A stretch of DNA of 64,000 nucleotides, from positions 1 to 64,000 of the forward strand of contig JACAEN010000011.1 in NCBI GenBank assembly GCA_013388845.1, given 5' to 3'. The notes under the pieces were generated by a model. It was not told the origin of the DNA, searched no databases, and saw only the letters and a list, made by a program, of their open reading frames with translations. A program made the position numbers and the translations under genes. The DNA is from Chloroflexota bacterium. Its GTDB lineage: Bacteria; Chloroflexota; Dehalococcoidia; GIF9; AB-539-J10. Positions 1-64,000 of the stretch are shown here, piece after piece; the first letter of the stretch is position 1, and the number at the start of each line of letters is the position of its first letter.

Positions 1-1575
1 ATGGATATCCAGAAGAGGTTGCTTCTGGAGGAGATTGAGCTATTAAAGAACAGCGAACTGGGTAGGAGGGTGATGCGTGGCGCCATGCCTCGGACGGTGG
101 AAGAATTTCGGGAGCAGGTACCATTGACCACCTACAGCGATTACCTCCCTGAGCTGGTGGAAAAGAGGGAAGACGTATTGCCGACCAAGCCTGCCGTTTG
201 GGTACATAACATAGGTTGGCCTGGCAGGTACCAGGTTAAACAGATGCCCCTTTCTGAAAGGTTCCTACACGAGTTTGAGAGGGTAGCTGCTGGTGTGGGA
301 CTCATTGCTACTTGTGGCTCTCAAGGCGATTTTCCACTGAGAGAACACATGAAGGGCTTGCTCACTATGGGGTCTCGATACTATGGGTTAGGTCTTATGG
401 CATACTTGCTGCAACGGGCGCTGGGCTATGACATTCTGCCTTCTGATGGCGAGGAAATATCCTTTCAAGAGAGAATGAAAGTCGGCTTTAGGAAGGCTTT
501 ATCTCAGGGGCTTGATGGTTGTGGTGGTTTACCCTCAGTCTTGGCTTACGTTGGTGAGATATTCAAGCAAGGGGCAATGGGTATAGACACTCGTTTCTTA
601 TTATCCCACCCTAAGGCAGCCGTGCGCTTAACCAGAGGATTGATCAAGAGCAAGCTGGCTCATCGTCCCATGCTGCCCAAGGATTTATGGTCACTCAAAG
701 CGATTATTATCGGCGGCGTGGACAGCACTGTCTTCGGGAAATGGGTAGAGGAGCTATGGGGAAGGAAGCCTCTGGAAATATATGCCGGCACTGAGGGCGG
801 TATCTACGCCACTCAGACCTGGGACTATGAAGGCATGACTTTCATTCCCAACCTCAACTTCTTGGAGTTCATTCCTGAAGGGGAGTGGTTCAAATGGCAA
901 CTTGACCATTCCTACCAGCCGAAGACCGTTTTACTGGATGAGGTAAAGGCAGGCGAGAAATACGAGATAGTCATCACCAATTTCCATGGCGGCATTATGA
1001 TTCGATATAGACCTGGCGATATGGTCAGAATAACTTCGCTGCGAAATGAAAAACTGAATCTTGATATACCCCAGATGGTATTTGAGAAGCGTGTTGACGA
1101 ACTTATTATCATGTTTGGAGTTGGTCACCTGACGGAAAAACTGATTGGGGAAGCGATTGAAAATACCGGCATTCCTTATGTAGACTGGACAGCGCGCAAG
1201 GAGGTCATTGATGGCAAGCCAGTTTTGAATATCTATCTTGAGCTTGGAGATAACTATATTGCCAGTGAGCAAAGCGTGGCAGCCTCTGTATACAACGAAC
1301 TGGAGAAACTAGACAGTATTTATCACTTCAACCTTCAGAAGTATGTCTATGGTGATGCTATAAGTTTCCTCGGCCTAAGGCCGATAGCCGTTACATTTCT
1401 TCCTCGAGGCGCCTTCTCCAGTTATATCTCCCAACAGCGGTCTGAGGGAGCTACTGGGAGCAATTTGAAGCCGCCGCATATTAACCCCTCTGATGAAGTA
1501 CTTTCCTTGCTAAGGGCCCCTAAGCTGGCGGAGGCTGTGCCAGTAACTGAAGCCGAGCGTGCGACTGCTCGATAA
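1..1575 (+). CDS. GH3 auxin-responsive-promoter family protein (acyl-adenylate ligase-like); may extend 5' of the window
   Basis: 524 aa ORF starting at base 1; GH3-like segments IYAGTEGGIYATQ, NLNFLEFIPEGEW, YEIVITNFHGGIMIRYRPGDMV. Confidence 0.7.
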   Translation: MDIQKRLLLEEIELLKNSELGRRVMRGAMPRTVEEFREQVPLTTYSDYLPELVEKREDVLPTKPAVWVHNIGWPGRYQVKQMPLSERFLHEFERVAAGVGLIATCGSQGDFPLREHMKGLLTMGSRYYGLGLMAYLLQRALGYDILPSDGEEISFQERMKVGFRKALSQGLDGCGGLPSVLAYVGEIFKQGAMGIDTRFLLSHPKAAVRLTRGLIKSKLAHRPMLPKDLWSLKAIIIGGVDSTVFGKWVEELWGRKPLEIYAGTEGGIYATQTWDYEGMTFIPNLNFLEFIPEGEWFKWQLDHSYQPKTVLLDEVKAGEKYEIVITNFHGGIMIRYRPGDMVRITSLRNEKLNLDIPQMVFEKRVDELIIMFGVGHLTEKLIGEAIENTGIPYVDWTARKEVIDGKPVLNIYLELGDNYIASEQSVAASVYNELEKLDSIYHFNLQKYVYGDAISFLGLRPIAVTFLPRGAFSSYISQQRSEGATGSNLKPPHINPSDEVLSLLRAPKLAEAVPVTEAERATAR

Positions 1576-1794
1576 TGATAGTATAGTTTAGAGAAAAATC
1601 AGGATGCCTTGACAAGGCAGGGAAGGCGAGGTTGAGACCTTGCCTTTCGTTTATCACTCTAAACCCTTTGCAGGTTCTTCGCCTCGACGGGTTAGGACTC
1701 AGAGTAACGAAGGCGAATCTTCAGGCTTGCCTTACACCGGGTGGGCGTGTGGCCGAGAATGCCTAGTACTTCTGGGGGATTACCATAGTACCTC

Positions 1795-1822
1795 TTGACA
1801 GCCTACAAATTTATGCAATAAT
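1795..1822 (+). promoter_or_regulatory. sigma70-type promoter candidate for the GGDEF/HD-GYP gene
   Basis: TTGACA (1795-1800), 16 nt spacer, AATAAT (1817-1822), upstream of the 1849 start. Confidence 0.5.
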
Positions 1823-1848
1823 AGCCTTATGTTGGAGAGGGTGACATC

Positions 1849-4800
1849 GTGAATATTCAGGCTGTAATTCCCTTAATTGCCACGATCGCTTATATACCTT
1901 TATTTGCTATTTTGCTATCTAACCGGCCATGGCAACGAAAGCACAGGCTTTTCCTCCTATTCTTAATGCCGGCTATGTTGTGGAGTTTAAGCATCGTTTT
2001 CTTCCGCAGCGATTTCCTCATGCCATATAAGCTCCTCCTATCTAAAATCGGCATATGCGTTGTTGTGTGGATGCTAGTCCAATTTCATTATTTTATCTGC
2101 TCTTTCTACCAATCTGAACGAATCAAGATACCATTGGCTTATATCTTCCCAGTAGCCACCATCGTCTTGGCAGCGTTAGGCTACGTCCCCCGAGGCATTG
2201 AGGTTACTACCAGCAGCATCAATGTTGATTATGGCCCCTGGATTATTGCTATGTTGTCACTTTTTCTTTCCACAGTGGGCGCCAAGGATATATATTCTTT
2301 GACAAAAAAGTACAGGCTCTCACCCAACTCTGTAGAGCGTAATCAGATTGTTTATTTACTCGCTGCTATTGGTATCCTGGTGGTGTTCATTCTTGGCTCT
2401 ATTGGTCCCCGTGGGGGCAGATTTCCTGTGAGCCACATCGGCAACCTTGTCATTGCCTGTGTCTTAGCCTATGCCATTATCGCTCACCACCTGCTGGATA
2501 TTAGGGTTGTATTCCGTCAGGCATTTATGTACATCATCCTCTATGGCGGTAGCGTTTGTATGGTGTTACTGTTTTTCTGGCTCGCTCAGCGGTTCATTGG
2601 CTTTGAGCTCGACCTTGCCTCTTTGGCAACGGCCATGGGCCTGGGAATTCCCGCTGTTCTGTATTTTGGTTACAAGATGCGTGACCTCTGGCAAAGGAAG
2701 ATGGAGAAGGCTTTTATCGGGGAAAGAAGCTTCTATCGCAGGCAGTTATCTCAGTTTATCACCAAGATACACGATGTCCCCACCCTTGAGCAGTTGGGCA
2801 AGGAATTTATATCGTTGCTTGCGCAGTCCCTGGGGTGTCGGAGAGCTTGTCTGCTCTTGCCCGAGGCTGAAGACGGGGCTTTTGGCACCCAATTTAGCTA
2901 CCCGCCTGTGGAGGATAATCCGATGGAGGAGTTGAGGTTAAGGCAGGATAGCCCAGTTGCGGCCTGGTTAAAGCGTGAAGGCACCACATTACCGACAAGG
3001 AATCTCGATATCTTTCCTGAATTCCAATCTGTGTGGCAGGAGGAGAGAGAGGAAATCCAATCGGCAGGGGTAAAGATGTTCGTCCCCTTACTGAACAAGG
3101 GGAAACTTGTGGCTGTTCTGGCAATAAGTGAGAGGCGGGATGGGAAACTTTATGCTGTGGAAGATATTGATTTATTAGAGTCTATCACTGCCCAGGTGGC
3201 AGCGAGCATGGAAAAAGAGTATTTCCATGAGCGATTGAGGGAAGAAGACCGAGAGGTAACCCTGATTAACCGCTTAACTGCAATCATAACTTCTAGCATG
3301 AGCATCGAGATGATATTTGAGGCTTTCGCTGAGGAACTAAAGAAAGTGGTGGATATTGATTGGGCAACTATTGCTTTAATTGATGGAACTGAGCTTTATT
3401 TTCTGGCTCTATCCAGCGCTATAGGTTCTGCTTGGAAGACTGGGGAAAGGATACCGCTAGAAGGAACAGCTACGGAGTGGGTGTGCCGGGAGAGGCAGGC
3501 CCTATATGAACCTGATTTGAAACGACACCACAGATTCTGGACCTGGGAGAGTCACCTACAGCTAGGGATTCGTTCTGTTATTTACCTGCCCTTGAGTGTC
3601 ACAGACCGTACTATTGGCAGCTTGATTTTGGCCGGTCGCAAGCCTAACGCTTACAGTCGACGGCAAATAAAACTTCTGGAAAAGGTAGCTTTGCAGATTG
3701 CTGCGCCGGTTGAGAATGCGAAACTTTATGCCGGGTTGGAGCAAAAGTCTCGTGTTGATGAGCTTACCGGGCTGTTTAACCGACGTCATTTTGAAGAGCG
3801 GCTCAAAGAGGAGGTTTCCCGACATTCTCGTTATGGCGACGTGTTCTCTATATTCATGCTAGACCTGGATAACTTCAAGAACTATAACGATACATATGGG
3901 CATCCCGCCGGGGACATACTTCTAGGACAGGTAGGGAAGATTATCAAGAGCTCTGTCAGGAGTGTTGACCAGGCTTTTCGCTATGGTGGCGACGAATTTG
4001 TGGTCATTTTGCCCCAGACAGCCAGGGATGATGCCTATGTTGTAGCTGAGCGAGTTCGAGAACAGATTGCTGAGGAGATGAAGAAGAGGGCACTCACTGT
4101 TACTTGCAGCATTGGTCTGGCTGGCTATCCTGCAGACGGAGTGGTGGCTGACGAACTTGTGGACGCGGCTGACAATGCTCTTTATCGTGCTAAGCGGACT
4201 GGAGGTGACCGGATTTACCTCTCAGCCAAGATTTTATCCGAGTCACTCGATGACGGAAGGATTCATGGGATTTACGATAGGCATAGTAGTGTGAGTGCTA
4301 TTTATGCCTTAGTCTCAGCAGTGGAGGCTAGAGACCCGTATAGCTATGGTCATTCCAGGAAAGTCAACACTTATGCTGTAGCTTTAGCGGAAGCGATTGG
4401 ACTATCGCCTGAAGAAGTATCTAAAGTGAGCACTGCTGCTTTGCTTCACGACATCGGGAAAATTGGCATTCCCGATGAAGTGCTTAGCAAAAGCGGGAAG
4501 CTTGATGAGGAAAACTGGGAAGCGGTTAAGACTCATCCCAGGTTGGGGGCAAATATCGTCAATAGCATACCCAATCTGGCTCCCTGTGTGAGTAGCATTT
4601 TATATCACCATGAGAGGTGGGATGGCAGCGGTTATCCTGAAGGACTGAAAGGTGAAGAGATTCCCCTGGAAGCTCGCATTCTCGCCATAGCTGATAGCTT
4701 TGAGGCTATGACCTCTGCCCGTCTTTATCGTCCTGCCCTGTCCATTGAGCAGGTTGTGGAAGAACTCAAGAAAGGTGCTGGGGTTCAGTTTGACCCTCAG

Positions 4801-4893
4801 TTGGTGGAGGTCTTCATTGGTCTTATCGCGGCTGGACTTCCTGAGCGGGCGAAGATAAGTCAAGGCTCGTCCACTGAGCAAACGGGTCCGTAG
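1849..4893 (+). CDS. 7TM sensor-GAF-GAF-GGDEF-HD-GYP cyclic-di-GMP protein
   Basis: N-terminal hydrophobic helices; FRYGGDEFVVILPQ with upstream RSVD I-site; LLHDIGKIGIPDEVL and HHERWDGSGYPEGL HD-GYP motifs. Confidence 0.92.
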   Translation: MNIQAVIPLIATIAYIPLFAILLSNRPWQRKHRLFLLFLMPAMLWSLSIVFFRSDFLMPYKLLLSKIGICVVVWMLVQFHYFICSFYQSERIKIPLAYIFPVATIVLAALGYVPRGIEVTTSSINVDYGPWIIAMLSLFLSTVGAKDIYSLTKKYRLSPNSVERNQIVYLLAAIGILVVFILGSIGPRGGRFPVSHIGNLVIACVLAYAIIAHHLLDIRVVFRQAFMYIILYGGSVCMVLLFFWLAQRFIGFELDLASLATAMGLGIPAVLYFGYKMRDLWQRKMEKAFIGERSFYRRQLSQFITKIHDVPTLEQLGKEFISLLAQSLGCRRACLLLPEAEDGAFGTQFSYPPVEDNPMEELRLRQDSPVAAWLKREGTTLPTRNLDIFPEFQSVWQEEREEIQSAGVKMFVPLLNKGKLVAVLAISERRDGKLYAVEDIDLLESITAQVAASMEKEYFHERLREEDREVTLINRLTAIITSSMSIEMIFEAFAEELKKVVDIDWATIALIDGTELYFLALSSAIGSAWKTGERIPLEGTATEWVCRERQALYEPDLKRHHRFWTWESHLQLGIRSVIYLPLSVTDRTIGSLILAGRKPNAYSRRQIKLLEKVALQIAAPVENAKLYAGLEQKSRVDELTGLFNRRHFEERLKEEVSRHSRYGDVFSIFMLDLDNFKNYNDTYGHPAGDILLGQVGKIIKSSVRSVDQAFRYGGDEFVVILPQTARDDAYVVAERVREQIAEEMKKRALTVTCSIGLAGYPADGVVADELVDAADNALYRAKRTGGDRIYLSAKILSESLDDGRIHGIYDRHSSVSAIYALVSAVEARDPYSYGHSRKVNTYAVALAEAIGLSPEEVSKVSTAALLHDIGKIGIPDEVLSKSGKLDEENWEAVKTHPRLGANIVNSIPNLAPCVSSILYHHERWDGSGYPEGLKGEEIPLEARILAIADSFEAMTSARLYRPALSIEQVVEELKKGAGVQFDPQLVEVFIGLIAAGLPERAKISQGSSTEQTGP

Positions 4894-4940
4894 CTGCCGG
4901 TCTTTAGACCCGCAGGGCGAAGCTAAAGCATCACCCGTAC
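4890..4940. repeat. 51-bp dispersed repeat, copy 1
   Basis: GTAGCTGCCGGTCTTTAGACCCGCAGGGCGAAGCTAAAGCATC[A]CCC[G]TAC; 49/51 identical to 5748-5798; internal CTTTAG/CTAAAG inversion. Confidence 0.9.
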
Positions 4941-4995
4941 GGAAATATTAATAAGCAGGGCTGAAGGTTATTTGATTGAATATTTGTAATCTAAA

Positions 4996-5733
4996 ATGGC
5001 ATTCTGGGAAATATATTCATATTTTTATAGTTTATGCCTAAGAAACTGGTTCCCTTACAGGCGGCTTTTAGAAGACTTAAATGATGCCTTGGAAATCAAA
5101 GAAGGGGAGGCTATTTTGGATGCCGGTTGTGGCCCTGGACTTGTAATAGAAGAAGTTGTTAAAGAAAATAAGGGAAAAAGAATAAGCGTTATAGGTCTAG
5201 AACTCAGTAAGGGAATGATAAAGCACGCTCGCAAGAGATGCAAAGATTTTTCTAATGTAATGCTTCAAATCGCGGATTTGAATAAGAACTTAGAGTTTCC
5301 TGATAGCTCTTTTGATAAAGTGGTTTGCTCTAATACGCTTTATGCTTTAGAAAATCCGCGAAGAGTCATTTCTGAATTTTACAGAGTTTTAAAGCCGGGG
5401 GCAGCGGTTGTTATTGCCAATCCCAAACCGAACGCCGAAATAAAAGAACTTATAAGAGAGCACCTAAAAACACTTAAAAAACTTACACCTTTTTACAGGA
5501 AAATTTATCATATTTGCATATTCGTTTTGCTGCTTCCTGCAAACTTTATTGTTGTTACAATAAACAAAGTTATTATTAGGAAAGGGAAAAGCGGAGAATA
5601 TTACTTTCTAGACAAAGAAGACTTTCAAAAAATTCTTCAAGAGGTCAGTTTTAAAAAGATTAACATAAGTTCCTGCTATGCTGATCAAAACTGGTTGGTG
5701 AGGGCGGAAAAAATAAAAATACGGGTAAAATAG
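4996..5733 (+). CDS. class I SAM-dependent methyltransferase (UbiE-like)
   Basis: ILDAGCGPGLVIEEV motif I; FPDSSFDKVVCSNTLYALENP; VLKPGAAVVIANP. Confidence 0.85.
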   Translation: MAFWEIYSYFYSLCLRNWFPYRRLLEDLNDALEIKEGEAILDAGCGPGLVIEEVVKENKGKRISVIGLELSKGMIKHARKRCKDFSNVMLQIADLNKNLEFPDSSFDKVVCSNTLYALENPRRVISEFYRVLKPGAAVVIANPKPNAEIKELIREHLKTLKKLTPFYRKIYHICIFVLLLPANFIVVTINKVIIRKGKSGEYYFLDKEDFQKILQEVSFKKINISSCYADQNWLVRAEKIKIRVK

Positions 5734-5747
5734 GCGAATTAGTAAAC

Positions 5748-5798
5748 GTAGCTGCCGGTCTTTAGACCCGCAGGGCGAAGCTAAAGCATCGCCCCTAC
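5748..5798. repeat. 51-bp dispersed repeat, copy 2
   Basis: Direct copy of 4890-4940 with two substitutions; carries the stop codon of the minus-strand methyltransferase. Confidence 0.9.
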
Positions 5799-6512
5799 GA
5801 AAAATTCTGGGATATCGAGTTTTTGTAGGGCTGAAGCGTTACATCGCTGGTACTGGGGGTTGCTCTGTTTCTTTACCAGAATGCATATGTTGCGTGAGAA
5901 ATTCTTTATCGGGAAATGATAGGACTTCTCCGGTGACATAATAATGATTTCCCAGCCAGTTTCGACTAATAGCTTTCTTAGCTCGCCATAGGAGAAAAGG
6001 TGATAGTAGCGGTAAACTGTTTTTTCTTTTAGCCTCCAGGGGACCTGTTGCTCTTTGGATTTGAACCAGAACCTTAGTTGTCCGTGGTTCCACACGGTTA
6101 GAAAAGCCTCGCCCTGGGGCTTTAATACGCGTTTTAATTCTGCGAATGCTTTTTCTCTCTCCTCTCTGCCTTTGATGTGGTGATAAGTGGCTACTGATAT
6201 TGCCCAATCGAAGGTATTATCGGGGAAGGGCAGGAACAGGGCATCAGCCGCTATCAGGTTGACATAAAGCTTAAACTTAGCAGAATATCTCAGGGCTTGT
6301 CTGAGCATGGCTGGAGAGGAATCTACACCCCAGAGTTCAAAGCCCTGTCTGAAAGGCAAGAAGTCCGGTCCGTGAGCACAACCCACGTTTAGCAGCTTTC
6401 CGTTTTGCCATCTTGCCGCCAGCTCTTGTAGCTCTTCTTCTAATAAAGGCCAATGCCTCACTCGATACCAGCTTTCCGCTATTTGGTCGAAAACTTCTCT
6501 ATTTGTGGTCAT
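5781..6512 (-). CDS. Trm9/ABH8-like class I methyltransferase (candidate tRNA wobble-uridine carboxymethyl methyltransferase)
   Basis: LLNVGCAHGPDF; LFLPFPDNTFDWAISVATYHHIKGREEREKAFAELKRVLKPQGEAFLTVW; VPWR...YRYYHLFSYGELRKLLVETGW resembles the Trm9 C-terminal region. Confidence 0.65.
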   Translation of the reverse strand: MTTNREVFDQIAESWYRVRHWPLLEEELQELAARWQNGKLLNVGCAHGPDFLPFRQGFELWGVDSSPAMLRQALRYSAKFKLYVNLIAADALFLPFPDNTFDWAISVATYHHIKGREEREKAFAELKRVLKPQGEAFLTVWNHGQLRFWFKSKEQQVPWRLKEKTVYRYYHLFSYGELRKLLVETGWEIIIMSPEKSYHFPIKNFSRNICILVKKQSNPQYQRCNASALQKLDIPEFFVGAML

Positions 6513-6576
6513 AGATACACTCTGCTAAACTTTAGCATATTATGATGAAATGCTCATGGTTGGCAGTCTCGTGTTG

Positions 6577-6679
6577 TCATTCTGAGGGAGCCCCGATGAA
6601 ATCGGGGCGACCGAAGAATCTCTTCTATGAAGGTGAAAGATGAGATTCTTCGCCCCGACAAGTTGGGGGTCAGAATGAT
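6577..6679. repeat. palindromic intergenic repeat (TCATTCTGA...TCAGAATGA family)
   Basis: Perfect 9-bp terminal inversion TCATTCTGA/TCAGAATGA; inner GAAGAATCTC/GAGATTCTTC; GCCCCGATgaaATCGGGGC hairpin. Confidence 0.85.
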
Positions 6680-6690
6680 ATGGATATGGT

Positions 6691-8037
6691 ATGAAGAAAG
6701 CGTCTCGAACTATTTCTGGGGTAACCCCGGTGGCGGTTATGGCTAAGCCATTTCCTTGCCCCGGCAAATGTGTTTATTGCCCCAGTTCTCCTGAAGCCCC
6801 CAAGAGCTATACAGTGGAGTCTCCAGCAGTACTCCGAGCCCGAAGCTGTGGCTTTGATGTCAAGAAACAGGTGGAGGTCAGGCTCAAGACACTGGCTGAA
6901 ATGGGACACGCCCAGGATAAGGTAGAGCTTATCATCATGGGGGGTACCTTTCTGTCTTATCCTCGGGACTATCAGTATCAATTTGTTAAAGATTGCTATG
7001 ATGCTCTGAACGGCATCCCCTCCGGCAGTTTGGAAGAAGCCAGAAAACTAAATGAAAACGCCGAGCATCGCTGTGTGGGATTGTGCATCGAGACCAGACC
7101 TGACTTCTGCGGAGAGGACGAGGTAAAGAGGATGCTCGATTTTGGCACCACGAGGGTGGAGCTTGGAGTACAGACCTTGGACGATGAGATTCACTATCTG
7201 ACAAAGAGGGGACATGGGGTAGCTGAAGTTATCTCCGCAACCAGGCTATTACGGGATTATGGCTTTAAGGTCTATTATCATTGGATGCCTGGTTTACCCG
7301 GGTCAACGCCTGAGCATGACTTGGAGCTGTCGCGGCAATTATTTGAAGACGAGCGTTTTCGACCTGATGGGCTCAAGCTTTATCCAACGCTGGTAGTTCG
7401 GGGGAGCGAGCTGGAGAGCTGGTATCGGGATAATCGCTACCAGCCTTATGCTGATGAGGAGATGATTGACTTGCTCATAGCTATTAAAGCTCTGATTCCC
7501 AAGTATGTGAGGATTTCGAGGTTGATGCGGGATATTCCCAGCAAATTTATCATTGCTGGCAGCAGAGACTTAGCGCTAAGAGGAACTATTAAAAAAAGGA
7601 TGGAGCAAGCAGGTCTTCGCTGTAGCTGCATTCGTTGTCGGGAATATGGGCATCGCCTCAGGGATGGCTGGGCAATTGGCAAGCCCCGGTTAGTCAGGAT
7701 GGATTATGAGACTCTGGGGGGGAGGGAGGTCTTCCTTTCTTACGAGGATGAGCATGAAACCTTGTTTGGCTTGCTGAGGTTGAGAATAAATGAGAGAAAG
7801 GCGGTAGTTAGGGAGCTACATGTTTTTGGTCCGGAAGTTCCTTTGGGGGTAAGGCTAGAGAGGGCTGCTCAGCATCGTGGTCTCGGTGAAAAGTTGCTTC
7901 AGGAAGCAGGGAGAATTGCCAGAGAAGAATTTAAGGCTGATAGACTATCGGTGCTTAGTGGTGTTGGTGCCCGGGAGTATTACCGCTCGCTTGGTTATGG
8001 TCTGGAAGGCGCTTATATGGTCAGGGAGTTTAGTTAA
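6691..8037 (+). CDS. elp3: Elp3-family tRNA uridine(34) acetyltransferase/radical SAM protein
   Basis: RTISGVTPVAVMAKPFPCPGKCVYCPSSPEAPKSYTVESPAVLRA; C-terminal GNAT LGEKLLQEAGRIA...GAREYYRSLGYGLEGAYM. Confidence 0.95.
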   Translation: MKKASRTISGVTPVAVMAKPFPCPGKCVYCPSSPEAPKSYTVESPAVLRARSCGFDVKKQVEVRLKTLAEMGHAQDKVELIIMGGTFLSYPRDYQYQFVKDCYDALNGIPSGSLEEARKLNENAEHRCVGLCIETRPDFCGEDEVKRMLDFGTTRVELGVQTLDDEIHYLTKRGHGVAEVISATRLLRDYGFKVYYHWMPGLPGSTPEHDLELSRQLFEDERFRPDGLKLYPTLVVRGSELESWYRDNRYQPYADEEMIDLLIAIKALIPKYVRISRLMRDIPSKFIIAGSRDLALRGTIKKRMEQAGLRCSCIRCREYGHRLRDGWAIGKPRLVRMDYETLGGREVFLSYEDEHETLFGLLRLRINERKAVVRELHVFGPEVPLGVRLERAAQHRGLGEKLLQEAGRIAREEFKADRLSVLSGVGAREYYRSLGYGLEGAYMVREFS

Positions 8038-8052
8038 ATTAGTTTCACTGTA

Positions 8053-8082
8053 TTGACATCGAATAAAAGCTATAATTATAAT
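8053..8082 (+). promoter_or_regulatory. sigma70 promoter candidate
   Basis: TTGACA (8053-8058), 18 nt spacer, TATAAT (8077-8082). Confidence 0.6.
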
Positions 8083-8162
8083 GACGCAACGGGGTCTTAG
8101 AAGCTACTCAAACGATTGAGCGGCTTAGAACGCAAACAAAACAACGAAAGGAGAAGGACCGG

Positions 8163-8342
8163 ATGGATATTACTGAGGTAAAGCCAACCTGGAGATTAGC
8201 TTGGGGATTGTGGTGGCGGGGGTTTCTTATTAGCCTGGGAATAGGTGTGGTAATTGGGATAATCCTATGCATTCTATTCTGGTTGGGTGTGGTATGCATA
8301 CCCTGGGGATCCCTATTTGCATGGTTGCCCGGCGGTTGGTGA
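8163..8342 (+). CDS. small membrane protein, 59 aa (absent from the ORF track)
   Basis: MDITEVKPTWRLAWGLWWRGFLISLGIGVVIGIILCILFWLGVVCIPWGSLFAWLPGGW; AAAGGAG upstream; promoter at 8053-8082. Confidence 0.6.
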   Translation: MDITEVKPTWRLAWGLWWRGFLISLGIGVVIGIILCILFWLGVVCIPWGSLFAWLPGGW

Positions 8343-8481
8343 CGATTCACTATTGTTGACGAGATAAAGGTGTCATGGTTGCAAGGCAGTCCCGGTCATG
8401 ATAGGGAAGGCAAGCTGACCCTAATTGACATTCTAGGGCGCTGCCGGCGACAGCCTCCGGCCATATGATCGTGTAAGAGAA

Positions 8482-8946
8482 ATGTTTTGTAGAAATTGCG
8501 GTAAAGAATTGACAGGGGCTCCAGAGTTTTGTATGAATTGTGGAGCTAAGCCAATGGCTGGCGCCAGTTTTTGCTCCGCCTGTGGTGCTCCCACGACGCC
8601 ACTAACGGAAATATGCGTTAAGTGTGGCGCAAGAGTAGCGAAGGAGCTAGTAGGGGATATATCACCAAAATCAAGACTCGCTGCCACTTTGCTTGCGTGG
8701 TTCCTCGGGGCATTCGGTGCACATCGATTCTACATTGGTAAGATCGGAACTGCAATTGTAATGCTTCTCTTAGGACTTGTAGGCATTGCAGGTTTGTCAA
8801 CTACATGGCTCTTTTGGTGGCTCTTTGTGCCCAACATATTTATAATAGCTCTTATAGCGGTAGGGATTTGGGCCTTTGTTGACTTTATATTCGCCGTTAC
8901 AGGACATATGAAAGACAAGGAAGGCAAGCTTATTCAAAAATGGTAG
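8482..8946 (+). CDS. double zinc-ribbon plus TM2-domain membrane protein
   Basis: CRNC, CMNC, CSAC, CVKC; TM2-like LLAWFLGAFGAHRFYIGKIGTAIVMLLL. Confidence 0.85.
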   Translation: MFCRNCGKELTGAPEFCMNCGAKPMAGASFCSACGAPTTPLTEICVKCGARVAKELVGDISPKSRLAATLLAWFLGAFGAHRFYIGKIGTAIVMLLLGLVGIAGLSTTWLFWWLFVPNIFIIALIAVGIWAFVDFIFAVTGHMKDKEGKLIQKW

Positions 8947-8974
8947 CTATCAATGCCTGCAAGGGAAATAGGCG

Positions 8975-9466
8975 ATGTTTTGTAGAAACTGTGGTAAAGA
9001 GTTAACAGGGGCTCCAGAGTCTTGTATGAATTGTGGAGCTAAGCCAATGGCCGGTAGCAGTTTTTGCCCTGGCTGTGGTGCCCCCACAACGCCCTTAACT
9101 GAAATATGTATGAGATGTGGTGTGCGAGTGGCCAAGGCAATAAAGGGAGAGACTTGGAAGCCGACAACTGCGGGCATACTGAGTATCATTGCGGGAGCCA
9201 TTAGTGTGATCTTCTGTATAGTAGTTGTTGTGCTCGGTAGCACCATAGGCGCATTCTTTGGGTTTGAAGTAGTATGGGAATGGAGTACCTTTGCTATTCC
9301 CTCAATCATATTGGGGATAATTGCTATAGTAGGTGGTATCTATGCCTTGAGAAGAAGGATTTGGGGACTGGCGCTTGCCGGGGCTATCTGTGCACTCCCC
9401 GCTGGGTTTATTCTTGGGATACTCGCAATTATATTTGTCAGTTTGGGGAAGGGCGAATTTAAGTAA
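8975..9466 (+). CDS. double zinc-ribbon membrane protein with a different C-terminal membrane domain
   Basis: MFCRNCGKELTGAPESCMNCGAKPMAGSSFCPGCGAPTTPLTEIC nearly identical to the upstream paralogue; C-terminal TM helices. Confidence 0.8.
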   Translation: MFCRNCGKELTGAPESCMNCGAKPMAGSSFCPGCGAPTTPLTEICMRCGVRVAKAIKGETWKPTTAGILSIIAGAISVIFCIVVVVLGSTIGAFFGFEVVWEWSTFAIPSIILGIIAIVGGIYALRRRIWGLALAGAICALPAGFILGILAIIFVSLGKGEFK

Positions 9467-9530
9467 AGTCCAAGATTTTGCAAGTTAGTGAATCAGGTTT
9501 GAAAAACTTTAAGGACGGAAAGGAGGTAAG

Positions 9531-9851
9531 ATGGAAAAGAAGTATCGTTTTCTACCCTTTGCAGCCAGGGTTTTGAGAATCGTAGGGTGGATAATCTTGG
9601 TGGTTGGCGTTATTGGTTCGATTGTTTACGGAATTGTGATGGGTAGTGCTGCAAATGGAACTGCAGGTGGGCTTGCAGGTGGGCTTACAGGTTTTTTTAT
9701 AGCTGTTGTGGGAGTAATTTTCTCCTTCTTGACCTGGGTGTTCTCGCTGGCAAGTAGTGAACTAATTTATCTGTTTATGGATGTGGAAGAGAACACCAGA
9801 AACACAGCTGAGGGCATTGCCATTATTAAAGAGAAATCAAGGCAGGCCTGA
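9531..9851 (+). CDS. small membrane protein, paralogue of the 9876 ORF
   Basis: LRIVGWIILVVGVIGSIVYGIVMG and ELIYLFMDVEENTRNTAEG; GGAGG upstream. Confidence 0.7.
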   Translation: MEKKYRFLPFAARVLRIVGWIILVVGVIGSIVYGIVMGSAANGTAGGLAGGLTGFFIAVVGVIFSFLTWVFSLASSELIYLFMDVEENTRNTAEGIAIIKEKSRQA

Positions 9852-9875
9852 ATTTGCGCCTCTGATAATTACTGA

Positions 9876-10256
9876 ATGAGTGTAACAATGTCTTCCTTCT
9901 TTGGCAAGTTCGTGGAAAAGTTACGGCTACTAATCCCCAAGAGGATGCGCGATTCTTGGCAAACAAGGCGGAGGGTGAGGAAGCCGCAGGAATATTACTA
10001 CATAAAATATGCGATTAGCGTTTTGCGGGTGATAGCGTGGGTGATATTAGTAATTGGCTTTATTGGGTCGCTGGTCTGGGGAATCACTGTAGGTGGAATT
10101 GGAGGTGGAGGTCGGATTGTACTAGGAATAGTTGGTTCATTCTTGGCTTGGCTACTATTAATTGCAGCTAGAGAACTTCTAAAATTATTTATGGATGTAA
10201 GGGAAAATACCGGAAACAGTGCGGAGCGCGCCGTTATCGTGAGGAAACCACGCTGA
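9876..10256 (+). CDS. small membrane protein, paralogue of the 9531 ORF
   Basis: LRVIAWVILVIGFIGSLVWGITVGG and ELLKLFMDVRENTGNSAER. Confidence 0.65.
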   Translation: MSVTMSSFFGKFVEKLRLLIPKRMRDSWQTRRRVRKPQEYYYIKYAISVLRVIAWVILVIGFIGSLVWGITVGGIGGGGRIVLGIVGSFLAWLLLIAARELLKLFMDVRENTGNSAERAVIVRKPR

Positions 10257-10270
10257 GGCAAACCTCTGTC

Positions 10271-10627
10271 TTAGCAAGTTATGTGAATCAAGGCAGCAAC
10301 CTTCTTCTGTTCGGCAAGCTCATTTAGCTTAGCGACGGCGTCATGAGACGCTTGAACCAGCAGGTTCATGTTATTCGCCTTAGCCCAATTTTCCGCCTCA
10401 GGAGCTATATGGGCAGCGCTGTCAGTTCCCGTGCCGATAATTATTGTTTCAGGCTGACCCTGACTCAATTCCTCCAATTCCTGCCTCTTGATTTCGTGGC
10501 TGCTGAACATCAATAGGCTGCCTTTCCGCTTCTTTACCGTGCCATCGGCGAAAATCAAAATATCCCGGCGGTATTTCTTGCCTTCAACTACTATAGACCC
10601 GAAGGTAAGTTCATCTATTCTAGCCAC
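10271..10627 (-). CDS. Mth938-like / DUF498 family protein
   Basis: IDELTFGSIVVEGKKYRRDILIFADGTVKKR; ETIIIGTGTDS; EAENWAKANNMNLLVQ. Confidence 0.75.
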   Translation of the reverse strand: MARIDELTFGSIVVEGKKYRRDILIFADGTVKKRKGSLLMFSSHEIKRQELEELSQGQPETIIIGTGTDSAAHIAPEAENWAKANNMNLLVQASHDAVAKLNELAEQKKVAALIHITC

Positions 10628-10758
10628 GAAATTTACCCCTCCGTCCTCTGATTCCCTTACTGCCTCGTAAATCGGCTTTTTGCTTGCTGTTCTGCTTTAT
10701 GGCCCGGCCATGCTTAAAACGATTCAGGTTGACAAATCCTTTTGCCACTACTATCCCC

Positions 10759-12006
10759 TTAAATAAAGCTGTCCTTCAGTTTGAATATCGCCTCCTCAAC
10801 ATTGTTACCCTGTGCTCTGAGGTGTTTTATAGCTTGTTCTATTTTGTCGTGTTTGTGGCTATCGCTGAGGTCAGCTAGCCTATTGTATAAACCAGCGCGC
10901 TTGCCCAATCTGAAGTTGAGTCTTTCCTCGTCTGGCAAAGATAAATACTTATTTATGACATTAAGGCATTTCTCCTTATCCTCGGGCATTTTGCCTTCGA
11001 CCTCCATCAATAAGTTAAGTATGTGGTCGCTCGTAAGATAGCTATTAACTTGCAAGTTTTGGATGAAAACAGCTATTTCCTTTGCTACTTCGTCCTCTGT
11101 TTGTAGCTCAAAATCGCCATCTTGTAACCTTGTCCACAACGGCATGGTTGGGGTGATATGGAGGCTGCGCAGCCTGATATAGTCCGGATTAATCTCATTT
11201 AATACCCTAGCTGTTTCTTGGGCATGTCCTTGAGACATCTTCTTGCCTCCCAGACCAGGCATGACGTATTCACATAGGGAAATGCCTGCTTCTTTCACTT
11301 TGTTTCCACCGGCGATGTGGTTCTTAGCAGTGCATCCCTTTTCCATATAGGCCAGCAGAGGGTCATAGCCAGTCTCTAGTCCAATGTGAATCCTATCCAG
11401 CCCGGCATCCTTGAGTTCCTTTAACTCCGCTAACGACTTTCTAGCCGTTGTAGGGGACCGACCATATGTAGTTACTCTATTTAAGCTGGGGAAGGTTTTT
11501 CTGAGGAACGTAATCACCTGAACTAGGTCGGGGGTGCGCATGATCAGGCTATTAGAATCCTGGAGGAAGGCTGATTTGCCTCCTGTCGCCAGCCAGAGGG
11601 CGACATTATGTACACATTGCCCATATTGAGGTTGATTACAAAGCATTGCTGCTACTTCTCTCACCTTATCGCCGTAGCCCATCTTCCAGGCTATTTCTTT
11701 TACGCCCTCGCTGATAGCCTCAATCGCCTCGATATCTTTTATGATCTCTGCCACTGACCTCAGCTCGAACTTGCGGCCTTTGTATATTGGGCAGAACTGG
11801 CATCTATTCCAGGGGCAATTCCTAGTAGCTCTTATCAGCAGGGAATAAGCCTCGCTGGGAGGTCTTATAGGGCCTAGCTCAAAGATATGGCTCAACTTCT
11901 CTGTGACTGAGTAACTTAGCATTTTGCGTATTTTAGCTTGTCGAAAGGGAATCGGCAAATGGACTTCTCGCTTTTCACTATGGTAATATTTGTAACTTAA
12001 ATCCAC
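10759..12006 (-). CDS. radical SAM protein with CX4CX2C cluster motif
   Basis: LLIRATRNCPWNRCQFCPIYKGRKFELRS; DRIHIGLETGYDPLL; GTG start. Confidence 0.85.
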   Translation of the reverse strand: MDLSYKYYHSEKREVHLPIPFRQAKIRKMLSYSVTEKLSHIFELGPIRPPSEAYSLLIRATRNCPWNRCQFCPIYKGRKFELRSVAEIIKDIEAIEAISEGVKEIAWKMGYGDKVREVAAMLCNQPQYGQCVHNVALWLATGGKSAFLQDSNSLIMRTPDLVQVITFLRKTFPSLNRVTTYGRSPTTARKSLAELKELKDAGLDRIHIGLETGYDPLLAYMEKGCTAKNHIAGGNKVKEAGISLCEYVMPGLGGKKMSQGHAQETARVLNEINPDYIRLRSLHITPTMPLWTRLQDGDFELQTEDEVAKEIAVFIQNLQVNSYLTSDHILNLLMEVEGKMPEDKEKCLNVINKYLSLPDEERLNFRLGKRAGLYNRLADLSDSHKHDKIEQAIKHLRAQGNNVEEAIFKLKDSFI

Positions 12007-12042
12007 CCACGAAAATCTTGTGACTTTTTTGGGTTAACTTAA

Positions 12043-12675
12043 ATGGGACGATTTGAATTAATCTCCTTTGACGCTGAAGGGACGCTAGTAACCCCCGTTT
12101 TCAGCGAGACTATATGGCATGAAGCCATCCCGGCGCTTTATGCTCAGAAGAGGGGAATTGGCCTTGCTCAAGCCAAGAAGTGCATTGCTAAAGAGTATAA
12201 TAAGATTGGCGACCAGAGGCTGGAATGGTATGACATCGAATATTGGTTTAGCTATCTTGATTTGGGTCCTTCTGAGCCTGTGATACAAAGCTGCCTAAAT
12301 AAGATAGCTCATTATCCTGAGGTAATTGAGGTCCTTTCTTCCTTAGCCAATGAATATAAGCTGATTGTGGCCTCAGGCACGCCGCTAGAGCTATTACATT
12401 GCTTATTGCGAGATATCAAACCTTATTTTGTTCGAATTTTTTCCTCCATTTCACATTATAGGCAAGTAAAAAGCCCTGATTTTTACCTCCGGATATGTGA
12501 AGAGATGGGGGTCAAGCCAAGCCAAGTTATCCATGTGGGTGATAACTGGCAATTTGATTTTCTCAATGCCCGTCAGGCTGGCCTAAATGTTTTCTATATT
12601 GACAGGTCGGGGAAAAACCATCAGGAATCTCTTAGCGATTTGACTCAATTAAAGCATCTCCTCTCATCTCTCTGA
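12043..12675 (+). CDS. HAD-family hydrolase
   Basis: ISFDAEGTLVTP; LIVASGTPLELL; VIHVGDNWQFDFLNARQAGLNVFYIDR. Confidence 0.85.
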   Translation: MGRFELISFDAEGTLVTPVFSETIWHEAIPALYAQKRGIGLAQAKKCIAKEYNKIGDQRLEWYDIEYWFSYLDLGPSEPVIQSCLNKIAHYPEVIEVLSSLANEYKLIVASGTPLELLHCLLRDIKPYFVRIFSSISHYRQVKSPDFYLRICEEMGVKPSQVIHVGDNWQFDFLNARQAGLNVFYIDRSGKNHQESLSDLTQLKHLLSSL

Positions 12676-12761
12676 TGTAGTATGTTCTCTTTCGGTCTGA
12701 AGGTAGCTTAGTCACTATAGACATTGCAAGCCATTCTGGGTTACAATTTAGTCCTTGACCG

Positions 12762-13628
12762 ATGCCAAATCGTAGCGAAGTGTCTCCAGGAAGCGCCTCT
12801 CCGGGTAATGGTTTCAACTTGTCCACAGCAGAGCTCAAGGAAATGGCTAAAAAGCTGCGCCGTCATGTAATCGCCATGACGGCTACGGCAGGCAGCGGGC
12901 ATCCCGGTGGCTCTCTCTCAGCAGCCGATATTATTACAGCACTTTATTTTAAGGTCTTGCGCCATGATCCTGAAAATCCCCAGTGGCCAGAGCGTGACCG
13001 ATTTATATTGAGCAAGGGACATGCCGCTCCAATTTTGTACGCTGCCCTAGCCGAAGCTGGCTACTTTCCCGTGGCAGAGTTGGCAACATTGAGAAAGTTA
13101 GATAGCCGCCTCCAGGGACACACTGACAAGAAGTTCACCCCCGGGGTGGAAATGTCCGCCGGTTCTTTAGGCATGGGGTTGTCCTTCGCTATCGGCGTTG
13201 CCCTAGCCGCCAGGCTAGATTCCAAGACTTATCGGACCTATGTTCTTCTTAGTGACGGGGAATGTGAGGAGGGGCAAACCTGGGAGGCAGCTCTTTCAGC
13301 GGCCCACTTCAAGCTAGATAACCTAACAGCTATAGTTGACTACAATGGTATGCAGCTCAGCGGATGGGTTCGGGACATCATGAACCTTGAGCCTTTTACT
13401 CGGAAGTGGCAAGCTTTTGGCTGGCATAGTCTTGATATAGACGGACATGACTTTAAGCAAATCTTGTCCGCTTGCCAAGGGGCTGAAAAGATAAAAGGCA
13501 AGCCCACTGTCATCGTCGCCCGCACCATTAAAGGCAGGGGGGTTAGCTTCATGGAAAACAATGTGGTGTTTCACGGCAAGGCACCTACCTGGGAAGAAGC
13601 CGAAAGGGCACTAAAGGAGTTAGAGTAG
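12762..13628 (+). CDS. transketolase N-terminal subunit (split transketolase)
   Basis: TATAGSGHPGGSLSAADI, DRFILSKGHAAPILYA, LLSDGECEEGQTWEAA. Confidence 0.93.
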   Translation: MPNRSEVSPGSASPGNGFNLSTAELKEMAKKLRRHVIAMTATAGSGHPGGSLSAADIITALYFKVLRHDPENPQWPERDRFILSKGHAAPILYAALAEAGYFPVAELATLRKLDSRLQGHTDKKFTPGVEMSAGSLGMGLSFAIGVALAARLDSKTYRTYVLLSDGECEEGQTWEAALSAAHFKLDNLTAIVDYNGMQLSGWVRDIMNLEPFTRKWQAFGWHSLDIDGHDFKQILSACQGAEKIKGKPTVIVARTIKGRGVSFMENNVVFHGKAPTWEEAERALKELE

Positions 13629-13630
13629 GT

Positions 13631-14566
13631 ATGGCGGAAGCGTCTACTCGGGAAACTTACGGCAAAACTTTAGTAGAACTGGGCAGGCAAAATAAAGACA
13701 TTGTTGTTCTGGACGCCGATTTATCGCCCTCCACAATGACCAGTATTTTCGCCCGGGAGTTTCCTGACCGCTTTTTTAACTGCGGCCTAACGGAACAAAA
13801 CATGGTTGGCGTAGCTGCTGGCCTAGCAGCTTCAGGTAAAACTGTCTTTGTCAGCACTTTCGTCGTTTTTGTCGTCTGTCGCTGTTTTGACCAGCTAAGG
13901 CTATGCATTTCCCAGCCAGAACTAAACGTAAAAATCGTCGCCACTCATGGTGGCATCACTGTTGGTGAAGACGGTAGCTCCCATCACGCCATTGAGGACT
14001 TGGCGTTGACTTGTGCTCTCCCGAGCTTCACCGTAGTCGTCCCCGCCGATGCCATAGAGACTGCTGAAGCAGTAAAAGCGGCAGCAAGTAACTATGGACC
14101 GTTCTACATCAGGCTAAGCCGTCCTAAGACACCGATTGTTTACCCCGAAGGCTATCACTTCACATTAGGCAAAGCAGTAACCGTGAGACAGGGCAAGGAT
14201 GCCACTGTTATAGCCATAGGCATCATGGTCGCTAAGGCTCTGGAGGCAGCAGATGTCTTAGCTAGAGAAGGTATAGATTGCCGGGTAATCAACATGCCTA
14301 CTCTCAAACCTTTGGATGAAGCAGCCATAGTCAAAGCGGCCTCAGAGACGGGCGCAATTGTCGTCGCTGAAGAGCACTTAGCCCAGGGTGGTCTGGGCAG
14401 CCGAGTTGCTCAGGTGGTCACCAGAAGGAAGCCAGTGCCTATGGAATTCGTCAACCTTGGTGACAGGTATGCTGTATCAGGCAAAGCTGAAGAGCTGCTT
14501 CAAAGATACGGATTGACCGCTGGAGACATTGCAGAGTCAGTGAAATCAGTGGTCAAGAGAAAGTAG
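13631..14566 (+). CDS. transketolase C-terminal subunit
   Basis: VVLDADLSPST, FNCGLTEQNMVGVAAGLA, THGGITVGEDGSSHHAIEDLAL; begins 3 nt after the N-terminal subunit stop. Confidence 0.93.
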   Translation: MAEASTRETYGKTLVELGRQNKDIVVLDADLSPSTMTSIFAREFPDRFFNCGLTEQNMVGVAAGLAASGKTVFVSTFVVFVVCRCFDQLRLCISQPELNVKIVATHGGITVGEDGSSHHAIEDLALTCALPSFTVVVPADAIETAEAVKAAASNYGPFYIRLSRPKTPIVYPEGYHFTLGKAVTVRQGKDATVIAIGIMVAKALEAADVLAREGIDCRVINMPTLKPLDEAAIVKAASETGAIVVAEEHLAQGGLGSRVAQVVTRRKPVPMEFVNLGDRYAVSGKAEELLQRYGLTAGDIAESVKSVVKRK

Positions 14567-14596
14567 TATTTCCAAGCCCGGCAACAGGACTTACGT

Positions 14597-14700
14597 CTCT
14601 AGTCGAAGCAATCTCGAGAATGCCAACGAGATTGCCACGCTGAGTGTACCCTGAGCGAAGGCGAGATTCTTTGCCCCGACAAGCGGGGGTTCAGAATGGC
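14597..14700. repeat. mosaic of degenerate intergenic repeat units
   Basis: CGAAGCAATCTCGAGAATGCCAACGAGATTGCCACGC and GAGATTCTTTGCCCCGACAAGCGGGGGTTCAGAATGG, related to 6577-6679. Confidence 0.6.
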
Positions 14701-14765
14701 CAGAAGCAAAGGCTTCGCAATACCTTTTGTATCGCGACACTGTATGACAAAGAACTAGGAAACGA

Positions 14766-14794
14766 TTGACGGTGCGTAGGGGTGATTATATAAT
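14766..14794 (+). promoter_or_regulatory. strong sigma70 promoter candidate
   Basis: TTGACG (14766-14771), 17 nt, TATAAT (14789-14794). Confidence 0.7.
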
Positions 14795-14850
14795 AGGGGC
14801 TATAGGCTATAACTTTGGAAAAGTTAAACTATTGTAGAAGGAGGTGGGAC

Positions 14851-15663
14851 ATGAGTAGATATATAAGGGTCGTACTGGCGGCTTTGCTCATCGTGAGCGG
14901 GGTTTTGATCTTCTTGCCCTCCGGCTACGTAAGTGCTGGAGGAATAGTTTTGAACGCGGGCTTCGAGAAAGGAGAAGGAGAAATCCCGTCCAACTGGAAC
15001 CTGACTGGAAACGCTACGCGCGTAGATACCGGCCCCGTCTATGCCGGTAATTGGAGTGCTCGGATAACAGGCAGTAATGATACGCTTACCCAGTGGCTGT
15101 GGGTCGGAAATATTACCTGGCCAGTGACTTACGATGCTTGGGGATGGATATATGTTTCCGGCAATGTCACCGGTGCCATCGCTCTGGATTTCTGGGCGGG
15201 CAAAGAAGGCACCCAACTGAGTCCAACAACACAGCTGTCCGCCACCGACACGAATGGTTACTATGTACAGGGAACCAGCACCATACAGGCGCCGCCCGGA
15301 ACGACATATGTAAGAATCCGTCTTCTGGGAACGGGTTGGCATGAAGGGGCGGAAGTGCGGTTTGATGAGATTGGTTTCTATCCGCCGATGGGGGGCTACT
15401 GCTTTATTGCGACCGCGGCTTATGGCACAGGAACAGCCAGTCAGCTTGACATACTGCGCGATTTCCGAGACCAAGTATTACTGAAGAATGCCTTGGGTTC
15501 GCAATTTGTAGCGGCTTATTACAGGCTCAGTCCCCCTGTGGCCAACTTCATAGCAACGAACGATTTTCTGCGCACGGTTGTCAGGGAGACGCTGATCGAT
15601 CCGTTGGTAAGTCTCCTGCAATGGTCGCAGGATTTCTGGAGAACACAGCCAGGCCCCCCCTGA
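14851..15663 (+). CDS. secreted protein with C-terminal CFI-box (CFIATAAYG) domain
   Basis: GGAGG then ATG at 14851; signal peptide MSRYIRVVLAALLIVSGVLIFLPSGYVSAGG; GGYCFIATAAYGTGTASQLDILRDFRDQVLL. Confidence 0.75.
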   Translation: MSRYIRVVLAALLIVSGVLIFLPSGYVSAGGIVLNAGFEKGEGEIPSNWNLTGNATRVDTGPVYAGNWSARITGSNDTLTQWLWVGNITWPVTYDAWGWIYVSGNVTGAIALDFWAGKEGTQLSPTTQLSATDTNGYYVQGTSTIQAPPGTTYVRIRLLGTGWHEGAEVRFDEIGFYPPMGGYCFIATAAYGTGTASQLDILRDFRDQVLLKNALGSQFVAAYYRLSPPVANFIATNDFLRTVVRETLIDPLVSLLQWSQDFWRTQPGPP

Positions 15664-15895
15664 GTCCGGGCCTTCTATGGTGTAGTCGCTGTTCAGGCGG
15701 ACTGGCATGGCGGAAAGCTCGCATATTGGGTGAAAACACGCCGGAAATGCAGTTGGATGCTGTGTGAGATAAAAAAGTGGATTGGGGTAGGTGCGAGGTA
15801 GAGTGATGATGGTGTCGAGAGAGTTGTCAGGCTGCTAGCGGAAGTACGGCTTAACGAAGCCATGTCGGGATTGTAAGACACATGTGACGCGAAGA

Positions 15896-15924
15896 TTGAC
15901 AAACTTTCGAAGACAAGGTATTAT
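15896..15924 (+). promoter_or_regulatory. sigma70 promoter candidate, about 310 nt upstream of the BamA-like gene
   Basis: TTGACA (15896-15901), 17 nt, TATTAT (15919-15924). Confidence 0.6.
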
Positions 15925-16235
15925 GCAGCCTCAGAGTGCTTGCCAGTCGGGAACGATAGGTAAGTTCTCCGAGGAAACCGAGCGTATTTTCTAGCTTACA
16001 AGCTTGCTAATATAAGAGTTGATATGAGAGCTGGCACTCAGCCTCTATCACGAAATGCGCTGACTGTTTACCAATCCGACGAAAATCTTGAAAATCCCGA
16101 AGAAGCGCGACAACGTGGGAGGTGACGCACTATGGACTAAGATTTGGGAAAAGCTAGACTATTACGTCAGGGAGAATCCCTGAGACGTGTTAGTTCTTTG
16201 ATATATTACCAAACAATGAAGAGGAGGTAAAACAA

Positions 16236-17372
16236 ATGGCGTTAGATTGGTTGCCAAGAGATAATGTACTGAAGGACCACCAGCTTATCGGCGATGAGTT
16301 CTTTGGAACAAAGCCACCGTGCACCATGTATGAGAAGAAGCCTTTGGTTAATCCCCAAACCGGCGAAACAGTAGACGGCCTATACACGGCATGGATTACC
16401 CTCAATAATCCGGCTCAGTATAATTCCTACACCACCGAGATGGTCAAAGGCGTCATAGCTGGAATGAAGAAGGCCTCGGTAGATAGGAGTGTTGTGGCCA
16501 TCATCTTCACCGGTGCCGGCGATAGGGCCTTTTGTACCGGTGGCAATACTAAGGAATATGCTGAATATTACACCCGCAGGCCAAGAGAATACAGGGACTA
16601 TATCAACCTGTTTAGCGGCATGGTGGATGCCATCCTCGATGCCGGCGCACCGGTCATTCGTCGCGCTAACGGCATGAGCGTAGCAGGGGGACAGGAAATT
16701 GGTCAGGCCTGCGACCTGACTATTGCCTCTGACCTGGCTACTTTCGGTCAGGCTGGCACCGCGGTTGGCTCAACGCCGGACGGTGGCTCAACTGATTTTC
16801 TGCCTTGGCAGCTGCCCACTATCGAGCTAGCTATGTGGAATTGCATCTCCAACGAACAATGGAGTGCCTATAAAATGTACAGGCTGGGCCTCATAACCGA
16901 CGTCGTGCCTGTGAAGAAGCTCGACGGTAAGTGGATTAAGAACCCTTCGGTGATTACCGATAAGTATATAGAGGATGGGAAGATCGTCTATGGAGAACCC
17001 AAGACCGGTGAAGAAGCCAAGAAGGCGAGAGAGATTATAAAGACAGCCGAGACCGACTTCTCGCTGCTGGACCGAAGGGTAAACGAAATTGTTTGGACTT
17101 TTGCCAATCTCATGCCCTTGTGCTTGATGAAGGCCATTGAGACTATCAGGTGGAAAAAGAGATACTTCTGGGATACTAACAAGATTAGCGCCAAATATTG
17201 GCTGGCTGCCAACATGAATATGGAAGCCTATCTTGGATTCAATACCTTCAATACGGAGGATATGACGGGTCAGCGCAGGATAGACTTCATTAAATACCGA
17301 CAGTTGATTGCCCAAGGGCATAGCTTCGATGATGAACTGGCAGAGCAGGTCATGCCGAAGCCCAAGAAGTAA
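16236..17372 (+). CDS. bamA/oah: 6-oxocyclohex-1-ene-1-carbonyl-CoA hydrolase-like ring hydrolase (BamA/Oah family)
   Basis: DWLPRDNVLKDHQLIGDE, NPAQYNSYTTEMVKGVIAG, FCTGGNTKEYAEYY, GMSVAGGQEIGQACDLT, FGQAG, IVYGEPKTGEEAKKA. Confidence 0.88.
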   Translation: MALDWLPRDNVLKDHQLIGDEFFGTKPPCTMYEKKPLVNPQTGETVDGLYTAWITLNNPAQYNSYTTEMVKGVIAGMKKASVDRSVVAIIFTGAGDRAFCTGGNTKEYAEYYTRRPREYRDYINLFSGMVDAILDAGAPVIRRANGMSVAGGQEIGQACDLTIASDLATFGQAGTAVGSTPDGGSTDFLPWQLPTIELAMWNCISNEQWSAYKMYRLGLITDVVPVKKLDGKWIKNPSVITDKYIEDGKIVYGEPKTGEEAKKAREIIKTAETDFSLLDRRVNEIVWTFANLMPLCLMKAIETIRWKKRYFWDTNKISAKYWLAANMNMEAYLGFNTFNTEDMTGQRRIDFIKYRQLIAQGHSFDDELAEQVMPKPKK

Positions 17373-17390
17373 ACTGATAAGGATGGCATA

Positions 17391-17432
17391 AATGCGAAAG
17401 CCCCGGGATAAACCGCGGGCTTTTGCATTTTG
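17391..17432 (+). terminator. intrinsic terminator-like hairpin
   Basis: AATGCgAAAGCCC...GGGCTTTtGCATTTT after the bamA/oah stop. Confidence 0.75.
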
Positions 17433-17458
17433 GAGAAAGGTGCGCCTCGCTGTATAAT
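17430..17458 (+). promoter_or_regulatory. promoter candidate for the dienoyl-CoA hydratase gene
   Basis: TTGGAG, 17 nt, TATAAT (17453-17458). Confidence 0.55.
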
Positions 17459-17488
17459 AGGAACGCACCATATCCTGGAGGAGGGAAT

Positions 17489-18259
17489 ATGAAATTCCAG
17501 AACATTGTCCTGGATAAGAAAGAGGGAATAGCGACTCTTACAATTAACCGCCCACCACTTAACATAATAGATTATGATACGTTGGTGGAGCTAAATGTCG
17601 CTCTGGAGCAACTGGCGAAGGACGATGAAGTTAAGGTACTGTTGCTCCGTGGCTCTGGAAATAAGGCCTTTAGTGCTGGTGTAGAGATAAAGGACCATAT
17701 CGGTGAAAAGATGCCGAAAATGATGAAAGAGTTTGGCCGTGTCTTCCATCTCCTGAGAGGTCTGGGCAAGCCAAGCATTGCTGTGGTGAATGGCGTAGCG
17801 CTGGGAGGTGGTTGCGAGCTTGTTGCCGGCTGTGACATGGCTATTGCCTCCGAGAAAGCCTGGCTTGGTCAGCCGGAGATAAAACTGGGGGGACTGGCGC
17901 CGGCGGCTGCTCCCTTGTTTCCCAGGATAATGGGGGAGAAGAAAGCGTTTGAGCTGCTGGTGATGGGAGAAAATGTCAGTGCCCGGGAAGCGGAACGAAT
18001 TGGCCTTGTTAATAAGGTTGTTCCTGAAGAAGAACTGGACCGAACTGCCGAGGAATTTGCCCGCAAGTTTCTGGAAAAGAGCGCACTGAGCGTCAGGCTT
18101 GTGAGAGAGGCGCTGTATGATTGTGCAGAAACGCCCTCGTTTGAGGCTTCGCTGGAAAAGGGACTGAAGCAGGGTATCAAGAGCTGGCAGACTGAGGATG
18201 GCCAGGAAGGTTTGCAGTCATATCTGGATAAACGCAAGCCTGAATGGAAGAACAGATAA
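17489..18259 (+). CDS. cyclohexa-1,5-dienecarbonyl-CoA hydratase-like enoyl-CoA hydratase (Dch/BamR type)
   Basis: Crotonase fold: INRPPLNIIDYDTLVELN, GSGNKAFSAGVEIKDH, VNGVALGGGCELVAGCDMAIASE; adjacent to BamA and Had-like genes. Confidence 0.75.
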   Translation: MKFQNIVLDKKEGIATLTINRPPLNIIDYDTLVELNVALEQLAKDDEVKVLLLRGSGNKAFSAGVEIKDHIGEKMPKMMKEFGRVFHLLRGLGKPSIAVVNGVALGGGCELVAGCDMAIASEKAWLGQPEIKLGGLAPAAAPLFPRIMGEKKAFELLVMGENVSAREAERIGLVNKVVPEEELDRTAEEFARKFLEKSALSVRLVREALYDCAETPSFEASLEKGLKQGIKSWQTEDGQEGLQSYLDKRKPEWKNR

Positions 18260-18268
18260 CTCAATCAA

Positions 18269-18333
18269 CCCACGAAAATCTTGTGATTTTCGCGGGGACC
18301 CGATAAATGTAAGTTAAGTCTATCGGGGTCCCC
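18269..18333. repeat. palindromic repeat CCCACGAAAATCTTGTGATTTTCGCGGGG followed by a GGGGACCCGATA/TATCGGGGTCCCC hairpin
   Basis: Related copies at 12006-12025 (partial) and 48535-48563 (inverted). Confidence 0.75.
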
Positions 18334-18379
18334 AAAAAAGTTTCAAGACTTCTTGGGGTAGTTTAGATTAGGGGGTATT

Positions 18380-19129
18380 ATGAGATTGCAGGATAAGAAG
18401 GCAATTGTCACTGGTGGTGGGAGGGGAATTGGCCGAGCTGTAGCCTTGGCTTTTGCCAGGGAAGGCGCCGACGTAGCGATAAACTATCGTAGCAATGATG
18501 CGGCTGCCCAGGAAGTGGTAGACGAGATACGGAAACTTGGTCGGAAGGCGGCGGCTTTGAAAGCAGATGTCGCCAATTACCAGGATGCTAGGTCCATGGT
18601 CGACCAGGCGGTGCAGGGATTGGGAGGGGTGGATATCCTGGTTAACAATGCTGGGGTGTCGAGGCCCGCTATGCTTTTGAAGATGGACGAAGAGACGTGG
18701 GACCAGGTTGTCGATATTCACCTCAAGGGCACTTTCAATTGTACGCAGGCAGCAGCTAACTATATGAAGGAAAATAGGTATGGGAGAATTGTCAATGTCA
18801 TCTCCACTGCCGGATTATATGGGACGGTGGGGCAGATAAACTATGCCTCGGCGAAAGCCGGAATTATCGGGTTCACCAAGTCGGCATGTAGGGAGCTTGC
18901 TAGATACGGGATAACTGTTAATGCCATATCCATGGGAGTTATCACAACGGAGATGACGGACAAGTTGAGAGGGGATGAAAAGCTAAGGGAAATATACCTC
19001 TCGAGAATACAGCTGGGACGGTTTGGCGAGCCTGAGGAGGTGGCACCAGCTTTTGTGTTTCTGGCATCGGATGATGCACGGTACATCACTGGACAAGTGC
19101 TATCTGTGGACGGAGGTTATGTCGGGTAA
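18380..19129 (+). CDS. short-chain dehydrogenase/reductase (FabG-like)
   Basis: VTGGGRGIGRAVALAFAREGA, NNAGV, YASAKAGIIGFTKS, ITGQVLSVDGGYVG. Confidence 0.92.
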   Translation: MRLQDKKAIVTGGGRGIGRAVALAFAREGADVAINYRSNDAAAQEVVDEIRKLGRKAAALKADVANYQDARSMVDQAVQGLGGVDILVNNAGVSRPAMLLKMDEETWDQVVDIHLKGTFNCTQAAANYMKENRYGRIVNVISTAGLYGTVGQINYASAKAGIIGFTKSACRELARYGITVNAISMGVITTEMTDKLRGDEKLREIYLSRIQLGRFGEPEEVAPAFVFLASDDARYITGQVLSVDGGYVG

Positions 19130-19184
19130 TACCCTTATCCATCACCGCTAAAGGGAAGCAGCCACTGCTTTGTAGGGTAAGATT

Positions 19185-19225
19185 GAGGTGACATTTCCCG
19201 GAGAGAATCCAGGAAATGTCACCTC
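19185..19225. terminator. bidirectional terminator hairpin between convergent genes
   Basis: Perfect 14-bp stem GAGGTGACATTTCC / GGAAATGTCACCTC, 13 nt loop. Confidence 0.75.
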
Positions 19226-19247
19226 TTTAAACGCGCTCCCAAAGGCT

Positions 19248-20321
19248 TCAAAAATCGGGGGTCAGCACGATCCTCTTCTCCAGTCCTCCCTTGTGAGCAT
19301 CTTCAAACGCTTGCTGAATCTGGCTCATTGGTCTGGTCTCAATAAAAGGCTCTATCTGTATTTTCCTCGTCAACACCATGTCCAGGACCTGGCGATAATA
19401 CTTGGGCAAGCAGCCCCAGGAACCCAGAATATCAGCATCGAATGCCATCAACCGTGATAGAGAATACTCATTCTTCTGCATCCCGAAGCCGCAAATCACC
19501 AGCTTGCCGATAAATGACAACAACTCCAAGGCAATTGCTTGACCATCAGCGGTGCCCGTCCACTCAAAGATCTTCCAGCCGTAGTTTGAGGGCAATCCCT
19601 TTTCCTTGCAGTAATTGCGAAACTCGTCTCTGATATCCCGGGGAGTCTTGCCCACCGAGCTGATGACATGGGTAGCACCGTAGTTCAGGGCTCTTTTGAG
19701 CTTGGCGGGGTTTCGGGCGATACCGATGACCTGTTTAGCGCCCAGCGCTGAGCAAATCTGAGCGGCATATACCCCCAGACCTCCGGTAACCCCAATAACG
19801 ATGGTTAAATCTCCTGGTTTTACCTCCGCCCTCATTGCTGCTTGATAGGGTGAGGTTACGGCATCGGCAATCACGGCAAGGTGAGATAGAGGTATCCCTT
19901 TCCTGTCTGGAACCACGCACAAATCATTAGCTGGGACGACGATGTGGCTAGAGAAGCCTCCGTAGATTCCCATGCTGTTGCCGGGCATCTTCTGCGCTAG
20001 GCAGCGGTTGCCCCTTCCGGCAGCGCAGATAGGACAGTTATTGCAGGGCATCACCGCCGGTATAATTACCTCCTTGCCCACTAACTTACCATCGCCGGCT
20101 ATCACTGTGCCGCTGATTTCATGCCCCAAAGTCAACGGCGGTTTGTTGACCGTGGGCACCCCATCATAGAAATAGCCTAGGTCGGTATGGCATACCCCGC
20201 AGCCAGCAATTTCCACCAATACCTCGCCGGGCTTAAGCTGAGGAACATCAATGCTTACCCTTTGTAGTTTGCCTGGCTCTATCATCTGCCAGGTTTCAAT
20301 TTTGTTCGGTATTTTTGCCAT
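19248..20321 (-). CDS. 6-hydroxycyclohex-1-ene-1-carbonyl-CoA dehydrogenase-like Zn-dependent alcohol dehydrogenase (Had/BamQ type)
   Basis: VEIAGCGVCHTDLGYFYDGVPTVNKPPLTLGHEISGTV, IIPAVMPCNNCPICAAGRGNRCLAQKMPGN, GVTGGLGVYAAQI; SD-spaced ATG at 20321. Confidence 0.82.
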   Translation of the reverse strand: MAKIPNKIETWQMIEPGKLQRVSIDVPQLKPGEVLVEIAGCGVCHTDLGYFYDGVPTVNKPPLTLGHEISGTVIAGDGKLVGKEVIIPAVMPCNNCPICAAGRGNRCLAQKMPGNSMGIYGGFSSHIVVPANDLCVVPDRKGIPLSHLAVIADAVTSPYQAAMRAEVKPGDLTIVIGVTGGLGVYAAQICSALGAKQVIGIARNPAKLKRALNYGATHVISSVGKTPRDIRDEFRNYCKEKGLPSNYGWKIFEWTGTADGQAIALELLSFIGKLVICGFGMQKNEYSLSRLMAFDADILGSWGCLPKYYRQVLDMVLTRKIQIEPFIETRPMSQIQQAFEDAHKGGLEKRIVLTPDF

Positions 20322-20465
20322 GATTCTCACTCCTCTCTTTGTAGTCTGCTGATAAGTCCAAAGGACAAAGCTCGACCATTCGCCTTTAGCAAGTTCACCG
20401 CCTCCTCATCAGTGCCAGTTGAATTTTCCCAAAATCTGAGTGCTTTTACCATGATTTTAATCAAT

Positions 20466-20508
20466 CTGTCAAGCACAGCTTGGCCCACACGTCGGACATG
20501 CTTGACAG
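20466..20508. promoter_or_regulatory. 9-bp inverted repeat containing back-to-back -35-like TTGACA boxes between divergent genes
   Basis: CTGTCAAGC (20466-20474) and GCTTGACAG (20500-20508); plus-strand -10-like TATAGG at 20526-20531. Confidence 0.6.
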
Positions 20509-20613
20509 TGCCAAGGATGATATAGTATAGGCTAGGATTTTGAAAAACTAAGCTATTACCGGCACCTTTCACGGTGCCCTTACTCTGTAGGTATTATATT
20601 TTAAGGAGGTAAT

Positions 20614-21369
20614 ATGAGACCACTGCAAACTGATTTGTCCGTATTCAACAAATTTAAATTTGAGAAGCCGCCTATAGGCGTCAAGTTCCAGTATTTCAAA
20701 CCAGAAGGAATACCACGACTGGACAAAAGTTTGGCTTTCTGCGAAATGATTAAAGAAGCACAGCGAATAAGGACACCGTTTTATTTCACTAAAGAGAATG
20801 AGAATTGCTTCGGAAAAGTACCACTGGGAATGCAGAAGGTGGCCTCATGGGGCGAAGGCGGAGAATTTGGAGCTAGTTTGGAAATCTTTCAGGAACCAAG
20901 GGCCAATGCGAGAATCTATCAATACGTTCCCAAATTTCCGGAAGGTACGGTTAACTATGTCGCTTTGTCCTCGCTGGATAAACTGACATTCGAGCCGGAC
21001 CTCTTAATTCTTATAGCTACTCCCAGCCAGGCAGAGATTGTGCTGAGGGCGATGTCCTATTCCACTGGCCAGCTATGGGAGAGCAAGGTGACGGGGGTAT
21101 TGGGATGTGCCTGGATTTTTGTTTATCCATATAAGAGCGGCAGAATAAATTATATGCCTACCGGGATAACCTTCTGCGCCAAAGCACTCGAGCCAATCCC
21201 CGAGGGGTGGATACTGATATCTATCCCTTGGGATTGGCTACCGATCATAACGCAGAATCTGAAGGAAATGAAATGGGTTCTTCCCTCATATAGTGAGGGG
21301 AGGGAAAGGTATCTGAAGCGAAAAGAAAGCCTCATTGCGAAATTAACTCGAAAGGCTGAGAACCCCTAA
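20614..21369 (+). CDS. DUF169 family protein, paralogue 1
   Basis: MRPLQTDLSVFNKF..PPIGVKF, ENENCFGKVPLGM, IPWDWLPIITQNL; GGAGG upstream. Confidence 0.75.
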   Translation: MRPLQTDLSVFNKFKFEKPPIGVKFQYFKPEGIPRLDKSLAFCEMIKEAQRIRTPFYFTKENENCFGKVPLGMQKVASWGEGGEFGASLEIFQEPRANARIYQYVPKFPEGTVNYVALSSLDKLTFEPDLLILIATPSQAEIVLRAMSYSTGQLWESKVTGVLGCAWIFVYPYKSGRINYMPTGITFCAKALEPIPEGWILISIPWDWLPIITQNLKEMKWVLPSYSEGRERYLKRKESLIAKLTRKAENP

Positions 21370-21409
21370 ATTCAGGGCAATAGTAATTGTTTAACATAAG
21401 GAGGCCAAT

Positions 21410-22165
21410 ATGAGACCACTGCAAACTGATTTGTCCATATTCAACAGATTTGAGTTTGAGAAGCCGCCTGTAGGTGTTAAGTTCCTCTATTTCAAACCAA
21501 AAGGAATTAAGCCGCTAGACAAAAGCCTGGCTTTCTGCGAGACGATCAAGGAGGCACAGCAAAGAAAGTCCCCGTTTTATTTCACTAAAGAGAATGAGAA
21601 TTGCTTCGGAAAGGTACCGTTGGGAATGGAGAAGATGCCTTCGTGGGGCAAGGGCGGGGAATTGGGACCTGGATTTGAAATCTTTCAAGAACCTAGGGCT
21701 AATACTAGAATCTATCAATACGTGCCCCAATTTCCCGCGGGTACAGTTAACTATGTTGTCTTGTCCTCGCTGGATAAACTGACATTTGAGCCAGACCTCT
21801 TAATCCTTATGGCTACTCCTAGCCAGGCAGAAATTGTGCTGAGGGCGATGTCTTATTCCACTGGCCAGATATGGGAGAGCAAGACGATGGGGGTATTGGG
21901 ATGTGCTTGGATTTTTGTTTATCCGTATCAAAGCGGCAAAGTCAATTATACGGTCACCGGAATCTCGTTTGGTATGAAAGCACATGAGATATTCCCCGAG
22001 GGATGGATACTGATATCCATCCCTTGGGATTGGATGCCGATCATAACGCAAAACCTGAAGGAAATGAAATGGGTCCTGCCCTCATACACCGACGGGAGAG
22101 GGAAGTATCTAAAGCGAAAGGAAAGGCTCATTGAAAAATTAACCAAAAAATCTGCGAACCCGTGA
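21410..22165 (+). CDS. DUF169 family protein, paralogue 2 (tandem duplicate)
   Basis: Near-full-length similarity to the 20614 ORF. Confidence 0.75.
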   Translation: MRPLQTDLSIFNRFEFEKPPVGVKFLYFKPKGIKPLDKSLAFCETIKEAQQRKSPFYFTKENENCFGKVPLGMEKMPSWGKGGELGPGFEIFQEPRANTRIYQYVPQFPAGTVNYVVLSSLDKLTFEPDLLILMATPSQAEIVLRAMSYSTGQIWESKTMGVLGCAWIFVYPYQSGKVNYTVTGISFGMKAHEIFPEGWILISIPWDWMPIITQNLKEMKWVLPSYTDGRGKYLKRKERLIEKLTKKSANP

Positions 22166-22239
22166 ATTTGGGAGAATTATTGCCTATCTCGATGTGTGCT
22201 AAGGAGAACCTAGGATAGAAACCTATGCATACTACTAGT

Positions 22240-22269
22240 TTGACACTGAGTGATTTGGAGTGTTAAAAT
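22240..22269 (+). promoter_or_regulatory. rplU promoter
   Basis: TTGACA (22240-22245), 18 nt, TAAAAT (22264-22269). Confidence 0.7.
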
Positions 22270-22295
22270 GCCTCTTTCTGTATGGAGGTGAGAAG

Positions 22296-22619
22296 ATTTA
22301 CGCTATTGTTGACATAGGTGGCAAGCAGTACAAGGTAGCTCCAAAGCAGACTTTAAAAGTCGAGCGTTTAGATGTCCCTCAAGGCGACGTAGTTGAGTTG
22401 GACAAAGTATTGTTTATTGGGGGAGATAAAGATACCCTTGTAGGGAATCCTATTATTAAGGGGGCTAAGGTTGTGGCTACTTCTTTAGGGGAAGCTAAGG
22501 GAGAAAAGGTTATCGTATTTAAATATAAAGCTAAAGTTCGCTACCGAAGAAAGAAGGGACATCGCCAGACTTATACTAAAATATTAGTAAACGAAATTAT
22601 TAAAGGTGAAGGAGAATAG
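22296..22619 (+). CDS. rplU: 50S ribosomal protein L21, apparent ATT start
   Basis: GGAGG (22284-22288), 7 nt, ATT TAC GCT ATT GTT = (M)[13 protein letters not shown]; the track's GTG at 22260 lies inside the promoter. Confidence 0.9.
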
Positions 22620-22621
22620 GC

Positions 22622-22873
22622 ATGGCACATAAAAAGGGCGGTGGCAGCACAACTTATGGGCGGGATAGTGTATCTAAGCGCTTGGGAGTTAAGAAGTATG
22701 GTGGAGAACAAGTTCGCGCTGGAGCTATCCTGGTTCGGCAACGCGGGACTCGTATACTGCCGGGGGACAACGTCGGCCTGGGCAAAGATTATACCCTCTT
22801 TGCCTTAATAGATGGCTATGTTAAATATGAGCCAGCAACCAAATATAAGAAGAAGGTGAGCGTTTACAAATGA
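22622..22873 (+). CDS. rpmA: 50S ribosomal protein L27
   Basis: [29 protein letters not shown]. Confidence 0.98.
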
Positions 22874-23073
22874 AGGCTAAAATCCATCCTAAGTATTACG
22901 AGAATGCTAAAGTGACGTGCCTCTGTGGTAATACCTTCACCACCGGTTCAACTAAGCCAGAAATCAGGGTAGAAATATGTAGTAAATGCCACCCCTTTTA
23001 TACAGGTGAGCAAAGGATAGTTGACTCCATGGGAAGGGTGGAGCGTTTCAAGAAACGATACAAGATAAAGTAG
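22870..23073 (+). CDS. rpmE: 50S ribosomal protein L31 (zinc-binding type)
   Basis: [28 protein letters not shown]...[14 protein letters not shown] overlap with rpmA. Confidence 0.97.
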
Positions 23074-23296
23074 AATGCCTCCAGTTATCTCTTTCTTGTT
23101 GTAACAGCATCTGTCTGGCTGCGGACAGTGTTCATCTCTAAGCTTACCTCGGGAAACTAGAAATTCGTTCATCGCTGCTACTTCAGAAGATAAACTTTAT
23201 ATTTTCTGCCATTTTTATCATAATACGCTTAGCGATTTTTCATGCTGAGACAAGATTACAGTCTTTGTTTTAGGCAGCTAGGGAGATTGAAGGTTA

Positions 23297-24193
23297 ATGG
23301 CAAAACCTTTTCATTATGGTGGCCAGGCAGTCATTGAAGGGGTGATGATACGGGGGAAGGAAGGCGTGGCTATATCTGTACGCCAGCCTAATGGAGAATT
23401 AAACATAGTTAAGCAGCCCCTGGCCAAAATATACAAGGGGCGTCTCAGAGAGATGCCTTTTGTCAGAGGGATCATTGCTCTCGTGGAAACCCTGGTTTTA
23501 GGCACGCAGTCATTACTGCGCTCTGCTCAAGTCGCCGCAGCAGAGGCAAGCGGAGAAAAAATACCGACAGCGATCTTACGGGGGACCGTAGCCGTGAGCC
23601 TCGCTTTGGGTGTAGTCCTCTTCTTCATGGTTCCTCTCTTCGCCACTCGCTACCTTATCGACCCTCACATCGATTCTAATTTATTGCGCAATGTCTTTGA
23701 AGGACTTATCCGTATTGCAATTTTTATCGCTTACCTGAAGGTGATAAGTTTAATACCTGATATTAAAAGAGTCTTTGCTTACCATGGAGCTGAACATAAA
23801 GTGGTGAATGCTTATGAGGCCGGCGTCCCTTTGGATGTAGAGTCGGTTAAGAATTACTCTACTGCCCATGCCCGTTGCGGCACCGCCTTTTTATTCATCG
23901 TTCTAATCGTAGCTATCTTTGTCTTCGCCTTGGTTGGTCAACCCACCCTATGGATACGCATACTGTCCCGCATAGCCCTCATCCCGATTATCGCTGTTAT
24001 TAGCTATGAAATCATGAAATTCGGGGCAACCCACATCGAAAACCCAGTAGTCCGGATTCTCCTGGCTCCCGGGCTGATGCTGCAAGCTATAACCACTAGG
24101 GAACCTGACGATAGTCAAATAGAGGCTGCTATATCGGCGCTAAAAGAGGTCATCGCGATTGACCAGGCTGCTGATTCTAGTGGCAGTATATAA
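23297..24193 (+). CDS. DUF1385 (YqhQ-like) membrane protein
   Basis: YGGQAVIEGVMIRGKEGVAISVRQPNG; YHGAEHKVVNAYEAG. Confidence 0.9.
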   Translation: MAKPFHYGGQAVIEGVMIRGKEGVAISVRQPNGELNIVKQPLAKIYKGRLREMPFVRGIIALVETLVLGTQSLLRSAQVAAAEASGEKIPTAILRGTVAVSLALGVVLFFMVPLFATRYLIDPHIDSNLLRNVFEGLIRIAIFIAYLKVISLIPDIKRVFAYHGAEHKVVNAYEAGVPLDVESVKNYSTAHARCGTAFLFIVLIVAIFVFALVGQPTLWIRILSRIALIPIIAVISYEIMKFGATHIENPVVRILLAPGLMLQAITTREPDDSQIEAAISALKEVIAIDQAADSSGSI

Positions 24194-24218
24194 TGAAGGG
24201 ATCAAGAGGGTGCAATGT

Positions 24219-24539
24219 TTACGTTGTGTCCTCGCTCTCCAATTGCTGGAAAAAACAAGTACGATTGCCGGTGTGACATACTGGACCTGTGGGCTCAGCT
24301 TTTATGAGCAAGGTATCGCTGTCACAGTCCTTGATGATGGACTTCAGTCTGAGGAAATTGCCTGAAGTTTCTCCCTTGTGCCATAATTCTTGCCGACTGC
24401 GGCTATAGAACCAGACGTCTCCGCTGTCTAATGTGCGCTTTAGCGACTCTTTATTCATATAGCCCAGCATCAGGACTTCGCCAGTCCTGGCATCTTGGAC
24501 AATAGCTGGAATCAAGCCTTTATTATTAAAGTTTAACAT
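24219..24539 (-). CDS. hisI: phosphoribosyl-AMP cyclohydrolase
   Basis: [47 protein letters not shown]. Confidence 0.95.
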
Positions 24540-24546
24540 TTGCCTC

Positions 24547-25278
24547 CTAGGTTCCGAAATTGATTATAGCTTCCCTCAAATCGATGTCCCCGGTGTAAAG
24601 AGCTTTGCCGATAATGGCTCCCTCCACACCGAGCTCCTTAAGCTTCCGTAAATGCTCTAGCTTAGAAATCCCCCCGGCCACAATGACGGGGATGTTTACT
24701 TTAGCAAGCAGTCTCTTTATCATGTCCAAGTTAGGCTCGGTAAGGGTGCCATCCCTTTTTATATCGGTATAAATGAAGCGCCTCACTCCGACATCAACCA
24801 TCTCTCGGCTTAACTGGAGAACCTCAAAAACCGTATTCTTCTGCCAGCCGCGGATGGCTATCTTGCCATCTCGGGCGTCAAGGCTAACTGCGATAGCCTC
24901 GCCGAATCGCTGGCACAACTTTTTTACTAGTTCTCTGTTCTCTATGGCCGCAGTGCCCAGAATTATCCGGCTTATTCCTTGACGCAACAGTTTTTCTGCC
25001 ACCTCTTCTTGTCTGACACCGCCGCCTAGTTCTATTAATAGGCCACTCTCTTTTATTATCTCCTCAACCACCTCCATATTTTTGGGCTCACCGGCAACCG
25101 CCCCGTCCAAATCGACAATATGGAGCCAGCGTGCCCCCTGGGAATACCAGGTCAAGGCGGCAGTCACCGGGTCCTCGTTAAAAACGGTTTCCTGGTCATA
25201 ATCACCCTGATATAGCCTGACACACCTGCCGCCCCTGATGTCCACGGCTGGGATTATCTCCATCTCCGACCTTTGCAC
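24547..25278 (-). CDS. hisA: phosphoribosylformimino-5-aminoimidazole carboxamide ribotide isomerase
   Basis: [44 protein letters not shown]. Confidence 0.95.
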
Positions 25279-25454
25279 AGTCTTCGGCTCGACAGTTTTT
25301 CTTTTGCCTCCAGGTTGAATGCCTGCACTAAGCTATGGCCGCCAATTACACTTTACACTATGATACAATACCCAATCTAATAGGACAAGCCACATGGTAT
25401 TTACAGAGGCAGGGAAATAGCCTATCGCACACTGTAACCCTTAAGCGTCCCACC

Positions 25455-27170
25455 CTACAGGACCAGGTTCTGCAAGCTACCCATTATTAGTACTGCTGCT
25501 ATCATTATTCCGATAGACTTAAGCAAGTCTCGTGCCCCCAGCTCCCGAGCCAATACCACAAAAGTAGCTACACAAGGGAAAAACATAGCCAGAACCGTGC
25601 TGCTGATAACCAGTTGCTTAGCGGTCAACGCCAGGGGAGCTAGCATGCCCATAGCCACGTCTTTGCGCAAAAAGCCTACAAGTATGGCCACCACCGACTC
25701 CTTGGGCAACCCCCACAGCCCGGTCAATACCGGGGCGGCGATATCAGCAAGGGCATCGAAAACTCCTAAAGTGTATAAGATGTTTACCACCAGCACGGCG
25801 CCCAGTACTACGGGCAAGGCTTCTTTAATAAAGCCAGAGACCCGTAGCCAGAGCTTTTCACCAATGACTCTCCACGGTGGCCAGCGGTAGGGGGGGATCT
25901 CCACTAGAAGCTCCGGGTTGAATCCTTTGACAACACGATTAAGGATTAGCCCTATGATAACCCAGGATATAAATAGGCTCCCATAGACCATAGCTACGTA
26001 TCCCACTCCTTGCTGCCCCACCAGTCCTATTATCATAGCCTGCAAGGCAGCACAGGGAACGCCAATAGAAATCAATGTCGCCGCAATAAACCTTTGTTTA
26101 CGGCTCTCCAAAATACGGGTTGCCATAATGCCAGGCACATTACACCCAAAGCCCAGAATAGTGGGGATGATGGCATAACCGTGTAGCCCCAGCCGATGCA
26201 ACATGGTGTCCATCAGTACCGCCAGGCGGGGTAGATAACCCACATCCTCCAGTATTCCTAATGCTAGGTAAAAAGAGACGATATACGGCAACACCGCAGC
26301 GAAGGGGATGTAAAGTCCAGTGCTAAGCAAACCGAAGGACTGAGAATAGTTAGTTTCCCCCCCAATAAGCTCACCTATTAAAACGTTGTGCCAGAACCCC
26401 CCTCCCCCTAAAGCCAGGCTCAGTTTCATGAGCAACGGTGTCCACAGCCCTTGGAAGAAAGGATCAGCAACATAGCTGATTATTCCTTCGCCAACGAATC
26501 GGACAAACCAAAAGGTAGCAAAAAGAACCAGCAGGGCAATAACCACTCCCCATACTGGATGGCTACTGGCATCTTCTAGATTCTCATACCAGCGATGATG
26601 GCGATGGCTCAATGATTGCGCCTGTCTCACGATGTCACCCACCCTCGTCCACCGCTCATCACTGTTGGCATAAGTAGGAGCGTCTTTGGGTACCTTTGCC
26701 TCGGGAAGACGCTTGACCAATTCCCTTATCCCCTGTCCGGTAATGCCTACCGTGGGGACAACCGGCACTCCGAGAAGTTCCTCCAGCTTAGCGGCATCAA
26801 TACTTATACCCCGGTGTCGGGTATCATCCCACATATTGAGGGCGACTATTACCGGGATCTGCCTCTCCAGCAACTGTAGGGTCAGGTTGAGGTTTCTCTC
26901 CAGATTCGTGGCGTCAACAACATTTATGACCAAGTCTCCCTGTTTCAGCATCTCCACGGCTACTTCTTCTGCCTTGGAGCTTGGTTCAAGGGTATAGGTG
27001 CCAGGGACATCGATAAGCTCAGCTCGTTCTTCCCCCAACCTCAGATACCCTTTAATGAACCCCACGGTGGTGCCAGGATAATTGGAAGCGATGACGTGTG
27101 TACCGGTCAGCCGCGAAAAAAGGGCACTCTTGCCCACATTGGGATTACCCATGAGGAGGATACGCATCAT
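25455..27170 (-). CDS. feoB: ferrous iron transport protein B
   Basis: GNPNVGKSALFSRLTG; NYPGTTVGF; IDVPGTYTL; multiple TM helices. Confidence 0.95.
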   Translation of the reverse strand: MMRILLMGNPNVGKSALFSRLTGTHVIASNYPGTTVGFIKGYLRLGEERAELIDVPGTYTLEPSSKAEEVAVEMLKQGDLVINVVDATNLERNLNLTLQLLERQIPVIVALNMWDDTRHRGISIDAAKLEELLGVPVVPTVGITGQGIRELVKRLPEAKVPKDAPTYANSDERWTRVGDIVRQAQSLSHRHHRWYENLEDASSHPVWGVVIALLVLFATFWFVRFVGEGIISYVADPFFQGLWTPLLMKLSLALGGGGFWHNVLIGELIGGETNYSQSFGLLSTGLYIPFAAVLPYIVSFYLALGILEDVGYLPRLAVLMDTMLHRLGLHGYAIIPTILGFGCNVPGIMATRILESRKQRFIAATLISIGVPCAALQAMIIGLVGQQGVGYVAMVYGSLFISWVIIGLILNRVVKGFNPELLVEIPPYRWPPWRVIGEKLWLRVSGFIKEALPVVLGAVLVVNILYTLGVFDALADIAAPVLTGLWGLPKESVVAILVGFLRKDVAMGMLAPLALTAKQLVISSTVLAMFFPCVATFVVLARELGARDLLKSIGIMIAAVLIMGSLQNLVL

Positions 27171-27171
27171 C

Positions 27172-27441
27172 TTAGGAAGTTTGCGGTAGGTATTTATCTA
27201 CTTGGACTATTATTTTCTTGGCCATGCCAAAACCAACAGCCACCTGGGCATTATCCACCCTGAGAGTGACCGGGCCACGAAATAGCGCAGAACTTATCTT
27301 GGTCACCTTTTTTCCTGGCCTGATGCCCAAAGCCTCCAGACGGCGAACCAAGCCATGTCCTCCCAGAACTTCGATCACGGTGCCACTCTGCCCACTTCTC
27401 ATCTCGGCTAGGGTCAATTGCTCACCTTGGTGCGTGGTCAT
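27172..27441 (-). CDS. feoA: ferrous iron transport protein A
   Basis: FeoA SH3-like: LVRRLEALGIRPGKKVTKISS; adjacent to feoB. Confidence 0.92.
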   Translation of the reverse strand: MTTHQGEQLTLAEMRSGQSGTVIEVLGGHGLVRRLEALGIRPGKKVTKISSALFRGPVTLRVDNAQVAVGFGMAKKIIVQVDKYLPQTS

Positions 27442-27508
27442 AGCTTATCCTTTACCTTTAATAAGTTAGCCTTGTTTAACTTACGGCTTCAAAAAAATTT
27501 TGCTGTTC

Positions 27509-28006
27509 TTATTTCCCTTTTCCCACGCCTCTTTTCGAGCAACGTTGAGGGAGCTCTCCATGCTCTAAATAATACTCATACCTGCTGGGGAAATTGGCTC
27601 CTCCCAACGGACAGGCTTCTAGAAATTCCACAAACTTTACCAGCCTCTCCATACTCGGAGGGCTGATGACGTGCTCAATCTTGCAAGCATCTTCTTCCGC
27701 GGTTTCTCGGTCAATGCCCAGAGCTTGTGCAAAGAAGCGGGTCAATGCCTCATGCCGGCAAATCACATCGCGGGCAACCCTATCACCTTGGGGAGTGAGC
27801 TTTATGTGGCCATATCTCTCATGCTCCACAAGCTCCTGCTCTGAGAGCTTTTTCAAAGCCGAGGTAACGCTGGGCATCTTCACTCTCAGCATTTCGCTGA
27901 TCTGCTTTACTTTTACTACCTTTTTTCCTTCACCGAGCATAGCTATCGCCTCAAGATAGTCTTCCATGCTAGCGCTTTGCTCTCTTTGCGCTTCTTGTCT
28001 TACCAT
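27509..28006 (-). CDS. DtxR/MntR-family metal-dependent repressor
   Basis: MEDYLEAIAMLGEGKKVVKVKQISEMLRVKMPSVTSALKKLSE; IEHVISPPSMERL. Confidence 0.92.
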   Translation of the reverse strand: MVRQEAQREQSASMEDYLEAIAMLGEGKKVVKVKQISEMLRVKMPSVTSALKKLSEQELVEHERYGHIKLTPQGDRVARDVICRHEALTRFFAQALGIDRETAEEDACKIEHVISPPSMERLVKFVEFLEACPLGGANFPSRYEYYLEHGELPQRCSKRGVGKGK

Positions 28007-28020
28007 TGCCTACCTCCAAA

Positions 28021-28042
28021 ATTGTTAGACACGTCTAACAAT
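28021..28042. promoter_or_regulatory. palindromic operator for the DtxR-family regulator
   Basis: ATTGTTAGAC-AC-GTCTAACAAT, perfect 10-bp arms, overlapping the -10 of the regulator promoter. Confidence 0.8.
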
Positions 28043-28069
28043 TATAATGTAATTCATTTCTCCTGTCAA
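28041..28069 (-). promoter_or_regulatory. consensus sigma70 promoter for regulator-feoA-feoB
   Basis: Minus strand: TTGACA (28064-28069), 17 nt, TATAAT (28041-28046). Confidence 0.8.
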
Positions 28070-28109
28070 AATTTTCTTGGGCTTCTACGGAGTGGGAAGG
28101 GTTTTATTA

Positions 28110-28185
28110 TGGTCGGGGTGAGTGGATTTGAACCACCGACCTCATGGTCCCAAACCATGCGCGCTAGCCACTGCGCTACACCCCG
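28110..28185 (-). tRNA. tRNA-Pro(UGG), CCA encoded
   Basis: CGGGGTG acceptor; anticodon arm CATGG-TTTGGGA-CCATG; GGTTCAAATC T-loop; 3' ACCA. Confidence 0.95.
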
Positions 28186-28302
28186 AAGTGTTAAGAATTA
28201 TAATGCGGAAAGGATATTTGACGCAATTGCTCTGTCGGCTGTCTCTGGGCTTTGAATTGCTATTTGGCGAAGGTACCGAGTTCCTGAAAATATCTCTGGA
28301 TA

Positions 28303-28938
28303 CTAAAGTTCTCCGGCAAGGTAGTCGTCGATGGAAAAACCGTCGAAAACCACAAAATCGGTTTCAGAGGGAATCTTGCCTGTGGGACATAAATCAAAAC
28401 AAGCCTGACAGGTGAGGCAGGCTTTGGCTTTTTCCGGGAAAAACACCGCCCGCCGCTCTATCCCTCTTCCCACAAAGCCTATAGCATGTTCCCCGATAAC
28501 CTCATCACAGTAGCGTACACATTGCCCACAAAGAATACATCTCGTTGGCTTCGCTCTGAAGCGAGATTCAAATCTGTGGATGTTCGCACCATATTCTTTA
28601 GCCAGTTTCTTTATCTCCCCAACGACCTCTCCATCAACCATTGTCGTCGGTGCGATTAATTCGATGAGGGTCTTCCGAATTCTGTCTATTCTGGGAGAAC
28701 GTGTCCTCACTACTAACCCCTGCTCCACAGGATAGCCACAAGAAGCCACTATTCGAGCCCTCCCCTTTCTTTCCACTTCCACGCTGCAAATTCGGCAGGC
28801 GCCGTAAGGCTTCAGTTTCTCGTGATAACACAATTTTGGTATCTCTACGCCAGCCTCCTTTGCTGCTTCCAAGATGGTCATCCCCTCCCTTGCCTTAACT
28901 TCCTTCCCGTCTATCTGCAAAGTTACGGTCATTTCCAT
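28303..28938 (-). CDS. NuoG-like N-terminal 2Fe-2S/4Fe-4S subunit (HoxU type), no catalytic hydrogenase domain
   Basis: CYHEKLKPYGACRICSVEV; CILCGQCVRYCDEV; CLTCQACFDLCPTGK. Confidence 0.88.
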   Translation of the reverse strand: MEMTVTLQIDGKEVKAREGMTILEAAKEAGVEIPKLCYHEKLKPYGACRICSVEVERKGRARIVASCGYPVEQGLVVRTRSPRIDRIRKTLIELIAPTTMVDGEVVGEIKKLAKEYGANIHRFESRFRAKPTRCILCGQCVRYCDEVIGEHAIGFVGRGIERRAVFFPEKAKACLTCQACFDLCPTGKIPSETDFVVFDGFSIDDYLAGEL

Positions 28939-30870
28939 TTACCTCCTCTTCTCACGGATAACCTTGGTTCCGGGCGCTGGGGTGAGAGGTAGAGGCTCTC
29001 CCGAAATTCTTCTTACGGCACTAAAACGAGGAGGACAAACCTCAAAACAGGTATTGCACTTGATGCATTTTTCTTGCTCAATCCAGTGGATTATGCCTTT
29101 GCCACCGTGAATTGCTTCAGTTGGGCAATTCTTGAAGCAAATCATACAGGCGGTGCATTTCTCAGGGTCAATGTAGTAAGAAGTAAGAGCCTTACAAACT
29201 TTCGCCGGGCAGCGTTTCTCCTTTATATGAGCTTCATATTCCTCCCTGAAGTATTTCAAAGTGGTGAAGGCGGGGTTAGCGGCAGTGGTGCCCAGAGCGC
29301 ACAGGGAAGCATCCTGCATTGCTTTAGCTATATCTTCAATCGCCTCTATATCTCCTTCTTGTCCCTTCCCTTCACAAATATCAGTCAAAATCTCTCTAAG
29401 TGTTCTTAGTCCCTCACGACAAGGGATGCACTTCCCACAAGATTCTTCGCAGCAGAAACTGACGAAATATCTTGCTGTGTCCACCATGCAGGTATTCTCA
29501 TCCATGACCACCATTCCCCCTGAGCCCATCATAGAACCAAGTTTAGTGAGTTCATCGAAATCAATCGGTGTGTCTAAATACTGCTCGGGAATTACTCCTC
29601 CGGAAGGACCTCCAGTTTGAACTGCTTTGAATTTCTTCCCATTCGGTATGCCTCCACCAATGTCATAGATTAGCCGCCTTAAGGTCATGCCCATGGGCAC
29701 TTCCACAAGCCCGGTATTATTCACCTTACCCACCAGGGAGAAGATTTTGGTTCCTTTGCTCCTATCTGTGCCAATGGAATTAAACCAGCCAGCCCCTTTG
29801 TTGATGATGAGCGGGACATTGGCCCAGGTCTCCACATTGTTTAAGCACGATGGATTTCCCTTTATCCCGCTTACCGCAGTATGAATATATTTCATCTTGG
29901 GTTCGCCCACTTTTCCTTCTATGGCACTCATAAGGGCTGTAGACTCCCCGGAGACAAATGCTCCGGCCCCACAGTGAACATCGACCTCAAAATCAAACCC
30001 TGAGCCAAGGACATTTTCCCCTAGGAATCCGTATTCTTCAGCTTGTTTTATAGCCTGAATGGTATTTTCATATGCTATAGGATATTCTTGTCGCACGTAA
30101 ATAAAACCTTCGTGTGACCCCATAGCATAGGCGCCAATAATAAGCCCTTCCAATATGGCATGGGGATTTCCTTCCATGAGAGACCTATCCATATATGCCC
30201 CGGGGTCCCCTTCATCACAATTGACGATGACATATTTGCGTTTCCCGGGGGCATTCTTGGTCGTCTCCCATTTTATTCCCGTGGGAAATCCTCCTCCCCC
30301 ACGGCCTCTTAAATTAGATTTCTTTATCTCCTCCAAAACCTGCTCAGGAGTCATTTGGAACAACGCTTTGGATAAGGCACTATATCCACCCAGGGCTATG
30401 TAGTCATTTATGTCCGTGGGATTTATATGCCTGTTATTTCCGAATACGATGCGCATTTGATTTTTATAGAAGGGGATGTCAGACTCCTTGGCTCCCTTTT
30501 CACCCGTGACAGGATCTGTATAGAGAAGCCGCTCTACGAGTTTCCCTTTGGCTAATGTTGTAGAAATTATCTCGGGGACGTCATCAGGTTTGACATTCAC
30601 ATAGTAAATCCCCTCGGGGAAAATGATCACAACAGGCTCTCTCTCGCAAAACCCTTGGCATCCAGTCTCTTTAATATCTACCTTATCCTCCAAGCCCACA
30701 CGCCTTATCTCCTCCTTAAATCTTCCACAAACATCCACACTGCCCCGGCTTTGCCCACAGACTGACATTGTGCATATGCTGACAATGAGCTTATTGGAAC
30801 CTCTCTTCGATAGAATCCTCTTTCTCAATTGCTCAAGCTCTTCCGGAGAGGAAATTCTTTTACCTGTCAT
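28939..30870 (-). CDS. NuoF/HydB/BamH-like NAD(H)- and FMN-binding subunit with C-terminal 2x[4Fe-4S] domain
   Basis: NLRGRGGGGFPTGIKWE; VIVNCDEGDPGAYMDR; EESCGKCIPCREG; CTACMICFKNCP, CIKCNTCFEVCP. Confidence 0.93.
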   Translation of the reverse strand: MTGKRISSPEELEQLRKRILSKRGSNKLIVSICTMSVCGQSRGSVDVCGRFKEEIRRVGLEDKVDIKETGCQGFCEREPVVIIFPEGIYYVNVKPDDVPEIISTTLAKGKLVERLLYTDPVTGEKGAKESDIPFYKNQMRIVFGNNRHINPTDINDYIALGGYSALSKALFQMTPEQVLEEIKKSNLRGRGGGGFPTGIKWETTKNAPGKRKYVIVNCDEGDPGAYMDRSLMEGNPHAILEGLIIGAYAMGSHEGFIYVRQEYPIAYENTIQAIKQAEEYGFLGENVLGSGFDFEVDVHCGAGAFVSGESTALMSAIEGKVGEPKMKYIHTAVSGIKGNPSCLNNVETWANVPLIINKGAGWFNSIGTDRSKGTKIFSLVGKVNNTGLVEVPMGMTLRRLIYDIGGGIPNGKKFKAVQTGGPSGGVIPEQYLDTPIDFDELTKLGSMMGSGGMVVMDENTCMVDTARYFVSFCCEESCGKCIPCREGLRTLREILTDICEGKGQEGDIEAIEDIAKAMQDASLCALGTTAANPAFTTLKYFREEYEAHIKEKRCPAKVCKALTSYYIDPEKCTACMICFKNCPTEAIHGGKGIIHWIEQEKCIKCNTCFEVCPPRFSAVRRISGEPLPLTPAPGTKVIREKRR

Positions 30871-30879
30871 ATTCTCCTT

Positions 30880-31365
30880 CTATTTAGCCGATTCAAATAA
30901 TTTCCTGAGGTCTGAAGGCGAAGGCTTTGTATGATATGTCTCATCTACTACAACCACGGGACCCATAGCACAACAGCCCAAGCAATTGACCGTTTCTAAA
31001 GTAAAACGCATATCCTCTGAGGTCTCACAGGGCTTCAAATTAAGCATAGCCGAGATTGTATCCAGAAGTCTTGGCGAACCACGCACCTGACACGCTGTCC
31101 CCAGGCAGACCTTGATAATATGGCGACCTCTGGGCATAAGGCTAAAAGCCTTGTAGTAACTGGCGATTTGATAGACTTGGGTAATAGGTACTTGTAATTG
31201 TTCGCTTACTTCCGTTAATACTTCCCGGGACAACCATCCCAACGTGCTTTGTAAATACAGAAGGATTTGGATTAGCTTATCTTTATCCTGTTGATAGTTA
31301 CGTATAACTTTACTTACTGTTGTGGAAACCTTGGTCGGTTTTGGGCTCTTTGTTCTTGAAACCAT
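30880..31365 (-). CDS. NuoE-like thioredoxin-fold [2Fe-2S] subunit
   Basis: KVCLGTACQVRGSPRLLD; TVNCLGCCAMGPVVVVDE. Confidence 0.93.
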   Translation of the reverse strand: MVSRTKSPKPTKVSTTVSKVIRNYQQDKDKLIQILLYLQSTLGWLSREVLTEVSEQLQVPITQVYQIASYYKAFSLMPRGRHIIKVCLGTACQVRGSPRLLDTISAMLNLKPCETSEDMRFTLETVNCLGCCAMGPVVVVDETYHTKPSPSDLRKLFESAK

Positions 31366-31383
31366 CGTTCTTACATCTTCAAT

Positions 31384-32319
31384 TTACATGGGAGAAGCTG
31401 CCACCTTTTTCTTAAGCTTGGCGTAATCCTCGTTTACCATTTCCTGGATTCTTTCAATCTGTTCACCCGTCAAATGTCGGTATCTTCCTTGTAGCTTCAG
31501 GTATTCCTCAATGGGCTTAAGTTTAGGTGGGTCGGCATTCAATCGGTAGCGTCCGTTCTCTATTTCATAAAGAGGGAAGATACCTGTCTGCACAGCAAGT
31601 TGACCTATCTTAACGGTTAGTTCGGTACTATATCTCCAGCCTGTCGGGCAAGGAGAGAGGATATGGACATAGGCCGGGCCTTTAACCTCCGCTCCTTTCC
31701 TAACTTTTTTCATCAGATCAAAGCGGTAACTGGGACAGGCCGTTGCCACATAAGGTATATCGTGAGCAGCAGCAATAGCCACCATATTCTTCTTCCGCGT
31801 AATCTGTCCAATGCTGAACTTCCCCGCCGGAGCCGTGGTAGTCGAGGCTCCATAGGGTGTGGCACTTGACCGTTGGACGCCGGTATTCATATAGGCTTCG
31901 TTATCAAAACAGATATACAGGAACTCGTGGTTCCTTTCAAATGCCCCAGACAGAGCTTGAATTCCTATGTCGCTTGTTCCTCCGTCCCCAGCTATGGCCA
32001 CACACTTGATGTCTCTGACAGGCCTCTTGTTTTTCTTCGTCAGAGTCTTCAACCCCGCTTCTACGCCTGAAATCACGGCAGCGGTGTTCTCAAATAGAGT
32101 GTGTATCCATGGAACTCGCCAGGAAGTGAAAGGAAGCGGCGAAGTGCATATCTCTATACACCCAGTCGCATTGGCAATTATGACATCCTTTCCTAGGGCT
32201 TTACAGGCGAGTCTTAATGCTAAAGCCTCTCCACAGCCGATGCAAAAACTATGTCCTTCAGCAAGGAACTCCTTGGTAGGTACCAGTTTTTCTCCAAATT
32301 TTACCGCCTGCGCTTTCAT
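31384..32319 (-). CDS. porB: 2-oxoacid (pyruvate):ferredoxin oxidoreductase beta subunit
   Basis: GHSFCIGCGEALALRLACKALG; AIAGDGGTSDIGIQALSGA; DNEAYMNTGVQRSSATPYGA. Confidence 0.92.
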   Translation of the reverse strand: MKAQAVKFGEKLVPTKEFLAEGHSFCIGCGEALALRLACKALGKDVIIANATGCIEICTSPLPFTSWRVPWIHTLFENTAAVISGVEAGLKTLTKKNKRPVRDIKCVAIAGDGGTSDIGIQALSGAFERNHEFLYICFDNEAYMNTGVQRSSATPYGASTTTAPAGKFSIGQITRKKNMVAIAAAHDIPYVATACPSYRFDLMKKVRKGAEVKGPAYVHILSPCPTGWRYSTELTVKIGQLAVQTGIFPLYEIENGRYRLNADPPKLKPIEEYLKLQGRYRHLTGEQIERIQEMVNEDYAKLKKKVAASPM

Positions 32320-32363
32320 CTTTTACCCCTTATTGATAGCTATCGGCTGAGAGCCTTCAGCCA

Positions 32364-33533
32364 TCATCTTATATTCACTGTCTCCAGTATCCTGTCTGAC
32401 CCCTTCTCCGCAATTTCCCTCCCTCTATTGATAACATAGTCAAAATCTTCCTCGGACATATCCCTGCCGCCCAGACCTCCTATGATACCGACTACCTTGG
32501 GTCTGGGCTCTTCGTCATACAAGGCGGACCTGATTTCGGCGAAGACCGGACCTCCCAGGCCAAAAGAAATGCACCTGTCGAAAACGATAAGTACTTTGGC
32601 ACCTTTTACCGCTTGGCGGAATTCCTCAAAAGGAAAAGGCCTCCACAGGCGCAAGCTGATAAGTCCTATGGACTCCCCTTTGTCTCTCCGTTCATCTATG
32701 ACAATCTTTGCCGTCTCAGTGAAAGCGCCCATGGTCAGAAGCAATGTTTGGGCGTCTTCTGTTTTGTATTCCTCTACAGGGTGATAGTAGCGGTGGAAGA
32801 TATCTCCAAATTCCTGCCACCCCTGGAGTATCACCTTCTTGGATTTCCTGAATGCTACTTCTTGAGCTAACTTTGTCTCTGAGTATATATCAGGTGGTCC
32901 AAAGGCTCCATGGGTCATGGGTTTATCAGGGTCTAGGGCAAAGGGGTATTGAAATCTGGGGAGAAATCTGTCCACCTCGCTTTGCTCTGGCAGAATTACC
33001 GGCTCTGTCACATGTGATAAAGTGAACCCATCAAGATGAACCATAACCGGAAATAGAACCTTGGGGTCCTCCCCAACCCGAAAGGCCCATAAGGTCAGGT
33101 CGAATGCCTCCTGACCATTCTGGCAAAACACTTGGATCCAGCCAGTATCTCGGACAGCCATGGCATCGGAGTGGTCTCCCCAAACATTCAAGGGTGCCGA
33201 AAGAGCTCTGTTACATACTGCCATAACCACGGGGTATCTCATGGAAGAAGCGATGTAGACGACCTCGTGCATAAGTTCCAATCCTTGGCCCGCGGTGGCT
33301 GTGAAGGTCCTGGCACCTACTGCAGCAGCCCCCAGGCAGGTGCTCAGGGCTGAGTGCTCCGATTCCACCGGAATATAAGCTGCGTTTAGCTCGCCATTAG
33401 CCACCATCTCGGCAAGCCGCTCAGGGATATGCGTCTGGGGTGTTATGGGGTAGGCGGAGATGACATCAACATCAGCCATTCTGACCGCCTCAGCCACTGC
33501 ATGTGAGGCCTCTAATGCTACCCTTTGGCTCAT
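32364..33533 (-). CDS. porA: 2-oxoacid (pyruvate):ferredoxin oxidoreductase alpha subunit
   Basis: ISAYPITPQTHIPE; SEHSALSTCLGAAAVGARTFTATAGQGLELMHE. Confidence 0.92.
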   Translation of the reverse strand: MSQRVALEASHAVAEAVRMADVDVISAYPITPQTHIPERLAEMVANGELNAAYIPVESEHSALSTCLGAAAVGARTFTATAGQGLELMHEVVYIASSMRYPVVMAVCNRALSAPLNVWGDHSDAMAVRDTGWIQVFCQNGQEAFDLTLWAFRVGEDPKVLFPVMVHLDGFTLSHVTEPVILPEQSEVDRFLPRFQYPFALDPDKPMTHGAFGPPDIYSETKLAQEVAFRKSKKVILQGWQEFGDIFHRYYHPVEEYKTEDAQTLLLTMGAFTETAKIVIDERRDKGESIGLISLRLWRPFPFEEFRQAVKGAKVLIVFDRCISFGLGGPVFAEIRSALYDEEPRPKVVGIIGGLGGRDMSEEDFDYVINRGREIAEKGSDRILETVNIR

Positions 33534-33817
33534 TTTTCCTCCTCCGCTATCATCGTTATAGCTCTCTCAGGGCATATACTAGCGCAGATACCACAGCCCT
33601 TACAGTAATAAAGGTCAGATTCATAATATCCTTCTTCAGAAGGCTTTATGGCAGCATCCGGGCAATAGATCCAGCACAAGGCACATTTAACGCACTTTTC
33701 TTTATCCAGTATCGGCTTTTCCGTCCTCCAGTCGCCAGTCTCGCGAAAGCTAGCATTCCCCGCTTCTTTGATGATATTGCCAACTTCCAGATCCTTCCAG
33801 GTTAGCTCGTCTGCCAT
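33530..33817 (-). CDS. porD: 2-oxoacid:ferredoxin oxidoreductase delta subunit (2x[4Fe-4S])
   Basis: CVKCALCWIYCPDAA; CKGCGICASICPERAI. Confidence 0.92.
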   Translation of the reverse strand: MADELTWKDLEVGNIIKEAGNASFRETGDWRTEKPILDKEKCVKCALCWIYCPDAAIKPSEEGYYESDLYYCKGCGICASICPERAITMIAEEEK

Positions 33818-33820
33818 CGC

Positions 33821-34378
33821 TTACTCCTTTACTACTGTTTCATCGTAAGCCCTCTTCACGGCTTCGATATTTGCCTTAGCCCGGGGTCCAAAGCGCTCCT
33901 GCAACTGTGCTATCAGAGAATCCATTTTCACAATCTCGGTAACCTTCAGTAGCGCCCCAATCATGGCAGTATTGGTTATCGGCAAGCCTATTGTTTCTCG
34001 GGCAATCTTTGTGGCATTGACCGCAGCTAAAGGCCACTTATATCCAAATTCAGACTTCAATTCCTCGGGTGATTTCCGTGAATTGATTATGATTTTACCA
34101 TTGTCCTTAAGCCCCGAGGTCACGTCTACTGCGCGCAACAACCCGGGGTCGAGCACAGCTACGACATCGGGCTTGTAGATAACCGTCCTAGTCCTGATAG
34201 GTTCATCGCTTATCCTGAGGAAAGCCAGAACTGGTGCCCCTCTCCTTTCCGGTCCGAAGCTAGGAAATGACTGAGCATATTTCCCTTCGCTTATAGCAGC
34301 GCGGGCAACTAACTCCGCAGAAGTTACTGCTCCCAGCCCGCCTCGGCCGTGCCATCTTACTTCCAGAAGCTTAGCCAC
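33821..34378 (-). CDS. porC: 2-oxoacid:ferredoxin oxidoreductase gamma subunit
   Basis: EVRWHGRGGLGAVTSAELVARAA; FPSFGPERRGAPVLAFLRI. Confidence 0.92.
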   Translation of the reverse strand: MAKLLEVRWHGRGGLGAVTSAELVARAAISEGKYAQSFPSFGPERRGAPVLAFLRISDEPIRTRTVIYKPDVVAVLDPGLLRAVDVTSGLKDNGKIIINSRKSPEELKSEFGYKWPLAAVNATKIARETIGLPITNTAMIGALLKVTEIVKMDSLIAQLQERFGPRAKANIEAVKRAYDETVVKE

Positions 34379-34436
34379 AAGAAAGCACCTGTTTACCCGT
34401 AAAGTCGTTTGGTTTTTCCAGAAGCTAAAAAGCTAA

Positions 34437-34465
34437 AATATATTAAATCACCCCTCGGCTGTCAA
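34437..34465 (-). promoter_or_regulatory. promoter candidate for the por-nuo operon
   Basis: Minus strand: TTGACA (34460-34465), 17 nt, TATATT (34437-34442). Confidence 0.65.
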
Positions 34466-34509
34466 GGGGGGTTTTTGATTTTTTGAGGAACTTACCTATC
34501 ACAAGAAAC

Positions 34510-34581
34510 TGCCCCTGAAGGGATTCGAACCCTTGCACCTGGCTCCGGAGGCCAGTGCTCTATCCTCTGAGCTACAGGGGC
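34510..34581 (-). tRNA. tRNA-Arg(CCG)
   Basis: GCCCCTG/CAGGGGC acceptor; anticodon arm CTGGC-CTCCGGA-GCCAG; GGTTCGAATCC. Confidence 0.95.
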
Positions 34582-34717
34582 CAATAGTACGAGAAGCAAT
34601 TACAAATAGTAACACGAGATAGCATTTTATTCAATGCGCATTCCGGCCGGTGCTTTGACAATCGCCATTGCGTTATAGTATCATCACAAGGATTTTGTCG
34701 GACAAGGGAGAAGCAGA

Positions 34718-34864
34718 ATGCTTAACGCCTTGTGGATAGTCTTGTTAGGAATGGCGATTATCTTTGCTGTCCTGGGAATCTTACTCTTAGTCATGGTTCT
34801 CCTCAGTAAACTGATCAGGCCCCGAAAGAAAGAGGAAAAAAGAAGGATAGATAGCTGGTCATGA
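34718..34864 (+). CDS. OadG-like gamma subunit of a Na+-pumping decarboxylase, 48 aa (absent from the ORF track)
   Basis: MLNALWIVLLGMAIIFAVLGILLLVMVLLSKLIRPRKKEEKRRIDSWS; ATGA overlap with the OadB-like start. Confidence 0.7.
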   Translation: MLNALWIVLLGMAIIFAVLGILLLVMVLLSKLIRPRKKEEKRRIDSWS

Positions 34865-35997
34865 CTACAGGCGAGTTTCTCGGTTTCCTCAACTTGAATT
34901 GGCAAGCCGTGGCAATGTTGGTTATTGGCGGCGTCCTTATGTGGTTGGGGATTGCTAAAAAGGTGGAGCCAGTTCTACTTGTGCCGATTGGCTTTGGATG
35001 TGTGTTATCTAACATACCGCTGGGTGGGGCAGCAGAGGCCGGTGGTTTTTTAGCCGTTTTAAGGGAAGCTGGTATCCATACCGAGATATTTCCCCTGCTT
35101 ATCTTCATTGCCATAGGAGCCATGATTGACTTTGAGCCCTTTCTACAAAGGCCCTATACCATTCTTCTTGGTGCTGCCGCCCAATTCGGCATTTTCGGGA
35201 CTTTCTTCTTGGCTTATTTGTTGGGTGATGGTTGGCTCCACGTTCTGGATTTCAGCTTAAAAGACGCCGCTTCCATCGGCATCATTGGCTCTGCCGATGG
35301 CCCTACCTCGATTTACGTCGCCACTATACTGCAATCCAAATACACTGCGGCTATTGTTGTCGCCGCTTACTCTTATATGGCTATGGTGCCCATCATCCAG
35401 CCGCCCATAATAAAGGCGATGTGTAGTAAAAAAGAGCGGGCTTTGAAAATGCCTTCGGTTGCGGGAACGATTTCGCAGAGGACCAAGATACTCTTTCCCA
35501 TAATTACTGTACTGGTGGTGGGCTTGCTTGCTCCCAAAGCCACTCCACTTATCGGCTGTCTTATGTTTGGCAATCTGTTACGAGAATGCGGAGTGGTGGA
35601 GAGGCTTTCCCTAGCAGCTCAAAATGAACTGGCCAACATCGTAACTATTCTTCTGGGCATCACCGTAGGAGGGATGATGTCGGGAACTGAGTTTCTCAGA
35701 CCGGAGACCATATTGGTGTTTGTACTGGGCGTAGTAGCTTTCAGTCTGGATACTGTGGCTGGTGTTCTGCTGGGCAAGCTAATGTACATCCTTTCGGGGC
35801 GAAAAGTCAATCCTATGATTGGTGCTTGCGGTATTTCCGCTTTCCCCATGTCATCCCGTGTGGTGCAGAAGCTGGGGCTGGAAGCTAATCCTTACAATCA
35901 TCTACTCATGCACGCTGCTGGAGCCAATGTGGCCGGACAAATCGCCTCCGTGGTAGCTGGTGGAGTGATGCTGATGCTGGTGCCTATATTCAGTTGA
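34861..35997 (+). CDS. sodium-translocating decarboxylase beta subunit (OadB/GcdB/MmdB family)
   Basis: IGIIGSADGPTSIYVA; GIAKKVEPVLLVPIGFGCVLSNIP; multiple TM helices. Confidence 0.92.
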   Translation: MTTGEFLGFLNLNWQAVAMLVIGGVLMWLGIAKKVEPVLLVPIGFGCVLSNIPLGGAAEAGGFLAVLREAGIHTEIFPLLIFIAIGAMIDFEPFLQRPYTILLGAAAQFGIFGTFFLAYLLGDGWLHVLDFSLKDAASIGIIGSADGPTSIYVATILQSKYTAAIVVAAYSYMAMVPIIQPPIIKAMCSKKERALKMPSVAGTISQRTKILFPIITVLVVGLLAPKATPLIGCLMFGNLLRECGVVERLSLAAQNELANIVTILLGITVGGMMSGTEFLRPETILVFVLGVVAFSLDTVAGVLLGKLMYILSGRKVNPMIGACGISAFPMSSRVVQKLGLEANPYNHLLMHAAGANVAGQIASVVAGGVMLMLVPIFS

Positions 35998-36007
35998 TGT
36001 GACAGTC

Positions 36008-38737
36008 ATGTCTACGCAAAGAATCTGGCACAATCTCAGCGTAAACGAAGTTATTGAATCGCTAAACTCAAGCATTCAGGGGTTAACCAAAGAAGAAGCT
36101 GAGCGCCGTCTGGCACGATTCGGGCCGAATGAACTGGCGGAGAAGAAAAAAGTCTCGCCATTCATGCTTTGGCTGGGACAATTCAAAGATTTCCTCATAA
36201 TTATCCTTCTTGTGGCTGTGGTCTTGTCGGCCATCTTGGGAGAAGTAACCGATGCCATTGTGATTTTCGTAATCGTGCTTTTCGCCACTACCTTGGGTTT
36301 TATCCAGGAGTACCGGGCAGAACGGGTGATGGAAGCCCTGAAAAGGATGGCAGCGCCAACATCGTCCGTGCTCAGGGATGGGCAAGAAATTGAAATACCA
36401 GCTCGTGAAATAGTACCTGGTGATATAGTGGTCCTGCGGACTGGTGACAAAATACCCGCAGACTGTCGTCTCATTGAAGCCGTCAATTTGAAAACGGAGG
36501 AGGCCCCGCTGACCGGGGAATCGGTTCCTCTAGAAAAGACGGTTGATGCTATCCCCGGGGAAGTAAGCATTGGCGACAGAAAGAATATGGCCTTTATGGG
36601 AACAACCGTAGTTTGGGGCAGGGGCAAAGCCATCGTCACAGGTACCGGTATGCAGACTGAATTCGGCAAAATCGCCACCATGATTCAGGAGGTTGGGGAG
36701 GAGTTAACTCCTCTTCAGGTCAATCTTAACAAGATGGGGAGGTTCATTGCCTACGCCGCCCTAGTTTTATGTTTTGTCTTGGCGGGCATTGGCATTCTGA
36801 GGGGACATGAAATTCTGGAAATGCTAATCTGGGGGGTAAGCTTGGCTATAGCTGCGGTACCCGAAGCTCTACCGGCGGTAGTCACTATTGGGTTGGCTCT
36901 CGGGGTACGGCAAATGGCCAAGCGCCATGCCCTTATCCGCAGACTCCATGCTGCTGAGACATTAGGGTGTACTACGGTCATTTGTTCCGATAAGACTGGC
37001 ACATTGACTCAGGACGAGATGACTGTACGGCGTATATATGTGGACGGCAAGACAATTGATGTAACGGGAGTCGGTTACGAGCCGAAGGGAGAATTTCACC
37101 TCAACGGAAAGGCTATAGACGTATCTAAGGATATAGCACTCCAGAAGTTATTTCAAATATGTGCCTTATGCAACGATACGAGTCTGGCTTCAACTGACGG
37201 GGTTTGGAGAATCAGAGGCGATCCTACTGAAGGAGCATTGGTGGTGCTCAGCGCCAAAGCTGGGCTATCGGCGCAGGAACTTAATGCCCGATTTCCACGT
37301 ATAGATGAAATTCCCTTCTCTTCCGAAAGAAAGAGAATGACGACTATACACAGTACCCCCGAAGGCAAGATTGCCTGCTCTAAGGGTGCTCCAGAGATAA
37401 TTCTGGATTCCTCCTCTCATATTCTGAAGGATGGCAGGGAAAGCCCGCTAACGGAAAAAGACAAAGCCGGAGTTCTGAGTATTGCCATGCAAATGGCTGG
37501 CGATGCACTGCGTGTGCTTGGTCTGGCCTACAAGCGACTCACCGGATTACCAGTTCCTAAAGAGGATTCTGAAACAGAGATGGTCTTTGTCGGCTTAGTT
37601 GGTATGATTGACCCGCCTCGAAAGGAGGTCAAAGATGCGGTAAAACTTTGCGACCAGGCTGGTATAAAGTCGGTTATGATTACTGGTGACCACAAATTGA
37701 CTGCCGTAGCCATTGCTAAAGAACTAGGCATTCTCAAAGAACGGGGTATGGCTTTGACTGGAGCCGAGGTTGATAAGCTTAGTGACGAAGAATTTGAAGC
37801 GTTGGTAGATAAGATAGATGTCTATGCTCGGGTTTCACCAGCCCATAAGATGAGAGTTATTGACGCCTTGGCCAAACAGGGCAACGTGGTGGCTATGACC
37901 GGCGACGGCATAAACGATGCCCCGGCTCTTAAGAGGTCGGATATCGGTGTAGCTATGGGTATTACCGGCACCGATGTAACCAAGGAAACCGCTGATATGG
38001 TGCTCACTGACGATAACTTTGCCTCTATTGTGGCTGCCGTAGAAGAAGGCCGACATATTTTCAGCAACATCAAGAAATATCTGGTTTATCTCCTTTCCTG
38101 CAACTTGGGTGAAATATTGCTGATGGCGGTAGCTATTCTGTTTGGCACTGCATTCGGCTTAGCTCCTGGGGTTATACCTCTTGTCGCTGTTCAAATCCTA
38201 TATGTCAATTTGGCTACCGACGGCTTACCGGCCATCGCCCTCTCTGTTGACCCGCCTGACCTTGATACTATGAAACAGAAGCCGCGTCCTCGTAATCAGA
38301 CCATCTTTACTAAAGATGTGAATCTCTATTTGGTGCTTACGGGGATTTGGACCTGTGTTGCTACCTTCGGGGTTTTCGTATGGGCAGTAAATTCCGGGAA
38401 GACTTTCGCCGAAGCCCAGACCTTATGCTTCGTTAGCTTAATACTTATCGAGTTCTTCAACGCCTTTAACTGTCGCTCTTTTAAATACTCTCTATTTAAG
38501 ATCGGCCCCGCTAGCAACAAATGGCTCTTAGCAGCCATAGGCTGGGAACTCTGTCTGCTCAACCTAATAGTTTATCTACCGGTTCTACAAGGTCCGTTCC
38601 AGACTTATCCCTTGAGTGCTCAAGACTGGGGGATTTGCATACTGGCTGGCGCAAGCATATTCATTCTTGTCGAGATAGTTAAGCTTACGAGGGCGCGGCT
38701 AGCTCGTCCTTCTCTTGAGATGAGTGAGTCAGCCTGA
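36008..38737 (+). CDS. P-type cation ATPase (P2 / Ca2+-ATPase-like)
   Basis: CSDKTGTLTQDEMTV; LTGESVP; MTGDGINDAPALKRSDIGVAMG; VNLATDGLPAIALSVDPPD. Confidence 0.93.
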   Translation: MSTQRIWHNLSVNEVIESLNSSIQGLTKEEAERRLARFGPNELAEKKKVSPFMLWLGQFKDFLIIILLVAVVLSAILGEVTDAIVIFVIVLFATTLGFIQEYRAERVMEALKRMAAPTSSVLRDGQEIEIPAREIVPGDIVVLRTGDKIPADCRLIEAVNLKTEEAPLTGESVPLEKTVDAIPGEVSIGDRKNMAFMGTTVVWGRGKAIVTGTGMQTEFGKIATMIQEVGEELTPLQVNLNKMGRFIAYAALVLCFVLAGIGILRGHEILEMLIWGVSLAIAAVPEALPAVVTIGLALGVRQMAKRHALIRRLHAAETLGCTTVICSDKTGTLTQDEMTVRRIYVDGKTIDVTGVGYEPKGEFHLNGKAIDVSKDIALQKLFQICALCNDTSLASTDGVWRIRGDPTEGALVVLSAKAGLSAQELNARFPRIDEIPFSSERKRMTTIHSTPEGKIACSKGAPEIILDSSSHILKDGRESPLTEKDKAGVLSIAMQMAGDALRVLGLAYKRLTGLPVPKEDSETEMVFVGLVGMIDPPRKEVKDAVKLCDQAGIKSVMITGDHKLTAVAIAKELGILKERGMALTGAEVDKLSDEEFEALVDKIDVYARVSPAHKMRVIDALAKQGNVVAMTGDGINDAPALKRSDIGVAMGITGTDVTKETADMVLTDDNFASIVAAVEEGRHIFSNIKKYLVYLLSCNLGEILLMAVAILFGTAFGLAPGVIPLVAVQILYVNLATDGLPAIALSVDPPDLDTMKQKPRPRNQTIFTKDVNLYLVLTGIWTCVATFGVFVWAVNSGKTFAEAQTLCFVSLILIEFFNAFNCRSFKYSLFKIGPASNKWLLAAIGWELCLLNLIVYLPVLQGPFQTYPLSAQDWGICILAGASIFILVEIVKLTRARLARPSLEMSESA

Positions 38738-39005
38738 GTGTAGAAGGTGCCCTGAATTCGGTCTCCAGGCTCAGCAGCGAAGTCTTTACAGCCCTGGCAT
38801 AGGCAATGCCCAAAGCGGTCGAGCCTCTGCCCTGATTGCGAGCGAAGCAGCACCGTCTTGGTGGTTACATAGTTGTTTCAGATATAAGTGGATAATAGCA
38901 TCCAAGTTCGCTCTGGCCATGCTCAGCAGCCGGAATGCCACGCTGTAGCAGGAAGAGAACAACAAGGCGGGCTATTTTCACAGCAGATGGTATAATAAAC
39001 CTGTA

Positions 39006-39093
39006 GGAGAGGTGACCGAGTGGTTTATGGTGCCGCTCTCGAAAAGCGGTCTCCGATTATATCGGAGCGTGGGTTCGAATCCCACCCTCTCCG
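39006..39093 (+). tRNA. tRNA-Ser(CGA)
   Basis: GGAGAGG...CCTCTCC acceptor; anticodon loop CTCGAAA; long variable arm CTCCGATTATATCGGAG. Confidence 0.95.
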
Positions 39094-39094
39094 T

Positions 39095-39188
<94 letters not shown>

Positions 39189-39439
39189 CGGGATTCTTCA
39201 TGCTTCTGGTCGCGATGACACGCAATAACTGGCAAACGGTCTCTTTTCCACCCCTAGATGGGAGAAAATTGCTGTAGGGTCATGAACGGAACGTGACGAC
39301 GTCACGAACAGCTACGAGGCTATTCCAAACTCCAAGCTGAGCTAGCAGCCACGGGCGGATGGCGACCGCAGGCCAGGCAAAAAGCCAAGAAAGCACACAA
39401 AAGTTTGGCTTTCAGAGACCCCCGATTGTTGCGTCGCCA

Positions 39440-40231
39440 TTAGTTTGAAACTAACTTAGCGTAAGACTCTGGGAAGTAGCTTCCTCCGTATACCGCTCTT
39501 ATGCCCGCGATAAGCTGTTCACTAGCAGCTTTCTTGGGAATGAAGCCATGGGCGCCTACCTGGGTGGCAGCAAGCATGTTCTCCGGTTCGTCGTATTGGG
39601 TCAGAATCAATACTCTGGTCTGGGGACACTGATTCCTTATCTGTCTTGTTGCTTCCAGACCACTCATGACAGGCATGAGTATGTCCATCAGGGCTACATC
39701 AGGCAAAAGGCGTAACACCTTCTCGATTGCTTCCTTTCCGTTGACGGCTTCACCTACTATGTCCAAATCCCGCTGCAAGGTAAGAACAGCGCATATCCCA
39801 TCTCTGACCATGGTATGGTCATCCGCCACCAGCACTCTAATCTTTCTGGTAGCCTCTTCCAGCAGCCTTTGGATGCGGAGCGCAAGCGAGACTGGCTCGA
39901 TGGGCTTGGTCACATAATCTTCAGCTTCCAGCTGCATCCCCTCAAATTTTCTCCACCCCTTGATAAGCCGTTCCTCGGGACGAGCATCTATCACCAGAAG
40001 TGGCACATCTTTATATCCGGGATGTTGTTTCAGCCAGTTGTGCAAAGAGAAAGCCTGTCCGGCCGGAGTTAGCGTGCCCAAAACGACCAGGGCAGGTTTG
40101 TCCCTGAGCTTTTCTTGAGCCTCCGCCTTGCTAGTAGCGGTGATTACTTGATAGGATTTTGCTTCCAAAGTCATGCGCAAAGCTTCGACGAAACTAAGCT
40201 CGTCATCTATGACTAAGATTCTGTTTTCCAT
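39440..40231 (-). CDS. tandem receiver-domain (REC-REC) protein; first receiver lacks the phosphoacceptor Asp
   Basis: ILVIDDELSFVEAL...ALVVLGTLTPAG; second REC VLVADDHTMVRDGI...DVALMDILMPVMSGLEA; no output domain. Confidence 0.85.
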   Translation of the reverse strand: MENRILVIDDELSFVEALRMTLEAKSYQVITATSKAEAQEKLRDKPALVVLGTLTPAGQAFSLHNWLKQHPGYKDVPLLVIDARPEERLIKGWRKFEGMQLEAEDYVTKPIEPVSLALRIQRLLEEATRKIRVLVADDHTMVRDGICAVLTLQRDLDIVGEAVNGKEAIEKVLRLLPDVALMDILMPVMSGLEATRQIRNQCPQTRVLILTQYDEPENMLAATQVGAHGFIPKKAASEQLIAGIRAVYGGSYFPESYAKLVSN

Positions 40232-40298
40232 TTCTCCTTTCCTCCTTCATTGTATTCCAGTTAGCCGACCGACCACGGCTATCCTTTAAGCAAGGCAG

Positions 40299-41201
40299 TC
40301 ACTGGTGCACGCTAACCAGTTGAGCTGCCTCCAAAATATCAGGAACAATTTTTTCATTACCCACAGCCATAATGTGAACCCCGTGGCATAAGTTTTCCTC
40401 TCTTATCGTCTTTATCAACCGGGCAGCAATCTCAATTCCCTTCTGAAGTCCCTTGCCTTTCTCCACATTAGCGAGCTCATCAATAATAGCTTGGGTAACA
40501 ATTATCCCGGGAACACTGTCGTTCATATACCGAGCCATCCTGGCTGAAGCTAACACGATAATACCGGCCAAAATTTTGACAGGGAACTGAGAAGCGTACT
40601 GCATAAATCTCCGCAGGCTGGCCAGGTCGAATATGCCTTGAGTCTGGAAGAATTGCGCCCCGGCAGCAACTTTCTTCTCGAATTTGATGAGCTGTGGCTC
40701 GATAAAATCTGCTTCGGGGTGGACTGAAGAACCAAGGCAAAAATGAGGTGCTCCTTTTAGTTCATTCCCACCCATATCTTTACCAGATTCCATTTGCCTG
40801 ACCATCTTCAGTAGTTGCACCGAATCCAGATCGAAGACAGGCTTGGCTTCCTTGTGGTCGCCAACATCAATGGAATCACCGGTGAGGCAAAGCACATTTC
40901 GGATGCCTCTCGAGTAGGCTAGAAGAAGGTCAGCTTGAATCGCTAGACGGTTGCGGTCACGGCAGGTTACTTGCAGAATAGGCTCGCCACCACATTCTTT
41001 CACCAATAGGCAGCCGCCTAAAGAAGGGAAGCGCATTACTGAGCTCTGATGGTCAGTGACATTGATAGCGTCAACCTTATCCTTGAGGAGGTCTATATGG
41101 TGAATCATCTCTGAGACGTCTGCCCCCTTGGGAGGCCCTATCTCTGTAGTCACCAAGAATTCATTGGAACTAAGTTTTTCTTCAAATAGTGAGTTAGCCA
41201 T
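40299..41201 (-). CDS. metF: 5,10-methylenetetrahydrofolate reductase
   Basis: FLVTTEIGPPKGADVSEM, VDAINVTDHQSSVMRF, NVLCLTGDSIDVGDH, QFFQTQGIFD. Confidence 0.93.
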   Translation of the reverse strand: MANSLFEEKLSSNEFLVTTEIGPPKGADVSEMIHHIDLLKDKVDAINVTDHQSSVMRFPSLGGCLLVKECGGEPILQVTCRDRNRLAIQADLLLAYSRGIRNVLCLTGDSIDVGDHKEAKPVFDLDSVQLLKMVRQMESGKDMGGNELKGAPHFCLGSSVHPEADFIEPQLIKFEKKVAAGAQFFQTQGIFDLASLRRFMQYASQFPVKILAGIIVLASARMARYMNDSVPGIIVTQAIIDELANVEKGKGLQKGIEIAARLIKTIREENLCHGVHIMAVGNEKIVPDILEAAQLVSVHQ

Positions 41202-41877
41202 TGTCCTTTCCTACCTTAACATCAGCCTTCTTGACGATTCTTCGTGGCCTAGGGATAACACGAAAGTTCCTGGGAGGATAATATCGGCGCATCTTCTCCA
41301 ATTGTTGTAATCTCTCCAGACGCTTATAAATCAGAATCCAGGCGCAGTCCATATCTTTGTTTGCCTCGCATTTTCCGTTCTTGGTGCCGGCGCAGGGGCC
41401 GTTGAGTATCCCTTTTGTGCACCTGGTGATGGGACAAATTCCGGCGGTATCTGCTAATCGACAATCACCGCAAGCGGCGCAGCGTTCATCCCAAACCCCC
41501 CACTCCTTAGCCATACCCATGAAGGAGGTGTTAACACCGGGTAAAACAGGTATATCGGAAAAGCGCTCCGCTACGACCTGGACCCCGATGCCACACCCCA
41601 GCGAAAGTATGGCGTCCACTTCTTTGACTTTGTCCGTGAGTAAGTCCAAGAATTCAAAGTCACATTGTCTTTTCACGGTGTATTCCAAAAAGCTATGAAT
41701 TCCGTCGCCGCTCCTGGCCTGGGCTACCTGTAATGCGCTATGCAGAAAGGAGACCTCATGCTCGCCACCGGCGCCACAAACAGTCACACAGGTGCCACAG
41801 CCCAGAAGCAACACCCTCTCATAAGGAGCAATAACTTGCCTTATCTCCTCCACAGGCTTTTGCTCTGCCACTATCAA
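41194..41877 (-). CDS. metV: methylenetetrahydrofolate reductase C-terminal/zinc-binding partner (MetV)
   Basis: LLLGCGTCVTVCGAGGE; CAACGDCRLADTAGICPITRCTKGILNGPCAGTKNGKCE; overlaps metF. Confidence 0.88.
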   Translation of the reverse strand: MIVAEQKPVEEIRQVIAPYERVLLLGCGTCVTVCGAGGEHEVSFLHSALQVAQARSGDGIHSFLEYTVKRQCDFEFLDLLTDKVKEVDAILSLGCGIGVQVVAERFSDIPVLPGVNTSFMGMAKEWGVWDERCAACGDCRLADTAGICPITRCTKGILNGPCAGTKNGKCEANKDMDCAWILIYKRLERLQQLEKMRRYYPPRNFRVIPRPRRIVKKADVKVGKDNG

Positions 41878-43973
41878 GTTCTCACCTCCTGTTTTATTAT
41901 TGAATTTAGGTAAAGCCCTCCTATTTGTTCAGTAAAATTGTCCAGTGCCTCGGCAGCATCTGCCTCAGCAATACGCAGGTTAAACGTCTGCAAGCGCTGC
42001 GGCTCCAGACCAATCTGAGCCAGCACCTTTCTAACCTTCTCCACACGCTGGAGGACCCAGAAGGCGGTGTTTTCCCGACTGCATTGTTCCCCGCATCCCG
42101 CGATGAAAACTCCCTCTGCCCCCATCTCAAAGGCGCGTAATATGTGCACTTCTTCTAACTTGGCCACGCAGAGAATGGGCACTATCCAGATGCCAGCTTT
42201 GCCTTCCCTCCACAGGCTTGCCAACGCGCCCGTGCCAAAGAGCCCATATTGGCAGCAAAAGCCAATAATTAATGGTTTCGACTTCGATTCTGCGGCAGAC
42301 TTAAGGGCATGCTCCAGTTCCTCGTCTATATGTCTGCGGTCGTACGGCTTCCGCAAGACTATTGCCTTGGCTGGGCATTCCGCAACACATATGCCACAAG
42401 CTTGACATTGCTCAGCAGGTATCTGGATGCTTCCGGCATCATCTATGTAGGGCACGTGGTAGGGACAGACTCTGAGACAGGTAAGACAAGTGGCGCACTT
42501 ATCTTGGAACAATATCTCTGCTCCCATGCCGCAGCGCAGACAACGCCTAGCTTCATTGACAGCGGACTGCCAGTCATAAATTAGCTCCACCGTTGTGAAT
42601 TCATTCACTCTGGCTTCAGGGGGGAGGAACGGAGGCTCAAGCCTCTCAATTTTTTTTATCATCTCTATTGTCTTGGGAGAAAGTTCGCCCAACGAGCTTT
42701 TTTTCTCCCCTGTGTCAGCTAGAGGGTATCTGTGCTGGAGATAATCATCAATACGAAAAGCTGCTTGCCTACCACTGGCCAATGCTTGGGTTACAGTGGC
42801 GGGTCCGGTGACGGCATCCCCGCCGGCAAAAACCCCTGCCCGATTAGTAGTGAGTGTGACGGGGTCAACTTGAATTGTGCTGCCTCGCCCGATGCGAAGA
42901 CGAAAATCCTCAGAGAGTTGAGGCGCTTGCCCAATAGCGGTAATCAAAGTGTCAAACTCCGTATTGAATTCGCTGCCCTTGATTGGTATTGGACGTCGTC
43001 GGCCATCGGCATCGGGCTCCCCAAGCTCCATCTTTACGCAGGTCACATTCAAGTGCCCATTTTCTCGCTTTACCCTAATTGGTGTTACCAGGAACATGGT
43101 CTCTATGCCTTCCTCCAGAGCTTGCTCAATTTCGCTAGGGCTAGCCGGCATTTCCTCTCGGCTGCGTCGGTAGATAATACTCACTTTGTGCGCTCCCAGT
43201 CGAACAGCGGCGCGAGCAGCATCTATAGCGACGTTCCCACCACCAACTACGCCAACCCTGTCCCCTAGAGAGGGCTTAAGTCCCAGATTCACTTCACGGA
43301 GAAAAGTCGCCCCATCTATTACCCCGGGACTATCTTCCCCCTCTATTCCCATTCTAAGGCCCTGATGGGCGCCCACTGTGATAAAAACAGCTTTGTAAGC
43401 CATATCAAAAAGCAGATCCAGGGATACTACGCGGGTATTGGTCTTGATTTCGACGCCCATGTGAGTTAGCCTTTGGACTTCAGTATCCACTACCTCCCGA
43501 GGAAGGCGGTATTGTGGAATACCTACCCGGAGCATGCCCCCCGGTTCGGAATAAGCCTCGAAGATTGTTACTGGATAACCCAGCTTCCTGAGGTAGTAGG
43601 CACAAGCCAGCCCCGCTGGTCCAGACCCTACTACGGCAACCTTTTCGCTCTGTGTCGTTACGGCTTCAAGCTCTATCATCCTGTCACCGCCAAATTCCAC
43701 AGCGAACCTCTTTAATGCTCGGATGGCGATAGGTTCATCCACCTGGCTGCGACGGCAGGCATCCTCGCAAGGATGGGTGCATACATAGGCACAGATGGAA
43801 GGGAAGGGATTGCCATCTCTTATGACCTGTAGTGCTTCCATCACCTTCCCTTGGGCCACTAAATCAACATACTCGCCGATCTCCATGTGCAGCGGGCAAG
43901 CTGCCTGGCAAGGCGGGATAATGCTGTGTCCATAAGAAGCTTCCTTGATGCGGTTAACTTGATAATTATCCAT
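41874..43973 (-). CDS. GltD-like FAD/NAD(P) oxidoreductase fused to 2x[4Fe-4S] and MvhD-type domains
   Basis: CQAACPLHMEIGEYV; VAVVGSGPAGLACAYYLRKLG; VGVVGGGNVAIDAAR; CATCLTCLRVCP, CQACGICVAECP; FCCQYGL..PILC..GCGEQC. Confidence 0.88.
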   Translation of the reverse strand: MDNYQVNRIKEASYGHSIIPPCQAACPLHMEIGEYVDLVAQGKVMEALQVIRDGNPFPSICAYVCTHPCEDACRRSQVDEPIAIRALKRFAVEFGGDRMIELEAVTTQSEKVAVVGSGPAGLACAYYLRKLGYPVTIFEAYSEPGGMLRVGIPQYRLPREVVDTEVQRLTHMGVEIKTNTRVVSLDLLFDMAYKAVFITVGAHQGLRMGIEGEDSPGVIDGATFLREVNLGLKPSLGDRVGVVGGGNVAIDAARAAVRLGAHKVSIIYRRSREEMPASPSEIEQALEEGIETMFLVTPIRVKRENGHLNVTCVKMELGEPDADGRRRPIPIKGSEFNTEFDTLITAIGQAPQLSEDFRLRIGRGSTIQVDPVTLTTNRAGVFAGGDAVTGPATVTQALASGRQAAFRIDDYLQHRYPLADTGEKKSSLGELSPKTIEMIKKIERLEPPFLPPEARVNEFTTVELIYDWQSAVNEARRCLRCGMGAEILFQDKCATCLTCLRVCPYHVPYIDDAGSIQIPAEQCQACGICVAECPAKAIVLRKPYDRRHIDEELEHALKSAAESKSKPLIIGFCCQYGLFGTGALASLWREGKAGIWIVPILCVAKLEEVHILRAFEMGAEGVFIAGCGEQCSRENTAFWVLQRVEKVRKVLAQIGLEPQRLQTFNLRIAEADAAEALDNFTEQIGGLYLNSIIKQEVRT

Positions 43974-44157
43974 AGTCCGGTATGGCTCCTACTCTGTTAA
44001 AAATTAGTCTTGGTTATAGGATAGCTTACGCTTGAAAGATGTAAAAGAGGCAATCCCGATAATGATGGATGGATTTTGTTCGGGAATTGTTGACGGATTA
44101 ACCCCTATTTTGCGATGGGAAAAACTCGTAGACCAAAGCAAACAGAGAAGGTTTTGC

Positions 44158-44811
44158 TCACACGGTGATAATGCCCTTACGTATGGCAAACCTGATAAGG
44201 TCAGCTTTATTGTGGATATTTAGCTTTTTCATCAGGTTGGTTTTGTGCGTCTCCACCGTCCTCAAGCTGATGACCAACATATCTGCTATCTCCTTAGCAG
44301 TATATCCCTCGGCAACGAGCTTAAGCATCTCCCTTTCTCTATCGGTCAGGTTCTGATAAGCGTCTTTTTCCCCTTCTATAGAGACTTTTTGCTGACATTC
44401 TTCAACAACAGCCGCAGCCGCCATAGGGGATAGAAAAGACCCTCCGTGATATACAGCTTGGATAGCTGAAGCGAGCTCAGAAAATGCTGCCGTCTTGCTA
44501 ATGAAGCCACGAGCTCCTGCTTCGATAGTCGGAACGATGTATTCTCTATCTTCATACTGGGTGAGTGCCAACACTTTTGTTGTTGGGAACCTCTTACGGA
44601 TCCTCCGCGTTGCTTCCAGCCCACTCATAATAGGCATGGCCAAATCCATGAGCACCACATCCGGGGCGAGCTCTTTCACCTTCTCCAAAGCCTCCCTGCC
44701 ATTTGCAGCTTCGCCCACTATCTGTATGTCGGCGACCAGCGCCAGCAAAGCACGGATTCCATCCCGCACCAAGGTGTGGTCATCAACTATCAAAACTTTT
44801 ATCTTTTGCAT
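44158..44811 (-). CDS. NarL/LuxR-type response regulator
   Basis: VLIVDDHTLVRDGI; DVVLMDLAMPIMSGLEA; LTDREREMLKLVAEGYTAKEIADMLVISLRTVETHKTNLMKKL. Confidence 0.95.
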   Translation of the reverse strand: MQKIKVLIVDDHTLVRDGIRALLALVADIQIVGEAANGREALEKVKELAPDVVLMDLAMPIMSGLEATRRIRKRFPTTKVLALTQYEDREYIVPTIEAGARGFISKTAAFSELASAIQAVYHGGSFLSPMAAAAVVEECQQKVSIEGEKDAYQNLTDREREMLKLVAEGYTAKEIADMLVISLRTVETHKTNLMKKLNIHNKADLIRFAIRKGIITV

Positions 44812-46444
44812 CCGCCGTAAATCCTTTTAGTGGAACTTTCACAACAATTCTCGTCCCTTTCCCCGGCTGGGACTTAATGCTACACCTGCCGCCGACTAAA
44901 CGAGCCCTTTCTTTCATAGTAAATAAGCCTGCCCCCCGACCACCTTTATCTACCCTTGTAATCTTACTAACATCAAAACCTTTGCCGTCATCTTTGATGT
45001 CCAATACACATTCACGGGCATCGCATTCTAACCTGATAGAGACGTTCTTCGCTTGGGCGTGCTCCAGGATGTTGCCTATTATCCCTTGAGAGATACGGAA
45101 AAGCGTTACTTCTACTTCTGTGGGCAAGCGCTCTTCAGCTCCTTTGAATTCCGTAGATATGTTGGTCCCCAAAGGTTCCAAGTTATCCTTAGCGTAGCGG
45201 CTGATGGCTGCCGGTAATCCAAGCTCATCCAACAAGGTGGGGCGGAGTTCCTTCATCAGCTTTACTATCTCATTTTGAGTGTAAACTGCCAGAGACTGTA
45301 TCTTTTGAAGCTTGCTGATGAAATCGGCGTCTATAATGCCATCGGTTTCCGCCTTTGTTATGGCAGCTTGAAGGTTTAAGGTCAGGCTGGTAAGAGCTTG
45401 GCTGGTCTCATCATGCAGCTCCCGGGCAAGCCGTTTGCGCTCCTCCTCTTGAGCCGTCAGGGCGTGCTGAAGGAGAGTTTGGTATCTTTCTCTGCCTAGC
45501 TCCAATCTCTGGTATAGACGGGCTTGTTCAATGGCCGTGCCAAGCTGACAACCAATTGAATTCAGGAGGTACATATCCTCTGCGGAAAATTGGCCTGGTA
45601 CATGGGCGGCCACATTCATCACGCCTACAACCTTGTCCTTGGCTTTTAAGGGAACGCTAACAAACCCTCTAAGACCCTCTGTACTCACCAGGTCTGGATA
45701 GGCAACCCGTGGGTCCTTGGAAATATCTTGCAATACAACCGGCTCCCCGGTTTGGGCTACCCTTCCTGCCACTCCTTCGCCCAGCCTCATCTTCACCTGC
45801 TCAACGTATTTAACAGAGAGGCCACGGTATACCCGGTAGCTTAGCATTTGGGTTTGCTCATGAAGAAGCAGTATCCCCCCTGTGGTAGCACCGATGATTT
45901 CCAGCACGGTGTCTAGGGCGATATTCAAGATGGCATCTAAGTCCCACAACCCACTAGTGGCGGTGGAAATACGATTCAGGGCATGGAGATGGTGATGACG
46001 CCTTAGAATTTGATTCTCTAACTCCCGTTCTGCGGTGACATCTTTTCTCAGTTCGACAAATGCATTGATATCGCCTTGGTTGTCCCTAAGGGGATAAACG
46101 GTGATTTTGACATACCTGTTAGACGTCGTCTCAGTACCAAGTGCATGTTCGGGAGAAATAATTGTCGCCGGCTCGTTACTTTGAAGCACCTTGGCGAGGG
46201 GGCATTTCCATAGAGGGAAGCTACAAGGATTGTTCCTGCCCTCGAAGACTTCGTAGCAGAGATTGCCAATAAATGGTTTGCTCTCGGGCAAGCTCTGCTT
46301 CATAGCTAGGTTGGCAAAGTTAACACGGTATTGCCTATCGATGACAAAAAGCTTGTCTTCTATGCCATCCACGACATCCTGCAAGTTCATGTCCCAACTT
46401 GTAGTTTCACCAGCTTGCCGAATTGCTGCTTTCTTTTGATCCAT
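44783..46444 (-). CDS. PAS-GAF-HisKA_3 sensor histidine kinase
   Basis: PAS with CYEVFEGRNNPCSFPLWKC; GAF; EEERKRLARELHDETSQALTSL; DDGKGFDVSKITRVDKGGRGAGLFTMKERARLVGG. Confidence 0.93.
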   Translation of the reverse strand: MDQKKAAIRQAGETTSWDMNLQDVVDGIEDKLFVIDRQYRVNFANLAMKQSLPESKPFIGNLCYEVFEGRNNPCSFPLWKCPLAKVLQSNEPATIISPEHALGTETTSNRYVKITVYPLRDNQGDINAFVELRKDVTAERELENQILRRHHHLHALNRISTATSGLWDLDAILNIALDTVLEIIGATTGGILLLHEQTQMLSYRVYRGLSVKYVEQVKMRLGEGVAGRVAQTGEPVVLQDISKDPRVAYPDLVSTEGLRGFVSVPLKAKDKVVGVMNVAAHVPGQFSAEDMYLLNSIGCQLGTAIEQARLYQRLELGRERYQTLLQHALTAQEEERKRLARELHDETSQALTSLTLNLQAAITKAETDGIIDADFISKLQKIQSLAVYTQNEIVKLMKELRPTLLDELGLPAAISRYAKDNLEPLGTNISTEFKGAEERLPTEVEVTLFRISQGIIGNILEHAQAKNVSIRLECDARECVLDIKDDGKGFDVSKITRVDKGGRGAGLFTMKERARLVGGRCSIKSQPGKGTRIVVKVPLKGFTADAKDKSFDS

Positions 46445-46619
46445 TATCGCCTCAGCTCCTCTAGGATTCTTACAGGAATAAAGTATCTCAGAAGTGCCAA
46501 ACTTGTCAAAATTGAGTATAAACCGTTGGCTAGATGAAGCTATTTATCGCGATTTTCCCAGAGTGTAAACTCATGCTATACTTCACGGATTCAACCGTTG
46601 AATTGCCGGAGAAAAAGCG

Positions 46620-47243
46620 ATGATTGTAAAAATGCTAGTGGTTGGTCCTTTGGCCTCTAACTGCTATATCGTTGGTTCAACTTCAACCAAGCAAGGGATG
46701 ATTATCGACCCGGGTGCCGAACCTAGAACTATTCTCAGAACGGTGCGAGAAACGGGCTTATCCATATCCTTAATTGTAATAACCCATGCCCACATTGACC
46801 ATGTCGATGCTCTTGGTGAGGTTAAAGAAAGGACTAAGGCCCAGTTTGCCCTTCATGAGGCAGAGCAGAAATTATTGTCTGCCGCCCCCATGCATGTTCT
46901 AACGTCGCTTGGTCTCTCCCCGTTTAGGTCACCTCCCAAACCAGACAGGTTACTCAGGGGTGGTGACCTCATAGATAGAGACGACTTACACTTCGAAGTC
47001 CTCCATACTCCCGGACACACTCCTGGCGGAATCTGTCTTTCCGGGCATGGGGTAGTCTTTAGCGGCGATACTCTGTTTAACTGTGGAATCGGCAGAACCG
47101 ACTTTCCCGGTGGCAGCTACGAACGTCTGATGAGGAGCATTCGCGAAAAGCTTATGGTCTTGCCTGACGAAACCATTGTCTATCCCGGCCACGGACCTCC
47201 TACCACTATTGGCGATGAGCGTCGAGGAAATCCCTTCCTCTAG
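46620..47243 (+). CDS. metallo-beta-lactamase fold hydrolase (glyoxalase II-like)
   Basis: VITHAHIDHVDALG; HTPGHTPGGICLSG; FSGDTLFNCGIGRTDFPGG; VYPGHGPPTTIG. Confidence 0.93.
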   Translation: MIVKMLVVGPLASNCYIVGSTSTKQGMIIDPGAEPRTILRTVRETGLSISLIVITHAHIDHVDALGEVKERTKAQFALHEAEQKLLSAAPMHVLTSLGLSPFRSPPKPDRLLRGGDLIDRDDLHFEVLHTPGHTPGGICLSGHGVVFSGDTLFNCGIGRTDFPGGSYERLMRSIREKLMVLPDETIVYPGHGPPTTIGDERRGNPFL

Positions 47244-47323
47244 GAGTATCCCTTCTAGATACTTTTGATGGCCCTTCGCTTTTGCTGATACTGCTTCGTT
47301 TCTCTTGGGACATATTTGCTCAA

Positions 47324-48493
47324 TCAAGGGATATTGCGTAGATAATTACGATAGTTTGCCAGGGTCTCTTTTAGGTTGTCACCGCCGAATTTCTCCAGGC
47401 AGGCATCAGCGAGGACGATAGCCAGCATGGCTTCGCCAATTATCCCGGCGGCTGGCACAACACAAATATCGCTGCGCTCATAGTGAGCCTTGGCTACTTT
47501 GCCGCTGCGCAGGTCTATCGAGGGTAAGGGTTTAGCCAGAGTAGCGATAGGTTTGACTGCTGCCCTCACTATTATATCCTCGCCATTGGTTATACCACCT
47601 TCGATACCGCCAGCACGATTAGTGACATGTTGCCAGGGGAGCCCTTTTGCTTCGTGACGTGGATCGGGTTTGATGACATCGTGAGCTTGCGAACCTCTAA
47701 GCTCGGCTAAAGAAAATCCCGCCCCAATTTCCACTCCTTTTACGGCATTTATGCTCATTATGGCTTGGGCAATCCGGCCATCAAGACGGCGGTCCCAGCT
47801 GACGTGGCTGCCTAATCCGATGGGAACATTCGTCGCAATCACCTCAAAAATGCCTCCCAATGTGTCCCCGTTGGTTTTGGCCTCATCGATGGCTGACATC
47901 ATTGCCTTTTCCAGCTTGGCGTTAGCGCAACGGACTGGGGAAGCTTCTACTTGCTGCCAGTCTACAGGGTCTGTTTTGCTTCGTTCCCAGTGATGTCGCC
48001 CAATCGCTATGGTATGGCTATGAATAGCAATGCCCAACTCCTCTAGGAGTCTTCGGGCTACGGCTCCGACAGCTACTCGGGCGGCTGTTTCCCGAGCACT
48101 GGCTCTTTCTATGATAGGCCTGATATCATCGAGACCATATTTAGTCACTCCGGCTAGGTCGGCATGTCCCGGACGGGGACAAGTTACAGGCTCAGCCTCT
48201 CTCACTACCGGGGAGACGCTTAATTGTTCCTGCCAGTTTTGCCAATCTCGGTTAGTGATAAAGAGCGCGATGGGGCTGCCTATAGTGAGACCGTACCTAA
48301 CGCCAGCCATAATTTCCGCCTTATCCTCTTCAATCTTCATACGAGGACCACGCCCATAGCCTTGCTGGCGGCGTTTGAGTTGCTTGTTAATATATTCCAC
48401 TTCCAGAGGTAAGTCGGCTACCATCCCTTCCACGATGGCTACCAACCCCTTTCCGTGGGATTCCCCAGCGGTAAGAAAACGAAATTGTCCCAT
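47324..48493 (-). CDS. aroC: chorismate synthase
   Basis: FLTAGESHGKGLVAIVEG; RRQQGYGRGPRMKIE; RPGHADLAG; RASARETAARVAVGA. Confidence 0.97.
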   Translation of the reverse strand: MGQFRFLTAGESHGKGLVAIVEGMVADLPLEVEYINKQLKRRQQGYGRGPRMKIEEDKAEIMAGVRYGLTIGSPIALFITNRDWQNWQEQLSVSPVVREAEPVTCPRPGHADLAGVTKYGLDDIRPIIERASARETAARVAVGAVARRLLEELGIAIHSHTIAIGRHHWERSKTDPVDWQQVEASPVRCANAKLEKAMMSAIDEAKTNGDTLGGIFEVIATNVPIGLGSHVSWDRRLDGRIAQAIMSINAVKGVEIGAGFSLAELRGSQAHDVIKPDPRHEAKGLPWQHVTNRAGGIEGGITNGEDIIVRAAVKPIATLAKPLPSIDLRSGKVAKAHYERSDICVVPAAGIIGEAMLAIVLADACLEKFGGDNLKETLANYRNYLRNIP

Positions 48494-48534
48494 TAAATTA
48501 ACCCCATAAATTCGACTTCAAATTTAACCGGGTT

Positions 48535-48563
48535 CCCGCGAAAATCACAAGAATTTCGCGGGT
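48535..48563. repeat. palindromic repeat CCCGCGAAAATCACAAGAATTTCGCGGG (inverted copy of the 18269 family)
   Basis: Reverse-complement similarity to 18269-18297; lies just 3' of sppA. Confidence 0.75.
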
Positions 48564-48567
48564 GGAG

Positions 48568-49497
48568 TCAGCTTTGATATAGAAACAGAGGTTGCCTGTA
48601 ATTATGATTCAAGATTTCCAAGAGAATTATATCTTGGGCACTCAATCCCGATAACCTCACCTTTATAGCATCGGCAAGTCCTAGCAGCGACCATATTGTT
48701 AACTTAGGTGGTTGGTAATACTCCACCATCGCAGTTTCGAGGCCAGCCAGTTCCATTGCCAAATCCGTAGCTGTATTTAGGTCGCCCAGCTCGTCAACCA
48801 GCCCCAACTCTTTGGCTTCGGTACCAGTGTAAATTTGCCCTGTAGCTAGGTTTCTAACCTCCTCCTTGCTTAGCCCTCTGCCCTCAGCTACCACATCGAC
48901 AAATTGCTCATAATACTCATCAACCAGTTCCTGCATGATTTCCTGCTCCTCCGGCGTCAACTCCCTGAATCCCCAATACATGTCTTTATATTTGCCACCT
49001 TTGAAGATTTCTATCTGGATGCCCAGCTTCTCCAAAAGCTCCTCGATGTTCGTTACTGCTGAGATAACTCCAATGCTGCCGGTCATGGTGGTAGGAAGGG
49101 CGACAATCTTATCTGCTTTGGTTGAGATATAGTAGCCGCCTGAAGCAGCTGTGCCACCCATGCTTATTACAATGGGAACGGATTTTGTCTCCTTAATTCT
49201 TTCTATCTCCCAGAGGATTTCTTGGCAAGGCGCTATCTCCCCGCCAGGGCTCTCTATACGGAGGACAATCGCTTTGACTGCTGGATCTCCCTCGGCTCTT
49301 GTTAAATAATCCCTCACCAGCTTCGGGGTAATGACTGAGCCAGAGAACAACGAAGACTCCTCTGTCGTAATAGACCCAGTGAGCGGGATGACAACAATCT
49401 TACCCGTCACTGGTCTGGGGATGCAGAGAAGCGGAATCAATATTGCTGCAAGCACAGCTACTATGACTACACTGATAATGATGGCCTTTTTTTTCAC
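48568..49497 (-). CDS. sppA: signal peptide peptidase SppA
   Basis: RIESPGGEIAPCQEI; GGTAASGGYYIST; TMTGSIGVIS. Confidence 0.92.
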   Translation of the reverse strand: MKKKAIIISVVIVAVLAAILIPLLCIPRPVTGKIVVIPLTGSITTEESSLFSGSVITPKLVRDYLTRAEGDPAVKAIVLRIESPGGEIAPCQEILWEIERIKETKSVPIVISMGGTAASGGYYISTKADKIVALPTTMTGSIGVISAVTNIEELLEKLGIQIEIFKGGKYKDMYWGFRELTPEEQEIMQELVDEYYEQFVDVVAEGRGLSKEEVRNLATGQIYTGTEAKELGLVDELGDLNTATDLAMELAGLETAMVEYYQPPKLTIWSLLGLADAIKVRLSGLSAQDIILLEILNHNYRQPLFLYQS

Positions 49498-50384
49498 CTT
49501 TTCCCTCCTGTCAATATTTCCTTGGCTTTATTGAACATTATATCAACTGGAGCTTCCTTTCCTGTCCACAGTTTGAAGGAAGCCGCTCCCTGATATACTA
49601 ACATAGGTAGACCGCCAAGTATATTGGCCCCGGCTTTTTGTGCTAACTTCAATAGAGGCGTTAGCCAGGGGTTATATACCAGGTCATAAACTAAGACACC
49701 CCTAGGAATTACTTCAAGACTCAAAGGAGATTGGCCTTCTTGAGAACTATGCTTCATCCCTATGGTAGTGCAATGAACTATTAAATCGCAGTTGTCAAAA
49801 GTTTTGGCTGAACTTAGATTTTGCCACTGAAAAGCAGTGACATTCGTCTTCAAATCCTTTGAACTAGGTGAAGCCCTTTTGATGTGCCTCACCAGATTTT
49901 CTACCAGTGCTGTAGCTCGCTCAAAGATACCATCAGTAATAGCCAGTGAAGCTACCTTCCTTTGCACCAGGACGAAACTTACTGCCCTACCTGCCCCGCC
50001 AGCCCCTAGGATGACCACATGTTTTCCTTCAGGGTCGAAGTGTCCTTCTTTGTCCAGCGCCTCAATGAAACCGTGGGCGTCAGTATTAAAACCCACGAGC
50101 CTATCATCTTTTTTGACTATGGTATTGACAGCGCCGATTGAACTTGCCAGGTCATCAACTTCATCTAATAAAGGAAGAACAGCCTCTTTGTAGGGCACAG
50201 TTACGTTAGCTCCAACATTTTGGGGTTTTCTTAAACCATTCACTGTGTCTGGAAGTTGGGCTGGGCTTGTCTCCCAAGCTTCATAGCGAATATCAAGTCC
50301 ATAATAATCTAGGGCTGCCTGCTGGAAATAAGGAGAGATAGAATGCTTAAGGGGGTGACCGATGAGACCTATGTATCTCGGCAT
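49494..50384 (-). CDS. aroE: shikimate dehydrogenase
   Basis: GLIGHPLKHSISPYFQQAAL; NVTVPYKEAV; GAVNTIVKKDDRLVGFNTDAHGF; GAGGAGRAVSF. Confidence 0.95.
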   Translation of the reverse strand: MPRYIGLIGHPLKHSISPYFQQAALDYYGLDIRYEAWETSPAQLPDTVNGLRKPQNVGANVTVPYKEAVLPLLDEVDDLASSIGAVNTIVKKDDRLVGFNTDAHGFIEALDKEGHFDPEGKHVVILGAGGAGRAVSFVLVQRKVASLAITDGIFERATALVENLVRHIKRASPSSKDLKTNVTAFQWQNLSSAKTFDNCDLIVHCTTIGMKHSSQEGQSPLSLEVIPRGVLVYDLVYNPWLTPLLKLAQKAGANILGGLPMLVYQGAASFKLWTGKEAPVDIMFNKAKEILTGGKR

Positions 50385-50387
50385 CGC

Positions 50388-50882
50388 TCAAGTTCCTTCG
50401 CTGTTGCTCCGTCGGTGGCTATCCAGAAAACCCTGGAGGATAATGGCGGCTGCTATGGCATCTACTTTGGCTTTAAGCGGAAAGCTGTGATTTCTGGCTC
50501 CTCTTTTTGCCCCGGAGCGCGGTTTATTTCCCTGGCCACCGGGCCCCATTTTCAAACGCTCGGCAGCTTTGGTGGAGAGTCGTTCATCCCATAGTTGCAC
50601 ATCAAGTTGGTTGAGATTGCTTCGCTTCGCTCGCCGTGACAATTTGTCAGCGAAAGCTGTCACCTTACTGGCTTGTTTTCCTATCTCGCCATTTAGACGG
50701 CGAGGCAAGCCAACTACAATGCACTCTGCTTTATATTGCTCCACGAGCTTGAGAATCTCATCTATAGAAGCATCTTCGTCTTTATTGGACAGCACAGTTA
50801 GCGGGGTCGCCAAAATCCCTTGGGGGTCGCTTATGGCTACTCCGGTTCTCCTATCTCCGATATCTAGCCCCAAACTGCGCAT
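50388..50882 (-). CDS. ruvX: putative Holliday junction resolvase RuvX/YqgF
   Basis: MRSLGLDIGDRRTGVAISD; VVGLPRRLNGEIG; LWDERLSTKAAE; VDAIAAAIILQGFLDS. Confidence 0.93.
   Translation of the reverse strand: MRSLGLDIGDRRTGVAISDPQGILATPLTVLSNKDEDASIDEILKLVEQYKAECIVVGLPRRLNGEIGKQASKVTAFADKLSRRAKRSNLNQLDVQLWDERLSTKAAERLKMGPGGQGNKPRSGAKRGARNHSFPLKAKVDAIAAAIILQGFLDSHRRSNSEGT
50612..50643. repeat. TGAGATTGCTTCGCTTCGCTCGCcgTGACA-type repeat unit inside ruvX
   Basis: Encodes the in-frame LSRRAKRSNL segment; related degenerate units at 14600-14645 and 53932-53970. Confidence 0.65.
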
Positions 50883-50893
50883 TCCCACTCCGC

Positions 50894-50936
50894 CTGTCAC
50901 CCTTCGCCCCGATTTTACCGGGGCTCAGGGTGACAG
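50894..50936. repeat. short palindrome CTGTCACCCT...AGGGTGACAG at the ruvX 5' end
   Basis: 10-bp perfect arms with inner CCCCGattttaCCGGGG. Confidence 0.75.
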
Positions 50937-50947
50937 AACAACCAATC

Positions 50948-53596
50948 TCAGGAGATTTGGCTAGCAACGACACTTTTGACTAATTTCAGAGCCTCGTCAA
51001 TTTTGGCGGCATCCTTTCCACCGGCTTGGGCCATAGCTGCCTTGCCACCACCACCCCCACCGGCGACCTTGGCTACTTGCTTGATAATATCGCCGGCATG
51101 GAATCCCTTAGCTATCAGGTCAGGAGTCACCATAGCCAAAAAATTAGGCTTACCATTATAAACTGTAGCTAAAACCACTATGGCGCTCTTGAGCGTGTCT
51201 TTTAATATATCGCCTATCTCCCTGAGGACAGGCATGGTCAGCGGTGGCACCTTGACAGCCAGAACTGTAACCCCGGCTATTTGCTCCGCTTGCCCGAGCA
51301 AATCCTCGGCTATTTTGCGCGATAGCTCCCTTTCCAGTGCAAGCGCTCTCTTGCGCTCCGCCTCCAATTCACTGATAAGGGTTTTCACCTTATTAGGAAC
51401 TTCGTCAAGCGAGCCTTCTACTTCTTTGGCGATGCTTTGCAAAGCTGTCAAGCGAGATTCAATCAGAGCTTCAGCTTTTCTGCCCGTTACTGCTTCAATG
51501 CGATGTAGTCCTGTGCCGATGCTGCTTTCGCTCGTTATCAGGAATATGCTAATTTCTCCCGTTGACCTCACGTGAGTGCCACCACAGAGCTCTTTGCTTA
51601 TGGCTGGCTCCCCGATTTCTAGCATCCGAACTTCCTCTCCATATTTTTCTTCAAACAAGGCGATAGCGCCTTCAGCGATGGCTTGGTTATAGGGAACAAC
51701 TCTTGCCTCCGCTTTCAAGTCCTGGCGTATCCACTCATTGACCTGCCTCTGAATTTCCTTGAGTTGCTCCTCAGTTATGGATGACAGATGCGAGAAGTCA
51801 AATCGGAGCCTTTCTGGCTCTACTAGCGAGCCTTTCTGGTAAACGTGGCTGCCTAATGTCCGCCTTAAAGCAGCCTGCAAAAGGTGGGTGGCAGTGTGGT
51901 TGCGAGCAATGTCCAGGCGGCGGGCGACATCAATTTTGGCTTCCACTTCGTCACCCACAGATATGCGCCCTTCAATCGCCTTTCCTTTATGTATTATCAC
52001 GTCTGAAGGAGTTCTAATAGTATTTGTGACGACTACTTTTCCCTTCTGGCTGTTGATTTCGCCGCTATCGCCCACCTGCCCTCCCATCTCGCCATAGAAA
52101 GGAGTTTTGTCTAGCACCACGTCAACCTCACTACCTTCAGCCACACTTCGCACAGGGCTTTCGTTAGTTATCAAATCGCGAACCTTTGACTTAGAGCTGT
52201 ATCTTTGATAGCCGACAAAATGTGTTTGCTTACGTATGACCGTAAGCTTGCCTTTCACCTCTGCTTTGCCCTCGGAACGACCACTTAGGTAGACGACCTT
52301 TTGTCCCGACCTAGCCCTTTCCCGCTGCTTCTCCATCTCAGCCTGGAAACCTTCCCAATCTATGGAAAGGCCTTTTTCTCGGGCGATTTCAGCGGTTAGC
52401 TCTGAGGGAAAGCCATAGGTATCGTACAGTCTGAATACCTCTTCACCTGTTAGCCCATCTCTCTTTTGAGCTAAAGCTTCGTTGCTGAGCTTTTCCACCA
52501 GGTTAAGCCCGGTATCGAGAGTAGCGATAAATTTTTCCTGCTCCGCTCTAACTACTTCGCTAATCAAGGTCTGATTAGCCGCAAGCTCAGGATATATGTG
52601 GCTCATCGTGCTGACGACGACTTCAGCTATTTCATTAAGGAAGGGTTTATTCAATCCCAGTTTTGTGCTGAAAACTGAAGCTCGCCTGAGTATTCGTCTA
52701 AGCACATATCCCCGGCCTTCGTTGGAAGGCATTATGCCATCGGCGATAAGGAAGGCAACGCCTCGTGAGTGCTCAGCCACAATCCTAATGGCTCGGTCGG
52801 TATTCTTGCCCCGACCATATTCTTGCCTGGACAATTGACAAATGCGGTCTACCAGAGGGAAAAACAAATCCGTTTCGTAAGGGGAAGGCTTGCCCTGGAT
52901 AGCGGCTAAGGTTCTCTCCAGTCCCATACCGGTATCGATGTTTGGTTTGGGTAAAGGGGTGCGCTGTCCATTCTGGTCCTGATTGTATTGAGTAAATACC
53001 AGATTCCAAATCTCAGAGAAGCGACCACATTCGCAATTAGGCTTACATTCAGCTTTACCACAGCCAAGCTCTTCACCCAAGTCATAGTGAATCTCGCTAC
53101 ATGGTCCACAGGGGCCAGAATCGCCAACGGGCCCCCAGAAATTGTCCTCTTCGCCGAATCGCAGTATTTTTTTGGCGGGAACGCCAACCTCTCGCCAATA
53201 AGCGAAGGCTTCATCATCGTCAAGATAAATAGTTATCCAAAGCCGCTTCTCAGGCAACTTCAAATACTTGGTAACAAATTCCCAAGCCCAAGAAATAGCC
53301 TCCTTTTTAAAATAATCACCGACACTGAAATTACCCAGCATCTCGAAGAAGGTAAGGTGTTTGCTATCACCCACCGAATCTATATCAGTGGTGCGAAAGC
53401 ACTTCTGGCAGGAAGCTAATCGTCGGCCAGGCGGGGTCTCTAGCCCTAGGAAATATGGCTTAATCTGCACCATGCCAGCGCTGGTCAGCAGTAAAGTAGG
53501 GTCTTTATGAGGCACTAATGAGGAGCTGGGGATTATCTTATGCCCCCTATCCTGAAAAAAACTCAAGAAGGCTTGCCTGAGTTCGTCACCAGTCAC
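50948..53596 (-). CDS. alaS: alanyl-tRNA synthetase
   Basis: LRQAFLSFFQDRGHKIIPSSSLVP; SAGMVQIKPYFLG; LCGGTHVRSTGEI; VAGGGGGGKAAMAQAGGKD. Confidence 0.98.
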   Translation of the reverse strand: MTGDELRQAFLSFFQDRGHKIIPSSSLVPHKDPTLLLTSAGMVQIKPYFLGLETPPGRRLASCQKCFRTTDIDSVGDSKHLTFFEMLGNFSVGDYFKKEAISWAWEFVTKYLKLPEKRLWITIYLDDDEAFAYWREVGVPAKKILRFGEEDNFWGPVGDSGPCGPCSEIHYDLGEELGCGKAECKPNCECGRFSEIWNLVFTQYNQDQNGQRTPLPKPNIDTGMGLERTLAAIQGKPSPYETDLFFPLVDRICQLSRQEYGRGKNTDRAIRIVAEHSRGVAFLIADGIMPSNEGRGYVLRRILRRASVFSTKLGLNKPFLNEIAEVVVSTMSHIYPELAANQTLISEVVRAEQEKFIATLDTGLNLVEKLSNEALAQKRDGLTGEEVFRLYDTYGFPSELTAEIAREKGLSIDWEGFQAEMEKQRERARSGQKVVYLSGRSEGKAEVKGKLTVIRKQTHFVGYQRYSSKSKVRDLITNESPVRSVAEGSEVDVVLDKTPFYGEMGGQVGDSGEINSQKGKVVVTNTIRTPSDVIIHKGKAIEGRISVGDEVEAKIDVARRLDIARNHTATHLLQAALRRTLGSHVYQKGSLVEPERLRFDFSHLSSITEEQLKEIQRQVNEWIRQDLKAEARVVPYNQAIAEGAIALFEEKYGEEVRMLEIGEPAISKELCGGTHVRSTGEISIFLITSESSIGTGLHRIEAVTGRKAEALIESRLTALQSIAKEVEGSLDEVPNKVKTLISELEAERKRALALERELSRKIAEDLLGQAEQIAGVTVLAVKVPPLTMPVLREIGDILKDTLKSAIVVLATVYNGKPNFLAMVTPDLIAKGFHAGDIIKQVAKVAGGGGGGKAAMAQAGGKDAAKIDEALKLVKSVVASQIS

Positions 53597-53670
53597 TTAC
53601 AAATCTCCTTCCTGATTTTAGAAGGTGCCAGTTTTAATGTCAATTAAGCTGTAAGAGAGCACTGAGTAAT

Positions 53671-53738
53671 GTCATTCTGAGCCCCGACTCGTCGGGGCGA
53701 AGAATCTAGAGGCTCTTCTCTACCGCTCGGGGTGACAT
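53671..53738. repeat. GTCATTCTGAGCCCCGActcgTCGGGGCGAAGAATCT intergenic repeat
   Basis: GCCCCGActcgTCGGGGC hairpin plus GAAGAATCT, same family as 6577-6679. Confidence 0.8.
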
Positions 53739-53773
53739 ATCAGACGTGATGCTTACGCCAACCAAGAATTTAG

Positions 53774-53950
53774 TTATTTCCCCTTCTTCGCATAATCAGG
53801 GCACCAGGTGGTGTTGGGGCGCTCAGGACGATGGCAAGCAGACCTCCAGTTCCATTTACAGTTGTCGCAGAGAAGAATATTAATGCCGAGGTTTTTCTTG
53901 ACCTTCAGTTTGAATCTGTCTAGCCAGGTGGGATTGCTTCGCTTGTTCAC
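53774..53950 (-). CDS. small Cys-rich protein (about 58 aa, GTG start uncertain; absent from the ORF track)
   Basis: VNKRSNPTWLDRFKLKVKKNLGINILLCDNCKWNWRSACHRPERPNTTWCPDYAKKGK. Confidence 0.45.
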   Translation of the reverse strand: MNKRSNPTWLDRFKLKVKKNLGINILLCDNCKWNWRSACHRPERPNTTWCPDYAKKGK

Positions 53951-53983
53951 TTTGTTCGGCGTGGCAGCTAGGCGATAATATTT

Positions 53984-55249
53984 CTAGATGTCTTTGGATA
54001 GAGTAGCTAAGAATTCAGCGTTATTCCTTGTCTTAGCTAGCCTTTCCAAGATCCTTTGTGTAGCCTCGCTATGGTTGGAGGAATCGCTATCCAGCATACT
54101 AACTATGCGTCTCAGCAGCCATACTTGTTTTAAGGTATTTTCATCCAGCAAGAGCTCCTCTCTCCTTGTGCCGCTAGGTGTAATATTTATAGCCGGGAAG
54201 ATTCTTCGCTCAGATAATCTTCTATCTAAGTGGAGTTCCATGTTACCTGTGCCCTTAAACTCCTCGTATATGAGGTCATCCATACGGCTGCCAGTATCCA
54301 CAAGGCAAGTGGCAATAATGGTTAAACTTCCTCCCTCCTCAATGTTGCGAGCAGTACCGAAGAAGCGTTTGGGGGGATGCAAGGCTGTGGAATCAATACC
54401 GCCAGATAAGGTACGCCCGCTAGGGGGCAGGGCTAAGTTGTAAGCTCTGGTAAGTCTGGTAATGCCATCTAGGAGTATGACCACATCTTTGCCCATTTCG
54501 ACTAGCCTTTTGGCTCTCTCTAAGGCTAATTCCGCTACACGAGTCTGGCTTTCTACCGGTTCATCGAAGGTAGCAGCAATAACCTCAGCTTTGACTGACC
54601 TTTTCATATCGGTGACTTCTTCAGGCCTTTCTCCAATAAGGCAAACCATGAGGTGAATATCGTTGTAGTTAGTCGTTATGGCGTTGGCAATTTTTTGAAG
54701 AAGCACAGTCTTGCCTGCCTTAGGTGGTGATACGATAAGCCCTCTTTGCCCCCGGCCTATGGGTGTCACTAAGTTGATTAGACGAGTGGATAACTCATCT
54801 GACGTTGTTTCCAGATTGATGAGCTTATTGGGGAAGGTGGGCGTCAGCGAACCGAAGTTGCGACGCGTTCTTGCCAGTTCAGGGTCAAGGCCATTGATGC
54901 TCTCTACTCGAAGTAAACTGTAATATTTCTCACCTTCTTTAGGAGGCCTAGCCTGGCCGCAGACAGCATCGCCATCTCTTAAGTTGAAACGGCGAATCTG
55001 GGAATTTGACACATAGACATCGTTAGCACCGCGCCGGAAGGTATCCTGTCGCAGGAAGCCATAGCCCTCGCTGATAGTTTCCAGAATGCCTGTTATAAAT
55101 ATATTTCCTTGCTGCTGTGCTTCCGCTTGCAAGATGCGGTGGACAAGCTCGGACTTCTTCAAAGCGGAGAAGCCGATGATGCCATACTCCTTAGCTATCG
55201 CCTCTAGCTCCTCTCGATTTTTGTTTTCCAATTCCATTAAAGTTGACAT
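53984..55249 (-). CDS. rho: transcription termination factor Rho
   Basis: LIVSPPKAGKTVLLQKIANAI; DVVILLDGITRLTRAYNLALPPSGRTLSGG. Confidence 0.97.
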   Translation of the reverse strand: MSTLMELENKNREELEAIAKEYGIIGFSALKKSELVHRILQAEAQQQGNIFITGILETISEGYGFLRQDTFRRGANDVYVSNSQIRRFNLRDGDAVCGQARPPKEGEKYYSLLRVESINGLDPELARTRRNFGSLTPTFPNKLINLETTSDELSTRLINLVTPIGRGQRGLIVSPPKAGKTVLLQKIANAITTNYNDIHLMVCLIGERPEEVTDMKRSVKAEVIAATFDEPVESQTRVAELALERAKRLVEMGKDVVILLDGITRLTRAYNLALPPSGRTLSGGIDSTALHPPKRFFGTARNIEEGGSLTIIATCLVDTGSRMDDLIYEEFKGTGNMELHLDRRLSERRIFPAINITPSGTRREELLLDENTLKQVWLLRRIVSMLDSDSSNHSEATQRILERLAKTRNNAEFLATLSKDI

Positions 55250-55263
55250 AATAACCTCTTTTT

Positions 55264-55944
55264 CTACGATTTGGTGCGGGCTTTTGTAATTCCTTTCTCG
55301 CCCATCACCTTCTTCCAGTCTTCTCTAAAACGCTCAATGCCGATATCTGTTAGGGGGTGTCGTATCATTTGTAGCAGCACTTCGTATGGCACCGTGGCGA
55401 TATGAGCCCCAACTTTAGCGGCCATAAAACAATGTTGAGGATGTCTGACGCTGGCAGCGATAACCTGAGTAGGTAGTTGATAGTAGTCTAGGTACTCCAC
55501 AATGTCAGCCACCACTTTCATACCATCCTCGCCAATATCATCTAATCTGCCCACAAAAGGGCTGACGAAAGTAGCCCCGGCTGCTGCCCCCAGCACAGCC
55601 TGGTTCAAGGTGAAGCATAAGGTGAAATTCACCTTTATATTTTCACTAGCCAGCACTGAGGTAGCCTCCAATCCTTCAAGGCTAGCCGGTATCTTCACCA
55701 CAACGTTCTCCGCCCACTTAGCTATTTCTCTGGCTTCAGCTACCATTGATTTGACATCCTGGCTCAACACTTCGGTGGATACCGGCCCAGGAACAATGGA
55801 ACAAATTTTTTTGACTAGCTTCCGGTAGTCAACCTTGCCTTCTCGCGACACAATGCTGGGATTGGTGGTTACGCCTGTGACCACCCCAAGTCGCACCCCG
55901 TGGCGAATATGCTCTATGTTAGCAGTATCTAAAAATATTCTCAT
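55264..55944 (-). CDS. transaldolase (fructose-6-phosphate aldolase-like short form)
   Basis: MRIFLDTANIEHIRHGVRLGVVTGVTTNPSIV; VVKIPAS; NFTLCFTLNQAVLGAAAGATFVSPFVGRLDD. Confidence 0.95.
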   Translation of the reverse strand: MRIFLDTANIEHIRHGVRLGVVTGVTTNPSIVSREGKVDYRKLVKKICSIVPGPVSTEVLSQDVKSMVAEAREIAKWAENVVVKIPASLEGLEATSVLASENIKVNFTLCFTLNQAVLGAAAGATFVSPFVGRLDDIGEDGMKVVADIVEYLDYYQLPTQVIAASVRHPQHCFMAAKVGAHIATVPYEVLLQMIRHPLTDIGIERFREDWKKVMGEKGITKARTKS

Positions 55945-55948
55945 CTTC

Positions 55949-57577
55949 CTAATTTAAAGGTAAGCTTGTCTGAGCACCTTCCACGAGCGTCTCCTTGGCT
56001 GCTCCAATAAATCCTAAGAATAACGGGTGGGGAGAATCGGGACGAGATTTGAACTCAGGATGGAATTGGCAGGCAAGCATCCAAGGGCGATCTCGTAATT
56101 CAGCAATTTCCACTAATCTACCATCTGGAGACAACCCAGAGGGCACAAGACCAGCTTCTTCCAATGGCTGGCGGAAATTATTATTGAATTCATAACGGTG
56201 GCGATGCCTCTCATAAACTACTTCGGTGCCGTAGGCACGCGCTGCTATCGTTCCGGGCACTAAATGGCAAGGATAGGTCCCGAGCCTCATGGTTCCTCCC
56301 TTCTGCTCTATGCCGCGCTGCTCGGGCAGCAGGTCAATCACAGGATAATCGCTGTTGGCATCAAACTCAGTGGAATTTACCTTTTCGCTGTGGAAAACCC
56401 AACGGCCAAATTCAATGACCATAATTTGCATCCCCAAGCATAAGCCAAAATAAGGGACTTCCCTCTCTCTAGCGAATTTGGCAGCTTTTATCATGCCTTC
56501 AATTCCTCGATAACCGAAGCCACCAGGGACAATTATGCCCTGAACTTGCCTAAGCTTGTCATCAGCCGCGCCATCCAATTGCTCTGAATCCAGCCACTCT
56601 ATTTTCACTGCGCGATTGTGGGCTAATGCAGCGTGACACAACGCTTCGCGCACTGAGTAGTAAGCATCTCGGAGCCCTACGTATTTGCCTACCAATCCAA
56701 TAATTACAGGCTCTTTAGGAGCTTTCAACCTAGCCACCATATCTCGCCATTCATCCAGATTGCTTTTCCCGGCCGTCAATCCCAATCGGCGGACTATAAA
56801 TTCCCCTAACCCGGCATCCTCAAGCAAGAGAGGCACCTCGTAGATGGTTTCGCTGGTAACCAGGGGAATAACTGCCTCCTTATCCACGTCGCAGAATAGC
56901 GATATTTTATCCTTTATCCCTTCAGATATTTCCTTATCGCTGCGACACAGTATAACATCGGGTTGAATACCAATTCTCCTTAGCTCATTGACGCTATGCT
57001 GAGTGGGCTTGGTCTTTAGTTCATCAGTGGCAGCGATATGTGGCAAAAAGGTGACATGAATATATAGCACATTGTCCCTGCCTTCGTCCTTTCTCATCTG
57101 CCTTATAGCTTCAAGAAACGGTTGGCCTTCGATATCCCCCACGGTGCCACCAACTTCAATGATAATCACCTCAGCCTGAGATATTTCGGCTACTTTCCTT
57201 ATCCGTCTTTTTATTTCATTGGTTACATGAGGCACCACCTGAATTGTGCCTCCTAAAAAATCTCCCCGTCTCTCCTGAGCGATGACCGAAGAATAAACTT
57301 GTCCGGAAGTGACGTTAGAAGCCTGGGTCAGCTCCACTCCAATAAATCTCTCATAATGTCCTAAATCTAAATCAGTCTCGGCACCGTCTTGAGTAACAAA
57401 CACTTCACCATGTTGGAACGGGGACATTGTCCCTGGGTCAACATTCAAGTAAGGATCCAGCTTCTGCACGGAGACAGAAATGCCACGGCTTTTCAATATT
57501 TTGCCGATAGAGGCTACCGAAATTCCCTTACCTACAGAACTAACTACGCCGCCGGTAATAAAGATATACTTACTCAC
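55949..57577 (-). CDS. pyrG: CTP synthase
   Basis: [50 protein letters not shown]. Confidence 0.98.
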
Positions 57578-57781
57578 CGCTTATTGCAAGAATACAAGGA
57601 AAGCCAAATCTTGTAGGTTGATCCTAGAAAGCGAAGCAAATCTGGGTTTCTTTTTATTATAAGGACTAGGATTCTAAATTGTCAAGTCTGTCTTGTTGGA
57701 ATGATTTGGCCCACCCTGTCCTGAATTCAGGCACAGATTTTTGTGGAAAAGGTAGTAGTGCTATAATGGGCATGACAAAAC

Positions 57782-58873
57782 ATGTCTAAAAAATACATTC
57801 TGGTTCTAATAGTGCTAATAGTGGTGGGGCTAAGTATCGGTATTTGGGCCATTGCCCCGACATCCAGCCCGCCTCAGTCTGATAGCACAGCCCAGCACAC
57901 TAATCCCGACTGGACATTCCCTTTGGAGAATGAGCCAGCTACTCCTTTGCCTGATTTCCGCCCGGTAGTTGCTGAGGTAATGCCCTCGGTGGTTTCCGTA
58001 ACTACGGAGATTGTCGTCTCTGATTTCTTTGGCCGTCAGTATACGGATTATGTTAGTGGATCCGGGATGCTTATTGATGATAAAGGATACATTGCCACCA
58101 ACAACCATGTAGTTGAAGATGCCCAGAGCATCTACGTGGAATTGGTTGATGGTAGAACTTTCTCCGCAGATATAGTGGGCACTGACTCTTTGTCTGACCT
58201 GGCCGTCATAAAGATAGACGCCACAAATTTGCCTTATGCCTATTGGGGTGACTCGAGTTTGTTATCTGTTGGCGAATGGGTGCTCGCTATTGGCAATGCA
58301 CTAGGAGAGGGAATAAGGGCGACTGAGGGTATAGTGAGTCGCTTGAATGTATCTGTGAATGTTGGAGGAAATGTTCTGTACGGTTTAGTTGAGACCACAG
58401 CGCCTATCAATCCCGGCAACAGCGGCGGCCCGCTGGTGAACATGTCTGGCGAGGTGGTAGGCATTACCAGTGTTAAGATAGTTGCGTCCGCGGTGGAAGG
58501 CATGGGGTATGCCATAAGCAGTAACGAGGCTAAGCCTATTATCGAGAGCCTGATTCGTTATGGTCGTGTGACCTATCCCTGGCTGGGGGTAGGAGTAGAT
58601 ACTGTGACTCCCTATGTAGCGAAGACAAGAGGCCTCTCTGTGGACAGGGGAGCGCTTATTGTGCAACTGGTTGCCAATAGCCCTGCAGAGGCTGCTGGAT
58701 TAAAAGTTGACGATGTCATCATCCGCTTTGGGGGCCAGGAAATAAGCAACACTGCCGACCTTGTCCGAGCTATTCGAACCAGCCAAATTGGCGAAGAGGT
58801 GGAAATAGTCTTCGTTAGAGGCGAAGATACTAGGACAACTTCAGCCCGACTGATAGAGCGCCCGTCTTCTTAG
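57782..58873 (+). CDS. HtrA/DegP-like S1C serine protease with PDZ domain
   Basis: GSGMLIDDKGYIATNNHVVEDA; DLAVIKIDA; NPGNSGGPLVNMSGEVVGI; C-terminal PDZ. Confidence 0.95.
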   Translation: MSKKYILVLIVLIVVGLSIGIWAIAPTSSPPQSDSTAQHTNPDWTFPLENEPATPLPDFRPVVAEVMPSVVSVTTEIVVSDFFGRQYTDYVSGSGMLIDDKGYIATNNHVVEDAQSIYVELVDGRTFSADIVGTDSLSDLAVIKIDATNLPYAYWGDSSLLSVGEWVLAIGNALGEGIRATEGIVSRLNVSVNVGGNVLYGLVETTAPINPGNSGGPLVNMSGEVVGITSVKIVASAVEGMGYAISSNEAKPIIESLIRYGRVTYPWLGVGVDTVTPYVAKTRGLSVDRGALIVQLVANSPAEAAGLKVDDVIIRFGGQEISNTADLVRAIRTSQIGEEVEIVFVRGEDTRTTSARLIERPSS

Positions 58874-58995
58874 GGAGGACAAATCCTAAATCCTAGGCTC
58901 TAAATCCCAAACAAATTCAAATTTCGAGTGCCCTAAGTTAAAAACCGTTTTGGTCATTCGGCTTTTGAGTTTTGACACTGTTTAATGTTTCGTAT

Positions 58996-61900
58996 CTAGT
59001 GCTTAGGATTTGTTTTTTTGATTGCTAAAGAGACCTCGCTATTGGAGATATGGTGTTTCTCATCATAAGCGCCTTCAGGAGGCAAACCATCAATAAGCTC
59101 TTGAGATAAAGTTTCTTGTTTAATGTAGTCGGCAAAAGTGTTTATTACTTGTTTGACGAATGGTTCCTCCGTCTGGTAGTAAGTTATGATGTGGTCTGTG
59201 ATATCAAACTGGGCATTGCGACGCATGTTTTGGAGGTGACGCACAAGCTCTCTACTGACTCCCTCGGCAAGTAGCTCGGGAGTCAGTTCGGTGCTTATGG
59301 CTACCCAGTATCTCGCATCATTGGCTACGCTGTAATCTGGCATATTTGAGGGGAATTCCTCTCGTTCCTTCGCTCTGCTCCACACGACGAGTTGCTTGAC
59401 ATTTATCTCTTCCATTACCTCGCTGGCCAAGCTCTCTAAAGCCTTCTTCTCTCCTTCAGTCTCCACCCTGACTATAGCTTTGCCCAATGGTTGCCGCACT
59501 TTGATTCCAGCCCTGGCTCGTGCTGCTCGGCCCAAACTGGATATCTTCATGGCTAGCTCAACATCGCTGTTTAGCTTGTCATCAATCTTGCTTTCATCTG
59601 CGGTGGGGAAATCAGTTAGATGAACGCTTTCTCTAGCCTGAGAATCGACAGAACGCACCAAATTCTGATAAAGCTCTTCGGCGATGAATGGCACAAAAGG
59701 AGCTAACAGGTGAGACAGAGTCACTAGGCACTGGTATAGCGTGGTATAGGCGGCTAATTTATCAGCATCATTCTCGCTTTTCCAGAACCGGCGACGGTTT
59801 CTCCTTACATACCAGTTGGAGAGATTATCCACAAATTCCTCAATTCTGCGTGCCGCAGCGGTAGGATTGTAGCTATCCATCAATTTGGAAACCTCGTTTA
59901 CGAGCCGGTTAAGCTCAGAAATAATCCAATTATCCAGCTTCGTGAAAGCTTTCGGCTGACCGCTGGCAGCTGTCAACGGCTGAGGAACAAAACGGTCGAT
60001 ATTGGCATAGAGGGTAAAAAAAGAATATGTATTCCACAAAGTAAGGAAGAATTTGCGTATTGTCTCTTCGAGTATCTTGGTGGAGAAGCGGTGGTTATCT
60101 TCTCCCGGAGTGGAAACCAGCATATACCACCTGAGAGCGTCGGCACCATAATTATTAATTACAGCCCAGGGGTCAATTACATTGTCCTTGGATTTGCTCA
60201 TTTTCTCACCCTGAGCATCGACAACATGCCCTAAGCAGATGACATTCCTAAAGCAAGGACGATTGAAAAGTAGAGTAGATATGGCGTGTAAGCTGTAAAA
60301 CCAGCCCCTAGTCTGGTCCACTGCCTCGCAAATAAAATCGGCAGGAAAATTCTGCTTAAATTTATCTTTATTCTCGAAGGGATAATGCCACTGAGCTACA
60401 GGCATAGCTCCAGAGTCAAACCAACAATCGATTACCTCGGGGACGCGCTGCATTATGTCGCCACAATGAGGGCAAAGGAGAAGGACCTCGTCAACAGAAG
60501 GGCGGTGAAGATCTCCAAGATCTTTGGGATTTCTAATTGGTCTCCCTAGAAGAATTTCCTCCGCTAATTTCTCTGGTTTTGCTTGCCTTAATCTCTCAAA
60601 CCCTTCGCACAGCTCTTTTACGCTTCCAATGCATTCATCGTGACCACAGCTCTGACATCTCCAAATATTGAAGGGAGTTCCCCAATACCTCTCCCGGGAA
60701 AAAGCCCAATCAACATTATTCTCCAGCCAATCGCCAAAACGACCATGCTTAATGTAATCAGGGTACCAGTTGATTTCGTTATTGCCCGAGATAAGCCTTT
60801 CTTTTACCGCCGTTGTTTTGATATACCAAGCTGGCTTGGCATAATAGAGGAGGGGTGCGTCACATCGCCAGCAAAAAGGATAGGTATGAATAATCTTTTC
60901 ACTGCGATAGAGTAAACCACGCGATTGAAGGTCATCGAGAATAAAAGGGTCAGCATCCTTAACAAACTTACTAGCAAAGGGATAGGTACCAGTAACCTTG
61001 CCCTCCAAATCCACAGGTTGAACGAAATCAAGCCCACTACTCATCCCGATGTCAAAGTCAATTTCTCCAAAGGCTGGAGCAATATGAACCACTCCAGTGC
61101 CCTCCTCTAAAGAGACGAAGTCAGCGCCGATCACAGGGTAAGCTAAATCCTTCTTCATCTGTTTCGCACGCAACGTTGGTAACTCCAGACGCTGAACAGC
61201 AAATCTGTGAGGATTAAACAAAGGCTCATATTCAAGATGCACAAGCTCCTCACCCAAAACAACTCCTGCTTGAGTGTATTCATCAAGCCCAACCCTATCC
61301 ACAAGTGTCCTAGCTAGGACGAGATAATCCTGGTCACCTTCCATCACACTATATTCAGCATGAGGAGCAACCGCCAGGGCCGTATTGCCTGGGAGTGTCC
61401 ATGGTGTTGTGGTCCAGGCCAGCAAAAATACCGGTTTACTTGATGTACGAGAGGGCGAGAGAAGAGAGTGGAGTCCTGTTTTCTTCTCAAGCGAACGAGG
61501 GTCGAGTCTGAACTTTATATAAACCGACGGGTCTTCAGCGTCGTCTCGGTACCCCAAAGCCACTTCGTGAGAGCTGAGGGATGTGCCACATCTAGGGCAA
61601 TGTGGGGTTACTTTATAGCCCTGATAGATTAAGCCCCTGTCCCAGAGCTGTTTTATTATCCACCAGCAGGATTCAATATAGTTGTTGTCCAAGGTTATAT
61701 AAGGATGCTCCATGTCTAACCAGCAGCCAAGGCGCTCAGTCATAGCCTCCCATTCCTTGATGTATTTGAAGACGCTTTGGCGACAATGCTCATTGAATCG
61801 AGCCACTCCATATTCCTCGATTTGAGCCTTGCTGGTAAGGGCAAGCGAGCTTTCCACCTCTAACTCAACGGGTAAGCCATGGGTATCCCACCCTGCTTTT

Positions 61901-62142
61901 CGTGGCACGTGATAACCTTTCATTGTCTTGTACCGGCAAACAACGTCCTTATATAGACGAGACAGCACATGGTGGACTCCCGGACTACCGTTGGTCGTAG
62001 GTGGGCCTTCATAAAAGGCATAATGTGCCGCGCCTTCCCTTGTCTCGATGCTCTTATCAAAAATTCCGTGCTCTTTCCAGAAGCGAAGGATATCTTCTTC
62101 CAGTTGAATAAAGTTGGTCTTACTACTAACTTCTCGGAACAT
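58996..62142 (-). CDS. ileS: isoleucyl-tRNA synthetase (type 2-like) with GVHH in place of HxGH
   Basis: EGPPTTNGSPGVHHVLSRLYKD; AGWDTHGLPVELEVE; GEKMSKSKDNVIDPW. Confidence 0.96.
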   Translation of the reverse strand: MFREVSSKTNFIQLEEDILRFWKEHGIFDKSIETREGAAHYAFYEGPPTTNGSPGVHHVLSRLYKDVVCRYKTMKGYHVPRKAGWDTHGLPVELEVESSLALTSKAQIEEYGVARFNEHCRQSVFKYIKEWEAMTERLGCWLDMEHPYITLDNNYIESCWWIIKQLWDRGLIYQGYKVTPHCPRCGTSLSSHEVALGYRDDAEDPSVYIKFRLDPRSLEKKTGLHSLLSPSRTSSKPVFLLAWTTTPWTLPGNTALAVAPHAEYSVMEGDQDYLVLARTLVDRVGLDEYTQAGVVLGEELVHLEYEPLFNPHRFAVQRLELPTLRAKQMKKDLAYPVIGADFVSLEEGTGVVHIAPAFGEIDFDIGMSSGLDFVQPVDLEGKVTGTYPFASKFVKDADPFILDDLQSRGLLYRSEKIIHTYPFCWRCDAPLLYYAKPAWYIKTTAVKERLISGNNEINWYPDYIKHGRFGDWLENNVDWAFSRERYWGTPFNIWRCQSCGHDECIGSVKELCEGFERLRQAKPEKLAEEILLGRPIRNPKDLGDLHRPSVDEVLLLCPHCGDIMQRVPEVIDCWFDSGAMPVAQWHYPFENKDKFKQNFPADFICEAVDQTRGWFYSLHAISTLLFNRPCFRNVICLGHVVDAQGEKMSKSKDNVIDPWAVINNYGADALRWYMLVSTPGEDNHRFSTKILEETIRKFFLTLWNTYSFFTLYANIDRFVPQPLTAASGQPKAFTKLDNWIISELNRLVNEVSKLMDSYNPTAAARRIEEFVDNLSNWYVRRNRRRFWKSENDADKLAAYTTLYQCLVTLSHLLAPFVPFIAEELYQNLVRSVDSQARESVHLTDFPTADESKIDDKLNSDVELAMKISSLGRAARARAGIKVRQPLGKAIVRVETEGEKKALESLASEVMEEINVKQLVVWSRAKEREEFPSNMPDYSVANDARYWVAISTELTPELLAEGVSRELVRHLQNMRRNAQFDITDHIITYYQTEEPFVKQVINTFADYIKQETLSQELIDGLPPEGAYDEKHHISNSEVSLAIKKTNPKH

Positions 62143-62144
62143 GG

Positions 62145-62777
62145 CTAGCCCTGTCTCGGTAAAATAACCACCTTTCTATTCTCGCCCTCGCCTATGCTCT
62201 GAGTTGTCACATCGGGATTGTCAGCCAGAGTTAAATGAATAATACGGCGTTCGTCGGCAGGCATTGGCTCCATAGTTATGGCACTGCGTTTTGATTTCAC
62301 CTGCTCAGCCAGATATAAGGCTAGTTTTTGCAGGGAATCATAGCGACGTTTTTTATACCCGGCAACATCGACGTTTAACGGCAGCCAGGTCTTTAACTGT
62401 CCAGCCACTATTAGTTTTGTGACATACTCCAGGGCAACCAAGGTTTGACCTCGCCGACCAATCAAGATACCTAAGTCGTCGCCTTTGATATCCAAAGCTA
62501 AAGGTATCTCATCAGATAGCACTTCAACCTTGCCCGCCACTCCTAGCAATCTGAGCAAAGTATCTAGAATTTCTGTCACTACCTGAACCACGTCTCTTTC
62601 CGGTGGAGTTATTGGAGTTACCCTGATTAAAGCTCCCTTGCCTCCTACTCCCAAAATTCCCGGCTTTCCCTCTCTAATAACCTCCACCTTGAATTGGTCT
62701 CGGCTCAACCCTAGCTGGGCCTCTGCTTTCTCTATCGCCTGTTCTACTGTTGCAGCTGTTATCTCAATGCTTTCCAT
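62145..62777 (-). CDS. jag: Jag/KhpB-like KH-R3H RNA-binding protein
   Basis: TVEQAIEKAEAQLGLSRDQFKVEVIREGKPGILGVGGKGALIRV; DLGILIGRRGQTLVALEYV; next to yidC. Confidence 0.92.
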   Translation of the reverse strand: MESIEITAATVEQAIEKAEAQLGLSRDQFKVEVIREGKPGILGVGGKGALIRVTPITPPERDVVQVVTEILDTLLRLLGVAGKVEVLSDEIPLALDIKGDDLGILIGRRGQTLVALEYVTKLIVAGQLKTWLPLNVDVAGYKKRRYDSLQKLALYLAEQVKSKRSAITMEPMPADERRIIHLTLADNPDVTTQSIGEGENRKVVILPRQG

Positions 62778-62826
62778 AGTACGCTTTCCTTTTAGTGATT
62801 TGCTTTATTGTCAGCGCAGTGTGCAA

Positions 62827-63603
62827 TCACCTCTGTTCTGTAATGCTAGTTTGCTTTCCCTTCGCTGGTTTTGATGGAAATGGGGAACGGAATTTAAGGT
62901 ATCCCCAGCTGCCAGTAGCGAAATATTGGGTGATAATACCAATTATATTGGAAACAGCCCAGTAAATAGCCAAGCCACTGGGAAACATCAAGGTAAGGAA
63001 GCCAAACATGAGGGGCATCATCAGCGTCATTATCCTGTTTGTGGATTCTTGCCTGGGGTCAACTGCTGGCGCTTGGCTCATCTTCTGCTGTATCCATGTT
63101 GTGCCACCGACTATGATAGCTAAAATCCAATATGGGTCAGGTTGTCCTAAATCAAGCCACAAAAACTTGCTGCTCAACGGAATCACTTGATTCACTATGT
63201 CCCAGGAGTAAAGACGATGAGATAAATCAAGTAAGTTCTCGGGCGTGGTGGCTAGAGCTCTCATGATGGCTTGATAGAGGGCAATCCAGATGGGGAACTG
63301 AATCAACATAGGCCATAAGCAGCCCAAAGGATTTACTCCGGCTTCCTTGTAAAGTTTCATCATTTCTTGCTGGAGCTTTTGCTGATTCTTACCATATTTT
63401 TTCTGCAATTCTTGAATCTTCGGTTGCATATCCTGCAAAGCTTTAGTGGACTTGAGTTGTCGGTTATTGAGAGGCCAGGTGATTAGACGAACGATAATTG
63501 TGAGGGCGATGATGGCTAAGCCAAACTGACCGAACAAAAAGTGGCTTAGGGCAATCAGTACATTAAGTACCGGGTTAGCTATGATAAAGTCCCAAGGATT
63601 CAT
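62827..63603 (-). CDS. yidC: YidC/Oxa1 membrane protein insertase
   Basis: FGLAIIALTIIVRLITWPLNNRQLKSTKALQDMQPKIQELQKKYG; EAGVNPLGCLWPMLIQFPIWIALYQ. Confidence 0.95.
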   Translation of the reverse strand: MNPWDFIIANPVLNVLIALSHFLFGQFGLAIIALTIIVRLITWPLNNRQLKSTKALQDMQPKIQELQKKYGKNQQKLQQEMMKLYKEAGVNPLGCLWPMLIQFPIWIALYQAIMRALATTPENLLDLSHRLYSWDIVNQVIPLSSKFLWLDLGQPDPYWILAIIVGGTTWIQQKMSQAPAVDPRQESTNRIMTLMMPLMFGFLTLMFPSGLAIYWAVSNIIGIITQYFATGSWGYLKFRSPFPSKPAKGKQTSITEQR

Positions 63604-63615
63604 TGAGCGCGGCCC

Positions 63616-64000
63616 TCATTCTTCTTCAGTCAACGGGATTGGCTGACTTACCTCCCTCTTTTCAATATCCACAACATACAACTGGTTATCTTCACCTCGA
63701 ATGTAAACCAGACCCTCGCGAGCACAAAGAGGCGTCCTTATTTGAGTATTGATGGTCGGTTTGTCGGCATTGTCTGGATTCTTAATTCGCTCGCCATCAC
63801 CGGTCTCAGAATTAATGATATACACATTGCCTGCCTCATTAGCTACTATTAGCAGATTGCCAATCAAAACAGGTGAGGAAACTATAGGTTTTCCAGTGTC
63901 GAATTCCCACAATTTTTCTCCTGTTTTTGCTTCAATAGCATAAAGCTTGCCATCAAGACAGCCAGCATAAACAATGCCTTCATTAACTACAGGAGGCGCC
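63616..64000 (-). CDS. PQQ-like beta-propeller repeat protein, 5' part beyond the window
   Basis: Frame open to window end: APPVVNEGIVYAGCLDGKLYAIEAKTGEKLWEFDTGKPIVSSPVLIGNLLIVANEAGNVYIINSETG. Confidence 0.85.
   Translation of the reverse strand, partial: APPVVNEGIVYAGCLDGKLYAIEAKTGEKLWEFDTGKPIVSSPVLIGNLLIVANEAGNVYIINSETGDGERIKNPDNADKPTINTQIRTPLCAREGLVYIRGEDNQLYVVDIEKREVSQPIPLTEEE

Follow-up and report, generated by a model that had tools for sequence, protein, structure and literature searches.

A divergent Elp3/Trm9-like methyltransferase gene pair in Dehalococcoidia: a candidate for a bacterial mcm5U34 pathway

Background

Could a bacterium complete the mcm5U modification of the tRNA wobble uridine with a compact set of two enzymes? 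The question is raised by a locus from a Dehalococcoidia genome of the phylum Chloroflexota, in which the gene for Elp3 lies head to head with that of a methyltransferase resembling Trm9. To our knowledge, the methylation step converting cm5U to mcm5U has not yet been shown in any bacterium; the Elp3 of Dehalococcoides has reportedly been both crystallised and assayed. Signature lists assign mcm5U to eukaryotes, and in archaea its occurrence has been proposed for some cases and documented for others (PMC2584109, PMC7663514). Of the Elongator subunits only Elp3 is found in prokaryotes, Elp1, Elp2 and Elp4-6 not being known there (PMC13315578, PMC7663514), and a review of the Trm112-dependent methyltransferases describes bacterial homologs of these enzymes, Trm9 included, as undetectable (PMC5372719). 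Direct evidence of xcm5U34 derivatives is lacking in Dehalococcoides, as these bacteria are hard to grow (PMC7663514). A search of mostly openly accessible literature recovered no earlier description of a bacterial Elp3/Trm9-like pair. Here we put this pair forward as a well-supported candidate for an mcm5U pathway in bacteria, the reaction of which we infer from the identity, linkage and conservation of its genes.

Results and discussion

The divergent gene pair and its surroundings

The window analysed is a stretch of 64,000 nucleotides of contig JACAEN010000011.1 (assembly GCA_013388845.1). Both ORFs of the pair are intact, with a gap of 178 nt between them (Table 1); they are divergently oriented, as the initial annotation had claimed, and the methyltransferase motifs that it quoted are present in the protein, HH as residues 111-112 and VPWR...YRYYHLF as residues 157-173. 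Its naming of the second gene as Elp3 is equally sound: the product scores 574.9 bits against TIGR01211 (cut-off 350), contains the domains PF04055, PF16199 and PF00583 (radical SAM and GNAT), and matches the Dehalococcoides mccartyi Elp3 structure 5l7j with an E-value of 2e-188 and 61% identity.

The divergent promoter region also harbors a palindromic MITE-like element with the ends CATTCTGA...TCAGAATG, of which no second full copy was found within the window. At its C-terminus, the methyltransferase of the window runs ~25 residues past the core that can be aligned in most orthologs (~216 aa), and its last ~25 codons fall in a repeat-like sequence, GGGCGAAGC...GCATCGCCC. Because of this combination of repeat-like sequence and extension past the core, the tail has probably been acquired. 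A UbiE-like class I methyltransferase, which is not Trm9-like and lies outside the conserved pair, is encoded next to the Trm9-like gene, and at least one close relative, L037, has a homolog in that position. Elsewhere in the window, transketolase is encoded as two adjacent subunit ORFs of 288 and 311 aa.

Table 1. Features of the locus and of related loci. Unprefixed coordinates refer to the window; residue numbers are those of the encoded proteins (Sc, yeast).
Feature	Coordinates	Strand	Evidence and remarks
Group A Trm9-like SAM-dependent methyltransferase	5781..6512	-	243 aa; ORF, Pfam Methyltransf_11, PDB top match 5cm2_Z, Foldseek rank 1
Elp3, radical SAM/GNAT tRNA U34 carboxymethyl enzyme	6691..8037	+	448 aa; TIGR01211, PDB 5l7j
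Divergent intergenic region, 178 nt	6513..6690	.	imperfect inverted repeat at 6612-6652
MITE-like element	6576-6679		inverted repeat arms 6612-6626 and 6638-6652
CPGKCVYC radical-SAM cysteine motif	6757..6780	+	C23, C27, C30 (CxxxCxxC); sequence
R19, candidate counterpart of Sc Trm9 R29	6456..6458	-	alignment shifted two residues; R in 45/46 homologs
H111, counterpart of Sc Trm9 H115	6180..6182	-	invariant, 46/46
Lid hairpin VPWRLKEKTVYRYYH	6000..6044	-	R168 (46/46) and Y170 (45/46), counterparts of Sc R241 and Y243
N208, likely counterpart of Sc Trm9 N271	5889..5891	-	start of last predicted strand; invariant, 46/46
Repeat-like sequence, last ~25 methyltransferase codons	5781-5860		
UbiE-like class I methyltransferase	4996-5733	+	
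Transketolase, two subunit ORFs	12762-14566	+	
Group B examples	L112:6183-6941; L114:4265-5053; L116:3790-4518	+; -; -	others, 36 genomes
Zinc ribbon loci	L111:4799-5026; L121:4780-5028	-; -	also L160-L165, L167, L169, L171, L173, L174, L166

Relationship of the methyltransferase to Trm9

A search of the PDB with the single sequence of the window methyltransferase recovered Yarrowia Trm9 (5cm2_Z) as the top match (E 9.5e-16). A profile of 13 members of its family, termed group A here, likewise placed 5cm2 first (6e-20), and the alignment with this structure extends across the VPW...YRYYHL(F/Y) lid. Modelled with AlphaFold (pLDDT 77), the protein adopts the class I SAM methyltransferase fold and has a two-stranded lid (strands 154-161 and 164-171), and a Foldseek search with this model ranked 5cm2_Z first among 350,542 chains (8.5e-15, rmsd 2.7), with other class I enzymes close behind in E-value. 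When the search was reversed and a 182-residue fragment of Trm9 served as the query, the gene beside Elp3 came out first in 20 out of 20 group-A genomes, with E-values of 1e-10 to 3e-18, the next-best gene in any of them reaching ~5e-7. Because Trm9 is the top match by sequence, profile and fold, and the gene comes first in the reverse search, the enzyme is, as far as sequence comparison and a predicted structure can tell, Trm9-like rather than merely generic. The resemblance to Trm9 proposed in the initial annotation thus goes beyond the common methyltransferase fold. Pfam, NCBIfam and plasmid searches returned generic class I methyltransferase families only, and no NCBIfam or Pfam family scored above an equivalog cut-off.

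With the Dehalococcoides methyltransferase as a lone query, Trm9 comes no higher than 8th among the PDB matches, and pairwise hhalign scores against Trm9 alone are non-diagnostic inside the class I superfamily. We also built a maximum-likelihood tree, in which 21 other class I enzymes were included and Trm9 was represented by a single, long-branch reference. In this tree Trm9 joins neither group A nor the second group described below (group B); with this one reference, a clade of Trm9 and group A comes at a cost of 5.7 log units, and the AU test does not reject it (p-AU 0.243). As Trm9 is not firmly placed, we draw no support from the tree.

In yeast Trm9, tRNA affinity and activity are lost in the variants R29A, H115A, R241A, Y243A and N271A (PMC5372719). 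Across 46 homologs, the H, the R and the N corresponding to these residues are invariant, the Y is retained in 45, and the fifth, an Arg, is found only at a shifted position: R17, which aligns with yeast R29, is variable (R in 28 of 46), and the Arg is kept two residues on, at R19. We take H111 and N208 to be the likely equivalents of H115 and N271, a mapping made partly via spacing and the yeast Trm9 sequence.

Conservation of the pair and a second methyltransferase group

Two sets of genomes were surveyed, namely 60 relatives and 400 genomes sampled evenly from the Chloroflexota, each of these 400 at least 85% complete. The methyltransferase and Elp3 are both present in 49 of the relatives, both missing from 8, and only one of them is present in 3; where both occur the arrangement is divergent in 48 of 49 genomes, with a spacing of 25-337 nt and one exception of 1237 nt. 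Group A, called at E < 1e-80 in the phylum-wide sample, was detected in 28 genomes belonging to 11 families, all of them Dehalococcoidia and all with Elp3, and in every one of these (28/28) the two genes are head to head, 20-290 nt apart. The genes around the pair differ between families. The initial annotation had named a lack of co-conservation with elp3 as a refuting condition; the divergent pair is clearly co-conserved across the class.

Outside Dehalococcoidia, the Elp3 proteins of Chloroflexota are longer (~540-630 aa). A distant methyltransferase of ~245 aa, group B, is positioned divergently beside Elp3 in 36 of 44 genomes inspected, sometimes with one gene in between. The group B profile also places Trm9 (5cm2) first in the PDB (8e-13), by a narrow margin, and the reverse search with the Trm9 fragment favors the group B gene in only part of the genomes. 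Group B keeps the N-terminal TR motif exactly, along with the HH and an RY lid. In the maximum-likelihood tree, each of the two groups is monophyletic.

Wobble-uridine enzymes in the same genomes

Neither MnmG nor MnmE scored above its cut-off in any of the 60 relatives (0/60 for each), the matches to MnmE consisting of the isolated G-domain only. Among the 400 Chloroflexota genomes, Elp3 is present in 73 and MnmG (called at E <= 1e-30) in 140, and the two never overlap (Fisher 4e-16, uncorrected for phylogeny). Neither Elp3 nor MnmG rose above threshold in 187 of the 400 genomes, and therefore exclusion from MnmG by itself proves little. MnmA, the U34 2-thiolase, is above cut-off in 44 of the 60 relatives.

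Potential partner proteins

The initial annotation had recognised no Trm112-like protein. This stands for the window but not for the genome, another contig of which encodes a 60-aa protein of the Trm112 family. Standalone Trm112 was detected in 14 of the 28 group-A genomes and went undetected in the other 14, including complete Dehalococcoides and Dehalogenimonas-like genomes. We reject Trm112 as a constant companion of the methyltransferase: no standalone copy was detected in complete Dehalococcoides genomes, and genomes with MnmG and without Elp3 do possess one. With Trm112 encoded in the genome of the window itself and undetected in complete Dehalococcoides genomes, it is a candidate partner only.

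A zinc ribbon of 72-76 aa (CPxC-x18/19-CWKC) adjoins the methyltransferase gene, in the same orientation, in exactly the 14 group-A genomes lacking standalone Trm112 (in G140 it was read by eye inside a longer frame), and it is absent from this place in the 14 with Trm112. This 14/14 complementarity reflects no more than 2-3 independent events, about three changes on the Elp3 tree being enough to explain it, and for this reason the possible replacement of the Trm112 activator by the zinc ribbon is a lead, not a result. Its interpretation as a divergent Trm112 is unsupported, with no match to the Pfam Trm112 family, an hhalign probability of 56% and no significant Foldseek match.

A proposed pathway and its alternatives

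What, then, might the pair do? We consider it likely, with a probability of about two in three, that Elp3 and the Trm9-like enzyme constitute the core of a bacterial, Elongator-free pathway for the mcm5U34 wobble uridine. U34 would first be turned into cm5U34 by Elp3, which draws on SAM and acetyl-CoA, and the Trm9-like enzyme would then methylate the carboxylate with SAM as the donor, so that mcm5U34 results. In the tRNAs for Lys, Glu and Gln, 2-thiolation would probably fall to MnmA, encoded elsewhere. Such a pathway would stand in for MnmE/MnmG, which are absent from these genomes. The data establish what the genes are, how they are linked, that Elp3 and MnmG exclude each other, and which residues are conserved; from these we infer cm5U34 as the substrate and mcm5U34 as the product, as well as any partner, be it Trm112 or another protein. 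Anaerobic bacteria that lack MnmG and encode Elp3 beside a Trm9-like enzyme would probably finish their wobble modification in the eukaryotic way. A more encompassing version appears doubtful when taken as a whole, namely a two-enzyme pathway for mcm5U34/mcm5s2U34 that replaces MnmE/MnmG, is served by two distant Trm9-like groups within one phylum, and has a zinc ribbon substituting for Trm112 in Dehalococcoides.

One alternative, which we consider rather unlikely, has the methyltransferase modifying the Elp3 product at U34 but a mature nucleoside other than mcm5U, either because the ester is an intermediate on the way to ncm5U or because the methyl group goes elsewhere on the wobble base. The same linkage and exclusion of MnmG fit such an outcome, and the routes are connected in yeast, where ncm5U and ncm5s2U are reported to build up in a trm9 mutant (PMC3110198); however, sequence and fold both point to the carboxyl methyltransferase Trm9 as the nearest relative of the enzyme, and most of the functional residues of Trm9 are kept.

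Quite unlikely, too, is a function that has nothing to do with tRNA, with the methyltransferase being a small-molecule or general class I enzyme and its head-to-head placement a product of inherited synteny or shared regulation. The purely generic Pfam and NCBIfam assignments, none above an equivalog cut-off, and the insecure placement of Trm9 in the tree are consistent with this, but inherited synteny sits poorly with a pair that persists in 28 of 28 genomes from 11 families despite otherwise changing neighbors. Moreover, a different methyltransferase group occupies the same site beside Elp3 elsewhere in the phylum, and Trm9 is the top match by three methods. Finally, CmoM is the tRNA cmo5U carboxyl methyltransferase and likewise methylates a wobble-uridine carboxylate, but a CmoM-like role, with cmo5U34 or another tRNA carboxylate as the target in place of the Elp3 product, is very improbable given the linkage to Elp3, the absence of the CmoM structure 8joz from the group-A profile matches (E<=0.001), and its match to group B, which falls short of that of Trm9 by some six orders of magnitude.

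If the mcm5U34 pathway is the correct reading, the pair supplies the likely missing second enzyme. In the single-contig genome G075, where Elp3 is 100% identical to the crystallised protein 5l7j, the methyltransferase gene is just 58 nt from that of Elp3, and the question becomes testable with two small recombinant proteins.

Comparison with known systems

CmoM resembles the proposed enzyme in the SAM-dependent methyl esterification of a wobble-uridine carboxylate; it differs in not being close in sequence and in belonging to a separate precursor pathway. The MnmE/MnmG system (with MnmC) also places an xm5 group on U34 in the same class of tRNAs, but uses other enzymes and generates another side chain, the aminomethyl derivatives. 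With eukaryotic Trm9/ABH8 (and its partner Trm112) the bacterial methyltransferase shares the class I fold, the beta-hairpin lid with (Y)RYYH, the H/R/Y/N active-site residues and, under the proposed pathway, the functional coupling to Elp3; in contrast, its core is ~216 aa, identity is ~23-30%, the R29 equivalent is shifted, and Trm112 is undetected in half of the group-A genomes, whereas eukaryotic Trm9 needs Trm112. The archaeal systems of Haloferax and Sulfolobus, compared here by description, similarly combine Elp3 with a Trm9 homolog and dispense with the other Elongator subunits (PMC2584109, PMC5372719), and in Sulfolobus solfataricus the two genes are clustered (PMC2584109). The arrangement reported here differs from them in being bacterial, divergent and nearly invariant across an entire class.
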